A stretch of DNA of 64,000 bases from Saccharopolyspora gloriosae. Its GTDB lineage: Bacteria; Actinomycetota; Actinomycetes; Mycobacteriales; Pseudonocardiaceae. Where the stretch lies: NCBI RefSeq assembly GCF_022828475.1, contig NZ_CP059557.1:5503470-5567469 (forward strand), written 5' to 3'. The translations under genes were made by a program, and so were the position numbers. The notes under the pieces were generated by a model. It was not told the DNA's origin, ran no database searches, and saw only the letters and a program-made list of their open reading frames with translations. Position 1 is the first letter of the stretch, and the number at the start of each line of letters is the position of its first letter. Below, in pieces: positions 1 to 64,000 of the stretch.

Positions 1-463
1 GCACCGCACGGGTCTGCAAGGCCGCGGCGTCCGAACCGGCCTCGGGTTCGGTGAGGCAATAGCTTGCGCGGGCCTCCAGCGAGCACAGCGCGGGCAGCCA
101 GCGAGCCCGCTGTTCGGCGTCGCCGAAGCGGTCGATCATGCCCGCGACCATGTTGTGGATCGACAGGTACGCCGCCACCGAAGGATCACCGGAGGCCAGC
201 GCCTCGAAGATGAGCACCGATTCGAACCTGCTCAGACCGGTGCCGCCGTAGGCTTCGTCGACGTAGATGCCGCCGATGCCGAGCTCACCCGCGGCCCGCA
301 GCACGTCGACGGGGAAGTGCTTGTCCTGGTCCCACTGCACCGCGTGCGGCGCGAGCTGCTCGACCGCGAATTCACGCGCGAGCTGCTGGATCGCCCGCTG
401 GTCCTCGGTCAGCGCGAACGGCGACACCGCGCCGGAGGGTCCGGAAACCGCTGCTACCGACAC
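1..463 (-). CDS. acyl-CoA dehydrogenase, N-terminal part (runs off window start)
   Basis: The first 154 residues of an acyl-CoA dehydrogenase are visible; the gene continues past position 1. The protein opens with the usual N-terminal helical domain (TEDQRAIQQLAREFA), followed by GIGGIYVDEAYGGTGLSR and the flavin-contacting CLTEPEAGSDAA segment that starts the middle beta domain. The start is GTG at 463, preceded by a GAGGAG-type ribosome site. It lies 74 bases downstream of mmsA on the same strand. That pairing is typical of valine catabolism, where this enzyme would be the FAD-dependent isobutyryl-CoA dehydrogenase (family knowledge plus context). Substrate specificity cannot be read from the fragment, so another short-chain or branched acyl-CoA remains possible. 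Confidence 0.9.
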   Translation of the reverse strand, partial: MSVAAVSGPSGAVSPFALTEDQRAIQQLAREFAVEQLAPHAVQWDQDKHFPVDVLRAAGELGIGGIYVDEAYGGTGLSRFESVLIFEALASGDPSVAAYLSIHNMVAGMIDRFGDAEQRARWLPALCSLEARASYCLTEPEAGSDAAALQTRAV

Positions 464-537
464 GTCCACTCCTCACCTTCGGAATTTCGGAGCGGGACCG
501 GCCGTAGAACTCAGGCCGGTCCGCGCCCGCGGCCAGG

Positions 538-2037
538 TCAGTTCATCGTGGGGATGGTGAAGCTGGCGCCCTCCTTGAGCCCGGAGGGCCAGCGCGAGGT
601 CACCGTCTTCGTCTTCGTGTAGAACTTGATCGAATCCGGGCCGTGCTGGTTGAGGTCGCCGAATCCGGACCGCTTCCAGCCGCCGAAGGTGTGGTAGGCG
701 ATCGGCACCGGGATCGGCACGTTCACGCCGACCATGCCGGTGTTGACGCGGCTGACGAACTCGCGCGCGGCGTCGCCGTCCCTGGTGAAGATCGCGACGC
801 CGTTGCCGTACTCGTTCTCGCTGGGCAGCCGGACCGCTTCGTCGTAGTCGGCGGCGCGCACGATCGCCAGCACCGGACCGAAGATCTCCTCGCGGTAGAT
901 CCGCATGTCCGGCGTGACGTGGTCGAACAGCGAGGCGCCCGCGAAGAACCCGTCCTCGTGGCCCTGCATCGAGAATCCGCGGCCGTCGACCAGCAGCTCC
1001 GCGCCCTCCTCGACCCCGGCGGCGACGAGTTCGTCGACCCGCTGCAGCGCCTGCTTCGTCACCAGCGGGCCGAAGTCCGCGGTCTCGTCGAAACTGGTCC
1101 CGATCTTGAGCTTGCGGACCCGCTCGGTGAGCTTGTCCACCAGCGCGTCCGCGGTGGCCTGCCCCACCGGAACCGCCACCGAGATCGCCATGCAGCGTTC
1201 GCCCGCCGAGCCGTAACCCGCGCCGACCAGCGCGTCCACCACCTGGTCCAGGTCCGCGTCCGGCATCACGATCATGTGGTTCTTGGCGCCGCCGAAGCAC
1301 TGCGCGCGCTTGCCGTGCGCGGCGGCGGTGCTGTAGATGTACTCGGCGATCGCGGAGGAGCCGACGAACCCGACGGCCTCGATGCGCGGATCGGTGAGCA
1401 CCGCGTCCACCGCGACCTTGTCGCCGTTGACCACGTTGAGCACGCCCGGCGGCAACCCGGCCTCGATGAACAGCTCGGCCAGCCGCAGCGGCACCGAAGG
1501 GTCCCGCTCGGAGGGCTTGAGCACGAAGGTGTTGCCCGCGGCGATGGCGGGCGCGGCCTTCCACAGCGGGATCATCGCGGGGAAGTTGAACGGCGTGATG
1601 CCCGCGACCACGCCCAGCGGCTGGCGCATCGAGTACACGTCGATGCCGGTGCCCGCGTTCTCGCTGTACTCGCCCTTGAGCAGGTGCGGGATGCCGACGG
1701 CGAACTCGGCGACCTCCAGGCCGCGCTGGATGTCGCCCTTGGCGTCGGGAATGGTCTTGCCGTGTTCGGCGGACAGCAGCCGGGCCAGCGAGTCCATCTC
1801 TTCGTTGACCAGCTGCAGGAAACGCATCATGATCCGGGCGCGCTTCTGCGGGTTCTGCGCCGCCCACGCGGGCTGCGCCTCGGCGGCGTTCGCGATCGCG
1901 GCGGAGACCTCCTGGGGCGAGGCCAGCGGCACCTTCGCCTGCACCTGCCCGGTGTTCGGGTCGAACACGTCACCGAAGTTCCCGGAGGTTCCGGCGACTC
2001 GCTTGCCGCCGATGAAGTGCTCCAACTCCTGGGACAT
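538..2037 (-). CDS. mmsA: methylmalonate-semialdehyde dehydrogenase (acylating)
   Basis: This 499-residue aldehyde dehydrogenase matches the CoA-acylating MmsA subfamily in length. It oxidises methylmalonate or malonate semialdehyde with NAD and CoA to propionyl-CoA or acetyl-CoA, in valine and inositol breakdown. Visible marks are PFNFP with the oxyanion Asn near residue 151, the Rossmann segment GFVGSS near 224-228, and GERCMA with the catalytic Cys near 282. The ATG at 2037 is preferred over a GTG at 2049 because GAAAGGTG sits about 9 bases before the ATG and too close to the GTG. The gene is followed by the acyl-CoA dehydrogenase, so the two probably form a valine-degradation operon. No mmsB is in view. 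Confidence 0.93.
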   Translation of the reverse strand: MSQELEHFIGGKRVAGTSGNFGDVFDPNTGQVQAKVPLASPQEVSAAIANAAEAQPAWAAQNPQKRARIMMRFLQLVNEEMDSLARLLSAEHGKTIPDAKGDIQRGLEVAEFAVGIPHLLKGEYSENAGTGIDVYSMRQPLGVVAGITPFNFPAMIPLWKAAPAIAAGNTFVLKPSERDPSVPLRLAELFIEAGLPPGVLNVVNGDKVAVDAVLTDPRIEAVGFVGSSAIAEYIYSTAAAHGKRAQCFGGAKNHMIVMPDADLDQVVDALVGAGYGSAGERCMAISVAVPVGQATADALVDKLTERVRKLKIGTSFDETADFGPLVTKQALQRVDELVAAGVEEGAELLVDGRGFSMQGHEDGFFAGASLFDHVTPDMRIYREEIFGPVLAIVRAADYDEAVRLPSENEYGNGVAIFTRDGDAAREFVSRVNTGMVGVNVPIPVPIAYHTFGGWKRSGFGDLNQHGPDSIKFYTKTKTVTSRWPSGLKEGASFTIPTMN

Positions 2038-2362
2038 ACCGCACCGCACCTTTCGCCGATCTCACCGTTGATCCCGGACGTGCCCGCGCTCGCCGGATCG
2101 AGTCTTCCCGGTTCGCAATTTAGTCGGGCTTCCAACCTTCGGTCACCCAATCATCACCTTAGTCGGTCCGGCCGCCACAGGTGCCGCACATCACAGCAAT
2201 CGAACGGGTGAAGACTTGTTCGGCCGAATCGCGAACGGGACGCCTTGAACGCGCAGCCGGCTGCTGCTGCCAGCAAGAAGACCCTGGATCCGGGGCCGTT
2301 TCAAGATCAACTGGACCGGCTCGGAGCCGATCGCTCATCCCCCGGACTGCGGTCGTTCCGGT
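2038..2362. other. intergenic region upstream of mmsA
   Basis: This stretch lies between the mmsA start and the end of the dhaL remnant and presumably holds the mmsA promoter. Open frames exist in it, but they show no recognisable protein and no convincing ribosome sites. I see no clear hairpin or RNA gene. Confidence 0.5.
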
Positions 2363-2749
2363 TCAACGACCGGACTCCATCGCCGCCGCGATCGTCTCGA
2401 CGGTCAAGACGAACGAGATCGCTCCGGGGTCGGGAGTGCCGAGGCTGCGCTCCGCCTGCGACCGGGGCGGGGCCTGCCTTCGGCGTCAACGACGCCGTCG
2501 CGCGGGCCGTCTCGGCGGCACGCGTCCACGAACCGAACCGGCGAACTCCGCCGCGAGCGGCCTGAGCACATCGACCATCGTCTTGTCGCCCGGCCGCGCT
2601 CCCCCGGTGCGCACGATCGACTCCATGAGCGCGACCCCGGCGGCCGGTTCGTACTGCAGCAGCGCTCCCCCGGCGGAGAGCTCACCGGCCGCGGCACTTC
2701 GACCACCAGGGTGCCGCCGATCCACCCGCTCCCGTCGGGTGAACCGGCC
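2363..2749 (-). pseudogene. decayed dihydroxyacetone kinase DhaL-domain fragment
   Basis: Three overlapping minus-strand frames together spell the C-terminal half of a DhaL (Dak2) ATP-binding domain. The first frame (about 2550-2725) gives ALMESIVRTGGARPGDKTMVDVLRPL, where GGARPGDKTM is the DhaL signature. A second frame (about 2470-2530) gives AAETARATASLTPKAG. The third ends at the TGA at 2363-2365 with AERSLGTPDPGAI, the usual DhaL tail. At least two frameshifts separate them, and the N-terminal half of the domain is missing. It lies directly behind the GntP permease, so it is likely the relic of a ketose or triose kinase that once completed this sugar cluster. That role is inferred; the homology is read directly. 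Confidence 0.75.
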
Positions 2750-2761
2750 GCCTTCAACGGC

Positions 2762-4099
2762 TCACAGCACCAGATCCGCCGCCAGAACCAGGACCAGCGC
2801 GACCACCGACATGATCGATTGGGCGACCGTGTAGACCTGGAACGCGCCGCGAGTGGACAGGCCGAGCAGGGTGCGGAACATCCAGAAGGTGTTGTCGCTG
2901 ACGTGCCCACCGAAGCTCGCGCCCGCCGCGGCTGCCAGCGCCACCAGCACCGCCGGGGTGTCGAGACCGCCGATCACCGGGGCCAACAAGGTCGCCCCGG
3001 TGATCGCCGCGACCGACCCCGACCCCTGCGCCAGCCGCAGCAAGGCCGCCACCGCCCAGGCCAGCAGCAGCGGCGAAGCGCTGCCCGCGTGGAACAAGCC
3101 GGAAACGATGTCGCCCACTCCGGTCCGGCTGATCACCTCACCGAGCGAGCCCGCGACGCCGGTGAACAGCAGGATCGTGCCGCTCGTCGAAGCGCCCCTG
3201 GTCAGCGCCCGCTCCACGGCGTCGCGCGACAACGTCCACGTCGTGAGCGCGCACCCGATGAGCAGGCCGAGCAGCAGCGCCACCACCGGATCGGCCAGGA
3301 ACGAGATCCAGCCGATCTCCACGCCCGCCGTCTCCGTCACCGTGCCCAGCACGATCAGAGCCAGCGGGACCAGGACCGGCAGGACCAGCACGATCAGCGG
3401 CAAGGTGCGGCGCGGTGCCTCCTCGGGAGCCACCTCCATGCCCTGCGCGCCGCCGTCGACGGCCACCTCGTCCTTCGCCGGATTCCAAGTGCGGCGCATC
3501 AGCCTGCCGTGCAAGAACACCGCGATGACGATCGAGAGCACCCCGATCCCGATGCCGCACAGCAGCATCATGCCCAGTCCGACACCGAGCGAACCGCTGA
3601 TCGCCAGTGCCGCCGCGCCCGGCAGCACCATCAGCAGACCCACTTCCAAGCCGATGGCGAGCGCCCCGCCGACGGCGGCGACGCTCGCTCCGGTGCGCGC
3701 CGCGACCGAGCGGGCGATGGGCGCCAGCATCACCAGCGCCACGTCGAAGTAGATCGCCGGGAACACCACGCCGGAGGACAGACCCAGCGCGTACGGGGCT
3801 CGGGACTTCCCGAAGGCCTTCAAGAACAATTCGACGATGCGTTGCAACGTCCCGGTCGCCGAGAGCAGCGAACCGAGCAGCACACCGAACCCGATGATGA
3901 GGCCGACCTCGGCCATCAGGCCGCCGAAGCCGTCGGTGACCGCCTTCGCGGTCTCCTCGAACCCGAGACCGGTGGACAGTCCCAAGTAGAGCGAGCCCAG
4001 CACCAGCACGATGACCGGATTGAGCCGTGCCGCCACGATCAGCGTGACGATGCCGACGACCGTGATGGCCGTGTGCAGCAGAATGAGGGAGTTGGGCAT
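2762..4099 (-). CDS. GntP-family gluconate/sugar-acid permease
   Basis: This is a 445-residue integral membrane protein with about 12 hydrophobic segments, the normal length for GntP H+-symporters. Family features include the N-terminal LHTAITVVGIVTLIVAA helix, the GFGVLLGSLLSATGTLQRI loop, and the later LRLAQGSGSVAAITGATL motif, which is strongly conserved among GntP carriers. The start is ATG at 4099 with GGAAAG upstream; the longer frame continuing to 5305 is only read-through opposite the dehydrogenase gene. With the SDR and isomerase genes upstream on the same strand it should import a sugar acid or four-carbon polyol acid; the exact substrate cannot be told. The divergent GntR protein is the likely regulator. 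Confidence 0.9.
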   Translation of the reverse strand: MPNSLILLHTAITVVGIVTLIVAARLNPVIVLVLGSLYLGLSTGLGFEETAKAVTDGFGGLMAEVGLIIGFGVLLGSLLSATGTLQRIVELFLKAFGKSRAPYALGLSSGVVFPAIYFDVALVMLAPIARSVAARTGASVAAVGGALAIGLEVGLLMVLPGAAALAISGSLGVGLGMMLLCGIGIGVLSIVIAVFLHGRLMRRTWNPAKDEVAVDGGAQGMEVAPEEAPRRTLPLIVLVLPVLVPLALIVLGTVTETAGVEIGWISFLADPVVALLLGLLIGCALTTWTLSRDAVERALTRGASTSGTILLFTGVAGSLGEVISRTGVGDIVSGLFHAGSASPLLLAWAVAALLRLAQGSGSVAAITGATLLAPVIGGLDTPAVLVALAAAAGASFGGHVSDNTFWMFRTLLGLSTRGAFQVYTVAQSIMSVVALVLVLAADLVL

Positions 4100-4245
4100 T
4101 ACCACTCGTTCTTTCCGTGATCCTCGTCGTTGAGGCGGTGCGGCGGGTGGGCGGTCAGCGGCCGCTCGAGCTTCCAGGAGCACGTTTTCGCACGTCAACG
4201 CACCCCTGGAAGTGCATCGGGCACGCCGAGCCCGATGCGTCGTGA

Positions 4246-5010
4246 TCAGTTGATGTGCGAGCCGCCGTTGATGTCGAAAGTGGCGCCGGTGATGTAACCG
4301 ACGGCCTCTCCGGCCAGGAACGTGATGGTGGCGGCGACGTCGGTGGTGCGGCCGTTGCGGCCGACCGGCACGTCGGCGATCAGCTTCTCCTTGCGATCGC
4401 CGGACAGCAGGCCGCCGGTGATGTCGGTGTCGATGAGGCCGGGAGTGACCGCGTTGACCACCACTCCGTTCGCGCCGACCTCCCGCGCGAGCGCCTTGGT
4501 GAGGCCCAGCACGGCGGCTTTCGCCGCGGAGTAGTGCGAGCCGCCGAACACGCCGCCGCCGCGCTGCGCGCTGACCGAGGAGACGTTGACGATGCGGCCG
4601 TAACCGCGTTCCACGAGTCCGGGGAGCACGCGCTGGGTCACCAGGTAGGTGCCGGTGACGTTGACCTTGAACACCAGCTCCCACTCCGCGGGTTCGATGT
4701 CCAGGAAGCGGGTGGGGCGGGTGATTCCCGCGTTGTTCACCAGGGCGGCGATCGCGGGGAGATCCGAGTTCTCGACCGCGGTGACCGCCGCGTCGACCGA
4801 CTCCTGGCCGGTGACGTCGGCCTGCACGCCGAGCGCGCGAACACCGTGTTCCTGGGCGACGAGGGCCGCCGTGCGCTCGGCCGCGTCGCCGTCGAGGTCC
4901 AGCACGGCGATGTCGAAGCCTGCGGCGGCGAGCTGCCGGGCGGTCTCCCGGCCGATGCCGCGTTCCGAGCCTGCTCCGGTGATCAGGGCGGTGCGGGCGG
5001 ATTCGGACAT
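4246..5010 (-). CDS. short-chain dehydrogenase/reductase (FabG-like)
   Basis: A 254-residue classical SDR. The NAD(P) site TGAGSERGIG is at residues 11-20, the NNAG motif at 92-95, the catalytic Ser near 144, and Tyr160 and Lys164 in YSAAK. The C-terminus ends ITGATFDINGG, as in FabG-type enzymes. ATG at 5010 has GGAGG six bases upstream. It sits between the isomerase and the GntP permease on one strand, so it more likely oxidises a hydroxyl of the imported sugar acid or polyol than takes part in fatty acid synthesis. The reaction is predicted from context only. Confidence 0.9.
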   Translation of the reverse strand: MSESARTALITGAGSERGIGRETARQLAAAGFDIAVLDLDGDAAERTAALVAQEHGVRALGVQADVTGQESVDAAVTAVENSDLPAIAALVNNAGITRPTRFLDIEPAEWELVFKVNVTGTYLVTQRVLPGLVERGYGRIVNVSSVSAQRGGGVFGGSHYSAAKAAVLGLTKALAREVGANGVVVNAVTPGLIDTDITGGLLSGDRKEKLIADVPVGRNGRTTDVAATITFLAGEAVGYITGATFDINGGSHIN

Positions 5011-5144
5011 GCGGGTCCTCCAAGATCGGGATCGGATGCGGTCGAACGCCGGGTTTTCGCTCGCCGGCGCCGGATTCGGGAAGTGGACTCGGAGCCATCG
5101 GGCGTGCGCCCGGCCGTCGGTTCGGTGCGGGACGCGGCCCGCCG

Positions 5145-5957
5145 TCAGCTGCCGAGCAGCGCCGCGATGTCCGCTCGCGCCGCCGCGGCCGCTGCGGGCC
5201 GGTCCTCGTCGGCGACGTCGTGGGTTTCGAGTTCGAGCACGTAGCGGCCGGTGTAGCCGTGTTCGCGCAAGGTTCGGACGACTCCGGCGAAGTCGGCTCG
5301 GCCACGGCCGATGCTGAGGTTGATGTCGCCGGGTTCGGCGTCGCGGAAGTGCACGTGCTCGATGCGGTCGGCGAACTCGCGCGCCAGAGCGACCTCGTCG
5401 AAGCCGCCCGCCACGACGTGACTGACGTCGAAGACGAATCCCGCCGATGCCACGGGCACCCGCTCCAGCAGTGCCCCGGCGCGTTCGGCCGTGTGGCAGA
5501 ACCGGTAGTGGTGCAGGCCTTCCACCAGCAGCCGCACCCCGCGCTCGGCGGCGAGCGCGCCGAGCAGGCGCAGGCCGTGCGCGATCCGGTCGAGGTCGGT
5601 CGTCTCGTCCGCGAACGGTTCCCGGTGCTGCGCTCCGCACGGCACGATCATCGCCGCGTCCAGGCTCGCGGCGAGTTCCACCAGCGCCCGGCCGGATTCG
5701 AGCAGGTCGTGCTCGTCGAGAGCGGGATCGTTCAGCGGGCCGGGGTCGACGTTGATCGCCCAGGTCCGCAGGCCGGAGCGCCGGACCAAGTCCACGAGGT
5801 GTTCCGGGGAACCGGTCAGCGGCGTCGGGATGTGGTCGCACACGCCCGGAAGGCCGCCGAGGTCGATGCCGTCGAAGCCGAGGTCCCTGATGATCGCGAG
5901 CGCATCGGCCGCCGTCCGCTGCCGGAACGAGATCGTCGAGCAGCCCAACTCCGGCAT
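5145..5957 (-). CDS. sugar phosphate isomerase/epimerase-like TIM-barrel protein
   Basis: A 270-residue protein of the xylose-isomerase-like TIM-barrel family, which includes hydroxypyruvate isomerase, OtnI and tagatose epimerase. The metal-site pattern is present: Glu146 in LLVEGLH, Asp177 and His180 in FVFDVSHV, His203 in HVHFRD, and Glu242/244 in VLELETHD. The ATG at 5957 follows AAGGAG at good spacing. It is the first gene of a three-gene run with the SDR and GntP permease. An isomerase of a keto sugar acid fits, as in four-carbon acid sugar clusters, but the substrate is unknown. Its promoter region is shared with the divergent GntR gene. Confidence 0.85.
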   Translation of the reverse strand: MPELGCSTISFRQRTAADALAIIRDLGFDGIDLGGLPGVCDHIPTPLTGSPEHLVDLVRRSGLRTWAINVDPGPLNDPALDEHDLLESGRALVELAASLDAAMIVPCGAQHREPFADETTDLDRIAHGLRLLGALAAERGVRLLVEGLHHYRFCHTAERAGALLERVPVASAGFVFDVSHVVAGGFDEVALAREFADRIEHVHFRDAEPGDINLSIGRGRADFAGVVRTLREHGYTGRYVLELETHDVADEDRPAAAAAARADIAALLGS

Positions 5958-6011
5958 CTGCCTCACTCCTTCGTGCGTTAGGTAGCGCACAGTTAACGTC
6001 GCGTCTCGTCG

Positions 6012-6030
6012 ACGGTCAACAGTCGACCGT
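6012..6030. promoter_or_regulatory. inverted repeat, likely operator of the divergent GntR regulator
   Basis: ACGGTC (6012-6017) and GACCGT (6025-6030) form a perfect 6-7-6 inverted repeat in the 100-base divergent spacer between the isomerase and GntR genes. Position and symmetry suit a FadR-type GntR operator. The assignment is by position only. Confidence 0.5.
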
Positions 6031-6057
6031 TATTCGCGGCCGTCGAGGTGGATTACG

Positions 6058-6762
6058 ATGAGCGCAATCGACCAGCAGAGAGGCGATCCACAGGTGCCCC
6101 TGGATGTTCCGGCGCTCGACGGCGTCGACCGGCAGACCTTGCGCGAGCAGTCATTGCGAAAACTGCGCGAGGCGATCAGCAGCGGCCAGCTCGAACCCGG
6201 CAAACGGCTGATCGAGACCGAGCTCAGCGAAGCGCTCTCGGTGTCCAGGGGAACGCTGCGCGAAGCCCTGCGTCACCTGGTGCAGGAAGGGCTGGTGGTC
6301 GCCGACGAACGCGGCAAGCTGCTCGTGCGCGCCCTGACCAAGGCCGAGGTGCGGGACATCTTCGCCGTGCGCGCCGCCCTGGAGTCGCTCGCCGTGGAAG
6401 CGCTCTGCGAAGCGCCCGAACGAAGTGCGAGCGTCACCGAGCTGCGCGAATCAGTGGACCGGCTGCGCGACCTCGACCAGAGCATGGCGACGCTGGTCGA
6501 AGCCGACCTGGCCTTCCACCAGCGGATGTGCGAACTCACCGGCAACGCCGCGCTGGTGCAGTCCTGGCAGCACATCTCCGGGCTCACCCGAGCCACCATC
6601 GTCCGCTCCGGGCCGGAGCTGGCCGTGCGCAACATGGCATGGCAACGGCACTCGCCGATCGTGGACGCGATCGAAGCCGGAGACTCCGCCAAGGCCCGCG
6701 AGGTCGTGCGCGAGCACATGCGCGAGACCGCCGAGCGCATCGTCTCCGTCCTGCAGGACTGA
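6058..6762 (+). CDS. GntR-family transcriptional regulator, FadR subfamily
   Basis: A 234-residue regulator with an N-terminal winged helix (LRKLREAISSGQLEPGKRL ... LSEALSVSRGTLREALRHL at about 33-75) and an all-helical FCD ligand domain. Its likely metal or ligand residues are seen in VEADLAFHQRMCELTGN and the late DAIEAGDSAKAREVVREHM. The start is ATG at 6058; an internal GTG at 6094 is possible. It is divergent from the isomerase-SDR-GntP genes, which it probably represses until their sugar-acid substrate is present. The inverted repeat at 6012-6030 is a candidate operator. Confidence 0.9.
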   Translation: MSAIDQQRGDPQVPLDVPALDGVDRQTLREQSLRKLREAISSGQLEPGKRLIETELSEALSVSRGTLREALRHLVQEGLVVADERGKLLVRALTKAEVRDIFAVRAALESLAVEALCEAPERSASVTELRESVDRLRDLDQSMATLVEADLAFHQRMCELTGNAALVQSWQHISGLTRATIVRSGPELAVRNMAWQRHSPIVDAIEAGDSAKAREVVREHMRETAERIVSVLQD

Positions 6763-6807
6763 CCAGGACCGATTGCCGGGTACCGGGACCACGCCTACCC
6801 TCCCCGC

Positions 6808-7806
6808 ATGGCCTCTGAGCCGGTGAACATCTGGGAGATGGCCGATCTGGTCACGCCCTTCGCCGTGCGGACCGTGGCGACGCTGCGGATCGCCGACATC
6901 GTCCAGGACGGCCCGGTCCCGCTCGTCGAGATCGCGAAACGGTCCGAGGCCCGAGCCGATCCGCTCGGCAGAGTGCTGCGATTCCTGGTGCGGCGCGGGG
7001 TGTTCACCGAACCCGAAGCAGACCTGTTCGGCCCGAACGACGCCTCCCGCGCCTTGCAGAGCGACGCGCCGAGCGGGAGCCGGGAGTGGCTCGACCTCGA
7101 CGGGGCCGTCGGCCGCGCCGATCTGGCATTCGTGGAACTCATCGAACAGATCCGCGGTCACCATCCCGCCTACCAGGCCGCGTTCGGGCGATCGTTTTGG
7201 GAGGACTTGGCGCACAGCCCGCACCTGTCGGACTCCTTCGACGACCTGATGGAGACCAAGTCCGGCTCGCTCGCCCCGGCTGCGGCGGCTTCGCTTGCTT
7301 GGGATCGCTTCGACGTGGTCACCGACGTGGGCGGCGGCAGGGGCCTGCTCGTCGCCGAGATCCTGGAGCGCCATCCCGGAGTGCGCGGCATGGTCGTGGA
7401 CCTGGCCGGACCCGCCCATGGTGCGGAGGCCCACCTGGAGTCGCGGGGCGTGCGGGACCGAGCCGAGGTGGTCGTCGGCAGCTTCTTCGACCCGCTACCG
7501 GCGGGATCCGACGCCTACGTGCTGTGCGACGTCCTCGGCGATTGGGACGACGAGGACGCGGTGCGCATCCTGACCCGCTGCGCCGAGGCCGCGGGACCGG
7601 AGGGCAGCGTGATCATCATCGAACTGCTTCCCGACCCGGACGGCGACTTCACCGAGATGGACCTGCGGATGATGATCTACGTGGGCGGCCGGATGCGGGA
7701 CTTGGACCGGACCGAGCGGATCACCGCCGCCGCCGGGCTATTCGTCGCCTCCGTCACCAGGCTCGACGACGGTCACGGCATCATCGAATGCCTTCCCGAC
7801 CGCTGA
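6808..7806 (+). CDS. SAM-dependent O-methyltransferase (COMT-like)
   Basis: A 332-residue protein with an N-terminal winged-helix dimerisation region (VRTVATLRIADIVQDGP ... GRVLRFLVRRGVFTE) and a class I methyltransferase domain. The SAM-binding glycine loop is VTDVGGGRGLL at about 171-181, followed by the acidic MVVDLAG motif and the CDVLGDWDDEDAVRILTRC stretch conserved in caffeate and secondary-metabolite O-methyltransferases. Its 3' end overlaps the convergent MOSC gene by 26 bases. No biosynthetic cluster surrounds it, so the acceptor is unknown. It lies 46 bases after the GntR gene but has no obvious functional link to it. Confidence 0.88.
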   Translation: MASEPVNIWEMADLVTPFAVRTVATLRIADIVQDGPVPLVEIAKRSEARADPLGRVLRFLVRRGVFTEPEADLFGPNDASRALQSDAPSGSREWLDLDGAVGRADLAFVELIEQIRGHHPAYQAAFGRSFWEDLAHSPHLSDSFDDLMETKSGSLAPAAAASLAWDRFDVVTDVGGGRGLLVAEILERHPGVRGMVVDLAGPAHGAEAHLESRGVRDRAEVVVGSFFDPLPAGSDAYVLCDVLGDWDDEDAVRILTRCAEAAGPEGSVIIIELLPDPDGDFTEMDLRMMIYVGGRMRDLDRTERITAAAGLFVASVTRLDDGHGIIECLPDR

Positions 7807-8431
7807 GTTCGGCGAGCCCGAGCGAGACCCGCCACTTCTCCGGAAGATCCGCGGCGGCGGCCACGACGTGGTCCTTGCGCTCCCGGTCACCCATGCCCAG
7901 CGCGAGCACGTCGGCGACCGTGACCCGGTGATCGGGCCTGCTGAGCACCTCGACCGGATCACCCGCGGTGATCTCACCGGGCTGCTCCACCGCGAGGTAG
8001 GCGCCGGGGCGACCGACCTCGGCGAAGCGCTTCACCAAGCCCTTGACGTCCCAGAACCCGGCGAAGACCCGGCACGGATTGCGCGGCCCGGTCACGCGCA
8101 GCACCGCGCCACCGATCCGCCAGCGCTCCCCGATCAGCGCCGAGCTTCCGTCGCAACCGGTCAGGCTCAGGTTCTCGCCCGCGTTGCCCGGCACGAGTTC
8201 CTTGCCCAGTTCCGCCGACCAGAACCGGAGATCCTCGACGTCGAAGGCATAGGCGGCCTGGTACCAGGCACCGTGGTGCTTCGTGTCGATCACGCGATCC
8301 CCGCGCACGCCGACTGCGGTGAACCGGATCGGGCCGGGCACCGGTCGCTTGTCGATGCCCGAGCTACCCATGCGCCCGGTCCACGAACCGGTCCGGAGCA
8401 CGGCGATGTTCACTGACTGCACATGGCCCAC
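7781..8431 (-). CDS. MOSC-domain protein (YiiM-like)
   Basis: A 216-residue MOSC protein of the YiiM type. These are thought to handle molybdenum cofactor-bound sulfur and, in E. coli YiiM, to reduce N-hydroxylated bases (family knowledge). Marks include KRPVPGPIRF near the N-terminus, DTKHHGAWYQAAYAF, the GNAGENLSL block, and the Cys in TGPRNPCRVF that would ligate the cofactor. The start is uncertain: GTG at 8431 gives the full N-terminus but has only a weak ribosome site. It is convergent with the methyltransferase. Confidence 0.85.
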   Translation of the reverse strand: MGHVQSVNIAVLRTGSWTGRMGSSGIDKRPVPGPIRFTAVGVRGDRVIDTKHHGAWYQAAYAFDVEDLRFWSAELGKELVPGNAGENLSLTGCDGSSALIGERWRIGGAVLRVTGPRNPCRVFAGFWDVKGLVKRFAEVGRPGAYLAVEQPGEITAGDPVEVLSRPDHRVTVADVLALGMGDRERKDHVVAAAADLPEKWRVSLGLAELSGREGIR

Positions 8432-8531
8432 GGAGTCAATCTATGTTCGGTGAGCCCGGCGGCGCATCCAGATTTCACCCACATCCCGACGGCATCCGAA
8501 CTCAGGTCCGCACGCCACCTGTCTTCGTGGC

Positions 8532-9584
8532 TCAGGGCAAGCGGGAACGGGCGGCGTCGATCGCGTTCCTGGCCTGCTCGGTGAGCGTCCGGACCAGTTC
8601 GGCGGCGGGCAACGGAGTCGCCTGCGCGTAGGTCTGGCCCGCCCACAGGGACATGGCCTCCGGATCTCCGGCGCCGCTCGCCGCGCCCCGCACCGGTTTC
8701 GTCAGGTGGTGCAGCTGCGGGTACGCGGCCGGGGCGTGCGGACCGTGTTCCAGCAGGAACCTGTTGACCAGTCCGCGCGCCGGGCGTCCGCTGAACGCAC
8801 GGGTGATCGCGGTGTCCCGCGTCCCCGCCGCGAGTTCCGCACGCTGAGCGGACGCGGTACCCGCCTCATCGGCGAGCAGGAACGCGGTACCCAGCTGCGC
8901 CGCGACCGCACCGGCCGAGAGCACCGCGGCCACATCCGCACCCGAGACGATGCCACCGGCGCCGATCAGCGGTAGCTCGACCGCCCCGGAGATCACCCGC
9001 AGCGCGCCCAGCAGTCCGAACAACTCCCCACCGGCCGCGGAGTCGGCGGCATCGTCGAACACCGCGCGATGCCCGCCCGCCTCGGACCCCTGCACGCACA
9101 GCAGGTCGACACCGGCCGACTCGGCCAGCCGCGCCTCCGCAGGCGTGGTGACCGTGCAGACCACCTGTGCACCCGTCGCACGCAGACGATCCACAGTGGA
9201 CTTCTCTGGACAGCCGAAGGTGAACGACACCACGGGAATCCGCTCGGCGATCACCAACTCCACCTTCGCCTGGTACAGATCGTCGTCCCAGTGCCCGGAT
9301 CCGGGCCGCACGCCGTAGCGCTCAGCCTCCGCCGCGACTCGCTCCCGGTAATCGGACAGGTCGAGATCACGCCGTGGCCCCGGCACGAACAGGTTCACCC
9401 CGAACGGCTCCGCGGAGAGTTCCCGGACTCTCCGGATCTGCCCGGCCAGCGCCTCTTCCGTGAGATAGCCCGCCGCCAAGAAGCCGAACCCGCCCGCATC
9501 GCCGACCGCCGCCACCAGCTCGGGAGTGGAGATCCCGCCCGCCATCGGTGCCGCGATCACCGGAAAAGTCCGCCGCTCGATCAT
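8532..9584 (-). CDS. nitronate monooxygenase / 2-nitropropane dioxygenase family protein
   Basis: A 350-residue FMN-dependent TIM-barrel enzyme. It starts with the conserved PVIAAPMAGGISTPELVAAV, has the central VDLLCVQGSEAGGHR motif, in which the His is the conserved catalytic base, and the phosphate-binding LIGAGGIVSGADVAAVLSAGA. The C-terminal MSLWAGQTYAQA matches the family. It would oxidise propionate-3-nitronate or alkyl nitronates, a detoxification role. It appears monocistronic, with ATG at 9584. Confidence 0.9.
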   Translation of the reverse strand: MIERRTFPVIAAPMAGGISTPELVAAVGDAGGFGFLAAGYLTEEALAGQIRRVRELSAEPFGVNLFVPGPRRDLDLSDYRERVAAEAERYGVRPGSGHWDDDLYQAKVELVIAERIPVVSFTFGCPEKSTVDRLRATGAQVVCTVTTPAEARLAESAGVDLLCVQGSEAGGHRAVFDDAADSAAGGELFGLLGALRVISGAVELPLIGAGGIVSGADVAAVLSAGAVAAQLGTAFLLADEAGTASAQRAELAAGTRDTAITRAFSGRPARGLVNRFLLEHGPHAPAAYPQLHHLTKPVRGAASGAGDPEAMSLWAGQTYAQATPLPAAELVRTLTEQARNAIDAARSRLP

Positions 9585-9849
9585 GCCCGGACCCTAGTGC
9601 TCGCTCGGCGCCGACGCGACGACACCACCGCCGCGAACTCCCGTGAATCACCCCACGTGGCGACCACACCGACCGCGTCCGCTCGCGTCAACTCACGAAC
9701 ACCACCTCCGAAGGTCTGTGCGCTGGGGCACGAGTTCGCCGAACGTGTACCGAACGGGAAAACGACCTGTAAATGACCTTGCCACCCGCCCTGACGACGG
9801 CGAATCTCTTGGCACACCGAGCAATCCACACAGAGAACGGGTGATCCAG

Positions 9850-10068
9850 ATGAACACAACCGCCAAGCAGACCACCGGTACCGAGTCCCGCTCCCGCGTC
9901 CGTCGCATCGCATTCGCCGCCGTGGCCGTGCCCACCCTGATGGTCGGCCTCGCGCTCCCGGCGAACGCAGCGGAGCTGACTCCGATCGCTGAGGCGCTGG
10001 ACGCGACGCTGGCCGACACCCTCTCCTCCGTCGGCGGCGCGCTGGACGCGCTGGGGCTGGCGGCCTGA
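9850..10068 (+). CDS. small secreted protein of unknown function
   Basis: A 72-residue protein with a clear Sec signal peptide: a basic region (SRSRVRRIAF), a hydrophobic core (AAVAVPTLMVGLALP) and a likely cleavage after ANA. The predicted mature peptide is only about 33 residues, rich in Ala, Leu and Asp and amphipathic (ELTPIAEALDATLADTL). I do not recognise the family. ATG at 9850 is preferred over the upstream in-frame extension because the signal peptide begins right there. A strong hairpin at 10093-10131 terminates it, supporting an independent transcript. Confidence 0.7.
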   Translation: MNTTAKQTTGTESRSRVRRIAFAAVAVPTLMVGLALPANAAELTPIAEALDATLADTLSSVGGALDALGLAA

Positions 10069-10092
10069 TCCGGCGCACCGATCGGACCACGT

Positions 10093-10131
10093 GAGCGGGG
10101 CGGGAATTCGGCGCGGATTCCCGCCCCGCTC
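10093..10131 (+). terminator. hairpin terminator after the small secreted protein gene
   Basis: A perfect 15-bp stem (10093-10107 with 10117-10131) encloses a 9-base loop, 24 bases past the stop codon. No long T tract follows, as is common in actinomycetes. Confidence 0.75.
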
Positions 10132-10172
10132 TCATGCGCGCCGATCATCCGCGACGGACGCGACGACGGGCC

Positions 10173-10736
10173 TCATGGCCGTAGCCCCGCCACCAGGTCC
10201 GCGGCGGTGAGCTTGACGGGGAACGGCCGTTGCACCTCGAACACCTCGTCATCGCGCACGCGAGCGATCCGCTGGTACCCGGATCCGCCCACGAGTTCCC
10301 AAGCCGCGATCCCGGGCTCCTCCAGATCCGGGTCCACCAGCCAGAAGAACCGCGTGCCCAGCTTCGCGTAGACCGCCTTCTTCAGCGTCGTGTCCTTGAG
10401 TCTGCTGCTCGACGAGACGACCTCGATCGCGAGCTCCGGGGCCACCGGCAGGTTTCGCAGCGTCAGGTCGTCGTGGCGGGCCACCAGGATGTCGGGGCGC
10501 AACTCCGTGAACGGATCGGGCCGCACCGCGAACGGCGCGGGAAGCACCCGGAATTCCGGAGTGCAGGCGATGTGCAGCTGCGAGGCCAACTCCACCACCG
10601 CGGCCTGGTGCGGCCACCCCGGCGCCGCGCTCACCAGCAGATCGCCGTCGATCAACTCGTACCGCCGGCCGTCCTCCGGCGAACCGTCCAGGTCGTGCAC
10701 GCTGAACGGCCGCTCCGCTCCCGTTTCGATCCGCAT
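10173..10736 (-). CDS. Uma2-family (DUF820) putative endonuclease-fold protein
   Basis: A 187-residue Uma2/DUF820 protein with a restriction-endonuclease-like fold. The order YELIDGDLLV, FAVRPDPFTELRPDILVAR and LAIEVVSSSSR ... KKAVYAKLGTRFFWLVDP contains the Asp and the Glu-x-Val core, plus the later Lys, expected for the PD-(D/E)xK site. ATG at 10736 has GAAGGGG upstream; a longer frame exists but lacks a ribosome site. Biological function is unknown; such genes occur in many copies in actinomycetes and cyanobacteria. Confidence 0.85.
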   Translation of the reverse strand: MRIETGAERPFSVHDLDGSPEDGRRYELIDGDLLVSAAPGWPHQAAVVELASQLHIACTPEFRVLPAPFAVRPDPFTELRPDILVARHDDLTLRNLPVAPELAIEVVSSSSRLKDTTLKKAVYAKLGTRFFWLVDPDLEEPGIAAWELVGGSGYQRIARVRDDEVFEVQRPFPVKLTAADLVAGLRP

Positions 10737-11064
10737 GATCGTCACCCCTTCCGCTGGTGCCTGTCGTCCCGGCGGCGCGGGCGCCGTCGAAAACCGGTCT
10801 GCGATGAAGAGGGCCGAACCGGCCGATCTGATACAGCCATCACCAGATGGTGTGAACGCAGAAAAGTGGGCGGGAATCCCCGATCGGAGATTCCCGCCCA
10901 CTCGCACCATTGCGATCACTCACACCCCGCCACAGGGCCGCTGGTGCGTCTGAGGTGAGCGCTCCCGCGACGAGCGCTCAACCGTTGTTGTGCGGAGGCG
11001 GTCACCGAGGTGTCCGGCGCGGAAGGTCCCGGCCGCCGCTGGCCGGAACCTCCGCTCCTCCGAG
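10737..11064. other. intergenic region with two hairpins
   Basis: There is no gene here between the Uma2 gene start and the aceA end. It contains a strong hairpin at 10865-10902 and a second perfect 9-bp inverted repeat, TGAGCGCTC at 10956-10964 and GAGCGCTCA at 10972-10980. The rest presumably holds the Uma2 promoter. Confidence 0.55.
10865..10902. terminator. hairpin with 14-bp perfect stem
   Basis: The stem pairs 10865-10878 with 10889-10902. Its core GGGCGGGAAT/ATTCCCGCC resembles the terminator at 10093-10131. It lies upstream of the Uma2 gene and about 200 bases beyond the aceA stop. Confidence 0.5.
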
Positions 11065-11085
11065 CCGGTGCCGTTCGAGCACCGG
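11065..11085 (-). terminator. hairpin directly after aceA
   Basis: CCGGTGC (11065-11071) pairs with GCACCGG (11079-11085). It lies 12 bases beyond the aceA stop, so it probably ends that transcript. Confidence 0.5.
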
Positions 11086-11097
11086 ATCATGCCGCGA

Positions 11098-12420
<1,323 letters not shown>

Positions 12421-12497
12421 GGTTCTTCCCCTTCCGGGATGTTCGTTGCGGCGTTGCTGAACCCAGTGTTGCCGGAGAACCAGCCCTTTCCGAGAAG

Positions 12498-12522
12498 AAA
12501 TCCATGGAAATTTCGTGGATTT
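12498..12522. promoter_or_regulatory. palindromic candidate RamB operator between aceA and ramB
   Basis: AAATCCA (12498-12504) and TGGATTT (12516-12522) form an inverted repeat that extends imperfectly outwards (AGAAATCCA with TGGATTTTTCT). It lies seven bases upstream of the ramB -10-like TAACAT, at the far end of the aceA promoter region. This is a natural place for autoregulation and aceA control. Confidence 0.5.
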
Positions 12523-12541
12523 TTCTGCTAACATCAACGTC

Positions 12542-14002
12542 ATGGCCGAGTTCGCCGCTGAAGAAGACCGCAATTTTTCCACCGACCAAGACCTTCTGGT
12601 CTTCGGTCAACGGTTGCGCCACCTCCGCCGCGCCGCCGGGCTCACCCTCGTTGAGCTGGGCGAACGCGTCGGCCGTGCGCCGTCTCAGCTATCCCTGCTG
12701 GAGAACGGGCACCGCGAGCCGAAGCTCTCGTTGCTGCGCGCGCTGGCGGATGCGCTCGGCAGCTCGGTGGACGAGTTGATGTCGAAAAAACCGCCGAATC
12801 GTCGCGCGGAGCTCGAGATCGCCGTCGAGCAGGCGCAGCTCGACCCGATGTACCAACGCCTGGACGTGCCTCCGCTGAAGGTGGGCAAGCGAGTGCCCAC
12901 CGAGGCGCTGGAGCACGTGCTCGCCCTCTACGACGAGCTGAAGCGGCGGGAGACGAAGCAGGTCGCCACGCCGGAGGAAGCGCGCAAGGCGAACGCCGAG
13001 CTGCGGCGGATGATGCGCGAGCACGGCAACTACTTTCCCGACATCGAGAAGGCCGCATCCGGCATCCTCGACCGGGTCGGCTACCACGGCGGCGCGCTCT
13101 CCGAGGGCCTCATCCAGTCCATCGCCACGCACATGGGCTACGGCTTGCGGTTCGTCACCGACCTGCCGCGCTCGGTCCGCTCGATCACGGACCTGCGCCA
13201 CAGCAGGATCTTCCTGCGCCGGGAGTCGCTGGGCATGCACAGCCCGCGCACCATCCTGCTGCAGACCCTCGGGCACCTCACCCTCGGCCACAGCCAGCCG
13301 CGGGACTTCGCGGACTTCCTGCGCCAACGGGTGGAGGCGAACTACTTCGCCGCCGCCGTGCTGATGCCGGAACGGACCGCGGTCAGCTACCTCAAGCAGG
13401 CCAAGGCGGATCGCGACCTGGCGGTGGAGGACCTGCGGGACGTGTTCTCCGTGTCCTACGAGATGGCCGCGCACCGGTTCACCAACCTCGCCACGCAGTA
13501 CCTGGACCTCGTCTGCCACTTCGTGCGCAACGACGAGACGGGCATCATCTACAAGGCGTACGAGAACGACGGCCTGGTCTTCCCCACCGACCCGGCGGGT
13601 GCCATCGAGGGCCAGCGGATGTGCCGGCACTGGGCAGGGCGCACGGTCTTCGCCTCACCGGACCGGTACTCGACGCACTACCAGTACACCGACAAGCCGG
13701 GGGCCACTCACTGGTGCGTGGCGCACGTCGATCCGAACCGGGGCCGTGACTTCGCGATCACGCTGGGCGTGCCCTACACCGAGTCGCGCTGGTTCCGGGG
13801 ACGCGAGACCACGAACCATTCGAAATCGCGCTGCCCCAACGGCGAATGCTGCCAGCGGCCGCCGACAGAGCTCTCGAACCGCTGGCAGGGCATGGTCTGG
13901 CCCTCCGCGCGGGCGCACTCCCACGTGCTCTCCGCGTTGCCATCCGGAACGTTTCCCGGCGTGGACGAAGCCGACGTCTACTCCTTCCTGGAATCGCACT
14001 GA
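12542..14002 (+). CDS. ramB: RamB-type regulator of the glyoxylate shunt (XRE + IrrE-like)
   Basis: A 486-residue regulator. The N-terminus is an XRE helix-turn-helix ([36 protein letters not shown]). The middle is an IrrE/M78-like domain in which GHLTLGH and [11 protein letters not shown] recall the metallopeptidase fold. A C-terminal short-chain fatty acyl regulator region carries Cys-rich [11 protein letters not shown]. This architecture and the aceA neighbour identify it as RamB, which represses isocitrate lyase in relatives. ATG at 12542 has no ribosome site but follows TAACAT (12529-12534) by exactly seven bases, so the mRNA is probably leaderless. A GTG/ATG further upstream is less likely. 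Confidence 0.9.
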
Positions 14003-14366
14003 CCGGAGCGGGATGCGGTGGTCGCCCTCCCACCGGCCGACTCCAGGTCCGGCATCACGATGCCGGGCCTGGAGCTGATGGCCGTGGCGCGGGTGTCGCG
14101 GCAAGCGATGGACTGGGCGAGTTCGGAGATCGCATCGCGGATGAGGCGACCGTAGGAGTCGACGGCCAAAGCGGACGAGCGCGCGTGTGCCGCGTCGATC
14201 TGTTCGCGCGCCGCGTCGAAAGACCCATCCTGCGGAAGTAGCCGGACACCGGATCGACCTTCGCCGGCGTCAGGAGCCCCGAGCCGGCGTAGAAGCGCAA
14301 CGCGCTCGCCGTCATGCCGCTCCGCTGGGCGAAGGTTCCGATGGGCATCAACTCAGCACTGGGCAC
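13978..14366 (-). pseudogene. frameshifted MerR-family regulator remnant
   Basis: From 14366 the first 46 residues read as a MerR DNA-binding domain: MPIGTFAQRSGMTASALRFY ... LLTPAKVDPVSGYFR. Sense is then lost in that frame. In another frame a coherent helical stretch (FDAAREQIDAAHARSS ... LIRDAISELAQS) continues to a stop at 13978. A full MerR HTH needs about 70 residues including the RYYS wing, which is missing. I read this as a broken or fused remnant. The tail family is not recognised and could belong to a different gene. The end overlaps the 3' end of ramB. Confidence 0.5.
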
Positions 14367-14452
14367 CGCACCATCATCGAGCTTCGACCAACTCGAAGGT
14401 CAATGGCGCAGCCGTCGGCACCCGCCCGAAAGTGGTCGCACCCCGTGAGCGA

Positions 14453-15346
14453 TCACCGAGAACGACGACTCGCCGGCTTCGCCGAGTTCATCGCGAAATC
14501 GATGAACCGGGACGCCGCCGGGGACAACGGCCCGGGACGCCAGAACAACCGGCCCGCCCGGACGACCTTCGGGCGCAGCGGCAGCACCGTCGCCCCCTCC
14601 CGAGCGGCTCCGGCCGCCATCGACGCAGGCAACAAGGTGACCCCTGCCCCGGCCAGCACCAGCGGCACGACCATCGCCTGGTGCGCGGTCTCCACCGACA
14701 CCCTCGGCCGCAGGTCGCGGGCCGCGACCACGTCCTCGATGACCCCGCGCGTAGCGGTGCCCTCCGGGGTGGTGACGAAGTCCAGCGCGGCCAGCTCCGA
14801 CAACCCGATCCGCTTGGCGTTGTGCTCACCGGGAGGCAGCACGGCGTAGATCTCCCGGCCACGCAACCGGATTCCGTCCATCCCCTCCGGATCGGTGCCC
14901 GAATCGACCATGCCCAGCTCGCACTCACCCGCACGAACGCTGCCGGTCACGGTCTTGCCCAACTCCTGATCGAGCACCCGCACGTCCACCTTCGGGTGGT
15001 GGCGGAGGAACTCCCCGATCAACCCGGCGAGCGGATCAACGGCGAGCGTGGTCTGCGCGACGATGTCCAACCGACCCGACGTCAACCCGAGGACTTGGTG
15101 CACCGAGTCCTGCGCGGTGGTCAAGTCCCGCATCACCTGACGCCCCGGCTCCAGCAACGCCTCACCCGCCGGGGTCAGGCGAACGCCGTGCGGGAGGCGG
15201 TGGAACAGCTTGCCGCCCAAGCGGTTCTCGAACTGCCCGATCGCCGCCGACAGCGACGGCTGCGCGATGCGCAGCGCCTTCGCCGCACCGGTGAAACTGC
15301 CGTGTTCGGCGACGGCCAGGAAGTACTCGACCTCACGACGCTCCAC
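14453..15346 (-). CDS. LysR-family transcriptional regulator
   Basis: A 297-residue LysR regulator. The N-terminal HTH reads EVEYFLAVAEHGSFTGAAKALRIAQPSLSAAIGQFE, followed by the LGGKLFHRLPHGVRLTPAG linker and a two-lobe substrate-binding domain from about residue 90. GTG at 15346 follows GGAGGGAGG. It lies downstream of the arylsulfatase gene on the same strand, separated by a terminator, so it is probably transcribed on its own. Its target and inducer are unknown; the sulfatase gene is the nearest candidate. Confidence 0.9.
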   Translation of the reverse strand: MERREVEYFLAVAEHGSFTGAAKALRIAQPSLSAAIGQFENRLGGKLFHRLPHGVRLTPAGEALLEPGRQVMRDLTTAQDSVHQVLGLTSGRLDIVAQTTLAVDPLAGLIGEFLRHHPKVDVRVLDQELGKTVTGSVRAGECELGMVDSGTDPEGMDGIRLRGREIYAVLPPGEHNAKRIGLSELAALDFVTTPEGTATRGVIEDVVAARDLRPRVSVETAHQAMVVPLVLAGAGVTLLPASMAAGAAREGATVLPLRPKVVRAGRLFWRPGPLSPAASRFIDFAMNSAKPASRRSR

Positions 15347-15407
15347 GACCGCCTCCCTCCACGTCCGGTCACCGTAACCAAACCGGACACGACGGCCCGC
15401 GCGAGCA

Positions 15408-15440
15408 CTTCGGCCCGGTGGACGTGCCACCGGGCCGAAG
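15408..15440 (-). terminator. terminator between arylsulfatase and LysR genes
   Basis: A perfect 14-bp stem (15408-15421 with 15427-15440) and a 5-base loop lie 10 bases past the arylsulfatase stop. Confidence 0.75.
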
Positions 15441-15449
15441 CGGCGCTGA

Positions 15450-17810
15450 TCAGTCGTGGGCGGCGCGGAAGCGTTCCCGTGCCTCGTCGTCAACCGCATC
15501 GCCGATCAAGTCGTCGCCCAGGTCGAAGCGCACCGACCGGAGCCGTCCGGTGAACGCGTTGTCCACCGGCGCGTAGTCGTCCACCACCGGCGATGCCCGG
15601 TCCACCCCGATGTCGAAGGTCTCGTCGAAGGCGAAGTAGTACGGGATGGTCGCGTCCACCCGGCCGTCGGCGACGTTCGCTCCGTCGACGTCCAGCACGA
15701 CCTTGCCGCCCTTGCCGACACCACCGCCGTCGTAGACGAAGTCGAGCCGCACCTCGTGCACCCCCGGCTCCAACCGAGCTCCGGTGATCTTGTGGATGTC
15801 GGTGCCGAAGTAGTTGTAGGCGTAGCTGGGGCGTCCTTCGTGGAAGTACAGCGACCATCCGCCGAAGCGCCCGCCCTGCGCCACGATCACACCTTCGGCA
15901 CCGCCCTCGGGCACCTCGACCTGCGCCGTGATCACGTGCGACCGGTTCTTGACGTTCGGCGCGGTCTCCTCGGTGAGGCGCTTCGCACCGGAGTGGAACG
16001 TGATGGTCGTGCGGTCGCCGAACAGGTCGAGCCGACCGGCCTCCTTCGGGTTCTCCCGCTCCGTCATCCGGTCGTCGAGCGGGAACACCTGGTGCTTGGC
16101 GGCCTCGACCAAGAACAGCTGCTGCAACTCGCGAAGCTTGCCGGGATGTTCGGCGGAGATGTCGTGCGCCTGGCTCCAGTCCACATTGGTGTCGTAGAGC
16201 TCCCAGCGGTCATCGTCGAAGGAACGGCGAGTGCCGTCCTGCACCATCTCCCAGGGCGTTCCGTGCCTGGTGACGGCCATCCACCCGTCGTGGTAGATGC
16301 CGCGGTTGCCGACCATCTCGAAGTACTGCACGCGATGCCGGTCCGGCGCTTCGGCGTCGTTGAAGCTGTAGAGCATGCTGGTGCCCTCGATGGGCTGCTG
16401 CGGCACGCCCTGCACGGAACTCGGGTGCGGAATGCCCGCGGCTTCCAGGATCGTCGGCACCACGTCGATCACGTGGTGCCACTGGTCGCGGACGCCGCCG
16501 CGTTCCTCGATACCCCGCGGCCAGTGCACGATCATGCCGTCGCGCGTACCGCCGAGGTGCGAGGCGACCTGCTTGGTCCACTGGTACGGCGTGTTCATCG
16601 CCAGTGCCCAGCCGACCGGGTAGTGCGCGTGCGTCGTGGCGTCGCCGAGCGCGTCGCGGTTCGCGTTGATGAACTCGGCGCTGTCCGGGATGCCCGTGGC
16701 GAAGCGGTGCTCGTTCAACGTCCCGCCTAAGCCGCCTTCGGCCGAAGCGCCGTTGTCGCCGAGGATGTAGATGAAGATCGTGTTGTCGAGTTCGCCCAGC
16801 TCGTCCAACGCGTCGACGAGACGACCCACCTGATCGTCGGTGTGCTCGGCGAAGCCGGCGTAGAGCTCCATCAGCGAAGCAGCCGCGCGGCGCTCCTCAT
16901 CGGAGAGCTCGTCCCAGTGCGGCACTCCCTCGGCCCACGGCGCGAGCTCGGTGTCCGGCGGCACCACACCGAGTTCCTTCTGCCGCTGCAACGTGATCTC
17001 GCGTTGCCGGTCCCAGCCGTGGTCGAACTTGCCGCGGTACTTGTCCCGGTACTCCTGCGGCACGTGGTACGGAGCGTGGGTGGCGCCGAACGGCAGGTAC
17101 GTGAAGAACGGCGTGTCCGGTTTGAGCGTGTGCTGGGTCTGCATCCAGTCGATCGCGTGATCCACCAGATCCTCGGAGAGGTGATAACCGTCCTCCGGGC
17201 GGCGATCCGGCTCGACCGGGTTCGTGCCGTCGAACAGCACCGGGTACCAGTGGTTCATCTCGGCGCACAGGAAGCCGTAGAACTTCTCGAAACCCTCACC
17301 GGTGGGCCAGCGGTCGAACGGCCCGGCCGGGCTCACGTCCCGCGCCGGAGTCTGGTGCCACTTCCCGAACGCGGCCGTGTTGTAACCGTTGCCGTTGAGC
17401 ACCTGGCCGATCGTGGCCGCGCTGCGCGGACGGATTCCGCAGTAGCCGGGCGCCGCGCTGGACATCTCGGTGGTGACGCCCATCCCCACCGAGTGGTGGT
17501 TGCGTCCCGTCAGCAACGCCTGCCTGGTCGGCGAGCAGATGGCGGTGACGTGGAACCGGGAGTAGCGGAGTCCGCCGTCCGCCAATCGTTGCGCCGCCGG
17601 CATCTCGCACGGGCCGCCGAAGGAACTGGACGCGCCGAAACCCATGTCGTCGATCAGGACCATCACGACGTTCGGAGCCCCGGCCGGCGCGTTCAGCGGC
17701 TGCGCCGGGGTGAAAGCGGGGCTCTGGTCTCGCGCGTCGAGCGCGGTGACGGAAGGGGGCGGGGCGTCCGCGATCGGCAGGTGTTCACGCGATACGTCGG
17801 ATGCTCCCAT
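15450..17810 (-). CDS. arylsulfatase (Cys-type, type I sulfatase)
   Basis: A 786-residue sulfatase of the alkaline phosphatase superfamily that would hydrolyse sulfate esters. The metal-binding start NVVMVLIDDMGFG is at about 47-59. The signature CSPTRQALLTGR has Cys92, the residue matured to formylglycine. Later marks are FGKWH, the HAPYH segment and the GDNGAS metal site. The C-terminal 200 residues form a beta-rich extension typical of long bacterial arylsulfatases. No signal peptide is visible, so a cytoplasmic enzyme is likely. ATG at 17810 follows a strong GGAGG. No formylglycine-generating enzyme gene lies nearby. Confidence 0.95.
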   Translation of the reverse strand: MGASDVSREHLPIADAPPPSVTALDARDQSPAFTPAQPLNAPAGAPNVVMVLIDDMGFGASSSFGGPCEMPAAQRLADGGLRYSRFHVTAICSPTRQALLTGRNHHSVGMGVTTEMSSAAPGYCGIRPRSAATIGQVLNGNGYNTAAFGKWHQTPARDVSPAGPFDRWPTGEGFEKFYGFLCAEMNHWYPVLFDGTNPVEPDRRPEDGYHLSEDLVDHAIDWMQTQHTLKPDTPFFTYLPFGATHAPYHVPQEYRDKYRGKFDHGWDRQREITLQRQKELGVVPPDTELAPWAEGVPHWDELSDEERRAAASLMELYAGFAEHTDDQVGRLVDALDELGELDNTIFIYILGDNGASAEGGLGGTLNEHRFATGIPDSAEFINANRDALGDATTHAHYPVGWALAMNTPYQWTKQVASHLGGTRDGMIVHWPRGIEERGGVRDQWHHVIDVVPTILEAAGIPHPSSVQGVPQQPIEGTSMLYSFNDAEAPDRHRVQYFEMVGNRGIYHDGWMAVTRHGTPWEMVQDGTRRSFDDDRWELYDTNVDWSQAHDISAEHPGKLRELQQLFLVEAAKHQVFPLDDRMTERENPKEAGRLDLFGDRTTITFHSGAKRLTEETAPNVKNRSHVITAQVEVPEGGAEGVIVAQGGRFGGWSLYFHEGRPSYAYNYFGTDIHKITGARLEPGVHEVRLDFVYDGGGVGKGGKVVLDVDGANVADGRVDATIPYYFAFDETFDIGVDRASPVVDDYAPVDNAFTGRLRSVRFDLGDDLIGDAVDDEARERFRAAHD

Positions 17811-18133
17811 GTGCTACCTCCTGTGCGATGCGGTGAACGAGCACGGGAGACGAAACCGCAAGCGGCGCAACGACTTCCGGGTCTCCACGATGCCGATCGA
17901 ATGCTAGTCGGCGAGTCGCCGGGAGCAAGGGTTCCCATGGTCCGGACACCGCAGGTCAGCGAGTCCCACGACACAGCGGAACCGCATCGGCCCTGTTGGC
18001 CGGGCACCCCTACGGCGGGAAGACCGATTGACGATGCGTGCCATAGGCGTCAGCTATGGCACGCACCTCGACGAACGGCCGGTTCGGCGAACGGTCCAGT
18101 GGTTGCACCGCTCGGGGCGAACCGGCGGCGGGG
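17811..18133. other. intergenic region between lepA and arylsulfatase gene
   Basis: No gene is supported here. It should contain the arylsulfatase promoter, and it holds one perfect hairpin at 18036-18064. Confidence 0.5.
18036..18064 (-). terminator. hairpin downstream of lepA
   Basis: GCGTGCCATAG (18036-18046) pairs perfectly with CTATGGCACGC (18054-18064) around a 7-base loop, about 70 bases beyond the lepA stop. It could be the lepA terminator or an operator; no T tract is present. Confidence 0.5.
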
Positions 18134-19987
<1,854 letters not shown>

Positions 19988-20120
19988 TCGGTGTTCCTTG
20001 GGATCTCGGGGTCCTCGCGGGGCGCGCGTTCAACCCACATCGTCCCACGCCGCGACCCGCCCCTTATGCCCAACTCCGCTTGCTCGACTCGGATGCTCGA
20101 TCAGACAGCGGCCCCTCGGC

Positions 20121-20501
20121 TCACCGCGACCGCTGGTCGGCGCGGACCGGGTGGTCCTGCGGGACCTCGACGAGCACGATCCGCATGCCGTCCGGGTCGG
20201 CGATCCACGCCTCGTCCAGCCCCCACGGCTGACGTACCGGCTCGGTCTCCACGGTGACGCCGAGCTCGCTGAGCCGGTCGAATTCCGCCCGCAGGTCGCG
20301 GACCTGCAACCACAGCACCTGATCGGGACTGGGGCCGTGCTCACCTCGCCCCGACAACTCCAGGAACCCCTGGCCCAGGAAGAACACCGTGCCCCCGGGG
20401 AATTCACGGGAGATCGCGAGCCCCAGCACGTCCCGGTAGAAGCGCAGCGAACGCTCCGGGTCGCGGGGTCGAAGGATCATGCGGCTGTTGAGGAGCTCCA
20501 T
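20121..20501 (-). CDS. VOC-family (glyoxalase-like) protein
   Basis: A 126-residue vicinal-oxygen-chelate protein with paired beta-alpha-beta-beta-beta modules: RMILRPRDPERSLRFYRDVLGL and the C-terminal WGLDEAWIADPDGMRIVLVEVP. The length suits a small dimeric dioxygenase, glyoxalase or antibiotic-binding protein. The PDG motif in the last strand is typical. Substrate unknown. It precedes lepA on the same strand with a 133-base gap. Confidence 0.82.
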   Translation of the reverse strand: MELLNSRMILRPRDPERSLRFYRDVLGLAISREFPGGTVFFLGQGFLELSGRGEHGPSPDQVLWLQVRDLRAEFDRLSELGVTVETEPVRQPWGLDEAWIADPDGMRIVLVEVPQDHPVRADQRSR

Positions 20502-20542
20502 GTGCCCGGTTGTACCGCCTCCACGGGCTCGGGGCGAAAAAA

Positions 20543-20579
20543 CGGCGGGTCCCCCACCACGAAGGTGAGGGACCCGCCG
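20543..20579 (-). terminator. rho-independent terminator of the cold-shock gene
   Basis: A 16-bp stem with one mismatch (20543-20558 with 20564-20579) is followed on the minus strand by six T residues (20537-20542). It sits just past the cold-shock gene stop and is the most classical terminator of the window. Confidence 0.9.
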
Positions 20580-20594
20580 AGCGGATCACCGCTC

Positions 20595-20951
<357 letters not shown>

Positions 20952-21088
20952 TCATACAACCACACTCAGGGCGGGATCATTCCCGCGACCCGCCGGTGTT
21001 CTCGATCTCAAACTCGGCCTGTCGCGGCCCTTCGCAGCAGCGGTGACGCCTTGCCCGAGCTAGATCAGGATCGGCCTGCCGGACGGGC

Positions 21089-21895
21089 TCAGATGCCGGA
21101 CGCGAGCTTCCACCCGAGACTCGCCACCAGCGCCACCACGACGGCGAGGAAAACCTTGCGCACGAACACCGAACCGCGGTTCGAGGCGAGCGCCGCTCCC
21201 AGCACGCTGCCCGTCGCGTTGCTCACCGCCATCACCAGTGCCAGGCCCCAGAGGATCTTGCCCGCGGCGATGAAGAACAGCAGGGCGCCGAGGTTCGTCG
21301 CCACGTTGACGACCTTCGCGGTGGCGGACGCTCCGACGAAGGCGAAACCGACCAGTCCGACGAGCAGGAAGACGAGGAACGAGCCCGTTCCCGGACCGGC
21401 GATGCCGTCGTAGAACCCGATCACCGCGCCGCCCGCCACCATCACCTGGGTCTGCCGCGCCGAGCCGAACCTGGGTGCCGCCACCGAACCGAGGTCCGGC
21501 TTGCGCCACGTGTAGATCCCCACCGCCACCAGCGCCACGAGCACCACGCCGGTCAGCACCGTCTGCGGCAGCGATGCGGCGAACATCGCGCCTCCCAGTG
21601 CGCCGAGGAACGCCACCGCCGCCATCGGCAGCGCGCTGCGCCACGGCACCGGAGTCCGCTTCGCGTAGGTTCGCGCGGCGGCCGCGGTCCCCGCGACGGC
21701 GGCGAGCTTGTTCGTCCCCAGCGAATAGATCAGCTCGCCACCGGGCACCAGCAGCAACATCGCGGGCAACTGGATCAGGCCGCCACCACCGACGATGGCG
21801 TCCACCGCTCCGGCGAGGAACGCCGCGCAGCAGAGGAAGATCAACCCGGCCAGCGAGAGTTCGGCGAAGCCGGGCCATCCCAATGCTGTGAACAC
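21089..21895 (-). CDS. TauE/SafE (TSUP) family membrane transporter
   Basis: A 268-residue integral membrane protein with about eight hydrophobic segments. The repeated TSUP motifs are seen as FLAGAVDAIVGGGGLIQLPAML in the first half and GFYDGIAGPGTGSFLVF in the second. The family exports sulfite, sulfoacetate or related anions. GTG at 21895 follows AAGG; the longer frame to 22327 runs over rpsT and is spurious. No sulfur-metabolism gene is adjacent, so the substrate is open. Confidence 0.9.
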   Translation of the reverse strand: MFTALGWPGFAELSLAGLIFLCCAAFLAGAVDAIVGGGGLIQLPAMLLLVPGGELIYSLGTNKLAAVAGTAAAARTYAKRTPVPWRSALPMAAVAFLGALGGAMFAASLPQTVLTGVVLVALVAVGIYTWRKPDLGSVAAPRFGSARQTQVMVAGGAVIGFYDGIAGPGTGSFLVFLLVGLVGFAFVGASATAKVVNVATNLGALLFFIAAGKILWGLALVMAVSNATGSVLGAALASNRGSVFVRKVFLAVVVALVASLGWKLASGI

Positions 21896-22123
21896 GACGG
21901 GTGACCTTATGCGCCGGGTCGGCGGCGGCGGCGCTACTTGTGAGCGTCCTCGCAGCCAGGACCGAGGCGGGGCGTCCGATGCGGCGTTGCTAAGATGGCC
22001 GACCGTGCCGTGCGGCATTCCGCCAGGGAGGAAAGCTGCTCGCGCCGAGGTCCGTTCGCCCCGGCATGGCAGCGCCGATTCAGCGCGGCACGACGAGTCC
22101 GATCGAGGAAAGAGGCGCCCGCA

Positions 22124-22384
22124 GTGGCCAACATCAAGTCTCAGATGAAGCGCATCAAGACCAACGAGCGCAACCACCTTCGCAACAAGTCGGTGAAGTC
22201 GTCGGTCAAGACCGCCATCCGCAAGTTCCGCGAGGCCGCTGCCGCCGGCGACAAGGACAAGGCCCTCGAGTTGCAGCGCGCCGCCTCGCGCACGCTGGAC
22301 AAGGCCGCCGGTAAGGGCGTCATCCACGCGAACCAGGCGGCCAACAAGAAGTCCGCGCTGGCCAAGGTCGCCAACGAGCTCTGA
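22124..22384 (+). CDS. rpsT: 30S ribosomal protein S20
   Basis: An 86-residue S20 with the typical helical, very basic sequence ([22 protein letters not shown] ... [18 protein letters not shown]). GTG at 22124 follows GAGGAAAGAGG. It binds 16S rRNA early in 30S assembly. It is divergent from the TSUP gene and convergent with holA. A hairpin terminator follows at 22425-22458. Confidence 0.98.
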
Positions 22385-22424
22385 GCCTGACGGCGAGGTC
22401 TCGCGCGGCCTTCACAGGCTGAAC

Positions 22425-22458
22425 ACGGGGTCCGTTCCCTTCGGGGAGCGGACCCCGT
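22425..22458 (+). terminator. terminator between rpsT and holA (bidirectional)
   Basis: ACGGGGTCCG (22425-22434) pairs with CGGACCCCGT (22449-22458), with a partly paired inner loop and TT after it. It lies 40 bases past rpsT and 66 bases past the convergent holA stop. Confidence 0.75.
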
Positions 22459-22524
22459 TTCGCTGTGCGGGGCGGAATTCGCGGCTCCGGACGTCGAGCG
22501 TCCGGGCTCGCCGCGTCGCTCGCG

Positions 22525-23508
22525 TCAGTTCCGGGACGAGTGCAGGTCGATCAGGCGCAGCACCGTGCGTTCCAACGCGTGATCCGCGTCGGCCGCCATG
22601 CCCTTGACGTCGGCATTGAGCGTGGCCACCGCCCGCAGCGCCTCGGAGACCGTGGCGCTGCTCCAGCCGCGAGCCTGCGCCTGCGCCTTCTTCACCTTCC
22701 ACGCGGGCATGCCCAGATCTCCGGCGAGCCGGAACGGATCCCCCCGCCCGTAGGCGGCGACCCGGCCGATGGTGCGCACCGAATCGGCCAGGGCGTCCGC
22801 GATCAACACGTGCGCCACGCCCAGTTGCAGCGCCCACCGCAACGCCTCCAGCGCCCCGGCCCGATCACCGGTCACCGCCTTCTCGGCAACGACGAATCCG
22901 GTCACCTCGGCACGGCCGCGGTGGTAACGGCGCACCGCCGCGTCGTCGATCTTGCCGCCGGTGTCGGCGACCAGCTGCGAGGCCGACGAGGACAGCTCGC
23001 GCAGGTCGAAACCGACCGCCTCGATCAGTGCGCTCACCGCGGCGGCGTCGATGCGTCCGCCCGCACGCCGAACCTCGTCCTTGACGAACGACTCCCGCTG
23101 CGAACCCTTGGTGATCTTGTTGCACTCGGTGACCCGGGCGTTGAGCTTGCGCAGCGCGTTCGGCAGTTCCTTCGCGTTCTTGCCGCGGCCGCCGCCGCTG
23201 TGCACGATCACGAGCACCACGCCGTCCGCAGGCTGCCTGGCGTGCGACAAGATCGCCTCGGCGATCTCCTTGCCCGCGTCCTGCGCGGACTCCAAGGCCA
23301 CCACCCGGCCCTCCGCGAACAGCGACGGGCTCAGCAGTTCGTCGAGCTCCGGAGGGGTGAGTTCACTCACCTTGATCCTGCGCAGCTCGGTTTCCGGGTC
23401 CGCCGCGCGGGCCGCGCCGACCGCCTCCCAGAGGGCGCGCTCCACCAGCAGTTCCTCGTCTCCGAGGATCAAATGCAGCGGATCGCGGACCACCGACGGA
23501 GAACTCAT
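22525..23508 (-). CDS. holA: DNA polymerase III, delta subunit
   Basis: A 327-residue HolA-type clamp-loader subunit. Features are the N-terminal LHLILGDEELLVERALW, a divergent nucleotide-fold middle with VLVIVHSGGGRGKN, then the helical lid with DLRELSSSASQLVADTG and the collar ending LERTVLRLIDLHSSRN. It opens the sliding clamp within the clamp loader. ATG at 23508 gives the canonical start although the ribosome site is weak. The long frame that continues upstream through the thrC antisense strand is not real. Confidence 0.93.
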   Translation of the reverse strand: MSSPSVVRDPLHLILGDEELLVERALWEAVGAARAADPETELRRIKVSELTPPELDELLSPSLFAEGRVVALESAQDAGKEIAEAILSHARQPADGVVLVIVHSGGGRGKNAKELPNALRKLNARVTECNKITKGSQRESFVKDEVRRAGGRIDAAAVSALIEAVGFDLRELSSSASQLVADTGGKIDDAAVRRYHRGRAEVTGFVVAEKAVTGDRAGALEALRWALQLGVAHVLIADALADSVRTIGRVAAYGRGDPFRLAGDLGMPAWKVKKAQAQARGWSSATVSEALRAVATLNADVKGMAADADHALERTVLRLIDLHSSRN

Positions 23509-23615
23509 AGGGGCATCGTCGCATGACCCTGGGACACCGCCGTTCGTTCCCGTGCGCTGGACCGTGCTGGCCAGGAAGTGGCGTCCTCCCGTAACGTTGC
23601 CTGCACAACCGAATA

Positions 23616-23741
23616 GCTCATCCAGAGGGGCAGAGGGAACGGCCCGATGAAGCCCCGGCAACCATCTCGACCATTCGCGGCACGCGCGAGGCAGTCGAAG
23701 AAATTGGTGCCAACTCCGACCCGCCTGCGGGACAGATGAGG
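23616..23741 (+). promoter_or_regulatory. SAM-I (S-box) riboswitch upstream of thrC
   Basis: The conserved S-box core is present in order: CTCATC (23617-23622) as the 5' strand of P1, AGAGGGGCAGAGGGAACGGC, CCCGATGAAGCCCCGGCAACC, then GGTGCCAACTCC (23706-23717), and GATGAG (23735-23740) as the 3' strand of P1. The AAAGGA ribosome site of thrC follows at once, and GAGG/CCTC around it can form a small hairpin. Control is therefore probably of translation initiation. The aptamer is seen directly; the switching direction is inferred. Confidence 0.9.
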
Positions 23742-23754
23742 AAAGGACCTCGCG

Positions 23755-25023
23755 ATGACTGCTGCCGCCCAAGCCCCGAACTCCACCGGGAAGACCTACG
23801 ACCTGGGTCCCGCCGTCGAACTGGTGTCGAAGGAAGAGGGCCACCGCCAGCCCTTGGCTCCCGAGTTCGTTTCGCTGGAAGACTTTTCGCCCCTTGAGGT
23901 CGCCTACGACTTCGGGCGCGTCCGCCGCGAGGACATCGAGTCCGGCCCGCGGTCGATCTGGCGCTACAAGAAGCTGCTGCCGGTGCCGACGAACGTCGAG
24001 GAGCACCCGAACACCGAGCCCGGTTGTACGAGGCTGGTGCGTGCCGACAATCTCGCCAAGGCGCTCGGCGTCAAGCGGATCTGGATCAAGGACGACACCG
24101 GCAACCCGACGCACTCCTTCAAGGACCGGGTCGTCGCGGTGGCACTGGCCGCCGCGCGCGAATTCGGCTTCAAGGTGCTGGCCTGCCCCTCCACCGGCAA
24201 CCTCGCGAACGCGGTGGCCGCCGCCGCGGCCCGGGCGGGCTGGGACTCCGTGGTGCTCGTCCCGTCCAACCTGGAGCGAGCGAAGATCCTGATGAGCGCG
24301 GTCTACGACGGCTCGCTGCTCGCGGTGGACGGCAACTACGACGACGTGAACCGGCTGGCGACCGAGCTCGCCGCCGAGCACGAGGACTGGGCGTTCGTCA
24401 ACGTCAACGTGCGGCCGTACTACTCGGAGGGTTCCAAGACCCTCGGCTTCGAGGTCGCCGAACAGCTCGGCTGGCGGCTGCCGGAGCAGATCGTCGTGCC
24501 GATCGCATCCGGTTCGCAGCTGACCAAGGTCGACAAGGGATTCCGCGAACTCGGCCAGACCGGTCTGGTCGAGCAGAGCCCGTACCGGATCTTCGGCGCG
24601 CAGGCCACCGGATGTTCTCCCGTCGCCAGCGCCTTCAAGAGCGACAACGACGTGGTGCAGCCGGTGCGTCCGGACACCATCGCGCGCTCGCTGGCCATCG
24701 GGGCGCCCGCGGACGGCCCCTACGTTCTCGACACGGTGCGCCGCACGGGCGGGGCCATCGAGGACGTCACCGACGAGGAGGTCGTGGCCGGGATCCGGCT
24801 GCTGGCCCGGACCGAGGGCATCTTCGCCGAGACCGCCGGTGGCGTCACCGTGGCGACCGCGAAGAAGCTCATCGAGGCGGGCAAGATCGACCCGGATCAG
24901 GAGACCGTGCTGCTGATCACCGGCGACGGGCTCAAGACCCTGGACGCCGTGCAGGACCAGGTCGGTCCGAAGGCGACCGTCGCCCCCAACTCCGACGCCG
25001 TGAACGAGGCGCTCGGACTGTGA
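23755..25023 (+). CDS. thrC: threonine synthase
   Basis: A 422-residue PLP enzyme that converts O-phosphohomoserine to threonine. The PLP-binding Lys123 is in PTHSFKDR; the phosphate cup and substrate segments are CPSTGNLANA and PIASGSQLTK. An ATG at 23755 follows AAAGGA. The gene is under a SAM-I riboswitch, which links threonine output to S-adenosylmethionine status at the homoserine branch point. No other threonine or methionine gene is adjacent. It stands between convergently oriented holA and comEC. Confidence 0.95.
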   Translation: MTAAAQAPNSTGKTYDLGPAVELVSKEEGHRQPLAPEFVSLEDFSPLEVAYDFGRVRREDIESGPRSIWRYKKLLPVPTNVEEHPNTEPGCTRLVRADNLAKALGVKRIWIKDDTGNPTHSFKDRVVAVALAAAREFGFKVLACPSTGNLANAVAAAAARAGWDSVVLVPSNLERAKILMSAVYDGSLLAVDGNYDDVNRLATELAAEHEDWAFVNVNVRPYYSEGSKTLGFEVAEQLGWRLPEQIVVPIASGSQLTKVDKGFRELGQTGLVEQSPYRIFGAQATGCSPVASAFKSDNDVVQPVRPDTIARSLAIGAPADGPYVLDTVRRTGGAIEDVTDEEVVAGIRLLARTEGIFAETAGGVTVATAKKLIEAGKIDPDQETVLLITGDGLKTLDAVQDQVGPKATVAPNSDAVNEALGL

Positions 25024-25079
25024 TCTCCGCCCGTGGGCCGCGGTTCGCCGCGGCCCACGGTGCTCGGCTCCCCTGCCGG

Positions 25080-27449
25080 TCAGTTCTCGTCCGGCCGCAG
25101 CGGATTTCCTCGCTCCACCGCTTCGCTTCCCCGCTCGTCGGGGACGATGGCGATGTCCCCGGACCGATCGGTCCGCTGAATCCGCACTCCCATCCTGGTC
25201 AGCGCGCCCATGATCAACGGGCTGGGGTGTCCGTAGTCGTTGCCCGCTCCCACGCTGATCACGGCGAGCTGCGGACGCACCGCCGTCAGCAGTGCGGGCG
25301 TGGTGTAGCGGGAACCGTGGTGCGGCACCTTGAGCACCTCTGCACGCAGATCGATCCCCGAGGTCAGCAGCTCGGCCTGACCGGGCAGTTCGACGTCCCC
25401 GGTGAGCAGGATTCGGCCCGCTCGCGTGGTGGCCTTCACCACCAGTGAGGCGTCGTTGGCGTCGTCCGCGGACGTGGTCCGCGCCAACTCGCCTCGCGGA
25501 CCGAGCACGTCGAGCACCAGGCCCGGCCACCGCATCCGCTGCCCTGCGTGCAACGGCAGCACCCGCGCCCCGTGCGCGCGTGCGGCCGCCCGCACCTCCC
25601 CGGCCGCCCAGGCAGGCTCGTTCAACGGGCCGACGCCGATCGCATCCACTCGCCGCCCTGACAGCACCGCCGGAAGCCCGCTGACGTGATCGGCGTGCAG
25701 ATGGGTCAGCAGCACCAACGGCACGCTGCGAATTCGCAGCCGCCGCAGGCATTCGGCCATCAGCACCGGGTCCGGTCCGCTATCGATGACGACCGCCTCG
25801 TGTTCGCGTCCGGTTGCCAGCACGAGCCCATCGCCCTGCCCCACGTCGCAGGCCACCAAGGTCCACCCCGGCACCGGCCACGGCGCCACCCGGTGCCGGA
25901 TCGGGATGACCACCACCACGACGATCAGCACCAGGCTCACCAGGACCAGCCGGGCGATGCGGCCGCGCAGCACGATCAGCAAGATCACCGCGAGCACCGC
26001 CAGCAACGTCCCGCCGAACACTCCCGACGGCCAGCCGAACGACGCGCCCGGCACCGCCGCCGAATACCGGGCCACCGCGAGCACCCACTCCAATTCCGGG
26101 CCTGCCAGCCACACCAGCGCGGCGGCCACCGGAGTGAAGATCGGAACCAGCACGGTGGCCGCGACACCCAGCACGGTCGCGGGCGCGACGAGCGGCCCGG
26201 CGAGCAGGTTCGCCACGACCGCGACGAGGCTGACCTCCCCGGAGATCGCGGCCACCAGCGGAGCCGTGACCAAGTGCGCCGCGGCGGGCACCGCCAGGGC
26301 CTCGGCGATCCCGATCGGCACTCCCCTGGCGTGCATCGCACCCGCCCACGTCGGTGCCAGCAGCACCAGCCCGGCCGTCGCCGCCACCGACAACGCGAAA
26401 CCCGCTGTGGTGGCCAATCCGGGAGCCACCAGCAGCAGGCCGATGACGCTGGCGGACAAGATCGGCAACGCCGAGCGTTCCCGGCCCAGCGCCAACGCGA
26501 ACAGCGTGATCGCGCCCATCACGGCGGCCCGCAGCACGCTCGGCTCCGGCCCGGCCAGCACCACGAACCCGGCCATCGCCAGCCCCGCCCCCACCGCGGA
26601 GGGCACCGGCCCCGCTCCCGCCAGCCGCAGCACGAGCAGCACCGCCCCGCATACGATGGCCAGATTCGCCCCGGAGACCGCCATCAGATGCGTCAAGCCT
26701 GCGGTGTCGAACTGCTCCACGACCTCCGGTGGCAGGAGCCCGGTATCGCCGACCACCAGTCCGGGCAGCAGACCGGCGGCGGCCGGCCCCAGCACTGCCC
26801 TGGAGGTCGAGCGCAGCCCTTCTCGGAGATCTTCGGCCATCCGTTGCCGGCCGGGCGGCGGCAGCACCTGGGCGGGAGGCCGGTTGACCTGGATCGCGGC
26901 CGCCAGCAGTTCCCCACCGCGCGGCGGCACCGCACGCCCGGTCACCGTCAGCTCCTGGCCCGCGATCAGGGTCCGCCACTGCTCGGTGGGCACCAGCAGC
27001 AGCGCCCGGCCGCCGACCCGCACCCGCCGCTCGCCGGTGTCCACCGAGCTCAGCCGCACGTGCGCCAGCGAGCGGTCCTGGGCACGCCGGGCGCCGTAGG
27101 ACGCGCCCTGCAAGGGGCGCGGCGGCTCCGTGAGCGTGGCTCGCAAGGTCACCCGCTCGCCCTGCTGCGCGGCGATGCGCAACGGGTGCTCGCCGACCGC
27201 GTGCGCCCGCACCGCCATCCCGGACGCGGCGACACCGGCGATGATCAGCACTGCCAGCAGGCCGTTTCGCCACGCCCGCCCTCGCGCCGCCCGCACCGGC
27301 GGCAGCAGCACCGCCGACAGGCACGCGACGACGGCCGCCGGGAGCCAGCCGCCGAGCAGCCCGATCAGCGTCACCGCCCAGGTCACCAGGGCCGCCGGAA
27401 CCAGCCGCAGGTCGATCAGCGCCGCATGCGGGAAGGACGTCGCCCTCAC
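25080..27449 (-). CDS. comEC: ComEC/Rec2 competence-related DNA translocase
   Basis: A 789-residue polytopic protein with the three ComEC parts in order. An OB-like N-terminal soluble part (about 100-230) comes first. The Competence membrane domain follows, with GDTGLLPPEVVEQFDTAGLTHLMAVSGANLAI. The C-terminal metallo-beta-lactamase-like domain carries LTHLHADHVSGL, LLTGDVE and VPHHGSRY. The GTG start at 27449 overlaps the comEA stop as GTGA, so the two are translationally coupled. It would move single-stranded DNA across the membrane. Whether this organism is naturally competent is unknown. Confidence 0.95.
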   Translation of the reverse strand: MRATSFPHAALIDLRLVPAALVTWAVTLIGLLGGWLPAAVVACLSAVLLPPVRAARGRAWRNGLLAVLIIAGVAASGMAVRAHAVGEHPLRIAAQQGERVTLRATLTEPPRPLQGASYGARRAQDRSLAHVRLSSVDTGERRVRVGGRALLLVPTEQWRTLIAGQELTVTGRAVPPRGGELLAAAIQVNRPPAQVLPPPGRQRMAEDLREGLRSTSRAVLGPAAAGLLPGLVVGDTGLLPPEVVEQFDTAGLTHLMAVSGANLAIVCGAVLLVLRLAGAGPVPSAVGAGLAMAGFVVLAGPEPSVLRAAVMGAITLFALALGRERSALPILSASVIGLLLVAPGLATTAGFALSVAATAGLVLLAPTWAGAMHARGVPIGIAEALAVPAAAHLVTAPLVAAISGEVSLVAVVANLLAGPLVAPATVLGVAATVLVPIFTPVAAALVWLAGPELEWVLAVARYSAAVPGASFGWPSGVFGGTLLAVLAVILLIVLRGRIARLVLVSLVLIVVVVVIPIRHRVAPWPVPGWTLVACDVGQGDGLVLATGREHEAVVIDSGPDPVLMAECLRRLRIRSVPLVLLTHLHADHVSGLPAVLSGRRVDAIGVGPLNEPAWAAGEVRAAARAHGARVLPLHAGQRMRWPGLVLDVLGPRGELARTTSADDANDASLVVKATTRAGRILLTGDVELPGQAELLTSGIDLRAEVLKVPHHGSRYTTPALLTAVRPQLAVISVGAGNDYGHPSPLIMGALTRMGVRIQRTDRSGDIAIVPDERGSEAVERGNPLRPDEN

Positions 27450-28342
27450 ACCTGGACCAGCTCGCGCAACCTGGACAGCCGGGTGTCGCCGATGCCTTCG
27501 ACGTCCTGCAGCTGGTCCACCGATCCGAAGCGGCCGTGCTGAGTGCGCCACTGCACGATTCGTTCCGCCATGACCTTGCCGACTCCGGGCAGCGCATCGA
27601 GTTGCTCCTCAGTTGCGATGTTGAGATCGACCTTCGCCGTCGCTTTTCCCGAACCGGCTCCGGGTTCGGCCTGTCCGGTGTCCGCTCCCGGCGGCACCGG
27701 GACGCCGACGTAGAGCTGCTCCCCGTCGGCCAACCGACGAGCCAGGTTGAGCGCGGTGCTGTCGGTTCCCGCGTTGGCGCCGCCCGCGGCTTCCAGCGCG
27801 TCCGCCACGCGGGCACCGTGCGCCACGGTGACCAGGCCGGGACGGGCCACCTCACCGACGACGCTGATCACCAGTTCCGGCGGCGGGGCGGGCGGTGCGG
27901 GGGTGGCCGGTGCCGCTTGCACGGGCAGCGGTGGGCCTGGCCCGGGCGCGGGTTCGGCGACGGGCCGGTCAACCCAGGTGGTGATCACGATGACGATGAG
28001 CGCCAGGATCGCGGCGAGCAGCAGGCCGAGCCGCCCGGCACGACCGGGGTCGAGCCTGGCCCGCAGCACGGATTCGGGCAGCCAGCGTTGAAGCACCCGC
28101 CGCATTCCGGCGGTCGGTTCCGTTCGCGCGGAATGCCGCCCGGAGGAATCAGGGCCGGCGCGTGAACCGTGTTCGATTCCGGAATCAGGTGGGTCGGCGG
28201 CGTTGTGCTCGCTGGATTCCCGAGTCTCAGCTCGGGACTCGCGGTCGGCCTGCTGTTTCAGCGCGAGCAGGCGGGCACGCGGGCTGGTGGCGGATTCGGG
28301 GGAATCCTGGAGAACGCCGCGAAGGCGAGTGGTGGCAGCCAT
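27446..28342 (-). CDS. comEA: ComEA-type DNA-binding protein
   Basis: A 298-residue protein: a cytoplasmic N-terminal tail rich in Arg, Ser and Glu, one membrane helix (GLLLAAILALIVIVITTWV, about 105-124), a Pro/Ala linker and a SLBB domain (VISVVGEVARPGLVTVAHGARVADAL). The C-terminal double helix-hairpin-helix is VDLNIATEEQLDALPGVGKVMAERIV ... GSVDQLQDVEGIGDTRL. It captures double-stranded DNA for ComEC. ATG at 28342. Two DnaA-box sequences lie 54-81 bases upstream. Confidence 0.93.
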   Translation of the reverse strand: MAATTRLRGVLQDSPESATSPRARLLALKQQADRESRAETRESSEHNAADPPDSGIEHGSRAGPDSSGRHSARTEPTAGMRRVLQRWLPESVLRARLDPGRAGRLGLLLAAILALIVIVITTWVDRPVAEPAPGPGPPLPVQAAPATPAPPAPPPELVISVVGEVARPGLVTVAHGARVADALEAAGGANAGTDSTALNLARRLADGEQLYVGVPVPPGADTGQAEPGAGSGKATAKVDLNIATEEQLDALPGVGKVMAERIVQWRTQHGRFGSVDQLQDVEGIGDTRLSRLRELVQV

Positions 28343-28395
28343 GTCATCGACGCTAGAAGCCGACTCCGGCCATGCCCAGACCCAATTTCAAGATC

Positions 28396-28423
28396 TGTGG
28401 ATAAATCGATGACCTGTGGATAA
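28396..28423. promoter_or_regulatory. two consensus DnaA boxes upstream of comEA
   Basis: TGTGGATAA occurs at 28396-28404 and again at 28415-28423; its complement TTATCCACA is the classical strong DnaA box. The two sites are in the same orientation and 19 bases apart, within the expected comEA promoter region. The matches are exact. A regulatory role is inferred. Confidence 0.5.
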
Positions 28424-28445
28424 CTCAATCAAAATAGGCCGCGGA

Positions 28446-28487
28446 ATTCACCCGGATACAGCTGTATCCGCCATTCATCGGGTGAAT
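28446..28487. repeat. nested palindrome between degV and comEA
   Basis: A perfect 18-bp palindrome (28453-28470, CGGATACAGCTGTATCCG) lies inside a second inverted repeat, ATTCACCCG (28446-28454) with CGGGTGAAT (28479-28487). It is 8 bases past the degV stop. It may be the degV terminator or a binding site for a dimeric regulator. Confidence 0.55.
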
Positions 28488-28494
28488 CGCGGAC

Positions 28495-29355
28495 TCAAGC
28501 AGTGGGCCGCCAGCCACCCGGCAGCACCACGGCTCCCAGCGCACCGGGTCCGATGTGCGCCCCCACCACCGGCCCCACCTCAGACACCACGCAATCCAGC
28601 GCCGCCGACGCCTGCCTGCGCAATTGGTCAGCGAGCCGCTCCGCCCACTCCGGCGCGGCCAAGTGGTGCACGGCCACCGACACGGGGCCTTCCTCGGCGG
28701 ATCGGCACACCAGGTCGAGCAGCCGGGCATGCGCCCGCGCCGTGGTCCGCACCTTCTCCAGCAGTTCCACGCGCCCTTCGTGCACGTGCAGCAGCGGCTT
28801 GATGGCCAAAGCCGTGCCCAGCACCGCCGCCGCGGTGCCGATTCGGCCGCCACGGCGCAAGTGCTCCAGGGTCTGCACGGAGAACAACGTCCTGGTGCGC
28901 TGCGCGATCAACGCCGCTCGGCTCTCCACGGCGGACAGGCTCGCCCCGCCCCTGGCGCTCTCCGCCGCGCTCAACGCGGCGAACCCCAGGCCCATCGCGG
29001 TGGACCGGGAATCCACGACGCGCACCCGCTCCGGGTCGACCTCCCGCGCCGCCAGGCGCGCGGCGTCCCACGTGCCCGACAACCGGCGGGACAAGTGCAC
29101 CGAGACCACACCGTCCGCCCCGGAGGACAACGCCTCCCGGTAAGCGGCCGTGAACTCGCCGACGCCGGCGCCCGACGTGGTCACCCGCTGCTTGCGCTCC
29201 CAGGCCGCCAGCAGCCGCCGCGAATCGAACTCGTGCTCCGGAACCGGATCGGCGGCCTGCACGCTGACGTGCAGCGGCACCACCCGGACCGCATGCCGCT
29301 GGGCGAATCCGGTCGGGAAGTACGCGGTCGAATCGGTGACGACGGCTACGGACAC
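28495..29355 (-). CDS. DegV-family fatty-acid-binding protein
   Basis: A 286-residue DegV protein. The N-terminal domain starts VAVVTDSTAYFP and has the TSGAGVGEF loop that contacts the fatty acid carboxylate. VSVHLSRRLSGTWDAAR and VVDSRSTAMGLG follow, then the second domain with KPLLHVHEGRVELLEKVRT. In firmicutes such proteins present fatty acids to FakA kinase; no fakA is here. GTG at 29355. It lies in the backbone next to gpgP, as in mycobacteria, but without the octanoyltransferase gene that I remember between them there. Confidence 0.92.
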   Translation of the reverse strand: MSVAVVTDSTAYFPTGFAQRHAVRVVPLHVSVQAADPVPEHEFDSRRLLAAWERKQRVTTSGAGVGEFTAAYREALSSGADGVVSVHLSRRLSGTWDAARLAAREVDPERVRVVDSRSTAMGLGFAALSAAESARGGASLSAVESRAALIAQRTRTLFSVQTLEHLRRGGRIGTAAAVLGTALAIKPLLHVHEGRVELLEKVRTTARAHARLLDLVCRSAEEGPVSVAVHHLAAPEWAERLADQLRRQASAALDCVVSEVGPVVGAHIGPGALGAVVLPGGWRPTA

Positions 29356-29409
29356 GCGCGCAACCCTAAAGTCCGGTCGCCGCGCGCACGCTCAAGGGTG
29401 ACCAGGCGC

Positions 29410-30021
29410 TCAGGCGGGCATGCCGCCGTTGTACGTGGTCAGCCGCCAGCGGTTGGTGACGGCGTGGCGCGTCAGCACCACCCAGTGGCAGTTGGAGACC
29501 CCGCCGAGGCCGGGCCACATCTCCACCGGCCACTCCAGCAGCCGGGCCGTCAACCCGGTGATCAACCCGCCGTGCGCGCACACCAGTGCCGTCCCCCGGT
29601 GGGCGGAGTCGAGTTCCTCGACGACTTCGAACGCCCGCGCGGCGACCTCGACGCGAGACTCGCCGCCCGGCGGCGCCCAGGTCGAATCGGACCGCCACAC
29701 CGGCATCGCCCCAGGCCAGCCGTGCTCCACCTCAGCACCGCTGAGGCCCTGCCATTCGCCCAGGTGCGTCTCGCGCAGCCGCTTGTCCTGCCGCACCGGC
29801 ATGCCGGAGAGCTCGGTGAACGCGGCCGCGGTCGCACTCGCGCGACGCAAATCGGAGCCGACGGCCACACCCGGTTCGAACGCCGCGATCGCCGGGGCCG
29901 CGCGGTGCGCCTGCGCGATGCCGTTCTCGGTCAGCGAGGTGTCGAGATGCCCCTGGATGCGTCCGGCCGCGTTGTAGTCCGTCTCGCCGTGCCGCCACAG
30001 CACCAGGCGATCCAAGCTCAC
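29410..30021 (-). CDS. gpgP: histidine phosphatase, probable glucosyl-3-phosphoglycerate phosphatase
   Basis: A 203-residue histidine phosphatase. The phospho-acceptor motif LWRHGETDYN is at about 8-17, and the second His is in VCAHGGLITGL. Arg and Glu of RETHLGEWQG complete the active site. Position directly after rsfS matches the mycobacterial enzyme GpgP, which dephosphorylates glucosyl-3-phosphoglycerate in methylglucose lipopolysaccharide synthesis. This name rests on synteny, and a phosphoglycerate-mutase-like broad phosphatase is the alternative. The GTG start overlaps the rsfS stop as GTGA. Confidence 0.85.
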   Translation of the reverse strand: MSLDRLVLWRHGETDYNAAGRIQGHLDTSLTENGIAQAHRAAPAIAAFEPGVAVGSDLRRASATAAAFTELSGMPVRQDKRLRETHLGEWQGLSGAEVEHGWPGAMPVWRSDSTWAPPGGESRVEVAARAFEVVEELDSAHRGTALVCAHGGLITGLTARLLEWPVEMWPGLGGVSNCHWVVLTRHAVTNRWRLTTYNGGMPA

Positions 30022-30410
30022 TCGTCGCCGTCCTGCTGCTCGGCGGGAGCGGCGCTGTCCACGAAATCGATCCGCGGGCAGTCCTTCCAGAGCCGCTCCA
30101 GCTCGTACACGGAGCGTTCGTCGGCGTGCTGCACGTGGACCACGACCTCGACGAAGTCGAGCAGCACCCAGCGCCCCTCACGGGCGCCTTCCCTGCGCAC
30201 CGGCTTGGTTCCGGCGGCGCGCATCTTCTCCTCGACGGCCTCGACGATCGAGTCGACCTGGCGCTCGTTCGGCGCCGAGGCGATCACGAAGCAATCGGTG
30301 ATGACCAGCTGCTCGGAGACGTCGAGCAGCACGAGGTCGTTGGCCTTCTTGTCCGCCGCGGCCTGCGCCGCGACGAGGGCCAGTTTGCGGGCTTCCTCAG
30401 TGGCTGCCAC
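30018..30410 (-). CDS. rsfS: ribosome silencing factor
   Basis: A 130-residue RsfS (Iojap) protein. The conserved core is DLVLLDVSEQLVITDCFVIASAPNERQVDSI, followed by GREGRWVLLDFVEVVVHV and YELERLWKDCPRI. It binds L14 and blocks subunit joining when nutrients are low. GTG at 30410 follows GAGGAG. Translation is coupled to gpgP downstream. Usually nadD lies immediately upstream; here two inserted genes separate them. Confidence 0.95.
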   Translation of the reverse strand: MAATEEARKLALVAAQAAADKKANDLVLLDVSEQLVITDCFVIASAPNERQVDSIVEAVEEKMRAAGTKPVRREGAREGRWVLLDFVEVVVHVQHADERSVYELERLWKDCPRIDFVDSAAPAEQQDGDE

Positions 30411-30656
30411 GTCACTCCTCTCAGGCGGGCACGGTTCCGCCCACGCGTTCCAGGATAGCCAGCCCCGAACGTCCACCACGACGACCGGGTGTCCACGCCG
30501 AGGCGGACCACCATGGCCGGTTCCGAGACGGCGGAGCCCGAAATCTCCCGGACGGCCGACCACGTCCGCGGCGATTCATTCGATGGACTGATCTCGAAAA
30601 ATCGATTGCGCCGGAGCGGACACTGAATGCACGGATCTGCGAGAGGAGTCGGCGGA

Positions 30657-31157
30657 ATGCGAGTACGAACCGCAGTTCAGGGCGATGAGCGGGAGCTCGC
30701 GCGAATCGTGCACGCCGCATGGTCCTGGGAATCGTCGGTGTTTCCGCGACCGCCGCTCGATGCGCCCGTCTTCACCGAGCCGGTGCTGCCCGAGAACGTC
30801 CTCGTGGCCGTGGAAGACGCACAGCCGCTGGGATTCGCGAAGTTGGTCCCGAGTTCGCTCGCCAATCCCAGAATCGGGTCCGCCGCCGCGCACGTCCAAA
30901 TGATCTACGGGTGCTCGGTCGCCCCGCAGCACCAGGGACGCGGCGTGGGCACCGCATTGCTCCGCGCGATCCGGCGGGAGTCCGTTGCGCGCGGCGCACG
31001 CCGGGTCACCTTGAAGGTGCTCGGTTCCAACCCTCGTGCCCAAGCGCTGTACCGCAGGCACGGCTACCAGGTCGAAGGAACTCTGCGAGGCGAGTTCTTC
31101 CTGCAGGGGAAGTACGTCGACGATGTCCTGATGGCACTGGACCTCGACACCGCGTGA
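30657..31157 (+). CDS. GNAT-family N-acetyltransferase
   Basis: A 166-residue GNAT protein. The acetyl-CoA pyrophosphate loop is QHQGRGVGTALLRAI, preceded by the beta-4 strand HVQMIYGCSVAP and followed by LKVLGSNPRAQALYRRHGYQ, the usual motif B. ATG at 30657 with GAGAGGAG upstream is favoured over the in-frame ATG 30 bases earlier. The acceptor is unknown. It lies on the opposite strand, inserted in the nadD-rsfS backbone together with the DUF2585 gene. Confidence 0.88.
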   Translation: MRVRTAVQGDERELARIVHAAWSWESSVFPRPPLDAPVFTEPVLPENVLVAVEDAQPLGFAKLVPSSLANPRIGSAAAHVQMIYGCSVAPQHQGRGVGTALLRAIRRESVARGARRVTLKVLGSNPRAQALYRRHGYQVEGTLRGEFFLQGKYVDDVLMALDLDTA

Positions 31158-31193
31158 CCACGGTCGGCAGTGGCGCAGCCGGCTCGCGGGCTC

Positions 31194-31826
31194 CTACGCC
31201 CCTGACTGCCAGACTCGGATCGCGTCGAGCGGGTAGAGCAGCATCAAGATGTTGAGGATCAGACCGTCGCGGACGAAGTACAGCGTCAGCAACTCGAGAG
31301 CCACGGCGACCGCGATGGTCACCCGGATCGGCGCCTTTCTGGCGAGCACGAATCCAGTCACCATCGCCAGAACATCCGACACGGAATTGAGCACGCTGTC
31401 GCCGTAGTAGTCCAGCGACACGGTCGCTGTGCGATAGCGATCGATGATCCACGGAGTGTTCTCCAGGACCTCCCAGCCGCATTCGATCAGCACCGCCGCC
31501 AGCAGAAGACCACCGAAGGACAGCCGAGTCTTCTTGTTGAGCAACCAGAGCAGGAAGTAGAACACGACGCCATGGATGATGTGGCTGAACGTGTACCAGT
31601 CCGTGATGTGCTGGGAATTCCCCGAACTGTTGACCACGCCGTGCCACAACTCGACGTACCCGCACGAGCAGTACGGCACTCGCCCCATCGCCCATTCGAC
31701 GGCGGCCATGAGGACCACGACGAGGACGCAAAGCTGCAAGGGCAATGTCCCGGATGCCCACCGCCCTGATTCGGACGGCGCCACCTTTGCACGGTGCGAC
31801 CGCGCGAACACGGGAAATCTCTTCAT
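31194..31826 (-). CDS. DUF2585 (UPF0314)-like membrane protein
   Basis: A 210-residue membrane protein with about five hydrophobic segments. The run CGYVELWHGVVNSSGNSQHI, then DWYTFSHIIHGVVFY, then ENTPWIIDRYRTATVSLDYYGDSVLNSVSDVLAM is the diagnostic DUF2585/UPF0314 pattern, a family I know mainly from alphaproteobacteria. Function is unknown. The His, Glu and Asp residues within membrane segments suggest a metal site. The gene has noticeably lower GC than its neighbours and sits between nadD and the GNAT gene, so transfer is likely. ATG at 31826 with GGAGGAAAGG upstream. Confidence 0.8.
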   Translation of the reverse strand: MKRFPVFARSHRAKVAPSESGRWASGTLPLQLCVLVVVLMAAVEWAMGRVPYCSCGYVELWHGVVNSSGNSQHITDWYTFSHIIHGVVFYFLLWLLNKKTRLSFGGLLLAAVLIECGWEVLENTPWIIDRYRTATVSLDYYGDSVLNSVSDVLAMVTGFVLARKAPIRVTIAVAVALELLTLYFVRDGLILNILMLLYPLDAIRVWQSGA

Positions 31827-31969
31827 GATGCCGGCCTTTCCTCCGCATTGCGCCCCGCCTGCTTCGAAGCCGCCGATCTCTCGGGCTACGAGCGAGTCGC
31901 ACGCACGTCGGCCGACGCAGCGCTAGGCGGGCGCCCCTGAGCGGGTTGTACCGAGGTCGTACCGGTTGC

Positions 31970-32593
31970 TCACGGCCCCCACTCCGGTGCCGGTGAGCCG
32001 TCTTCGGCGCGGTAGAGGCCGCGTTTGGTGATGTATTGGACGATTCCGTCGGGGACCAGGTACCAGACGGGCAGGCCCGCGTTCACGCGTTCCCGACAGC
32101 CGGTGGAGGAGATCGCCATCGCGGGGATCTCCACCAACGACACCGATCCCTGCGGCAGGTGCGCGCCGTTGAGTGAGTAGCCGGGGCGCGTGACACCGAT
32201 GAAGTGGGCGAGCTCGAACAGCTCGTTCACCCGGTGCCAGGACAGGATCTGCTCCAGCGCGTCGGCGCCCGTGATGAAGTACAGCTCCGCGTCCGGGTAG
32301 AGCGTCCGCAGGTCGCTGAGGGTGTCGGCGGTGTAGGTGGGGCCGCTGCGGTCCACGTCGACCCTGCTCACCAGGAATCGCGGGTTCGACGCGGTGGCGA
32401 TGACCGTCATCAGGTAGCGGTCCTCGGCCGGGCTGACCACGTCGTGGCCCTTCTGCCACGGCTGACCCGTCGGCACGAAGATCACTTGTTCGAGGCCGAA
32501 CTGGGCCTGCACTTCACTGGCCGCGACAAGGTGGCCGTGGTGGATCGGGTCAAAGGTGCCACCCATGACCCCGATGCGGCGCCGACGAGACAT
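31970..32593 (-). CDS. nadD: nicotinate-nucleotide adenylyltransferase
   Basis: A 207-residue NadD that joins ATP and nicotinate mononucleotide to deamido-NAD. The nucleotidyltransferase start [15 protein letters not shown] and the C-terminal [11 protein letters not shown] (ISSTxxR motif) are both present, as is [18 protein letters not shown] at 32593. It is the first of the nadD, (inserted genes), rsfS, gpgP order found in actinobacteria. Confidence 0.96.
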
Positions 32594-32687
32594 GACTGCA
32601 CAGCCTAATCGAGTGATGTCCGAGGTAGCGCCGATAAAAAACCGGACGGTGACCGATCACACCCTCGGCGCTTTCCCGGAGTCAGCC

Positions 32688-34004
32688 TCAGCCGGCGGGG
32701 CGTACGTGGCCGTCGCCGTACACGAGCCACTTCGTGGAGGTGAGTTCGGGCAGCCCCATCGGACCGCGAGCGTGCAGCTTCTGCGTGGAGATGCCGATCT
32801 CGGCTCCCATCCCGAACTCAGCGCCGTCGGTGAAGGCCGTCGAGGCGTTGACCATCACCGCCGCCGAGTCGACCCGTGCGGTGAACTGGCGTGCGGCCCG
32901 CACATCGCTGGTCACGATGGCCTCGGTGTGCCCGGACCCGTGCGCCCGGATGTGCTCGGCAGCGGCGGGCAGCGACTCCACGACGGCGGCGGCGATGTCC
33001 AGCGAGCCGTACTCGAGGTCCCAGTCGTGCTCTTCGGCGGCGACCACACCGGAACCGCCGAGGCGCACGACCTCGTCGTCGCCGTGCACGGTGACGCCGG
33101 CGGTCCGCAGTTCGGCGACCGCTCGCGGCACGAACTCGGCGGCGATGTCCCGGTGCACCAGCAGCGTCTCCGCCGCGTTGCACACGCTCGGGCGCCGTGC
33201 TTTGGAGTTGAGCAGGATGCGCAGCGCCGTGTCCGCGTCGGCGTGCGCGTCGACGTACACGTGGCAGTTGCCCACACCGGTTTCGATCGTCGGCACCGTG
33301 GACTGCTCGACGACCGTCGAGATCAAGCCCGCACCGCCGCGCGGGATCACGACGTCCACCAGCCCGCGCGCGGTGATCAGGTGCCGCACCGAGGCGCGAT
33401 CGTGGCTGGGCAGCAGCTGCACCGCGGTGGCGGGCAGTTCGTGCTCGACGAGCACCGCGCGGAGCACCTCGACCAGCGCCGTGTTCGACCGCTCCGCCGA
33501 AGCGGAACCGCGCAGCAGCACGGCGTTGCCGGACTTCAGGGTGAGCCCGGCGGCGTCCACGGTGACGTTGGGGCGGCCCTCGTACACGATGCCGACGACG
33601 CCCAGCGGCACCCGGACCTGCTGGAGCTGCAAGCCGTTCGCGAGCACGTTGCCGCGCACCACCTCGCCGATCGGGTCCGCCAGCCCGGCGACGGTGCGCA
33701 GGCCTTCGGCGATCCCCGCGATGCGGTCGTTCGTCAGCCGCAGCCGGTCGATCAGCCCGGCGGCGGTGCCGTTGCCCTCCGCGCGCGCGACGTCGAGCTC
33801 GTTGGCCGCCAAGATCTCCGGGGCGCGTGCGACGAGCGCGTCGGCCATCGCGTGCAGCAGGTCGTCCTTGGCGCCCCGCGGCAGCAGCGCCAGTTCGGTC
33901 GCGGCGTCCCGAGCGGCACGAGCCGCCTCGTGCACCTGGTCGCGGAGTTCGTCGCCGGGGGTCTCCGCCTGCTGGGGAGCGGAGGATTCGATGCTCGTCG
34001 TCAC
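32688..34004 (-). CDS. proA: glutamate-5-semialdehyde dehydrogenase
   Basis: A 438-residue gamma-glutamyl phosphate reductase that catalyses the second step of proline synthesis. Marks are [21 protein letters not shown], the NADP site region [20 protein letters not shown], and the catalytic Cys in [19 protein letters not shown] at 34004; the ribosome site is weak. ProB lies 3.6 kb away on the same strand, with recQ and a transporter between them on the other strand. Confidence 0.96.
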
Positions 34005-34100
34005 GCGACCAGCCTAGTGGGCGGCCGCAACCGAGTTCCGCCGATGACGAAGCGGCGGGCGGTGCCGGGCACGTCGGCGCCATCCGGTAGGAATCGGGGC

Positions 34101-36218
34101 GTGGACGAACAAGCCCTGCGGGAACTCGCCGATGAACGGCTCCGTGCGCTGGCCGGTCCGGACGCGCAACTGCGCGAAGACCAGTGGCGTGCCATCCAGG
34201 CACTGGTGCTGCATCGCCGCCGCGCGCTCGTCGTGCAGCGCACCGGCTGGGGCAAGTCCGCGGTGTACTTCCTGGCCACCGCGCTGCTGCGCGAACTCGG
34301 CGAAGGTCCCACGGTGATCGTCTCGCCGTTGCTGGCGTTGATGCGCAACCAGGTCGAGGCCGCCGAGTCCGCAGGTGTGCGCGCCGCCACGATCAACTCG
34401 GCGAACCCGCAGGAGTGGCAGTCCATCGAGGAACAGGTCGCCGTCGGCGAGGTGGACGTGCTGCTGGTCAGCCCCGAACGGCTGAACAATCCCGATTTCC
34501 GGGACACCGTGCTGCCGGAACTCACCCACAGCGCGGGCCTGCTGGTGGTGGACGAGGCGCACTGCATCTCCGACTGGGGCCACGACTTCCGCCCCGACTA
34601 CCGCAGGCTGCGCACCCTGCTGGGCGAGCTGCCCGAAGGCGTCCCGGTGCTGGCGACGACGGCCACCGCCAACGACCGCGTGGTGCAGGACGTGTCCGAC
34701 CAGCTCGGCGTCGGCGGCGAGTTCAGCGATCCGCAGGAAACGCTGGTGCTGCGCGGCACCCTCGACCGGGAGAGCTTGCGGCTCGGGGTGCTGGCGCTGC
34801 CGACGGCGCAGGCTCGGCTGGCGTGGCTGGCCGGCAACCTCAGCGAGCTGACCGGCTCGGGGATCATCTACACGCTCACCGTCGCCGCGACCGATGAGGT
34901 CGCCGGCTACCTGCGCGACCAGGGATTCGAGGTCGCCTCGTACTCGGGACGCACCGACCCGGAGGAGCGGCAGCGCGCCGAAGAGGACCTGCTGGCGAAC
35001 CGGGTGAAGGCGCTGGTGGCGACCTCCGCGTTGGGCATGGGCTTCGACAAGCCCGACCTCGGATTCGTGGTGCACCTGGGGGCGCCGTCCTCGCCCATCG
35101 CCTACTACCAGCAGATCGGGCGTGCCGGTCGTGGTGTGCGCCGGGCGGAGGCGCTGATGCTGCCCGGGCCCGAGGATCGGGAGATCTGGCGCTACTTCGC
35201 GTCGATGGCGTTCCCGCCGGAGGGCACCGTCCGCTCGATCTTGGAAGCGCTCACCGAAGGAGGCACGCTGTCCACGGCCGCGTTGGAGCCGCGTGTCGAG
35301 CTCGGCCGGTCTCGACTGGAGATGGTGCTCAAGGTCCTCGACGTGGACGGTGCGGTGCGCCGCGTCAAGGGCGGTTGGGAAGCGACCGGCGAACCGTGGA
35401 AGTACGACGCCGAACGCTACGACCGCATCGCCGCCGAACGGGCCTCCGAGCAGCAGGCGATGCTGGACTACCTCAACACCACCGAGTGCCGGATGGAGTT
35501 CCTGCGCCGCCAGCTCGACGACCCGTACGCCGAGCCGTGCGGGCGCTGCGACAACTGCACCGGGCAGACCCGCTCCGCCGACGTCGACGAGCAGGTCGTG
35601 CAGCGGGCGCAGGAACGGCTGCACCGGCCGGGTGTGGAGTTCTCGCCGCGCAAGATGTGGCCGAGCGGGATGGACGCGCTGGGCCTGAACGTCTCCGGCA
35701 GGCTGCCCGCCGGGGAACGCGCCGAAACGGGCCGGGCGGTCGGCAGGCTGACCGACATCGGCTGGGGCAACCGGCTGCGCGAGCTGCTCGGCAACGGCGT
35801 TCCCGATCAGGAGCTGCCGGAGGACCTGTTCCAGGCGTGCGTGCAGGTGCTGGCCTCGTGGGAGTGGGAGCAGCGGCCGGTGGGCGTCATCTCGATCGGC
35901 TCGAACAGCAGGCCGCAGCTGGTGCGCAGCCTCGCGCAGCGCATCGCCACGATCGGCAGGCTGCCGCTGCTGGGTGAGGTGGCGACGAACCCGTCGACGA
36001 CCCCGAAGCGCGGCAACAGCGCCCAGCGCGTCGGCTCGCTGCGCGGCCAGTTCAAGGTTCCGGACGAGCTCGCGGCGAAGATCTCCGAGCTCGACGGCCC
36101 GGTGCTGCTGATGGACGACTACACCGACACGGGCTGGACCTCGGCGATCGTGGCCCGCACCCTGCGGCTCGCGGGCGCACCGGCGGTACTCCCCTTCACC
36201 CTCGCTTCCACCGGCTGA
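34101..36218 (+). CDS. RecQ-family DNA helicase with C-terminal phosphoribosyltransferase-like domain
   Basis: A 705-residue protein. The helicase half has QRTGWGKSAVYFL (Walker A, about 47-59), VVDEAHCISDWGHDFR and the motif VI region YYQQIGRAGRGVR. The RecQ zinc site follows as C-RMEFLRRQLDD ... PCGRCDNC. From about residue 575 the protein changes to a phosphoribosyltransferase-like fold with the PRPP loop VLLMDDYTDTGWTSA near the end. GTG at 34101 lies in a divergent spacer with proA; the longer frame upstream is the proA antisense strand. It may unwind DNA in repair; the role of the extra domain is unknown. Confidence 0.88.
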   Translation: MDEQALRELADERLRALAGPDAQLREDQWRAIQALVLHRRRALVVQRTGWGKSAVYFLATALLRELGEGPTVIVSPLLALMRNQVEAAESAGVRAATINSANPQEWQSIEEQVAVGEVDVLLVSPERLNNPDFRDTVLPELTHSAGLLVVDEAHCISDWGHDFRPDYRRLRTLLGELPEGVPVLATTATANDRVVQDVSDQLGVGGEFSDPQETLVLRGTLDRESLRLGVLALPTAQARLAWLAGNLSELTGSGIIYTLTVAATDEVAGYLRDQGFEVASYSGRTDPEERQRAEEDLLANRVKALVATSALGMGFDKPDLGFVVHLGAPSSPIAYYQQIGRAGRGVRRAEALMLPGPEDREIWRYFASMAFPPEGTVRSILEALTEGGTLSTAALEPRVELGRSRLEMVLKVLDVDGAVRRVKGGWEATGEPWKYDAERYDRIAAERASEQQAMLDYLNTTECRMEFLRRQLDDPYAEPCGRCDNCTGQTRSADVDEQVVQRAQERLHRPGVEFSPRKMWPSGMDALGLNVSGRLPAGERAETGRAVGRLTDIGWGNRLRELLGNGVPDQELPEDLFQACVQVLASWEWEQRPVGVISIGSNSRPQLVRSLAQRIATIGRLPLLGEVATNPSTTPKRGNSAQRVGSLRGQFKVPDELAAKISELDGPVLLMDDYTDTGWTSAIVARTLRLAGAPAVLPFTLASTG

Positions 36219-36335
36219 CCCCGCCCGCGAAACGGTGGGTCCCGGGTGGCGGGAAGGGTTCCCAGGGGGCGCTGGGGGATCTAGTGTGACGCGATCCAGT
36301 AGCCCGGGTGGGGGTTCGATCGGGAGGGGTGGACG

Positions 36336-37610
36336 GTGACGGTTGCATCCGTGCCCGAGCGGCATCGGCTGCCGATGCGCAAGCTCGTCGCGGCCAGCAT
36401 CGGCAATGCCATCGAGTGGTACGACTGGACGATCTACAGCGCGTTCAGCGTGTACTTCGCGAGCCGCTTCTTCCCCGGTGAACTGGCGTTGGTGAACACG
36501 CTGGCCACGTTCGCGCTGGCGTTCTTCTTCCGGCCGCTCGGCGGCTGGCTGCTGGGCCGGTTCGCCGACCTGCACGGCCGGAAGACGTCGATGCTGCTGA
36601 CGATCGCGCTGATGGCGGGCGGTTCACTGCTGATCGGTGTGCTGCCGACCTTCGACCTGATCGGCTGGGCGGCGCCCGCGCTGCTGGTGCTGGCCCGGAT
36701 CGGGCAGGGCCTGTCGCTGGGCGGTGAGGTGTCGAACGCGTCGGCCTACCTGGCCGAGATCGCCCCGGCGAGCAGGCGCGGGCGCTACTCCGCGTTCTTC
36801 TACATCTCTACCGGTACCGCGCTGCTCATCGCCTCACTGCTGGGTTTCCTGCTGACCTCGGTGCTCAGCGAGCAGCAGCTCACCGACTTCGGCTGGCGCA
36901 TCCCGTTCGTGATCGGCGGTGTGCTGGGGCTGCTCGGCCTGTGGCTGCGCCGCTCGTTGGAGGAGACCGAGCAGTTCGCGGACAACCAGGACAAGGCCCG
37001 CGCCCTCAAGAATCCGCTGTGGACCACGTTGCGGCGGCATCCGAAGGCGGTGGGTCAGCTGATCGGGTTCAGCATGCTCTCCACGCTCTGCTACTACACG
37101 TTCTTCAGCGCGTTGACCCCGTTCGCGGTGCAGACGCGGGGCGCCGACGCCACCGACGTCTTCCTGGCGCTGTCGATCGCCACTGCGCTGTTCATCGCCT
37201 TGCAGTACCCGATGGGAGCGCTGTCGGACCGCTTCGGGCGCAAACCGCAGCTGCTGGCGTGGTCGGCGGCGACGGCGGTGCTGATCGTGCCGTTGTCTGC
37301 CCTGGTCCGTCCCGGACTCGGTGCGCTGCTCGTGGTGTTCTGCATCGGAGTCGGCCTCTACACGGCGATGACGTCGATCGCCCCGGCGATCATGTCGGAG
37401 CTGTTCCCCACCGAGCTGCGCGGCTTGGGCATCGGAGCCTGGTACAACCTGACGGTCGCCGTGTTCGGCGGCACCGCTCCCCTGGTGATCCAAGGGCTCG
37501 CCGCGTTCGACGCGTCCACGGCGTTCTTCTGGTACATCGCCGTGAGCGCCGTCGTCGCGTTCCTGGTGATCCGCACGCTGCCGGAGACCAAAGGCACCGA
37601 GCTCCGCTGA
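36336..37610 (+). CDS. MFS transporter, metabolite:H+ symporter (MHS) family
   Basis: A 424-residue 12-helix MFS carrier. The MHS signature GNAIEWYDWTIYSAFSVYFA opens helix 1, and the cytoplasmic loop motifs RFADLHGRKTSM and LSDRFGRKPQ are present. GTG at 36336 follows GGGAGGGG. The family moves alpha-ketoglutarate, proline/betaine, shikimate or citrate with protons. It stands between recQ and proB; its placement between proA and proB may hint at proline or osmolyte uptake, but this is weak. Confidence 0.88.
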   Translation: MTVASVPERHRLPMRKLVAASIGNAIEWYDWTIYSAFSVYFASRFFPGELALVNTLATFALAFFFRPLGGWLLGRFADLHGRKTSMLLTIALMAGGSLLIGVLPTFDLIGWAAPALLVLARIGQGLSLGGEVSNASAYLAEIAPASRRGRYSAFFYISTGTALLIASLLGFLLTSVLSEQQLTDFGWRIPFVIGGVLGLLGLWLRRSLEETEQFADNQDKARALKNPLWTTLRRHPKAVGQLIGFSMLSTLCYYTFFSALTPFAVQTRGADATDVFLALSIATALFIALQYPMGALSDRFGRKPQLLAWSAATAVLIVPLSALVRPGLGALLVVFCIGVGLYTAMTSIAPAIMSELFPTELRGLGIGAWYNLTVAVFGGTAPLVIQGLAAFDASTAFFWYIAVSAVVAFLVIRTLPETKGTELR

Positions 37611-37634
37611 GCGGCGAAGCCCGCAGCAGGCCGC

Positions 37635-38759
37635 TCAGCGCAGCGGGACCAGGTCGTCGGCGTGGACGACCTCGCGACGCTGTTCAGCGGGCAGGTCGTA
37701 GCTGGAGCGGCCGATGAGGTCGGGCAGTTCGCCCGCGTCGTAGGCGACCACGCCGCGGGCCACGACCGCGCCCGAGGGATCGAGCAGTTCGACCACGTCA
37801 CCGCCGTCGAACGTGCCCTCCACCGCGGTGATCCCGGCAGCGAGCAGCGAACGCCGGCGCCGGACCACCGCCGTCACCGCCCCGTCGTCCAGCCACAGCC
37901 GACCGCGGGCGCCCGCGGCGTGCGCGAGCCAGAACCGGCGGGCAGAGAGCCGGGTGCCGGTGGCCGCGAACGCCGTGCCCACGTCGGCGTCGCCGAGCGC
38001 CCGCCCGGCCTGCGCGGCGGAGGTCAGCAGCACCGGGATGCCCGCGGTGCACGCGACCCTGGCGGCCTCGACCTTGGAGGCCATCCCTCCGGTGCCGACT
38101 CCGGAACCCGCGCCGCTCGCGTCCACACCGTCGAGGTCGGCGGCACCGGTGACCTCTCGGATCACCGACGCTCCCCCACCGCGCGGATCCCCGTCGTACA
38201 GGGCGTCCACATCGGACAACAGCAGCAACGCGTCCGCGCCGACGAGGTGCGAGACGAGCGCGGCGAGCCGGTCGTTGTCACCGAACCGGATCTCCGCGGT
38301 GGCGACCGTGTCGTTCTCGTTGACCACCGGCACCACGCCGAGCGTGAGCAGGCGGTTCAGCGTGCGCTGCGCGTTGCGGTAGTGCGCCCGCCGCACCACG
38401 TCGTCGGCGGTGAGCAGCACCTGCCCGACGGTGCGGCGGTAGCGGGCGAAGGACTCGGCGTAGGCGTGCGCCAGTGCCTGCTGCCCCACGCTGGCCGCGG
38501 CCTGCTTCGTGGCCAGGTCGCGCGGTCTGCGGCGCAGGCCGAGCGGCGCGATCCCGGCGGCGATGGCACCGGAGGACACCACGACGACTTGGGCGCCCGC
38601 TTCGACGCGCGCGGTCACGGCGTCCACGAGCGCCGCCAGCCGCGCCTGGTCCAGCGCGCCCTTCGAGGTGGTCAGCGAGGACGATCCGACTTTGACGACG
38701 AGGCGTTGCGCCGCCGCGATGGACTTGCGGGTCGGCGACAGCTCCACCTCGTCGGTCAT
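37635..38759 (-). CDS. proB: glutamate 5-kinase
   Basis: A 374-residue enzyme with the amino-acid-kinase domain ([12 protein letters not shown] ... [13 protein letters not shown] ... [12 protein letters not shown] ... [12 protein letters not shown] ... [12 protein letters not shown]) and a C-terminal PUA domain (from about 285). It phosphorylates glutamate to start proline synthesis and is normally inhibited by proline. The ATG at 38759 overlaps the obgE stop as ATGA, so the two are coupled. Confidence 0.96.
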
Positions 38760-40237
38760 TCGTCCTCCTCGGCTCCCGCACCGCCGACGTAGCCGCCCTC
38801 GGCGTCGAGGTGCGAACGACGCGCCTTCTTCGCCGCCTTGCGTTCCGAAGCGCCCACGCGATCGGTCGAGTCCAAGCGGTTGTCGGTACCGCGGCCGCTG
38901 AGCATCGCGGCGACACCGGCCGGGGTGGACGGTTCCCAGTCGAAGGTCACGGTGCCGATGGTGACCTGGCTGCCCGGTTCCGCACCGGCACGACCCAGCG
39001 CTTCCTCCACCCCGAGCTTCGCCAGCCGGTCGGCGAGGAAGCCCACCGCCTCGTCGTTGTCGAACTGGGTCTGGCGCACCCACCGCTCCGGCTTCTCGCC
39101 GCGCACGATGAACGCCTCGTCGTCCTCCGGGTCGGTCTCGATGCTGAACCCGGTGTCGCCGATGGCGTGCGGACGCACCACGACCCGTGCCGGTTCGGGT
39201 GCGGGCAGCGACGCCCGGTAATGCTCGACTTCCTCGGCCAGCGCGAAGGACAGCTCGCGCAGGCCCTCGTGGCTGGCCGTGGACACCTCGAACACGCGCA
39301 GGCCGCGGGACTCCAGGTCCGGGCGGATCAGTTCGGCGAGCTCGCGCGCCTCCGGCACGTCGACCTTGTTCAGCACCACCAGCCGCGGGCGGTCGGCGAG
39401 ATCGCCGTGCTCGCCCTGCAACGCGGGCGTGTAGCGCGCCAGCTCGGCCTCCAAAGCGTCCACATCGGACAGTGGGTCGCGCCCCGGTTCCATCGTCGCG
39501 CAGTCCACGACGTGCACCAGCACGGCGCACCGCTCGATGTGGCGCAGGAAGTCCAGGCCCAGCCCACGACCCTCGCTCGCGCCGGGGATCAGACCGGGCA
39601 CGTCGGCGACGGTGAACACCGTCTCGCCCGCGGTGACCACCCCGAGGTTCGGCGCCAGAGTGGTGAACGGGTAGTCGGCGATCTTCGGCTTCGCGGCGGA
39701 CACGACCGAGATCAGCGAGGACTTGCCCGCTGATGGGAACCCGAGCAGGCCTGCGTCGGCGACGGACTTCAGCTCCAGGACCAGGTCGAGCTGCTCACCC
39801 GGTTCACCGAGCAACGCGAACCCGGGCGCCTTGCGGGCCTTCGAGGCCAGCGCGGCGTTGCCGAGCCCGCCCCGGCCGCCCTCGGCGGCGACGAACGTGG
39901 TGCCCGGCCCGATCAGGTCCGCCAAGACCTCACCGTCCTCGGTGAGCACGACCGTGCCGTCCGGCACCGGCAGGATCAGGTCCTCGCCGAGCGCGCCGTT
40001 GCGGTGGCCGCCCTTGCCCGGCTTGCCGTTGGACGCGGTCGCGTGCGGCCGGTGGTGGAAGTCGAGCAGCGTGTGCACGCCCGAGTCGACGACGAGCCGC
40101 ACATCGCCACCGCGGCCGCCGTTGCCGCCGTCGGGGCCGCCGAGCGGCTTGAACTTCTCCCGGTGGACCGAGGCGCAGCCATTGCCCCCATCGCCTGCGG
40201 CGATGTGGATGGTCACGCGGTCAATGAACCGCGACAC
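38756..40237 (-). CDS. obgE: Obg GTPase
   Basis: A 493-residue Obg. The glycine-rich N-terminal domain ([29 protein letters not shown]) is followed by the G domain ([22 protein letters not shown]) and an OCT domain, with a polar tail ending AEEDE. It is a ribosome-associated GTPase in 50S assembly and stress signalling. GTG at 40237 follows GGAGGG. It is downstream of rpmA but separated by a hairpin. Confidence 0.97.
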
Positions 40238-40295
40238 GAGTCCCTCCAGGTACCAAAAGTGCTGACATCACAACGTCCGCGAACGCGAACGCGAA

Positions 40296-40335
40296 CGAGG
40301 GGCGGGACCGGTGTGCGAACCGGACCCGCCCCTCG
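40296..40335 (-). terminator. hairpin between rpmA and obgE
   Basis: A 16-bp stem with one mismatch pairs 40296-40311 with 40320-40335 around an 8-base loop, 27 bases past rpmA. It likely reduces read-through from rplU-rpmA into obgE-proB. A short CGCGAA tandem repeat (40279-40296) follows it on the minus strand. Confidence 0.75.
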
Positions 40336-40362
40336 TCGGGAAGTGCTGTGCCGAGAGCCGGG

Positions 40363-40623
40363 TCAGACGACCTCGGCCGGCACGATGTTGACGGTCTTGC
40401 GACCGCGCTTGCTGCCGAACTCGACCTCACCGGCCGAGAGAGCGAACAGCGTGTCGTCCTTGCCGCGGCCCACGTTCAGGCCGGGGTGGAACTTGGTGCC
40501 GCGCTGCCGAAGCAGGATCTCGCCGGCCTTGACGACCTGGCCGCCGTAGCGCTTCACGCCCAGATACTGAGCGTTCGAGTCGCGGCCGTTACGAGAGCTG
40601 GATGCGCCCTTCTTATGTGCCAT
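40363..40623 (-). CDS. rpmA: 50S ribosomal protein L27
   Basis: An 86-residue L27 starting [19 protein letters not shown] with the usual [22 protein letters not shown] core. The N-terminus needs no long leader removal, unlike firmicute L27. ATG at 40623. It lies 14 bases after rplU in one operon. Confidence 0.98.
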
Positions 40624-40637
40624 GACTACTCAGGTCC

Positions 40638-40946
40638 TCACTTGGTGATGCCGGTGACCTCAACGCGGGTCAACTTCTGACGGTGACCCTGGCGCTTCTG
40701 GTATCCGGTCTTGTTCTTGAACTTGTGGATGCGGATCTTGGGGCCCTTGGTCTGCTCGACCAGCTTCCCGGTCACCGAGACCTTCGCCAGTGCGTTGGCG
40801 TCGGCGGTGACGTCGGTGCCGTCGACGACCAGAACAGCCGGGAAGGTGACCTCGGTGCCGGAGTCGCCTTCGAGCTTCTCGACCTCGACGACGTCCCCGA
40901 CCGCCACTTTGTACTGCTTGCCGCCGGTCTTGACGATCGCGTACAT
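40638..40946 (-). CDS. rplU: 50S ribosomal protein L21
   Basis: A 102-residue L21: [20 protein letters not shown] at the start and [23 protein letters not shown] near the end. ATG at 40946 with AGGAG 11 bases upstream; the longer frame upstream is not needed. In relatives rne lies directly upstream, but here an 11-kb block intervenes. The leader contains three short hairpins. Confidence 0.98.
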
Positions 40947-41399
40947 GAGTCGGAAGTCTCCTGCTACTCGGTTCGCTTGGTTCACCCGTTGACGCCCTCT
41001 CCGGCGAGCCGGAGTTCCTACCGCCCGGCCGAGCCGGGCTTCGGGGGGTTCCTGCGTCGCGACCCTCGTCCCCACGAGGGGCACCGGGTTCCACAGGCGT
41101 TTTGCCTCTCCGCCCGTCCGGCGGCGAGAAGTGCTCACACAGCATACAGACCGCCCATCGACACCCGACCGCTAGGGGGCCGGGCCGCCGGAAGCGGGCC
41201 GGAGGACAGCTTATTCCAAGCCGTTCCGCCGCCGGAGAGCCGGGTGCGCGCACGCGCGGAGACGATCTCCGACACCGCCGCGCACAAGCCGAAAGCGCGG
41301 GTGAACACCGTCACCGGCGATCTCCCGTCAAACGCCCGAACGCGTGTCCAGCGCTTGCTACGGTGAGTCGCCGTTGGACCGTGACATGGGGAAAAGCGC
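40947..41399. other. intergenic region with structured rplU leader
   Basis: No gene is supported. Three small perfect hairpins lie upstream of rplU on its mRNA strand: CTCCGG/CCGGAG (40999-41014), GCCCGGC/GCCGGGC (41023-41039) and CCCTCGT/ACGAGGG (41063-41080). The promoters of rplU and of the divergent membrane protein gene must also lie here. Confidence 0.5.
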
Positions 41400-43142
41400 G
41401 TGACCGAGATCGCATCCGAGTCCATTTCGGGGCGGGACGAGCACACCTCGTCCGAGGACGTCGACGACCTGCCGCGCGACCGCTTCCAGCGGCTCCGCGA
41501 AGGTCCGCTCGGTCCCCGGCTGTTGCTGCTGTCGGCTCTGATCCCGCCGTTGATGATGCTGCGGGAAGTGCTGCGCTCGCCTCAGCTGCATTTCTACGAC
41601 TACTGGTGGGTCCTGCTGGACATCACCGGTGAAGACGGCTCGCTGAGGCCGGAGGCGCTGTTCGGTTTCCGCAACGAGCATCCGTTCGTGCTGCCGAGCC
41701 TGCTGTTCTGGCTCAGCGCCCGGTTCGGCCACGGCCTGAACCACCCGCTAGGGCTGGTGGTGCTGGCCTTCGGCGTGGGCTGCGTGCTGCTGGTGTGGGC
41801 GATGCTGCCCGCCTCGCTCGGCCGCTGGCAGCGCGCCGGGCTGGTGCTGGCGACCTCGACGCTGGTGTTCAACCCGCACGGCATCCACAACTTCGTGCGC
41901 TCCATGAGCGGCGCCTCGTGGATCTTGGCGATGCTGCTGGTGCTGGGCGCGCTGCTGGCGATGCAGCGGGGGCGGTTGTCGATCGCCGTGGTGCTGGGAC
42001 TGCTGGCGTCGATCAGCTACGGAACCTCGTTCGCGGTGTGGCCCGCGCTCTCGCTGGTCACCTGGATGCGCGGCGAACGGCGTGGACGCGTCGCCACCCC
42101 GATGATCGTCGGAGTCGTTGTGGTCGCGACCTGGCTGGTGCTGCGCGGACCGCAAGGCGGCGGTGGCGCCTCGCCCACCGACGATCCGGCGCAGGCCCTG
42201 CTGGCGGGGCTGAGCATGCTCGGCATGGTGTGGACGGGCACCGAACCGTCCGTGGCGCTGGTCGCCGGGGTGGCCGGGCTGGCGCTGCTCGCCGTGCACC
42301 TGCCCGGCTGCCTGCAGCGCCCCGAGCACCGCTCGGCGAGCGCGCCCTGGTGGGGTCTCGCGGTGTACGCCGCGGGCTGCGCGGTGATGATCTCCGGTTC
42401 ACGAGCCGCGTTCGGCGAGTCCGCGGGCCTGCAGAGCCGCTACAACAGCATGACCGCCGCGCTGTGGATCGCGGTGCTCGTGATCACCGTGGCCTGGGCG
42501 CGCTGGCCCGCGGTGCGGTCGGTGGCGGTGTTCACCACCGTGCTGAGCACCGTGGCGCTGGGCGCCCCGATGGCGCAGACGGTCCGCGAGGACGCACCGA
42601 ACCAGCAGCTGCTCGCCGTCGCCGCCGAGGTCGGTGCGACCGACGCCTTCACCGACCGCTTCCCGTCCCCCGAGCAGCTGCTGCCGCGGATGCGCGCGCT
42701 GGGGCACTACCCGTTCTCCGATGAGTTCACGCTGGGCTGCGGCGACGACGTGGAGATCGGCTCGCGGGTGAACACCGCGAGCTGGCGGGTGCCGAGCGTC
42801 GGGAGCTACCGCGAACCGCGCCCGGCGGGCTGGGACGTGATCCTCAACGTGGAGACCGACCAGCTCCAAGGCGGCGCGCGGATGCTCAAGGGCTGGGCGA
42901 TCTCCGGCATCGAACGCGCCCAGTGCGTGGCGGTGCTGGATCAGACCGGGAAGGTCGTCGGCGGCGGTGTCGTGGACATCCCGCGCTCCGACGCCGAAAG
43001 CCAGACCGTCGGCATCGAGATCGGCCTCGGCTACCGCGCGGTGGCCCCGGCGACGAGCACCGGCCCGTTGCGCGTCGCGTTCCGCTTCCCGGACGGCTGG
43101 TGGGTCCGTCCTCTCACGGAGAACCCGGAGGTGGCGTCATGA
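41400..43142 (+). CDS. polytopic membrane protein of unknown function, paired with a glycosyltransferase
   Basis: A 580-residue protein with about 10 membrane helices between residues 40 and 400 and a soluble, extracytoplasmic-looking C-terminal domain of about 180 residues. Helices include LLLLSALIPPLMMLREVL and LGLVVLAFGVGCVLLVWAML. Between the first two helices, DYWW and FGFRNEHPF resemble the acidic loop of GT-C glycosyltransferases, so it may use a lipid-linked sugar. The family is not recognised with certainty. GTG at 41400 follows GGGGAAA. Its stop overlaps the next gene, a polyprenol-sugar type GT2, as ATGA, which implies a joint role in glycosylating a surface polymer or lipid. Confidence 0.75.
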   Translation: MTEIASESISGRDEHTSSEDVDDLPRDRFQRLREGPLGPRLLLLSALIPPLMMLREVLRSPQLHFYDYWWVLLDITGEDGSLRPEALFGFRNEHPFVLPSLLFWLSARFGHGLNHPLGLVVLAFGVGCVLLVWAMLPASLGRWQRAGLVLATSTLVFNPHGIHNFVRSMSGASWILAMLLVLGALLAMQRGRLSIAVVLGLLASISYGTSFAVWPALSLVTWMRGERRGRVATPMIVGVVVVATWLVLRGPQGGGGASPTDDPAQALLAGLSMLGMVWTGTEPSVALVAGVAGLALLAVHLPGCLQRPEHRSASAPWWGLAVYAAGCAVMISGSRAAFGESAGLQSRYNSMTAALWIAVLVITVAWARWPAVRSVAVFTTVLSTVALGAPMAQTVREDAPNQQLLAVAAEVGATDAFTDRFPSPEQLLPRMRALGHYPFSDEFTLGCGDDVEIGSRVNTASWRVPSVGSYREPRPAGWDVILNVETDQLQGGARMLKGWAISGIERAQCVAVLDQTGKVVGGGVVDIPRSDAESQTVGIEIGLGYRAVAPATSTGPLRVAFRFPDGWWVRPLTENPEVAS

Positions 43143-44113
43143 GCGAACCCGCGACCGGCGAGGTCGAGGTCTCGTTGCTGGCTCCGGCGAAGAACGAGGC
43201 CGAGAGCCTGCCGAAGCTGTTCGCCGAGATCAGTGCCGCGATGGACGCTCAGCCGCGCAGCTGGGAGCTGTTGATCGTCGACGACGGCAGCACCGACGAC
43301 GGCTGGCGCGTCATCAGCGAGCACGCCGCGGCGGATCCGCGCGTTCGGGGGCTGCGGTTGCGGCGCAACTTCGGCAAAGCGGCCGCGCTGGCCGCCGGTG
43401 TGGCCGAGGTCCGCGGGCGGCTGCTGGTCACCCTGGACGCGGACCTGCAGGACGATCCCTCGGAGGTGCCGCGGCTGCTCGCCGAGCTCGACGCGGGAGC
43501 CGACCTGGTCAGCGGGCACAAGGCGCAGCGCAAGGACCCGCTGGGCAAGCGGCTGCCGTCGAAGTTCTTCAACTGGATGACCGGCGTGATCACCGGCCTG
43601 CGGCTGTCGGATCACAACTGCGGCCTCAAGGCGGCCCGCACCGAGGTCTATCGGCGGGTGCCGCTGTACGGCGAGCTGCACCGCTACATCCCGGCGCTGG
43701 CTCACCAGCTGGGCTACCGGGTCCGGGAGCTTCCGGTGCACCACCGGGCGCGCGAGCACGGCAAGTCGAAGTACGGACTGGAGCGCTACGTGCGCGGTGC
43801 GCTGGACCTGCTGACGGTGGTGGCGCTGACCCGCTACGGGCGGCGGCCCGCGCACCTGTTCGGCGGGCTCGGTGTGGTCGCCGGTGCGCTCGGCACCTTG
43901 ATTCTGCTGTACCTGACCGGGGTGTGGATGTTCACCGAGAGCCCGATCGGGACCCGGCCGCTGTTGACGCTGGGCATCCTGCTGGAGATCTTCTCGGTGC
44001 AGATGATCTCCACCGGTCTGCTCGCCGAGCTCGTGCTGCACCGGACCGGGCGGGATGAGGACGTCACCGACCTCGTCGCGGACAGCACGGTGCCCGCGCG
44101 CTCCGCCGCCTGA
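43139..44113 (+). CDS. GT2 glycosyltransferase with two C-terminal membrane helices (DPM1/GtrB-like)
   Basis: A 324-residue GT-A enzyme. Nucleotide-sugar binding is shown by LLIVDDGSTDDGW and the metal-binding LVTLDADLQDDPSEVP; the acceptor region follows in HNCGLKAARTEVYRRVPLYGELHRYIP. HHRAREHGKSKYG precedes two hydrophobic segments (about 245-275 and 285-305). This matches polyprenyl-phosphate sugar transferases. It is translationally coupled to the polytopic membrane protein, a natural user of the lipid-linked sugar. ATG at 43139. Confidence 0.92.
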   Translation: MSEPATGEVEVSLLAPAKNEAESLPKLFAEISAAMDAQPRSWELLIVDDGSTDDGWRVISEHAAADPRVRGLRLRRNFGKAAALAAGVAEVRGRLLVTLDADLQDDPSEVPRLLAELDAGADLVSGHKAQRKDPLGKRLPSKFFNWMTGVITGLRLSDHNCGLKAARTEVYRRVPLYGELHRYIPALAHQLGYRVRELPVHHRAREHGKSKYGLERYVRGALDLLTVVALTRYGRRPAHLFGGLGVVAGALGTLILLYLTGVWMFTESPIGTRPLLTLGILLEIFSVQMISTGLLAELVLHRTGRDEDVTDLVADSTVPARSAA

Positions 44114-44207
44114 TCCACGCGATCGGCTGGTTCCCGGCCCCGCCCGCTTCCCGTCCGGCACGGCAAACGAGCGGACAGCGCGCGGCGGGCCGCCTAGCAT
44201 CCAGTCC

Positions 44208-44927
44208 ATGCTGACCGATCAGGAGCTCGAACTGGTGCGGCGGGCGACGGCGGTGCTCGACGACGCCACGGTGAACGACAACCACCAGGTCTCGGCCGCC
44301 GCATACGACGCGCGCGGTGCGGTCTTCACCGGGATGAACGTTTCGCACTTCACCGGAGGACCGTGCGCGGAACCGGTGGTGATCGGGCAGGCCGCCGCCG
44401 CGGGCGCGGCACCGTTGACGACGATCGTCGCCGTGCTGGCGCGCGGCATGCGGGTCATCCCGCCCTGCGGTCGATGCAGGCAGCAGCTGTTCGACTACTA
44501 CCCGGACGCGCGGGCGATCATCCGGGCCAAGAACGGGCTGGAGTCGGTACCGATCACCGAGCTGCTCCCGTTCCCATACGACTACCTGGACTACGCACCG
44601 GACGGCCCGCCGCCCGCGCTGTACGTGTGGGACCACTACCTGGACGCGATCCGCAGCGGAACCAAGCGCAGCACGATTCGCGTGCACGACCCGGTCGCCC
44701 CGGGGCCGGTCCGGCTGATCTTCGAGCACGACGACGATCCGGCGACCACGCTGACCGCCGAAGTGACCGGGGTCGAACGGCGAACCGTCGCTGAGCTCAC
44801 CGATCAGGACGCGGAGCTGGACGGCTTCGCGGACTTGGGCGAGCTGCGCTCGGCGCTCGACTCGCACTACCCGGGACTGGTCGATTCCACGGAGATCGAC
44901 ATCGTGCGGTTCAAGACCACCGGCTGA
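44208..44927 (+). CDS. fusion of a blasticidin-S-deaminase-like cytidine deaminase and a YqfB-like ASCH domain
   Basis: A 239-residue two-domain protein. Residues 1-127 are a cytidine deaminase with PCAEP (Cys53 zinc ligand, Glu55 catalytic) and PCGRCRQ (Cys87, Cys90). TIVAV, the RVIPPCGRCRQQLFDYYPD stretch and the VPITELLPFPY ending resemble blasticidin S deaminase more than housekeeping CDA. Residues 137-239 form an ASCH domain close to E. coli YqfB, the N4-acetylcytidine amidohydrolase: GTKRSTIR aligns with YqfB GRKTITIR, so Lys153 and Thr156 match its Lys21 and Thr24, and both end ELxxxxxxxYPG. ATG at 44208 opens it. The two steps, deacylation and deamination of cytidine derivatives, would run in sequence (inference). 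Confidence 0.85.
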   Translation: MLTDQELELVRRATAVLDDATVNDNHQVSAAAYDARGAVFTGMNVSHFTGGPCAEPVVIGQAAAAGAAPLTTIVAVLARGMRVIPPCGRCRQQLFDYYPDARAIIRAKNGLESVPITELLPFPYDYLDYAPDGPPPALYVWDHYLDAIRSGTKRSTIRVHDPVAPGPVRLIFEHDDDPATTLTAEVTGVERRTVAELTDQDAELDGFADLGELRSALDSHYPGLVDSTEIDIVRFKTTG

Positions 44928-44948
44928 GGAACACGGCACCGTCGGTCA

Positions 44949-45062
44949 GCATGAAGTCGGGACCGGCTACGAGGCACCCGGTTCCCAGTGCGCTGCACCA
45001 CGCGGTCAGCTGCGGGTGGACCTGCTGGTGAACCTCGCCCGAACCTGGCCGCCCGCATACCG
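44949..45062 (+). pseudogene. internally deleted copy of the araC gene at 50922
   Basis: Positions 44949-45020 align closely with 50912-50987 of the intact AraC gene (shared blocks AGCATGAAGTCG, CACCCGGTTCCC, GCGCTGCACC, GCGGTCAGCTGCGG). Positions 45021-45062 then align with about 51288-51330 (CTGCTGGTG, ACCTCGCCCGAAC, ATACCG). About 300 bases between are missing, and the frame is broken by single-base gaps. It sits at the left edge of the exporter/flavoprotein cassette. The intact copy is at the right edge. Confidence 0.8.
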
Positions 45063-45063
45063 C

Positions 45064-46362
45064 TCAGCGCCGATGTCCGGGTCTGCTCAGGCACACCGCG
45101 AGGACGACCAGGGCGGGCAGCAGGGAGAGCGCGACGAGCGTGCCGTGGTACGAACTCGACCATCCCCGGCCCACGGCGAGCACGAGCGGGCCGATCGCGG
45201 AGGCACCGATGACGGCCGCGTGCACGGCGCCGCGTAGGACGCCGAGACGGCCGGGGCCGACGCAGCCGCGGAACGCGACCGCCTTGAACGTGCGGATCCC
45301 ACCGACGCAGGCGCCGAGAGCCAGGCCGTAGACGAGCGCGCTCCAGCCCGGGCGCACCCATCCGGCGCCGATGGTGGTGAGTGCCAGGAGCACCATGACG
45401 GCGACGACGAGTGCGCGGTCGCCGATGTAATCGGCCGACCAGCCGACGAGGAAGCTCGCCAGTAGTCCCGCGAGCAGTTGCGGGACGAAGTTGGCGGCCG
45501 CCTCGGCGACGTCCAGTCCGCGTTCCCCCAGCAACGAGACCTGGTGGAAGGTCAGGGCGGTGGTGATCAGGCTGCAGACGGCGGCCCCGCCGATGACGAT
45601 CCAGAAGACCGATGTCCGGCCCGCGTTGCGCAGCGTCCGGTCTGGGACGGGAGCGCCGGTTCGGACGGGTGTCCCGGGTGGGCGCCCGCGCGACGCCCCG
45701 GTCGAGCCCACGCCCGCTGCGGTGCCCGCGTCCGTCCGTACACGCCTCGGCAGGACGAGCAGCGCGGCGGGCAGCGTCAGGGCGAGGACGGCGCACCCTT
45801 CCCACTGCCACACCGCGCGCCAACCGAGATCACGGATCAGGTGCTCCAGCGCCAGCGGGGCGAGCGAGATCGCGGAGGTGCCGATCGCCGTGACGACACC
45901 CATCACCAGCCCGGTGCGCCGGTGCACGTAGACCGCCACCGCGGTGGTGGCCGCGAGGCTCAGCGCGCCCTGCCCGCCGATGCGGATGCCGACGAACGCC
46001 GTGGTCAGCCCGACGACCTCGGTGACGGTGCCTGCCGCCAGCAGGACCCCGCCGAAACAGCATCCGATCACGGCCATGGCGCGGCGCGGCCCGAGGCGGT
46101 CGAGCATCCTTCCCAGCAGCGGCATCACCAGCACACCTGCCAGGGAACCGATCGCGTGGGCCATGGCCACGGACGACCGGGACACCTGCAGGGAGGTGAT
46201 CAGCGGGTCGACGAACACCGAGATGGCCGCCGTCTGCCCCGGCGCGGTCATGGCCATGGCCACTGACGCCGAGCCGATGACCCGTCCGTGGTAGCTCCGG
46301 GTGGAGTTCCCGGGTTCACCGCCCACTGCTGTCGGATCGGGCCGACCGAAGGTTAACGACAC
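45064..46362 (-). CDS. MFS transporter
   Basis: A 432-residue 12-helix MFS protein. The loop 2-3 motif is seen as PLLGRMLDRLGPRRAMAVIG and the second-half counterpart as VGWSADYIGDRALVVAV. It resembles monocarboxylate- or oxalate/formate-type MFS carriers (QTAAISVFVDPLITSLQVSRSSVA in helix 1). GTG at 46362 has AAGGAG upstream. It forms a same-strand run with the flavoprotein and the AroDE-like gene, so it probably exports or imports the compound they handle. Confidence 0.85.
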   Translation of the reverse strand: MSLTFGRPDPTAVGGEPGNSTRSYHGRVIGSASVAMAMTAPGQTAAISVFVDPLITSLQVSRSSVAMAHAIGSLAGVLVMPLLGRMLDRLGPRRAMAVIGCCFGGVLLAAGTVTEVVGLTTAFVGIRIGGQGALSLAATTAVAVYVHRRTGLVMGVVTAIGTSAISLAPLALEHLIRDLGWRAVWQWEGCAVLALTLPAALLVLPRRVRTDAGTAAGVGSTGASRGRPPGTPVRTGAPVPDRTLRNAGRTSVFWIVIGGAAVCSLITTALTFHQVSLLGERGLDVAEAAANFVPQLLAGLLASFLVGWSADYIGDRALVVAVMVLLALTTIGAGWVRPGWSALVYGLALGACVGGIRTFKAVAFRGCVGPGRLGVLRGAVHAAVIGASAIGPLVLAVGRGWSSSYHGTLVALSLLPALVVLAVCLSRPGHRR

Positions 46363-46419
46363 GGAGGACTCCTTCAGGGGTCGGCGCGTGGCGGTGAACG
46401 CGGCTGGCCGGTCAGGACG

Positions 46420-47640
46420 TCAGGGCTTGAAGAACGAGGAGTCGTGGGTGTGCCCGAGTGCCGCCCGCCCGATCGTCGCGAGGACGTGGTCGTCGTTGTC
46501 GTGGCGTGCGTAGAAGGTGAGATCGCGCAGGATCCGTTCCACGGGGCTGGGCCGGACCAGGCTGCGGGCGCCGCAGGCGCGCACGCAGTGCTCCACCGTG
46601 TCCAGCGCGAGGTGTTCGACGAGGTGGCGGGCGCGGTTGCCGGCGCGTTGCGCTTCGGCGCGGTGACCGCCGTCCCAGAGCCGGGCGACGTGCGCCAGCC
46701 AGAGGTGCGCGGTGTCGATGTTGACCGCCATGGATCCGACGCGGTGCTGCACGTAGGGGTCGGCGGTCTTGTCCTGCCTGCGCACGTACTCGAGCGCGTA
46801 GTCGTAGGCGCCTTCGGCGGCGCCGAGGAAGCTGGCCGCGTAGTGCGGGGTGAAAGCGCTCTGCCAGCCCTGGTGCAGGTAGGCGCCCGGTTCCCCGATG
46901 AGGTTCTCCTCGGGGAGGAAGACCCGGTCGAACGTGACCACGTGGCTCGCGGTGGCGCGCATCCCGATCGGGTCCCACCACGAGTCGTCGACGGTGATCG
47001 CGGGGTCGGAGAGGTCGCACGCCAGCAGGTGCAGCCCCTCGGCCGGGCCGTCCGCGTGCCGGGCGCCGCCCGGCCCGGCGGTGTTGATCAGCAGGATGGC
47101 CCAGTCCGCTCCGGTCGCGCTGGTGGCGAAGCCCTTGCTGCCCTCCACGATCCATCCCCCGTCGACCGCGGTGATGCTGGTGCCGAACCGCGTGGTCTCA
47201 CCGGGCTTCCGCGCCTGCGGCTCCCCGCTCCAGGCGACCCAGGTCGCACCGTCGCGCACGATGCCGTCGAACCAGCGGGACCGTTGCCGCTCGGAGGCCA
47301 GCGCGTCGATGAGCACGACCGAGTTGGTGTGCCCTTCCCAGCAACGGCCGAGGGAGAGGTCGGCTTTGGCCAGCTCCTTGGTCATCAGCCAGAGCGGGAG
47401 CGTGTCCCCGTGGAGCGGGCCGAGACCGAGCCCGCCGTGCTCGCGGGGGACGGTGGCCGCGGTCAGACCGGCCGCGGTCAGGTCGTCGAAGTCCTTGCGC
47501 GGGAACTCCGCCGCCCGGTCGTACTCGTCCGCTCGCTCGGCGCACGCGTCGGTGACGTCGCCGGTACGTGCGAGCAGCTCGCGGTGCCGGGGGTCGAGCG
47601 CCTGAAGCCAGGTCGCCCCCGGGGTGTCGTCGATGCCCAT
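46420..47640 (-). CDS. acyl-CoA dehydrogenase-fold flavoprotein
   Basis: A 406-residue protein of the acyl-CoA dehydrogenase superfamily. The N-terminal helical domain includes DDLTAAGLTAATVPREHGGLG. The middle domain has ATWVAWSGEPQARKPG and GGWIVEGSKGFATSA. The C-terminus ends with a FYARHDNDDHVLATIGRAALG block instead of the usual catalytic-Glu segment of FadE enzymes. This looks more like the DszC/HsaA-type flavin monooxygenases or an oxidase than a beta-oxidation enzyme. ATG at 47640 follows GGAAGG. It is 37 bases from the AroDE-like gene and likely co-transcribed with it. Confidence 0.78.
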   Translation of the reverse strand: MGIDDTPGATWLQALDPRHRELLARTGDVTDACAERADEYDRAAEFPRKDFDDLTAAGLTAATVPREHGGLGLGPLHGDTLPLWLMTKELAKADLSLGRCWEGHTNSVVLIDALASERQRSRWFDGIVRDGATWVAWSGEPQARKPGETTRFGTSITAVDGGWIVEGSKGFATSATGADWAILLINTAGPGGARHADGPAEGLHLLACDLSDPAITVDDSWWDPIGMRATASHVVTFDRVFLPEENLIGEPGAYLHQGWQSAFTPHYAASFLGAAEGAYDYALEYVRRQDKTADPYVQHRVGSMAVNIDTAHLWLAHVARLWDGGHRAEAQRAGNRARHLVEHLALDTVEHCVRACGARSLVRPSPVERILRDLTFYARHDNDDHVLATIGRAALGHTHDSSFFKP

Positions 47641-47677
47641 GCGGGTGGTCCTTCCGGGTCGTCGGTGCTCGGGGCTG

Positions 47678-49183
47678 CTAGCGGGTTCGGGTGCCCGCGG
47701 TCGTGCGCCCGGCCTGGAGCAGCGCGCGGGTCTGCTCGGTGGGGATGTGCCGGTCGGTCATGAACTGGAACTGGCACCCGGCGTCGGCGAGCAGCACGTC
47801 CCACCCGTCGATGACGGTGAGTCCGCGCTCGCGCGCCTCCCTGGCGAACGCGGTCTCGGCCGGGCCGTAGACCATGTCCACGACGGCCGCGTCGTCGCGC
47901 AGCTCGGCCGCCCGGAACGGCACCCGGTCGCGCACCGGCGTCGCGTGCACGAGGAGCGAGTATCCGTCCGCGCGGAACTCGTCCAGGGGTGTGAACCCGA
48001 CACCGAGCATCTCGGCGACCGCCCGGCCGCGCCGGTGGTCGCGGTTGACCAGCACGGGATCGGCGCCGGAGCCGGCGAGCGCGAGGACGGCGGCACGCCC
48101 GGCACCGCCACAGCCGATCACTGCGGCCTTGCGGCCGGACACGGGTGCGCCTGCGCGGGCCAGCGCCCTGCTGATCGCGGGGCTGTTGGACGTGTCGGCG
48201 TGCCAGCGGTTCCCCCGTCGCACCAGCGAGTTCGCCGCACCGGAGCCGCACGCCGCCGGGCCGGCCGTGTCGGCGGTGGCCAGCGCCGCCTCCTTGTGCG
48301 GAGCCACCACGGTGGCCGCCTGCAGTGGGAGGCCGAGCGCGGCGAGCCCGGTCCCGGCGACGTCGTCCCAGAAGGTATCGAAGTTCCCGACCTGGAACGG
48401 CAGGTACAGTGCGGGGATGCCGAGCGCCCGGTAGCCGGCGTTGTGCACGCGCGGCGACGCCGAGGCCAGGACCGAGCGGCCGACGATGCCGTACACGGTG
48501 CTCAACGGCCGCAGCTGGGGGAAGCCGTAATCGGTCACCAGCTGGTCGACGCTGGGCACCTCGGGGTCGTCGCCATCGGCCCTGCCGAACACGACGGGAG
48601 CGCCGAGCCACGGTGCCAGCACGCGGCTCCAGACCCCGGCGGCACCGGTGCCGAACGCGGTGACGTCCGACCGCCCCATGTCGTGCAGGAACCGCAGCGG
48701 CGCCAGCGCCTGCTCGGCCCGGAATGCGGCCGTCGTGAGCAGGTAGAGCTCGGCTCCCACGGCGGCCATGCGGTCGAAGCGCTCGTGGAGCGCGTCGTGC
48801 CCGGCGGCGGTTCCGTGCCAGGAGATGCGACGCCGGTGCGCCGGGATTTCGGCGAGCAGGTCGGGGACCAGGTCGCGGTCGGCTTCCAGGTCGACCACGT
48901 CGTAGTGCTCGGCCGCAGCGAGCAACCGGGCACGCCGCGCCTCCGGCGAACCTTCGAAGCGGCCACCCTGGTCACGGCTGCGCAGACAGTAGACGAGACG
49001 CTGGCCGGCATGGCGCCGCAACCGGTCCGGATCCACCTCGCCGAGGAGATCGGCCCGAACCTCGAGCAGTTCTGCCCGGTTTCGTGCTGAATCACGTTCG
49101 GGACCACTGCAGGACCGTGGATCGGTGAGCACCGCGTTGACGGCGGCGCTGCCGTGCTCCGTTCCTGGACGACCACTGCGCAT
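47678..49183 (-). CDS. AroDE-like fusion: degenerate type I dehydroquinase plus shikimate dehydrogenase fold
   Basis: A 501-residue two-domain protein. Residues 30-220 follow type I 3-dehydroquinate dehydratase: ELLEVRADLL (Glu41, Arg43), LVYCLRSRDQGG (Arg68) and SWHGT (His123). The Schiff-base Lys is absent; its place in GAELYLLTTA holds Leu. Residues 228-500 follow shikimate dehydrogenase: YGIVGRSVLASASPRVHN, APHKEAA (Lys296) and the NADP loop GCGGAGRAA. The substrate Asp of the NTD motif is replaced in WHADTSNS. The order equals plant DHQ-SDH, rare in bacteria. ATG at 49183 follows GGGAGG. It may act on a modified aromatic or cyclitol precursor, or bind only. Confidence 0.75.
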   Translation of the reverse strand: MRSGRPGTEHGSAAVNAVLTDPRSCSGPERDSARNRAELLEVRADLLGEVDPDRLRRHAGQRLVYCLRSRDQGGRFEGSPEARRARLLAAAEHYDVVDLEADRDLVPDLLAEIPAHRRRISWHGTAAGHDALHERFDRMAAVGAELYLLTTAAFRAEQALAPLRFLHDMGRSDVTAFGTGAAGVWSRVLAPWLGAPVVFGRADGDDPEVPSVDQLVTDYGFPQLRPLSTVYGIVGRSVLASASPRVHNAGYRALGIPALYLPFQVGNFDTFWDDVAGTGLAALGLPLQAATVVAPHKEAALATADTAGPAACGSGAANSLVRRGNRWHADTSNSPAISRALARAGAPVSGRKAAVIGCGGAGRAAVLALAGSGADPVLVNRDHRRGRAVAEMLGVGFTPLDEFRADGYSLLVHATPVRDRVPFRAAELRDDAAVVDMVYGPAETAFAREARERGLTVIDGWDVLLADAGCQFQFMTDRHIPTEQTRALLQAGRTTAGTRTR

Positions 49184-49262
49184 CAGAGCGACCTCCCGTT
49201 TGTGCACGGTGCGGAATCGGATCGGGCGGCTCACCCGAAATCGACGCGGAAATGTGCTTGAT

Positions 49263-50657
49263 TCAGGTGCGCGGACGGCTGCGGCGCCGCGCTGCTCCGA
49301 GCAGTGCGTCGAGCAGGAGGAAGCCGATCAGGCTGACGCCGAGGACGGGCATGGCCCAGGCGAGCAGCGCGGTGCCGAGCATCAGGACGACCAGAGCCGT
49401 TCTCGGGAGCGATCGCCAGACCGGCCGTGGCGCGGGTGGGAGGCCCGTGTCGTTCCGCCTGTTCCACCACATCCGGTAGGCGAGGACGACCAGCACCAGC
49501 GTGCCGAGGGCGAGCAGGACCACGACGACCTGGTTGGCGACGCCGAACAGCGTGCCGTCGTGCAGCTGGACACCGGCGATGTTGAGCTTGGCCGGCAGCG
49601 GGTGGTCGGCGAACGCGACGCGTTCGGTGATCCGCCCGGTGTAGGGGTCGACCGCGAGAGCGTCGCGCTGCACGGGCCAGCCCACACCGGTCTCCTCGGC
49701 CTGGAACACCTCGCCCGGTTCGGCGGGAGGGGTGACGGTCAGTTCCCCGCGAAGACCTTCGGCACCCGCGACGCGCAGCACGCTGTCGACGTCGATCGGC
49801 GTCGCCCCCGGCGGGACGGCGACCTTTCCGGCCTCAAGACTCGGCTCGCTGGAGTCGACGGCCTCGAACAGCTGGTCCACGCGGTCGCCCACGTAGTTGG
49901 ACTGGGAGAAGCCGGTTATCGCGAGGACCACCAGCCCGACGCTCAGGCACAGACCCAACCAGCCGTGCAGGCCCCGCAGGCGCGTCTCCGTCGTCGTGGC
50001 CGGGCGGGACGACGGGGGTGCACCGCGGCTGCGTCGCCGGGCGGCCCACAGGACGAGGCCGCCCACGACGACGATCGGGACCCAGCTGGTCGCGAACTCG
50101 GAGTAGATCCGTCCCGGTGGGCCGAGGTGCAGGTTGCCGTGGGCGTGCCGCAGCCAGGTCTGGGCCGGCGGGCGGTTCTTGACCGTGATGAGCTCGCCCT
50201 GGACCTGGTCGGTGTAGGGATCGACGTAGACCGTGAGGTCCTCGTCGGAGAACGCGTCGGTGTCCGGGAGGCCGGGCACCGACAAGACGACCTGGGTCGT
50301 GCGGTCCGGGGCGGACGGCGGGATGACCGCCGTGACTGTCCCCTCCGGATGTGCCGCCACGGCGGCCGCGACCTGACCCGACACGGCCTGCGTCGGCCCG
50401 TCCTCGGTCTCGGCGTAGAGCTCCCGCCCGTGCACGGCGTCGACGATCTGCGGCGTGAACGCGTTGGCCAGGCCGGTGAGACACATGATGACCAGGAACG
50501 GCGCCACCGCGAGCCCTGCGAGGAAATGCACCCGCCGGGCGAGCGCGGCCACCCCGGAGCGGGGTGTCGTGGCGCCGGGAACGTCCGTGGCATCGTTCGG
50601 CCGGGTGTGCTGCGGTTCTTCCTCCGGACGTGCTGGTTGGCCGGTGGATGTCACCAT
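49263..50657 (-). CDS. PepSY-associated TM-domain protein
   Basis: A 464-residue membrane protein of the PepSY_TM family. The N-terminal helix (VHFLAGLAVAPFLVIMCLTGLANAF) is followed by an extracytoplasmic PepSY region, the HGNLHLGPPGRIYSEFATSWVPIVVVGG segment, another helix (WLGLCLSVGLVVLAITGF), a second PepSY half and two C-terminal helices. The His residues in the membrane (HFL, HGNLHLG, HGWLGL) suit heme or metal handling. Such proteins often serve iron-siderophore reduction or copper homeostasis. ATG at 50657 with GGAGGAA. It heads a minus-strand run into the AroDE-like cassette after a 79-base gap. Confidence 0.87.
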   Translation of the reverse strand: MVTSTGQPARPEEEPQHTRPNDATDVPGATTPRSGVAALARRVHFLAGLAVAPFLVIMCLTGLANAFTPQIVDAVHGRELYAETEDGPTQAVSGQVAAAVAAHPEGTVTAVIPPSAPDRTTQVVLSVPGLPDTDAFSDEDLTVYVDPYTDQVQGELITVKNRPPAQTWLRHAHGNLHLGPPGRIYSEFATSWVPIVVVGGLVLWAARRRSRGAPPSSRPATTTETRLRGLHGWLGLCLSVGLVVLAITGFSQSNYVGDRVDQLFEAVDSSEPSLEAGKVAVPPGATPIDVDSVLRVAGAEGLRGELTVTPPAEPGEVFQAEETGVGWPVQRDALAVDPYTGRITERVAFADHPLPAKLNIAGVQLHDGTLFGVANQVVVVLLALGTLVLVVLAYRMWWNRRNDTGLPPAPRPVWRSLPRTALVVLMLGTALLAWAMPVLGVSLIGFLLLDALLGAARRRSRPRT

Positions 50658-50921
50658 GCGGTTCCTCCGGTGGTGCCCGTCGGCTTCGGCTAGCTGAGCC
50701 TGATCCAGGCGGCCACACGCATCAATGTCGCGAGGACGAAAGGGTCTCGATCCGGGACCGCCGGACGGCTCTGGAAAACGGGCGGACCCCATTCGCATCG
50801 GCACGAATGGAGCCGCGCACCGCGGGGCGTCGACGATCTCCCTCCGGTCGCCCGTTGGCGCTCACCACGGTTGTTTTCCCTGCGCAACACCACCGTCGGT
50901 GGCTTCGGGCAGCATGAAGTC

Positions 50922-51647
50922 GTGTCCCGATACCAGGAGCACCCGGTTCCCGGCGCGCTGCACCGCGCGGTCAGCTGCGGATGGACGCAGGAAGTTCCGT
51001 CCGACGGCCACCTGCAACGCGTCCTGCCCGACGGCTGCCTCGACCTGATCTGGCGCGACGGCGTGCTGGAAATGGCCGGTCCCGACACCGGACCACGACT
51101 CGTACCGCTGGCCGCGGGCGGCATCGCCGGGCTCCGGATGCGCCCCGGCGGCGCCCGGCTGCTGCTCGGCGAGGTGCCCGCCGCCGACCTCCGCGACCAG
51201 CAGGTCGAGCTGAGCGACCTGTGGGGACCACAAGCCCGGCCGGTGCTGGAACGACTCGCGGAAACCTCGCGGGCGACCGAAGCCTCGGAACTGCTGGTGG
51301 ACCTCGCCCGAACTCGGCTGCCCGAATACCGGCACGACGGGGCCGTCGCGGAGGCGGTGCGGCTGCTCGGCTTTCCCCGGCCACCGAGCGTGGCGGAGTT
51401 GTCCGAGCGGCTCGGCCTCTCGGTCCGGCAGCTGCGACGGCGGTTCACCTCGGCCGTCGGCTACGGACCGAGCACCCTGGTGAGCGTGCTGCGGTTCCAG
51501 CGCGCCCGGTCCCTCGACGCCGCCCACCTCACCGAACTCGCCGCCACCGCCGGGTACGCCGACCAAGCCCATCTGAGCAGGCAGGTGCGGCGGCTGTCGG
51601 GGCTCACCGCCGCCGAACTGCTCAGCGGCCGTACGCGCGCAAGGTGA
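50922..51647 (+). CDS. AraC-family transcriptional regulator
   Basis: A 241-residue regulator. The N-terminal half has the DUF6597-type sensor pattern (HRAVSCGWTQ ... VLPDGCLDLIWRDGVLEMAGPDT ... GLRMRPGGARLLLG). The C-terminal AraC domain has two HTH units: PSVAELSERLGLSVRQLRRRF and LTELAATAGYADQAHLSRQVRRLSG. The start is uncertain; GTG at 50922 fits the conserved N-terminus but has no strong ribosome site. It lies divergent to the PepSY gene. A deleted copy of this gene is at 44949-45062. The 3' end overlaps the convergent cyclase-fold gene by 26 bases. Confidence 0.87.
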   Translation: MSRYQEHPVPGALHRAVSCGWTQEVPSDGHLQRVLPDGCLDLIWRDGVLEMAGPDTGPRLVPLAAGGIAGLRMRPGGARLLLGEVPAADLRDQQVELSDLWGPQARPVLERLAETSRATEASELLVDLARTRLPEYRHDGAVAEAVRLLGFPRPPSVAELSERLGLSVRQLRRRFTSAVGYGPSTLVSVLRFQRARSLDAAHLTELAATAGYADQAHLSRQVRRLSGLTAAELLSGRTRAR

Positions 51648-52533
51648 GCAGCGCGTCGATCGTGACGCGGGGCCGGGATTCCAGTTCGGTGCCGGGCGCC
51701 CACCGCCGCCAGCGGATCTGCCAGCCGCCGTCGTCCTGCTGCGCGGCCTCCAGCGCGTCGAGGCTCGCCGCGATCTCCTCGTCGGAGAACCAGGAACGCG
51801 CCACGCCGTTCGGGTCCGGCGCGTAGTCGTGCACGTAGTGCCACTCGCCGGGCGCGTAGCCCGGGACCAGGCGGGACCGCTCGGGGTGCGCCGGGTCGAG
51901 CGCCACGATCCCCTGCTCCCGCACCAGCGCACCGAGCCGGGCCGCCGCCGCTACGGCGCGGTCCCGGTCCGGCGCGTGGTCGAGGAACGCGACCGCGGCG
52001 TGCACCTCGTAGGGGTGCGTCTCGGTGAGCTCGTCGATCCGCCGCCAGCAGAACTCGGTCGCTCCCGCCAGCCACGGGTGGTCGTAGGAATTCCGGTGCA
52101 GCACTCCCGCGAGCAGCGCGGTGGAGAGCAACGCGCTCGCCGGCTCGTCCTCCACCGGCATGAACGGCGGGTGCGGGTAGTCCCGCAGCGACGGGGCGAC
52201 GGCGGGCACGCCGCCGTCCGAGCCGGTGATCGACGTCAGCTGGTCGACGATGCCCGCGGCGTGCTCCTGGGTGCAGCGGCCGATCTCGCTGAGCACGCTC
52301 AGGGCCGCGTGCGCGCTGAGCGGCTGGCTCGCGGGACCGCGCAGGTCCGGGTCGAGCGCGTAGCCGAAGCCGCCGTCGGAGCAGCGGTAGGGCTCCAGCG
52401 CCGCCGCCACCCGATCCGCGGTGCCCGCGCCGAACAGGTACTCGAACCGGCGCTGTTCCAACACCCGGGCGGTCAGCCAGATGAACCGTTCCGCCGCATC
52501 CACCCGTCCCGGGTTCGTTCCGCCATCAGTCAT
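51622..52533 (-). CDS. terpenoid cyclase/prenyltransferase-fold repeat protein
   Basis: A 303-residue all-helical protein with repeated alpha-alpha-barrel units. QW-like motifs are seen as CSDGGFGYALDPDLRG, GSDGGVPAVAP and QQDDGGWQIRWRRW, as in squalene-hopene cyclase and prenyltransferase beta chains. It lacks the DxDD motif, so it is unlikely to be a terpene cyclase. Many actinobacterial members are uncharacterised. ATG at 52533. It is convergent with the AraC gene and follows rne in direction but ends before it. Confidence 0.75.
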   Translation of the reverse strand: MTDGGTNPGRVDAAERFIWLTARVLEQRRFEYLFGAGTADRVAAALEPYRCSDGGFGYALDPDLRGPASQPLSAHAALSVLSEIGRCTQEHAAGIVDQLTSITGSDGGVPAVAPSLRDYPHPPFMPVEDEPASALLSTALLAGVLHRNSYDHPWLAGATEFCWRRIDELTETHPYEVHAAVAFLDHAPDRDRAVAAAARLGALVREQGIVALDPAHPERSRLVPGYAPGEWHYVHDYAPDPNGVARSWFSDEEIAASLDALEAAQQDDGGWQIRWRRWAPGTELESRPRVTIDALLTLRAYGR

Positions 52534-52627
52534 GTCCGGGACGCTAAACCGCCCTCGGCCACCTGTCTTGAACGAATCGGCCGTCCGGTCGAGCCGAGGA
52601 CGCGGCTCGGGTCCCGTGCCGAAACGA

Positions 52628-52661
52628 CCGCGGGCGGGCCGGGAATCCGGCCCGCCCGCGG
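52628..52661 (-). terminator. terminator of rne
   Basis: A perfect 15-bp stem (52628-52642 with 52647-52661) and a GAAT loop lie 12 bases past the rne stop. This is a strong structure that separates rne from the block before rplU. Confidence 0.8.
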
Positions 52662-52673
52662 CGTTGCTGGTGC

Positions 52674-55600
52674 TCAGTTCTCGGAGTTCGCTCCAGCGCC
52701 GGCGCCCTCGGCGTTGTCGCCGGGGACGGCCTCGTCCGGCGGCGGACCCGCGGGACGCGAAGCGGCACGCCGGCGCGGACGCCGGGTGACCGTGGCGGTC
52801 GCCGGGGCGGGCACCTCCGGAACCCCGTTCGTCGCGGGCTCGCTCGGCTTCTCCGCCACCGTCATCACCACGGGTTCCACCGGCGTTCCCGCGCTACCGG
52901 CCGGACGGCTGACCTTGCGGCGCCGGGAGCGGCCGTTGGTCTCGCCGGTCGCGGCATCGGACTCCGCCGAAGCCGCGGGCTGCGCGGGCGTCGGCTGCGG
53001 AGCCGGAGTGCTCTCGGACTTCGCGGGCGCGGCGGCCTGCGGTGCCGAACTGCGGTCGGTGGACTCCGCGGCGGGCGCGGACCGCTGAGCCTCCCGCTCC
53101 GGCTGAGCGGCTTTGCCGGAGTCGCGCTTGCCGGAGTCCTGCTTGCCCGACTCCTGCTTGCCGGACTCGTGCTTACCGGAGTCCTGCTTACCGGAGTCCT
53201 GCTTACCGGAGTCCTGCTTACCGGAGTCCTGCTTGCCCGACTCGTGCTTGCCCGACTCCTGCTTGCCCGACTCCTGCTTGCCCGACTCGTGCTTGCCCGA
53301 CTCCTGCTTACCGGAGTCCTGCTTGCCCGAGTCCTGCTTACCGGAGTCCTGCTTACCGGAGTCCTGCTTCTCCGAGTCCTGCTTACCGGTCTGGGAGTCC
53401 TTCGCCGCATGGTCCTGCACGACGCCGTTGCGCTCGGCGTGCTGCGAGCCGTCCGACTCCGGCGTCTCCTGCTTGCCCCGGTTGCGGTTCCGGCGCGAAC
53501 CGCCGCCACCACCGCCGCCGTTGCCGGAACCGGAGTTGCCGCCGCCCTGACCGTGCTGGTGCACGACCGGGTCCGTCGAGACCAGCAGGCCCCGGCCGCG
53601 GCAGTGCTCGCAGGTGCTGCTGTAGGCCTCCAGCAGGCCGGTGCCGACCCGCTTGCGGGTCATCTGCACCAGCCCGAGCGAGGTCACCTCGGCCACCTGG
53701 TGCCGGGTGCGGTCCCGCCCGAGGCACTCGGTGAGACGACGCAGCACCAGGTCCCGGTTCGACTCCAGCACCATGTCGATGAAGTCGATCACGATGATGC
53801 CGCCGATGTCGCGCAGCCGCAGCTGGCGCACGATCTCCTCGGCCGCTTCCAGGTTGTTGCGGGTGACCGTCTCCTCGAGGTTGCCGCCCGACCCGGTGAA
53901 CTTGCCGGTGTTGACGTCGATGACGGTCATGGCCTCGGTGCGGTCGATCACCAGGTAACCGCCGGAGGGCAGCCACACCTTGCGGTCCAGCGCCTTGGCG
54001 ATCTGCTCGCTGATCCGCTGCTCGGTGAACACGTCGTTCTTGCCGACGTGCCTGGTGAGCCTGCTCATCAGGTCCGGCGCCACGTGCTGCACGTAGGCCT
54101 CGATGGTGTCCCAGGCGTCGCCGCCCTGAACGACCAGCGAGAAGAAGTCCTCGGTGAACAGGTCCCGCACGACCTTGATCAGCAGGTCCGGCTCTTCGTA
54201 GAGCAGTTGCGGAGCCTGGGCCTTCGGCGTGTCGGCCTTCTCCTTGATGATCTCCCACTGCGCCTGCAACCGGCGCACGTCGCGGTCCAACGCCTCCTCG
54301 GAGGTCCCCTCGGACGCGGTACGGATGATCACACCGGCGTTGTCCGGGACGATCCGCTTGAGGATCTCCTTGAGCCGCTTGCGCTCGTTGTCCGGCAGCT
54401 TCCGGCTGATGCCGGTCGCGCCGCCGCCGGGCACGTACACCAGGAACCGGCCCGGCAAGCTGATCTGCGTGGTCAGCCGCGCGCCCTTGTGGCCGACGGG
54501 GTCCTTGGTGACCTGCACGAGCACGCTGTCACCGGTGGACAGCGCCTGCTCGATGCGGCGTGCCTTGCCCGCGAGCCCGGCGGCGTCCCAGTCGACCTCA
54601 CCGGCGTAGAGCACCGCGTTGCGGCCCCGGCCGATGTCGACGAACGCGGCCTCCATGCTGGGCAGCACGTTCTGCACCCGGCCCAGGTACACGTTGCCGA
54701 CGAGCGATCCGGAACCGGAGGCGGTCACGAAGTTCTCGACGAGGACGTTGTCCTCGAGGACCGCGATCTGCGTCTGGTCGCCGTTCTCCCGCACCACCAT
54801 GCGGCGGTCCACGGACTCGCGGCGGGCGAGGAACTCCGACTCGGACAGCACGGGCGCGCGGCGGCGACCGGCTTCGCGGCCGTCCCGGCGGCGCTGGCGC
54901 TTGGCCTCCAGCCGGGTGGAGCCCTTGATCGCGCGAACCTCGTCGTCGCTGCTCTCCTGGCGGCCGTTGTCCTGGCGCTCCTCGCGGACGTGCACAACGG
55001 TGTTCGGCGGGTCGTCGTCCCGGTTCTGACCGTCGTCGTCCCCGGAGCCCTTGCGGCGACGGCGGCGGCGACGGCGACGGTTGCCGTCGTCCCCGGAGTC
55101 CCCGTCGGAGTCACCGGAGGGCGCGTCGGCGGGCTTCGCGTCCTGGTTGCCGTCGGCGGTCTCGGCGGAGTCGTCGCCGGAGCCTTTGCGAGCGGCCTCC
55201 TTGCGCGCCTCCTTGCGGGACTGCTTGCCGGGCTTGTCCTGCTTGCCGGGCTTCTCGGCCTGCTCGCGGCCGACCTCGTCGTCCTGCTCCTCACCGGAGT
55301 CGGACTGGTCGCCGTCGCCGCCCTTGCCGCGGCCCCGACCGCGACGGCCGCGACGGCGGCGGCGCCTGCCGCCCTGCTCGTCGTCATCGTCGCCATCGGC
55401 GTCGGACGAGGAATCTTCGGCGTCGGTGTGCTGCGAGTCGGTGTCGTCCTGCTCGGCGGGAGCTTCGACGGGCTGTTCGACGGCGGGCTTCTGCGCGGCG
55501 GGCGCCGGGCGGGCTGCGACGGGCTCCGGTGCGAGGAACATCGCCTGCGGGGCCGCGAACACCGGGTTCAGCCCGGCGGCCTCGGCGCCGGCCTGGCGTT

Positions 55601-56033
55601 CGGCCTCGGCGGGCTCAGCCGCGGTGTCCTCGGCCTGCGGGCCGTCGTCGGACGACTCGGCCTGCCGACCGCCGTCGGACCGCTCGGCCTGCCGACCGGC
55701 GTCGGGCTGTTCGGCCTGCCGGTCACCGTCGGACTGTTCGGGCTGCGGCTGCGCCGCGTCCGAACCGGCCGGGGCGTCGGCGATCTGCTCGGGCCGCAGG
55801 CTCTGCACCACCTGCAGCGCGATCTCGCGCGTGATGTTGGATTGCGCGCTGCGCACCGGTTCGCCGAGCGCTTCCAGGGAGGTGATGACCTCCCTGCTGC
55901 TCGCCCCCAGCAACTTCGCCAGTGCGTGCACCCGCAGCTTCGCGGGCAACTCGAAAGTGCCCGAGCCGCTTTCCTGCGTGGATGTGGACGATGGCCCGCT
56001 GGCGTTCCCAGCGGGCGTTTCCCTGTTCGACAT
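52674..56033 (-). CDS. rne: ribonuclease E/G
   Basis: A 1119-residue RNase E/G. The long N-terminal region (1-330) is acidic, Gln/Asp/Glu-rich and then Arg/Lys-rich (GGRRRRRRGRRGRGRGKG). The catalytic core has the S1 part (LVGNVYLGRVQNVLPSMEAAFVDIG), the DNase-I-like part with IDVNTGKFTG and IIVIDFIDM, and the zinc-link CEHCRGRG. The C-terminal tail carries 18 tandem KQDSG-type pentapeptides. It initiates mRNA decay and rRNA processing. ATG at 56033 with GGAGGAG. Normally rplU follows directly; here it lies 11 kb away. Confidence 0.95.
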   Translation of the reverse strand: MSNRETPAGNASGPSSTSTQESGSGTFELPAKLRVHALAKLLGASSREVITSLEALGEPVRSAQSNITREIALQVVQSLRPEQIADAPAGSDAAQPQPEQSDGDRQAEQPDAGRQAERSDGGRQAESSDDGPQAEDTAAEPAEAERQAGAEAAGLNPVFAAPQAMFLAPEPVAARPAPAAQKPAVEQPVEAPAEQDDTDSQHTDAEDSSSDADGDDDDEQGGRRRRRRGRRGRGRGKGGDGDQSDSGEEQDDEVGREQAEKPGKQDKPGKQSRKEARKEAARKGSGDDSAETADGNQDAKPADAPSGDSDGDSGDDGNRRRRRRRRRKGSGDDDGQNRDDDPPNTVVHVREERQDNGRQESSDDEVRAIKGSTRLEAKRQRRRDGREAGRRRAPVLSESEFLARRESVDRRMVVRENGDQTQIAVLEDNVLVENFVTASGSGSLVGNVYLGRVQNVLPSMEAAFVDIGRGRNAVLYAGEVDWDAAGLAGKARRIEQALSTGDSVLVQVTKDPVGHKGARLTTQISLPGRFLVYVPGGGATGISRKLPDNERKRLKEILKRIVPDNAGVIIRTASEGTSEEALDRDVRRLQAQWEIIKEKADTPKAQAPQLLYEEPDLLIKVVRDLFTEDFFSLVVQGGDAWDTIEAYVQHVAPDLMSRLTRHVGKNDVFTEQRISEQIAKALDRKVWLPSGGYLVIDRTEAMTVIDVNTGKFTGSGGNLEETVTRNNLEAAEEIVRQLRLRDIGGIIVIDFIDMVLESNRDLVLRRLTECLGRDRTRHQVAEVTSLGLVQMTRKRVGTGLLEAYSSTCEHCRGRGLLVSTDPVVHQHGQGGGNSGSGNGGGGGGGSRRNRNRGKQETPESDGSQHAERNGVVQDHAAKDSQTGKQDSEKQDSGKQDSGKQDSGKQDSGKQESGKHESGKQESGKQESGKHESGKQDSGKQDSGKQDSGKQDSGKHESGKQESGKQDSGKRDSGKAAQPEREAQRSAPAAESTDRSSAPQAAAPAKSESTPAPQPTPAQPAASAESDAATGETNGRSRRRKVSRPAGSAGTPVEPVVMTVAEKPSEPATNGVPEVPAPATATVTRRPRRRAASRPAGPPPDEAVPGDNAEGAGAGANSEN
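53113..53385 (-). repeat. 15-bp tandem repeat coding (K-Q/H-D/E-S-G) pentapeptides in rne
   Basis: About 18 consecutive in-frame 15-bp units encode KQDSG, KQESG or KHESG in the RNase E tail. Synonymous positions are nearly identical between units, and two unit types (Asp-type and Glu-type) occur in blocks, which suggests recent expansion by slippage or unequal exchange. Confidence 0.93.
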
Positions 56034-56204
56034 TCAACTCCTCCGCCCCCGGGCGCGTCCGTGGACGCGGCCGCACAGGAGCATGTGCGTTCTGCGGTCT
56101 CCGTCGCCCGTGGGCGACGGCAATTCTGTTGGTCCCCTCCGTCCCGGCTCTGGGTGAACCGGGAAGTCCCACGGCGGGTCCGACGGTGTCCGCGCCTTCG
56201 CCCG

Positions 56205-57038
56205 TCACCCGGCCGGGAGGTTTCCCCGGTGAGCTCCGGCCGTCGCCCTGTCCAGGGTCAACGGGTCGGCGAGCCCTCCCTCGTCGTCGAGCCGACCTTG
56301 TTCCCACCGGGTCGCTCGCGCGGCCGTCGACGGGTCCAGATCGGCGACGACGCGCAGAGCGTTCAGCACATCGTCGGGTCGAACGACGGGTGTTGTCTGC
56401 CGCACGACCGTTACGAGTATCCCATACGGTGCACGGCCCTTCGGCCAATCGTCCACTTGGGCGACGCAAGCGGGAAATCGATCACTCAGCGCATCCGAAT
56501 CTGCACTGTCCAGGACTTCCGCCGAAACGACGGCTGCACGGGCGTCCAAAGTTCGGCGCCCGTCCTTGGTCATGCGTTCCACTTCCACGGATTCGGCGGC
56601 CAGCAGGCTCGCCACCGCGGCGCGCAGCGGCTCCGTCTCGACGCCGGACAATTCGATCACCCAACGGCTCGCCTCCAGGCGTTCCGCCAGCGCTCCCGGT
56701 CCGGCCTGCACGACCTCGATGAGTTCCATTCCGGGTGGCAGCACCCGGTTCAGCTCGTCGCGCAGCACCGCCGGATCCACCTGCTGCACCAGTTGGAGCT
56801 CGACGTATTCGGCTTCGCTGGCCACCCCGGTCGGTACCGCACCGGCCCAGGAGACCTTGGGGTGCGGGCTGAAGCCCTGCGAGTACGCCATCGGCACGCC
56901 CGCCCTGCGCAACGCCCGTTCGAAGACCCGAGCCAGGTCACGATGCGAGCTGTACCGCAGGCGGCCCCGCTTGGCGTAGCGCAGGCGCAGCTTCTGCACC
57001 GGCGCCGCCGACGGGTTGGGGTGGTCGCGACGACTCAC
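56205..57038 (-). CDS. TIGR03936-family (DUF2344) protein
   Basis: A 277-residue protein of the DUF2344 family, which is always paired with the TIGR03960 radical-SAM protein. The conserved opening is KLRLRYAKRGRLRYSSHRDLARVFERALRRAGVPMAYSQGFSPHPKVSW, followed by SEAEYVELQL. GTG at 57038 follows GGGAGGAG. The family is believed to act with its radical-SAM partner in RNA or ribosome-related modification, but the reaction is unproven as far as I know. Here the partner lies 5 kb upstream, past a subtilase and two insertion elements. Confidence 0.9.
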   Translation of the reverse strand: MSRRDHPNPSAAPVQKLRLRYAKRGRLRYSSHRDLARVFERALRRAGVPMAYSQGFSPHPKVSWAGAVPTGVASEAEYVELQLVQQVDPAVLRDELNRVLPPGMELIEVVQAGPGALAERLEASRWVIELSGVETEPLRAAVASLLAAESVEVERMTKDGRRTLDARAAVVSAEVLDSADSDALSDRFPACVAQVDDWPKGRAPYGILVTVVRQTTPVVRPDDVLNALRVVADLDPSTAARATRWEQGRLDDEGGLADPLTLDRATAGAHRGNLPAG

Positions 57039-57265
57039 CAGGCTCCTCCCGGAGGTGGCCGCACGAGTCGGCCGATCGTTGATCCGCACCGGCCGGAATC
57101 CGCCTCCGACTCCGGCGGGACCAACCGTGCCCAGACGGTACCGCCTGGTTCGGCGTCGGCCGTCGAGCACCGCGCGGTATGTTCTTCCGGCCCTTGTTCC
57201 GCCCCGCGCGCGGTGGCTACCGTCGCGGAAATCGGGCGTTCGCCCGGCCACGTTGGAGGTTGGAC

Positions 57266-58624
57266 GTGCCCATCGTCCGGCGGGCCGTCGCCGTGGCCAC
57301 GAGCCTTTCGATCATGAGCTTGCTGGTCGGCACCGGCCCTTCTGCCGTCGCGGCCCCCGCCGGGTCCTGTCCCGGTGACGGCCTCGACACGCGCTACGTC
57401 GTCCTGTTCGAACCCGGTCTGCCGTCTGCTTCGGCAGCTGCCGAGACCGAGGCGCAGTGCGGTTCGGTGGCGGCCTACTACGAGCAGATCGGCGTCGGCA
57501 TCGTCGACTCGCAGGACCCCGGTTTCGGGATTCGGATGGGACCGGACCGCGCCTACAGCGCGGAGCGGCAGGTGCGCGCCGACCGGATCGAGGCGGGCGA
57601 GAGCCAGAACGCCGCGGCCGCTGCCGAGCCCGCCAGGGACGACCAGTGGAACCTGCGCCAGATCAGGACCCCGGAGGCGCACGCGATCAGCCGGGGCAGC
57701 CCGGACGTGGTCGTCGGTGTGCTGGATTCCGGGGTGGACGCGGCGCACCCGGAGTTGGCGGCCGCGCTGGACACGGACCGTTCGGCGAACTGCCTCACCC
57801 CGGAGGAACCGGAGCTGACCGCCCCGCCGGAGGGCGACGCGCACGGCACGCACGTCGCGGGCATCATCGCCGCCGCCGACGACGGGCACGGTGTCACCGG
57901 GGTCGCCCCGGAGTCGCGGCTCGCCTCGATCCGGGTGGTCAACGGCGACGGCTACGTGCATCCGGAGTCGGCGGTGTGCGGGTTCGTCTGGGCCGCCGAG
58001 CACGGCGTCGACGTGGTCAACAGCAGTTTCCTCGTCGAGTCCGCGCAGCTGGGCTGCACCCGCGCCGGGTCGCCGGTGCCGAGGGAGGCGGTGCGCCGCG
58101 CGGTGGACTACGCGACGGAGCGGGACGTGCTCACCGTCGCCGCCGTCGGCAACGAGCGCACGGACCTCACCACGGTCCCGCCGCAGCAGAAGGCGGTGTG
58201 CGACGCGGTGCCGACGAAGCTGGACGGCGTGGTGTCGGTCGCCGCCGTCGGTCCCGACGCGGTGAAGGCCGGCTACAGCTCGTACGGCTTAGGCGCGGTG
58301 GACGTCGCCGCTCCGGGCGGTGAGCAGTACCCGGGCGGCTGCGTCCGCTCGACGGTGCCCGGCGATTACCGGTCGACCTGCGGCACGTCGATGGCGGCAC
58401 CCCACGTGGCCGGAGTGGCCGCCCTGCTCGCCGCCCAACACCCCGAAGCAGGGGCAGCCGAACTGAGCCACCGCCTCCGCAACACGGCACGCCCCCTGAA
58501 CTGCCCCCGCGACTACGACCTCAACACCGACGGCAGCCAAGACGCCCTGTGCCGCGGCTACGCCACCTACAACGGCTTCTACGGCCACGGCCTAATAGAC
58601 GCCCTAACAGCAGTAACGAACTAA
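57266..58624 (+). CDS. secreted subtilisin-like (S8) serine protease
   Basis: A 452-residue S8 protease. A signal peptide (RRAVAVATSLSIMSLLVGTGPSAVA, cleavage near residue 30) leads into an inhibitor-like propeptide (RYVVLFEPGLPSASAAA). The catalytic triad is Asp154 (VLDSGVD), His193 (DAHGTHVAG) and Ser375 (GTSMAAPH); the oxyanion Asn296 is in AAVGNER. Several Cys residues may form disulfides. GTG at 57266 follows GGAGG; the earlier ATG at 57179 would place 29 residues before the signal peptide. The last 60 codons are poor in G and use A-ending codons unlike the rest. Confidence 0.93.
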   Translation: MPIVRRAVAVATSLSIMSLLVGTGPSAVAAPAGSCPGDGLDTRYVVLFEPGLPSASAAAETEAQCGSVAAYYEQIGVGIVDSQDPGFGIRMGPDRAYSAERQVRADRIEAGESQNAAAAAEPARDDQWNLRQIRTPEAHAISRGSPDVVVGVLDSGVDAAHPELAAALDTDRSANCLTPEEPELTAPPEGDAHGTHVAGIIAAADDGHGVTGVAPESRLASIRVVNGDGYVHPESAVCGFVWAAEHGVDVVNSSFLVESAQLGCTRAGSPVPREAVRRAVDYATERDVLTVAAVGNERTDLTTVPPQQKAVCDAVPTKLDGVVSVAAVGPDAVKAGYSSYGLGAVDVAAPGGEQYPGGCVRSTVPGDYRSTCGTSMAAPHVAGVAALLAAQHPEAGAAELSHRLRNTARPLNCPRDYDLNTDGSQDALCRGYATYNGFYGHGLIDALTAVTN

Positions 58625-58924
58625 CCCCCGAACAACTGCATCCCACGGCAAACCGGCCCGACCAACGGCAAAGCCCGCAAAAGGCACCAAAGCCCCCGTT
58701 ACCTTTTTCGTAGTTCCTGATCAAGGAGCTGTGGTCGCCAGGTCCGGCATGACTATGTCCCCCAGTCGAACGCATGATCCGGGGGGTGGTGTCACCGGGC
58801 CTGGTGGCATCGAGGGACCGCTGATAGGGACACGGCCGCCCGCTGGGTAGGTCTCGTCGTAACGTGGCTGCCGGCCGTCGATGCTCGACCTGCGGCCACT
58901 CACGACGAACGAACGGCCTGCCAG
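58625..58924. other. non-coding left region of the IS110 element and repeat fragment
   Basis: Positions 58669-58684 resemble the head of the 82-bp repeat unit (ACGGCAAAGCCCGCAAAA). From about 58716 the sequence belongs to the IS110 left end. It is non-coding and has several short inverted segments, where IS110 bridge RNAs are encoded in known cases. The exact element boundary is not determinable by eye. Confidence 0.5.
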
Positions 58925-60170
58925 ATGAGCAATGGTTTCGAGGTATTCCTCGGCTTGGATGTAGGCAAAGGCGAGCATCATGCCGTGGGCCTGGACCCGG
59001 CCGGGACACGGTTGCATGATGGGCCGCTCCCGAACAGTGAACCGAAGCTGCGGGCGGTGTTCGACAAGCTCGCCCAGCATGGTCCGGTGCTGGTCGTGGT
59101 CGATCAACCGGCCACGATCGGTGCATTGCCGGTCGCGGTCGCCCGCGCCTGCGGACACCAGGTCGCTTACCTGCCCGGCCTGGCCATGCGCCGCATCGCC
59201 GACCTCTACCCCGGCAACGCCAAGACCGACGCCCGCGACGCCTACGTGATCGCTGACGCAGCCCGTACCTTGCCCCACACGCTGCGCCAAGTCGACACCG
59301 GCGACGATGCCTTGGCCGAACTCGGCGTGCTGGTCGGTTTCGACGACGACCTGGCCGCCGAGGCCACCCGGCTCAGTAACCGCCTCCGCGGCCTGCTCAC
59401 CGGCCTGCACCCAGCCCTCGAACGCGCCCTCGGCCCCCGCATCACCCACACCGCCGTGCTGGAAATCCTGTCTCGTTGCGGCGGCCCCATCGGCCTGGGC
59501 AACACCCATCGCCGCAAGCTGACCTCCATCGCGACCAAGCACGCACCCCGCATGGGCGAACGCCTCACCGCCGACATCCTCGCCGCCCTGGCCGAGCAAA
59601 CCGTGGTCGTTCCCGGGGCCGCCGCAGCCGATTTGGTACTGCCCAGGCTGGCCGAGAGCCTGAAAACCGTTCTGGAGCAACGGAAAGCACTCGCCACCGA
59701 GGTCGAAGGGATCCTTGATGCACACCCTCTTGCCGAGGTCCTGACCTCCATGCCCGGCATCGGGGTCAGGACCGCCGCCCGCATCCTCCTCGAAGTCGGT
59801 GACGCCTCCGCCTTCGCCAGCTCCGCTCACCTGGCCGCCTACGCCGGAATCGCCCCGGTCACCCGCCGCTCCGGCAGCAGCATCCGCGGCGAGCACCCGG
59901 CCCGCACCGGCAACCGCAAACTCAAACGAGCGTTCTTCCTCGCCGCCTTCGCCGCCCTGTCCGACCCGACCAGCCGCACCTACTACGACCGAAAAAGAGC
60001 CGAAGGCAAAAAACACAACGCCGCCCTGATCTGCCTCGCACGACGGCGCTGCGACGTCATCTTTGCCATGCTCCGCAACAAGACCCGCTACCAGCCACCC
60101 CGACCGACAACCCACACCGCAGCACCCCCGACCGCCGCTTGACAAAACCATAGGAACACCCCCCGCCTCA
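58716..60170 (+). mobile_element. IS110-family insertion element (approximate limits)
   Basis: One transposase gene occupies 58925-60142, with about 200 bases of non-coding left end and a short right end (ACAAAACCATAGGAACACC after the stop). IS110 elements lack terminal inverted repeats, so the limits are approximate. It interrupts a zone of repeat fragments between the subtilase gene and the radical-SAM gene. Confidence 0.7.
58925..60142 (+). CDS. IS110-family transposase
   Basis: A 405-residue DEDD-type recombinase. The RuvC-like domain shows LDVGKGEHH (Asp12), VVVDQPATIG (Asp60) and KTDARDAYV (Asp102, Asp105). The C-terminal Tnp20 domain has MPGIGVRTAARILLEVGD and AYAGIAPVTRRSGSSIRG, with the serine-containing motif. 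The gene appears full length. The reading strand is strongly C-rich, as in the whole 58.4-62.2 kb interval. ATG at 58925. Known IS110 enzymes are guided by an element-encoded bridge RNA. Confidence 0.94.
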   Translation: MSNGFEVFLGLDVGKGEHHAVGLDPAGTRLHDGPLPNSEPKLRAVFDKLAQHGPVLVVVDQPATIGALPVAVARACGHQVAYLPGLAMRRIADLYPGNAKTDARDAYVIADAARTLPHTLRQVDTGDDALAELGVLVGFDDDLAAEATRLSNRLRGLLTGLHPALERALGPRITHTAVLEILSRCGGPIGLGNTHRRKLTSIATKHAPRMGERLTADILAALAEQTVVVPGAAAADLVLPRLAESLKTVLEQRKALATEVEGILDAHPLAEVLTSMPGIGVRTAARILLEVGDASAFASSAHLAAYAGIAPVTRRSGSSIRGEHPARTGNRKLKRAFFLAAFAALSDPTSRTYYDRKRAEGKKHNAALICLARRRCDVIFAMLRNKTRYQPPRPTTHTAAPPTAA

Positions 60171-60229
60171 CACCAAAGCCGTACACCTAACGGCGAAGCC
60201 ATGCAGTTAACAACGAAGCCGTCCCTTTC

Positions 60230-60302
60230 AGCGGCAAAGCCCGCAAAGAGCGAGCAAAACCCCGCCTACCTCACGGCCAAAGGCCGTGCCTCGCGGCGAA
60301 GC
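60230..60302. repeat. 82-bp repeat, first unit (5' part, cut by IS3)
   Basis: This is the first 73 bases of an 82-bp unit containing the hairpin-forming ACGGCCAAAGGCCGT. The remaining 9 bases are at 61636-61644 on the far side of the IS3 element. Shorter fragments of the same unit lie at about 60190-60210. Confidence 0.8.
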
Positions 60303-60372
60303 TGAGCTTCCCCCGTTTGTCCGGAGGCTTCCGAGTTTGGTCTGCTGGTGCAGACTGAGGAAGGAAGTCGTT

Positions 60373-60684
60373 GTGGCAGCACCGAAGAAGTATCCGGATG
60401 AGCTGCGGGAACGCGCGGTTCGGTTGTATCGGGAGTCGGACCCGAAGCCGGTGATCCGGCGGTTGGCCCAGCAGCTGAACGTGCATCCGGAGGCGTTGCG
60501 GAACTGGATCCGCCAGGACGAGGCCGACGCCGGCGAGCGGCAGGACCGGCCGACGACGGACATGGCCGAGGAGAACCGCCGTCTGCGGCGGGAGAACGCC
60601 GAACTCCAGCGGGTCAACGACGTGTTGCGGGCGGCGAGCGCGTATTTTGCCGGCGAGATCGACCCGACCCGGAGGCGGTCATGA
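60373..60684 (+). CDS. IS3-family transposase OrfA
   Basis: A 103-residue protein with a helix-turn-helix (YPDELRERAVRLYRESD ... IRRLAQQLNVHPEALRNWI) followed by a leucine-zipper-like coiled coil (MAEENRRLRRENAELQRVNDVL). GTG at 60373. It binds the element ends. Its stop overlaps the orfB start as ATGA. Confidence 0.93.
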   Translation: MAAPKKYPDELRERAVRLYRESDPKPVIRRLAQQLNVHPEALRNWIRQDEADAGERQDRPTTDMAEENRRLRRENAELQRVNDVLRAASAYFAGEIDPTRRRS

Positions 60685-61601
60685 GCTTCATCGATGACCA
60701 TGATTTCTCGGTCGGTCTCGTACTACGGGTCCTGGGCATCCCCGCCTCGACCTACTACGACTGGCGCGCCCGCGCCGCAGCGCCCTCGCGTCGCCACCGC
60801 GACGACGCCGAGTTGCTGGAACGGATCACACAGATCCGGTCAGCACACGAGTTCGCCGACACCTACGGGTCTCCACGGGTATGGCTTCAGCTGCGCAGGC
60901 ACGGGGTGCGGTGTTCCCGCAAACGCGTGGAACGCCTCATGCGGGACAACGGGCTCGTTGGCGCGCACCTGCGCAAGGGCTGGAAAACCGGCTCCACACG
61001 GCAGAACCCCGCCCACACGGCCGCACCCGACCTGGTCGAGCGTGACTTCGCGGCCACCGCCCCGAACCGCCTGTGGGTCGCCGACCTGACCCGCCTGGTC
61101 ACGGGCGAGGGCGTGTTGTGGCTGGCCTCGGTACGTGATGCGTTCTCCAACCGCATCGTCGGCTGGAAAACCGCCATCCGAGCCGACACCGACCTCGTAC
61201 TGGCCGCACTGGACTACGGACTGTGGTCCCGCGACGTCCACGACGGACAGCTGATCCATCACAGCGACAAAGGATGCCAATACACCGCGATCCGGTTCAC
61301 CCAACGGCTCGCCGACGCCGGCATCGCACCCTCCACCGGTTCCGTCGGCGATTCCTACGACAACGCCCTCGCGGAAAACCTGTGGTCGACCATCAAGATC
61401 GAACTCGTGTACTGGCCAGGCACCACCTTCGCCACCCGAACCGAGGCCGACACAGCACTGTTCCGCTACATCGACGGCTGGTACAACCCCCACCGCATCC
61501 AACACGGCCTCGACGGACTGTCCCCCGACGAATACGAACAAGCCCACCACACCCAACACAACACCAAAAACATCCAACCAGCCCCAACCCTCACCAGATA
61601 A
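60681..61601 (+). CDS. IS3-family transposase OrfB (DDE integrase)
   Basis: A 306-residue catalytic subunit. The retroviral-integrase-type DDE residues are Asp135 (WVADLTRL), Asp196 (HHSDKGCQY) and Glu232 (AENLWSTIK). The ending WYNPHRIQHGLDGLSPDEYE is typical of IS3. It starts at ATG 60681, overlapping the orfA stop by 4 bases, so reinitiation rather than the usual -1 frameshift could produce it. The 3' end is very C- and A-rich. Confidence 0.95.
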   Translation: MSFIDDHDFSVGLVLRVLGIPASTYYDWRARAAAPSRRHRDDAELLERITQIRSAHEFADTYGSPRVWLQLRRHGVRCSRKRVERLMRDNGLVGAHLRKGWKTGSTRQNPAHTAAPDLVERDFAATAPNRLWVADLTRLVTGEGVLWLASVRDAFSNRIVGWKTAIRADTDLVLAALDYGLWSRDVHDGQLIHHSDKGCQYTAIRFTQRLADAGIAPSTGSVGDSYDNALAENLWSTIKIELVYWPGTTFATRTEADTALFRYIDGWYNPHRIQHGLDGLSPDEYEQAHHTQHNTKNIQPAPTLTR

Positions 61602-61635
61602 CCAAGCCTCCGACAAAGCGGGGGAACCTCAAAGC

Positions 61636-61810
61636 CGTGCAGTTGGCGGCAAAGCCCGCAAAGGGCGGGCGAAGCCACGCCTGCCTCACGGCCAAAGGCC
61701 GTGCCTCGCGGCGAAGCCGTGCCGTCGGCGGCAAAGCCCGCGAAGGGCGGGCGAAGCCACGCCTGCCTTGCGGCCGAAGGCCGTGCCTGTATGTGCGAAG
61801 CACATAGCCC
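61636..61810. repeat. 82-bp tandem repeats right of IS3
   Basis: Bases 61636-61644 complete the unit interrupted by IS3. A full unit follows at 61645-61726 and a third, slightly diverged one from 61727 to about 61790. Each contains GGCGGCAAAGCCCGC, ACGGCCAAAGGCCGT and GCGGCGAAGCC. The last unit runs into another small hairpin (TATGTGCGAAGCACATA, about 61790-61806). Confidence 0.88.
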
Positions 61811-61838
61811 ACGTCAAAAAGCCGACCACCCGCGGGTT

Positions 61839-61923
61839 CTCAGTGAGCCTCTCGCGAGGACAGCTTTTTCCCTCGTGGCGGAGCCACTCGGGAAAAAGAT
61901 CCCGCAGCGAGAGGCTCACTGAG
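61839..61923. repeat. 85-nt nested long hairpin
   Basis: The outer stem pairs 61839-61855 with 61907-61923 (17 bp, perfect). A second stem pairs CTTTTTCCC (61864-61872) with GGGAAAAAG (61890-61898), and an inner one pairs GTGGC with GCCAC (61875-61879, 61883-61887). It lies 44 bases past the stop of the radical-SAM gene and could be its terminator or a palindromic mobile unit. Confidence 0.85.
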
Positions 61924-61967
61924 GTTCCGCCACCCGACCCCCAAAGCAAACCGACCGGGCGGGCAAG

Positions 61968-63929
61968 TCACTCAGTAAAAGCCGGGTTCCGGATCGGCGA
62001 CCCCTGCCCCACAGGACTGATCGGCAACAAAACCCGCCCAGAAGGCCCAACCTCGATATCGGTCCCCATAGTCGGACACACCCCGCAGTCAAAGCACGGC
62101 GTCCACCGGCAGTCATCCTGCTCCCGAGCCTCAAGAGCGTCCTGCCAATCGGCCCAGAGCCATTCCTTGTCGAGCCCGGAGTCCAGGTGGTCCCACGGCA
62201 GGATTTCGTGCTCTTCGCGTTCGCGGGTGGTGTACCAGGCGACGTCGACGCCGAGCTTCGCGAGCTCGTCGGCGGCGCAGCTGGTCCAGCGTTCGTAGGA
62301 GAAGTATTCGTTCCACCCGTCGAACCGGCCGCCTTCGCGCCACACCCGTTCGATGACTTTGCCGAGCCTGCGATCTCCTCGGGAGAGCAGTCCTTCCACG
62401 AGGGAGGGTTTGCCGTCGTGGTAGCGCATGCCGATGTTGCGCCCGAGGCTGCGATCGGAGTTCACGGCGTGCCGCAGTTTGCGCAGGCGTTCGTCCACGG
62501 TGTCCGGGTCGCATTGCGAGGCCCATTGGAACGGGGTGTGCGGTTTGGGCACGAATCCGCCGATGGAGATGGTGCAGCGGATGTCCTTGCGCCCGGTGAC
62601 CTGCCGTCCGGCCCGGATGACTTCCTTGGCCATTTCGGCGATCTGCAGCACGTCGGCGTCTTCTTCGGTGGGCAGGCCGCACATGAAGTAGAGCTTCACC
62701 TGCCGCCAGCCGTTCTCGAACGCGGCGGACACGGTCCGGATGAGGTCCTCTTCGGACACCATCTTGTTGATGACGCGGCGGATTCGTTCGCTGCCGCCTT
62801 CCGGCGCGAAGGTGAGTCCGGAGCGGCGGCCGTTGCGGGACAGCTCGTTGGCGAGGTCCACGTTGAACGCGTCGACGCGGGTGGAGGGCAGCGACAGGCT
62901 GGTGTTGGAGCCTTCGTAGCGGTCGGCGAGGCCTTTGGTGACGTCGGCGATCTCGGAGTGGTCGGCGGAGCTCAGCGACAGCAGCCCGACCTCTTCGAAA
63001 CCGGTGGCTTCCAGGCCTTTCTGCACCATTTCGCCGATGCCTTCGGGCGACCGTTCCCGCACCGGCCGGGTGATCATGCCAGCTTGGCAGAAGCGGCAGC
63101 CTCGGGTGCAGCCGCGGAAGATCTCGACGCTCATCCGCTCGTGGACGCTTTCGGCGAGCGGCACCAGCGGCTGCTTCGGGTACGGCCACTCGTCGAGTTC
63201 CATGGTGGTGCGCTTGAAGACCCGGTAGGGCACGCGTTCGTGGTTGGGCACGACTTCGGCGATGGTGCCGTCTTCGGCGTAGTTCACGTCGTAGAACTTC
63301 GGCACGTAGACGCCGCCGCTCTCGGCGAGCCGCAGCAGCAGTTCGTCGCGTCCGCCGGGCCTGCCTTCCTCTTTCCAGCGCCGGATGGCGGCGGTGATCT
63401 CCAGGACGGATTCCTCGCCGTCCCCGAGCACCGCTGCGTCGACGAAGTCGGCGATGGGTTCCGGGTTGAAGGCGGCGTGCCCGCCCGCGAGCACCACGGG
63501 GTTCTCGTCGGTGCGGTCGGCGGCGTGCAGCGGGATGCCCGCGAGGTCGAGGGCGCTGAGCAGGTTCGTGTAGCCGAGTTCGGTGGCGAAGCTGACGCCG
63601 AGCACGTCGAACGCGCCGACCGGGCGGTGCCCGTCCACGGTGAACTGGGGAATCCCGTTCTCCCGCATGAGTTCTTCGAGGTCCGGCCACACCGCGTAGG
63701 TGCGTTCGGCGAGCACGTCGGAGAGCTCGTTGAGGATCTCGTAGAGGATCATGACGCCCTGGTTGGGCAGACCGACCTCGTAGGCGTCGGGGTACATCAA
63801 CGCCCACCGCACGGAAGTGGCGTCCCACTCCTTGACGGTCGCGTTGAGCTCCCCGCCCACGTATTGCACGGGTTTGGAGACGCGCGGCAGCAGCGGCTCC
63901 AGGCGGTCGAACACGGACTCCACAGTCAC
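61968..63929 (-). CDS. TIGR03960-family B12-binding radical SAM protein
   Basis: A 653-residue radical-SAM protein. The N-terminal third is a B12-binding-like region (MYPDAYEVGLPNQGVMILYEILN ... LGVSFATELGYTN). The 4Fe-4S cluster motif GCTRGCRFC has Cys274, Cys278 and Cys281. SAM-domain strands follow, and the C-terminus has additional Cys residues in CFDCGVCPTMG. The partner TIGR03936 protein is downstream. The start has ATG/GTG near 63929 close to the window end. The last 60 codons show unusual G- and T-rich composition on the coding strand. Confidence 0.93.
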   Translation of the reverse strand: MTVESVFDRLEPLLPRVSKPVQYVGGELNATVKEWDATSVRWALMYPDAYEVGLPNQGVMILYEILNELSDVLAERTYAVWPDLEELMRENGIPQFTVDGHRPVGAFDVLGVSFATELGYTNLLSALDLAGIPLHAADRTDENPVVLAGGHAAFNPEPIADFVDAAVLGDGEESVLEITAAIRRWKEEGRPGGRDELLLRLAESGGVYVPKFYDVNYAEDGTIAEVVPNHERVPYRVFKRTTMELDEWPYPKQPLVPLAESVHERMSVEIFRGCTRGCRFCQAGMITRPVRERSPEGIGEMVQKGLEATGFEEVGLLSLSSADHSEIADVTKGLADRYEGSNTSLSLPSTRVDAFNVDLANELSRNGRRSGLTFAPEGGSERIRRVINKMVSEEDLIRTVSAAFENGWRQVKLYFMCGLPTEEDADVLQIAEMAKEVIRAGRQVTGRKDIRCTISIGGFVPKPHTPFQWASQCDPDTVDERLRKLRHAVNSDRSLGRNIGMRYHDGKPSLVEGLLSRGDRRLGKVIERVWREGGRFDGWNEYFSYERWTSCAADELAKLGVDVAWYTTREREEHEILPWDHLDSGLDKEWLWADWQDALEAREQDDCRWTPCFDCGVCPTMGTDIEVGPSGRVLLPISPVGQGSPIRNPAFTE

Positions 63930-64000
63930 ACCGCCCAGGGTAGAGGTCCCGTCCGAAGCGGATGCGGTGCGGCCTCGGCCCGCTGCGGGACCGGGCCGCA

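Follow-up and report, generated by a model that had tools for sequence, protein, structure and literature searches.

The window, which is the whole stretch of 64,000 nucleotides of Saccharopolyspora gloriosae DNA that was analyzed, encodes on its plus strand (44208..44927, stop codon included) a 239-residue protein with an ATG start; the start lies at the same position in three congeneric relatives (L003, L033, and L035). Pfam placed dCMP_cyt_deam_1 at residues 6 to 96 (27.2 bits, cut-off 25) and ASCH at residues 139 to 234 (46.1 bits, cut-off 21.2), and when 18 fusions were scanned at an E-value of 0.01 the ASCH domain was found in all 18 and the deaminase region in 17. A linker of residues 125 to 136 (44580..44615, plus strand), variable in length and sequence among the fusions, separates the two. 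The AlphaFold2 model of the fusion, for which the input was 32 aligned proteins, had a mean pLDDT of 92.6 and a pTM of 0.70. Chance or faulty assembly as the source of the join is excluded because the identical two-domain layout recurs in other genomes and in plasmids. The protein is a genuine two-domain fusion, as the preliminary description had claimed from the sequence: both Pfam domains exceed their cut-offs, blasticidin S deaminase (BSD) and Escherichia coli YqfB are the nearest solved relatives of the two halves, and the ASCH fold of the C-terminal half, evident from its Pfam score, was also recovered when Foldseek was applied to the predicted structure (target-normalized TM score, TMt, of 0.83).

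Judged by sequence comparison, the N-terminal half (BSD-like domain, residues 2–124; 44211..44579, plus strand) is of the BSD type and not of the cytidine deaminase (CDA) type. In a phmmer search of the PDB, BSDs were the best matches (E-values of 2e-31, for 1wn5, to 9e-31) and CDAs came next at 6e-8 and weaker; among the best 50 rows of the Foldseek comparison, TMt values were 0.83 to 0.90 for BSDs (0.89 for 1wn6) versus 0.68 to 0.78 for CDAs. The protein fell below the NCBIfam cut-offs for CDAs (77.8 against 131 bits for PRK06848, 56.9 against 74 for PRK05578, and 55.6 against 113.65 for TIGR01354), and a maximum-likelihood tree placed the BSD-type rows (26 fusions together with 18 free bacterial and two fungal BSDs) opposite eight CDA-type rows across a branch with support of 97/91. 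The ribose in a modeled CDA is reported to be held by Asn42, Glu44, Ala46, and Tyr48 (PMC9897663). According to our alignment the Glu44-Ala46-Tyr48 segment is absent from the fusion protein, and Glu44 was present in seven of the eight CDA-type rows but in not one of the 46 rows of fusions, free BSDs, and fungal BSDs, where the position is Tyr (31 rows), Phe, Ser, His, Ala, or Leu and is followed by an HFTGG-type stretch. The equivalent of CDA Asn42 is retained in 25 of 25 fusions. L016, one of the eight rows labeled as CDA, is divergent and lacks the ribose motif.

The residues that had been assigned to a zinc deaminase site (Cys53, Glu55, Cys87, and Cys90; 44364..44477, plus strand, a span that also includes Arg89) align with Cys54, Glu56, Cys88, and Cys91 of the A. 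terreus BSD (1wn5), and Arg89 aligns with its Arg90; BSD structures for comparison include 2z3i (E56Q) and 2z3j (R90K). Cys53, Glu55, and Cys87 were invariant among 18 aligned fusions, and Cys90 was present in 15, with Asp in the other three. Over the larger set of 25 fusions, the change from PCGRC to PCGRD was seen in seven, all from one Streptomyces subgroup, and the Asp is either an unusual zinc ligand or the mark of a dead deaminase. The PCGRD fusions are L059, L060, L004, L065, L067, L071, and L075, and the free BSDs L048, L050, and L122 have the same residue; for the five PCGRD fusions from whole genomes, a second BSD match was absent in the Streptomyces genome search. A separate free BSD-like protein, L010 (G199), has Asp in place of the first zinc Cys (GGPDAE, not GGPCAE).

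The C-terminal half (residues 137–236; 44616..44915, plus strand) was assigned to a YqfB-like ASCH domain by Pfam, profile search, and Foldseek. A profile built from the ASCH domains of 12 fusions gave YqfB as its best PDB match (1te7 at 6e-8 and 9kyf at 2.5e-7), and with deaminases set aside E. coli YqfB (9kyf) was likewise best in the top Foldseek rows (E-value of 4e-8, TMt 0.83), as was its N4-acetylcytidine (ac4C)-bound form, 9kyh. The earlier pairing of Lys153 and Thr156 with the catalytic Lys21 and Thr24 of YqfB was borne out by the alignment, which extends to Arg158 (YqfB Arg26) and Tyr221 (YqfB Tyr89). The resulting KxxTxR motif (44664..44681, plus strand) and Tyr221 (44868..44870, plus strand) are present in 18 of 18 fusions. 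Glu203 and Asp205 had both been considered as the acidic partner; it is Asp205 (44820..44822, plus strand) that aligns with YqfB Glu74, being Asp in 15 and Glu in three of the 18 fusions, and Glu203 drops out. The K, T, R, and Y positions and the acidic position are retained in fusions down to approximately 40% overall identity. Substitutions K21A, T24A, and R26A are reported to inactivate YqfB, whose reaction is slowed 100- to 1000-fold by E74A, over tenfold by H70A, and over threefold by Y89A (PMC6972931).

The set of seven residues that is invariant among YqfB-like proteins is incomplete in the fusions: Tyr89 is kept and Glu74 appears as Asp or Glu, but His70 is replaced by Asp201 in the window protein (Asp in 17 and Gln in one of 18 fusions) and Asp27 by Val159 (Val, Phe, Ile, or Tyr among the fusions). 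The NCBIfam model of YqfB, NF003443, did not match the window protein; at a threshold of 0.001 it matched one of the 18 fusions, weakly (E-value of 0.0006), and not the other 17. We therefore class the ASCH half as a YqfB-like subfamily and not as a YqfB orthologue. KxxTxR is shared by 10 of 26 further ASCH matches, of unassigned role, from 119 actinobacterial genomes, and so the motif narrows the possibilities without proving amidohydrolase activity. A second actinobacterial ASCH type (GRKTATIRLGDKS; L162–L169 and L171) carries KxxTxR as well, with an acidic residue and a Tyr that by eye lie near the YqfB positions.

Among relatives the fusion varies as the presence or absence of a single gene. 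G474 and G441 share the left flank up to positions equivalent to 44101 and 44083, respectively, and within about 30 bases this is followed by sequence like that from 50909 onward, which is an empty site; G515 and NFXS83 have the fusion and lack the block that in the window extends to 50907. This block of 6 kb encodes an MFS transporter, an acyl-CoA dehydrogenase, a protein joining type I dehydroquinase and shikimate dehydrogenase (47681–49234, minus strand, within the part missing from the two close relatives), and a PepSY protein. It is framed by imperfect direct repeats of about 80 bases, 82 to 92% alike, at 44942–45021 and 50905–50986, which are a sign of the route by which the block arrived. 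The second repeat overlaps the start of an AraC-type gene. The suggestion that the gene sits in an accessory block thus needs dividing: single-gene presence and absence agree with it, but one side of the gene is a neighborhood shared across the genus, including the genes for ribosomal proteins L21 and L27 and Obg, and the 6 kb block, which lies on the opposite side, was inserted separately in the window genome. Gain or loss of the fusion as a single gene is the best reading of these comparisons.

Neighboring genes were compared at 35 loci (fusions, two broken copies, and one free ASCH, with rough in-house gene calling), and the recurring families comprised genus synteny and three groups of three or four loci. 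The groups were G728/NBC_01276 (apparently one plasmid) with G827 and G915; G477, G732, and G915; and G880, G941, and a Rhodococcus plasmid, the last group with an IS5-type transposase. An operon partner was rejected, as everything shared by at least three of the 35 loci was the fusion itself, genus synteny, or one of these small groups. None of the eight window neighbors scanned indicated an antibiotic gene cluster beside the fusion, a role in anti-phage defense was rejected on the absence of a PADLOC match, and an Rfam search of positions 43000 to 46500 found no structured RNA.

The fusion was present in four of six sampled Saccharopolyspora genomes, and the family Pseudonocardiaceae had 12 intact and two frame-broken copies in 297 genomes. 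Of the 295 Streptomyces genomes, 15 had an intact fusion, one an internally shortened fusion (G864), one a fragment (G756), and six a free ASCH protein; in a phylum-wide sample of 396 genomes, full-length copies were seen in two among the matches listed (the window genome and G193). Six of 72,556 records in a plasmid collection covered at least 80% of the protein, all from Actinomycetota (four Streptomyces, one Curtobacterium, and one Rhodococcus), and all five of the plasmid records inspected annotate it as 'ASCH domain-containing protein'. G532 and NFXS83 were treated as one, as were G728 and NBC_01276, and each pair was counted once. Absence outside Actinomycetota was judged from the plasmid collection at that coverage, a phage collection, and a viral scan. 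Peptide patterns found no relatives of the fusion in viral contigs, the phage collection gave one weak record of the deaminase part only, and a phage or viral origin was rejected on these grounds. The frame-broken copies (L052/L057/L180 in G465 and L054/L058/L181 in G431, two genomes of one genus) are genes in decay, which would fit a benefit that is conditional. Two Streptomyces fusions lie near contig ends, within about 110 kb in G917 and within about 15 kb of both ends in G880; the two G880:C1 copies (L072 and L200) sit at opposite ends of the contig, each approximately 15 kb in, and agree in score and in frame length, as expected for terminal inverted repeats.

Several observations indicate that the halves stay together. 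Pairwise distances of the BSD half and the ASCH half were correlated among 25 fusions (Mantel r of 0.85, reached in 0 of 9999 permutations), a match that joint inheritance predicts. Within the genus, purifying selection acts on each half (dN/dS of 0.12 to 0.40 in three comparisons); dN/dS was higher for the ASCH half in all three, in the third only slightly, and identities were 85 to 94% for the BSD half versus 70 to 75% for the ASCH half. In Streptomyces, where the best nine or fewer candidates per genome were scored, a separate BSD accompanied the free ASCH in six of six genomes, versus 94 of 279 non-fusion genomes (hypergeometric probability of 0.0013, relatedness ignored), and at an E-value of 1e-25 a separate BSD was found in none of 16 fusion genomes (0.0018, relatedness again ignored). 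Six of the 94 non-fusion genomes with a BSD also hold a free ASCH and one holds a fragment; G908 and G950 look closely related. The free ASCH proteins, from six genomes and one plasmid (that of NBC_01431), group with four fused ASCH domains (99/99) inside the tree of fused ASCH domains, and are therefore, most simply, fusions that lost the deaminase half.

A single clade of fusions in the deaminase tree was rejected (p-AU of 8e-7), in part because free BSDs sit among the Streptomyces fusions. Because free forms lie among the fusions in the tree, it is conceivable, though we think it doubtful, that the fused form was ancestral to the whole BSD clade, in which case free bacterial BSDs and the fungal BSDs that serve as selection markers would be what remained after an N4-deacylase half was lost, and the first targets would have been N4-acylated cytosine antibiotics; the root of the deaminase tree is unsure owing to the long branch to the CDAs.

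We propose, at about even chances, that the fusion is a bifunctional and self-contained detoxifying enzyme, in which the ASCH half deacylates the N4 position of cytosine antibiotics and the BSD half then deaminates them. The ASCH half would act as a YqfB-type amidohydrolase, with Lys153 as base, Thr156 as nucleophile, Arg158 in the oxyanion hole, and Asp205 as acid, and would strip the acyl group from cytosine N4, as in amicetin-type compounds. The BSD half, as a zinc deaminase, would hydrolyze the exposed 4-amino group to convert cytosine to uracil, and it could also take antibiotics with a free N4, such as blasticidin S, directly. Amicetin, plicacetin, bamicetin, and the streptcytosine group contain an N4-acylated cytosine. 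All of them are described as Streptomyces products (PMC4278220), and a ribosomal cytosine contact is reported to be common to amicetin and blasticidin S (PMC12856912). YqfB and four analogues reportedly accept N4-benzoylcytidine (PMC9599836), an aryl amide like the PABA arm described for amicetin (PMC12856912), and we count this similarity in favor of ASCH action on amicetin-type compounds. The substrate and conservation evidence, together with the findings on nucleoside salvage given below, points to a scheme in which the ASCH half first deacylates and the BSD half then deaminates as the most likely one. We also count in its favor that the two halves stay linked and under purifying selection, and that the gene stands alone, is carried by six plasmid records, and has an empty site in two relatives. 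The antibiotic inactivation foreseen in the preliminary description is accordingly favored, and we infer both activities, their order, and the substrates. Its domain identities, its mapping of the catalytic residues, and its linked role for the two halves are supported, but nothing indicates the physical channeling that it had added. Counting against the detoxification scheme are the lack of an antibiotic gene cluster among the eight neighbors scanned, the KxxTxR motif in other ASCH domains, the replaced His70 and Asp27, the match of NF003443 to one of 18 fusions, Asp for Cys90 in seven of 25, and the higher dN/dS of the ASCH half. In addition, some tetrameric CDAs are reported to be able to turn N4-acylcytidines straight into uridine (PMC9897663), so that a separate deacylase is not strictly required.

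Of the alternatives, the one that survives best, although we consider it unlikely, is that of two independent resistance activities, the BSD half acting on blasticidin-type compounds and the ASCH half on N4-acylated ones, with the deacylated products being weak and the pathway uncoupled. Each half does resemble a stand-alone enzyme, and free BSDs are common without a fusion-type ASCH, as the 94 of 279 non-fusion Streptomyces genomes illustrate. However, carriers of the ASCH subfamily in Pseudonocardiaceae have it fused in 14 of 14 cases (two frame-broken), and in Streptomyces a BSD, fused or separate, accompanies it in all 23 carriers.

Nucleoside salvage, in which the ASCH half would deacetylate ac4C from RNA breakdown and the deaminase half would convert the cytidine to uridine, ranks next and is also unlikely. 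In its favor, ac4C is a reported substrate of YqfB (PMC6972931), and YqfB is the nearest solved relative of the ASCH half by both profile and fold. Against it, PF13718 and PF05636 were matched in none of 27 fusion genomes, although the controls matched (three and four of 14). We take these families to be the TmcA/NAT10-type and TmcAL-type ac4C writers, respectively. The window genome also has a separate cytidine deaminase (163 bits, cut-off 74), and the segment around the CDA Glu44 position differs in all 46 BSD-type rows, none of which has the Glu. The route from N4-acylcytidine through cytidine to uridine that had been suggested at the outset is thus disfavored by the absence of both writer families, the genome's own CDA, and the missing ribose-binding segment. 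It is unlikely that ac4C made by the cell itself is salvaged; the substrate may be scavenged foreign ac4C, or the writer may belong outside both searched families.

It is improbable that the ASCH half is a PUA-like domain that binds or positions the substrate or RNA, leaving deamination as the sole chemistry. Against it, the K, T, R, Y, and acidic positions of YqfB persist to approximately 40% overall identity, and analogues of YqfB are reported not to bind nucleic acid under the conditions tested in that study (PMC9599836). Very improbable is the converse, that the ASCH half does the work while the deaminase half is structural or being lost: the Asp at Cys90 in some fusions and the free ASCH copies that lack a BSD half would fit, but the zinc residues are all intact in the window protein, the BSD half is the more conserved, and each of the six free-ASCH genomes holds another BSD.

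If the proposed scheme of deacylation and then deamination is correct and both activities are present, one small protein would defeat two protections, namely the acyl shield of an amicetin-type cytosine and the cytosine that it shields. One member of the ASCH superfamily, which is poorly understood, would thereby acquire a natural function, and the staying together of a deaminase and a deacylase would be accounted for. N4-acylcytidine prodrugs could also be processed in two steps by one enzyme; the work reported so far combines YqfB with the cytidine deaminase that the cell already has (PMC10688628). No BSD-ASCH fusion was found in the published literature searched, which included PMC6972931, PMC9599836, PMC9897663, PMC10688628, and PMC7641849, in agreement with the preliminary description, whose author knew of no enzyme with both domains; one may be mentioned in the Streptomyces lividans BSD paper, in the 2006 Bioinformatics article on the ASCH superfamily, or in the 2011 NAR survey of deaminase folds.

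Compared with known systems, the deaminase half shares with the BSDs of A. terreus (1wn5/1wn6) and C. immitis (3oj6) the fold, the zinc ligands, the catalytic Glu, the Arg90 equivalent, the HFTGG-type loop, and approximately 46% identity over the domain, whereas the solved BSDs are single-domain proteins of 130 to 158 residues and the fusion adds a C-terminal ASCH domain and has Ser at position 46. Tetrameric CDAs (such as CDA_F14 and B. subtilis Cdd) have the same deaminase fold and Cys-Glu-Cys-Cys zinc site, but the fusion lacks their ribose-binding segment and lies on the opposite side of the tree. The ASCH half resembles E. coli YqfB (1te7, 9kyf–9kyh) in its fold (TMt 0.83), in keeping Lys21, Thr24, Arg26, and Tyr89, and in having Glu74 as Asp or Glu; it differs in its 27% identity, in the loss of His70 and Asp27, and in the attached deaminase. 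The parts were already known; the papers found do not describe the fusion as a conserved enzyme family in which the pairing has lasted.
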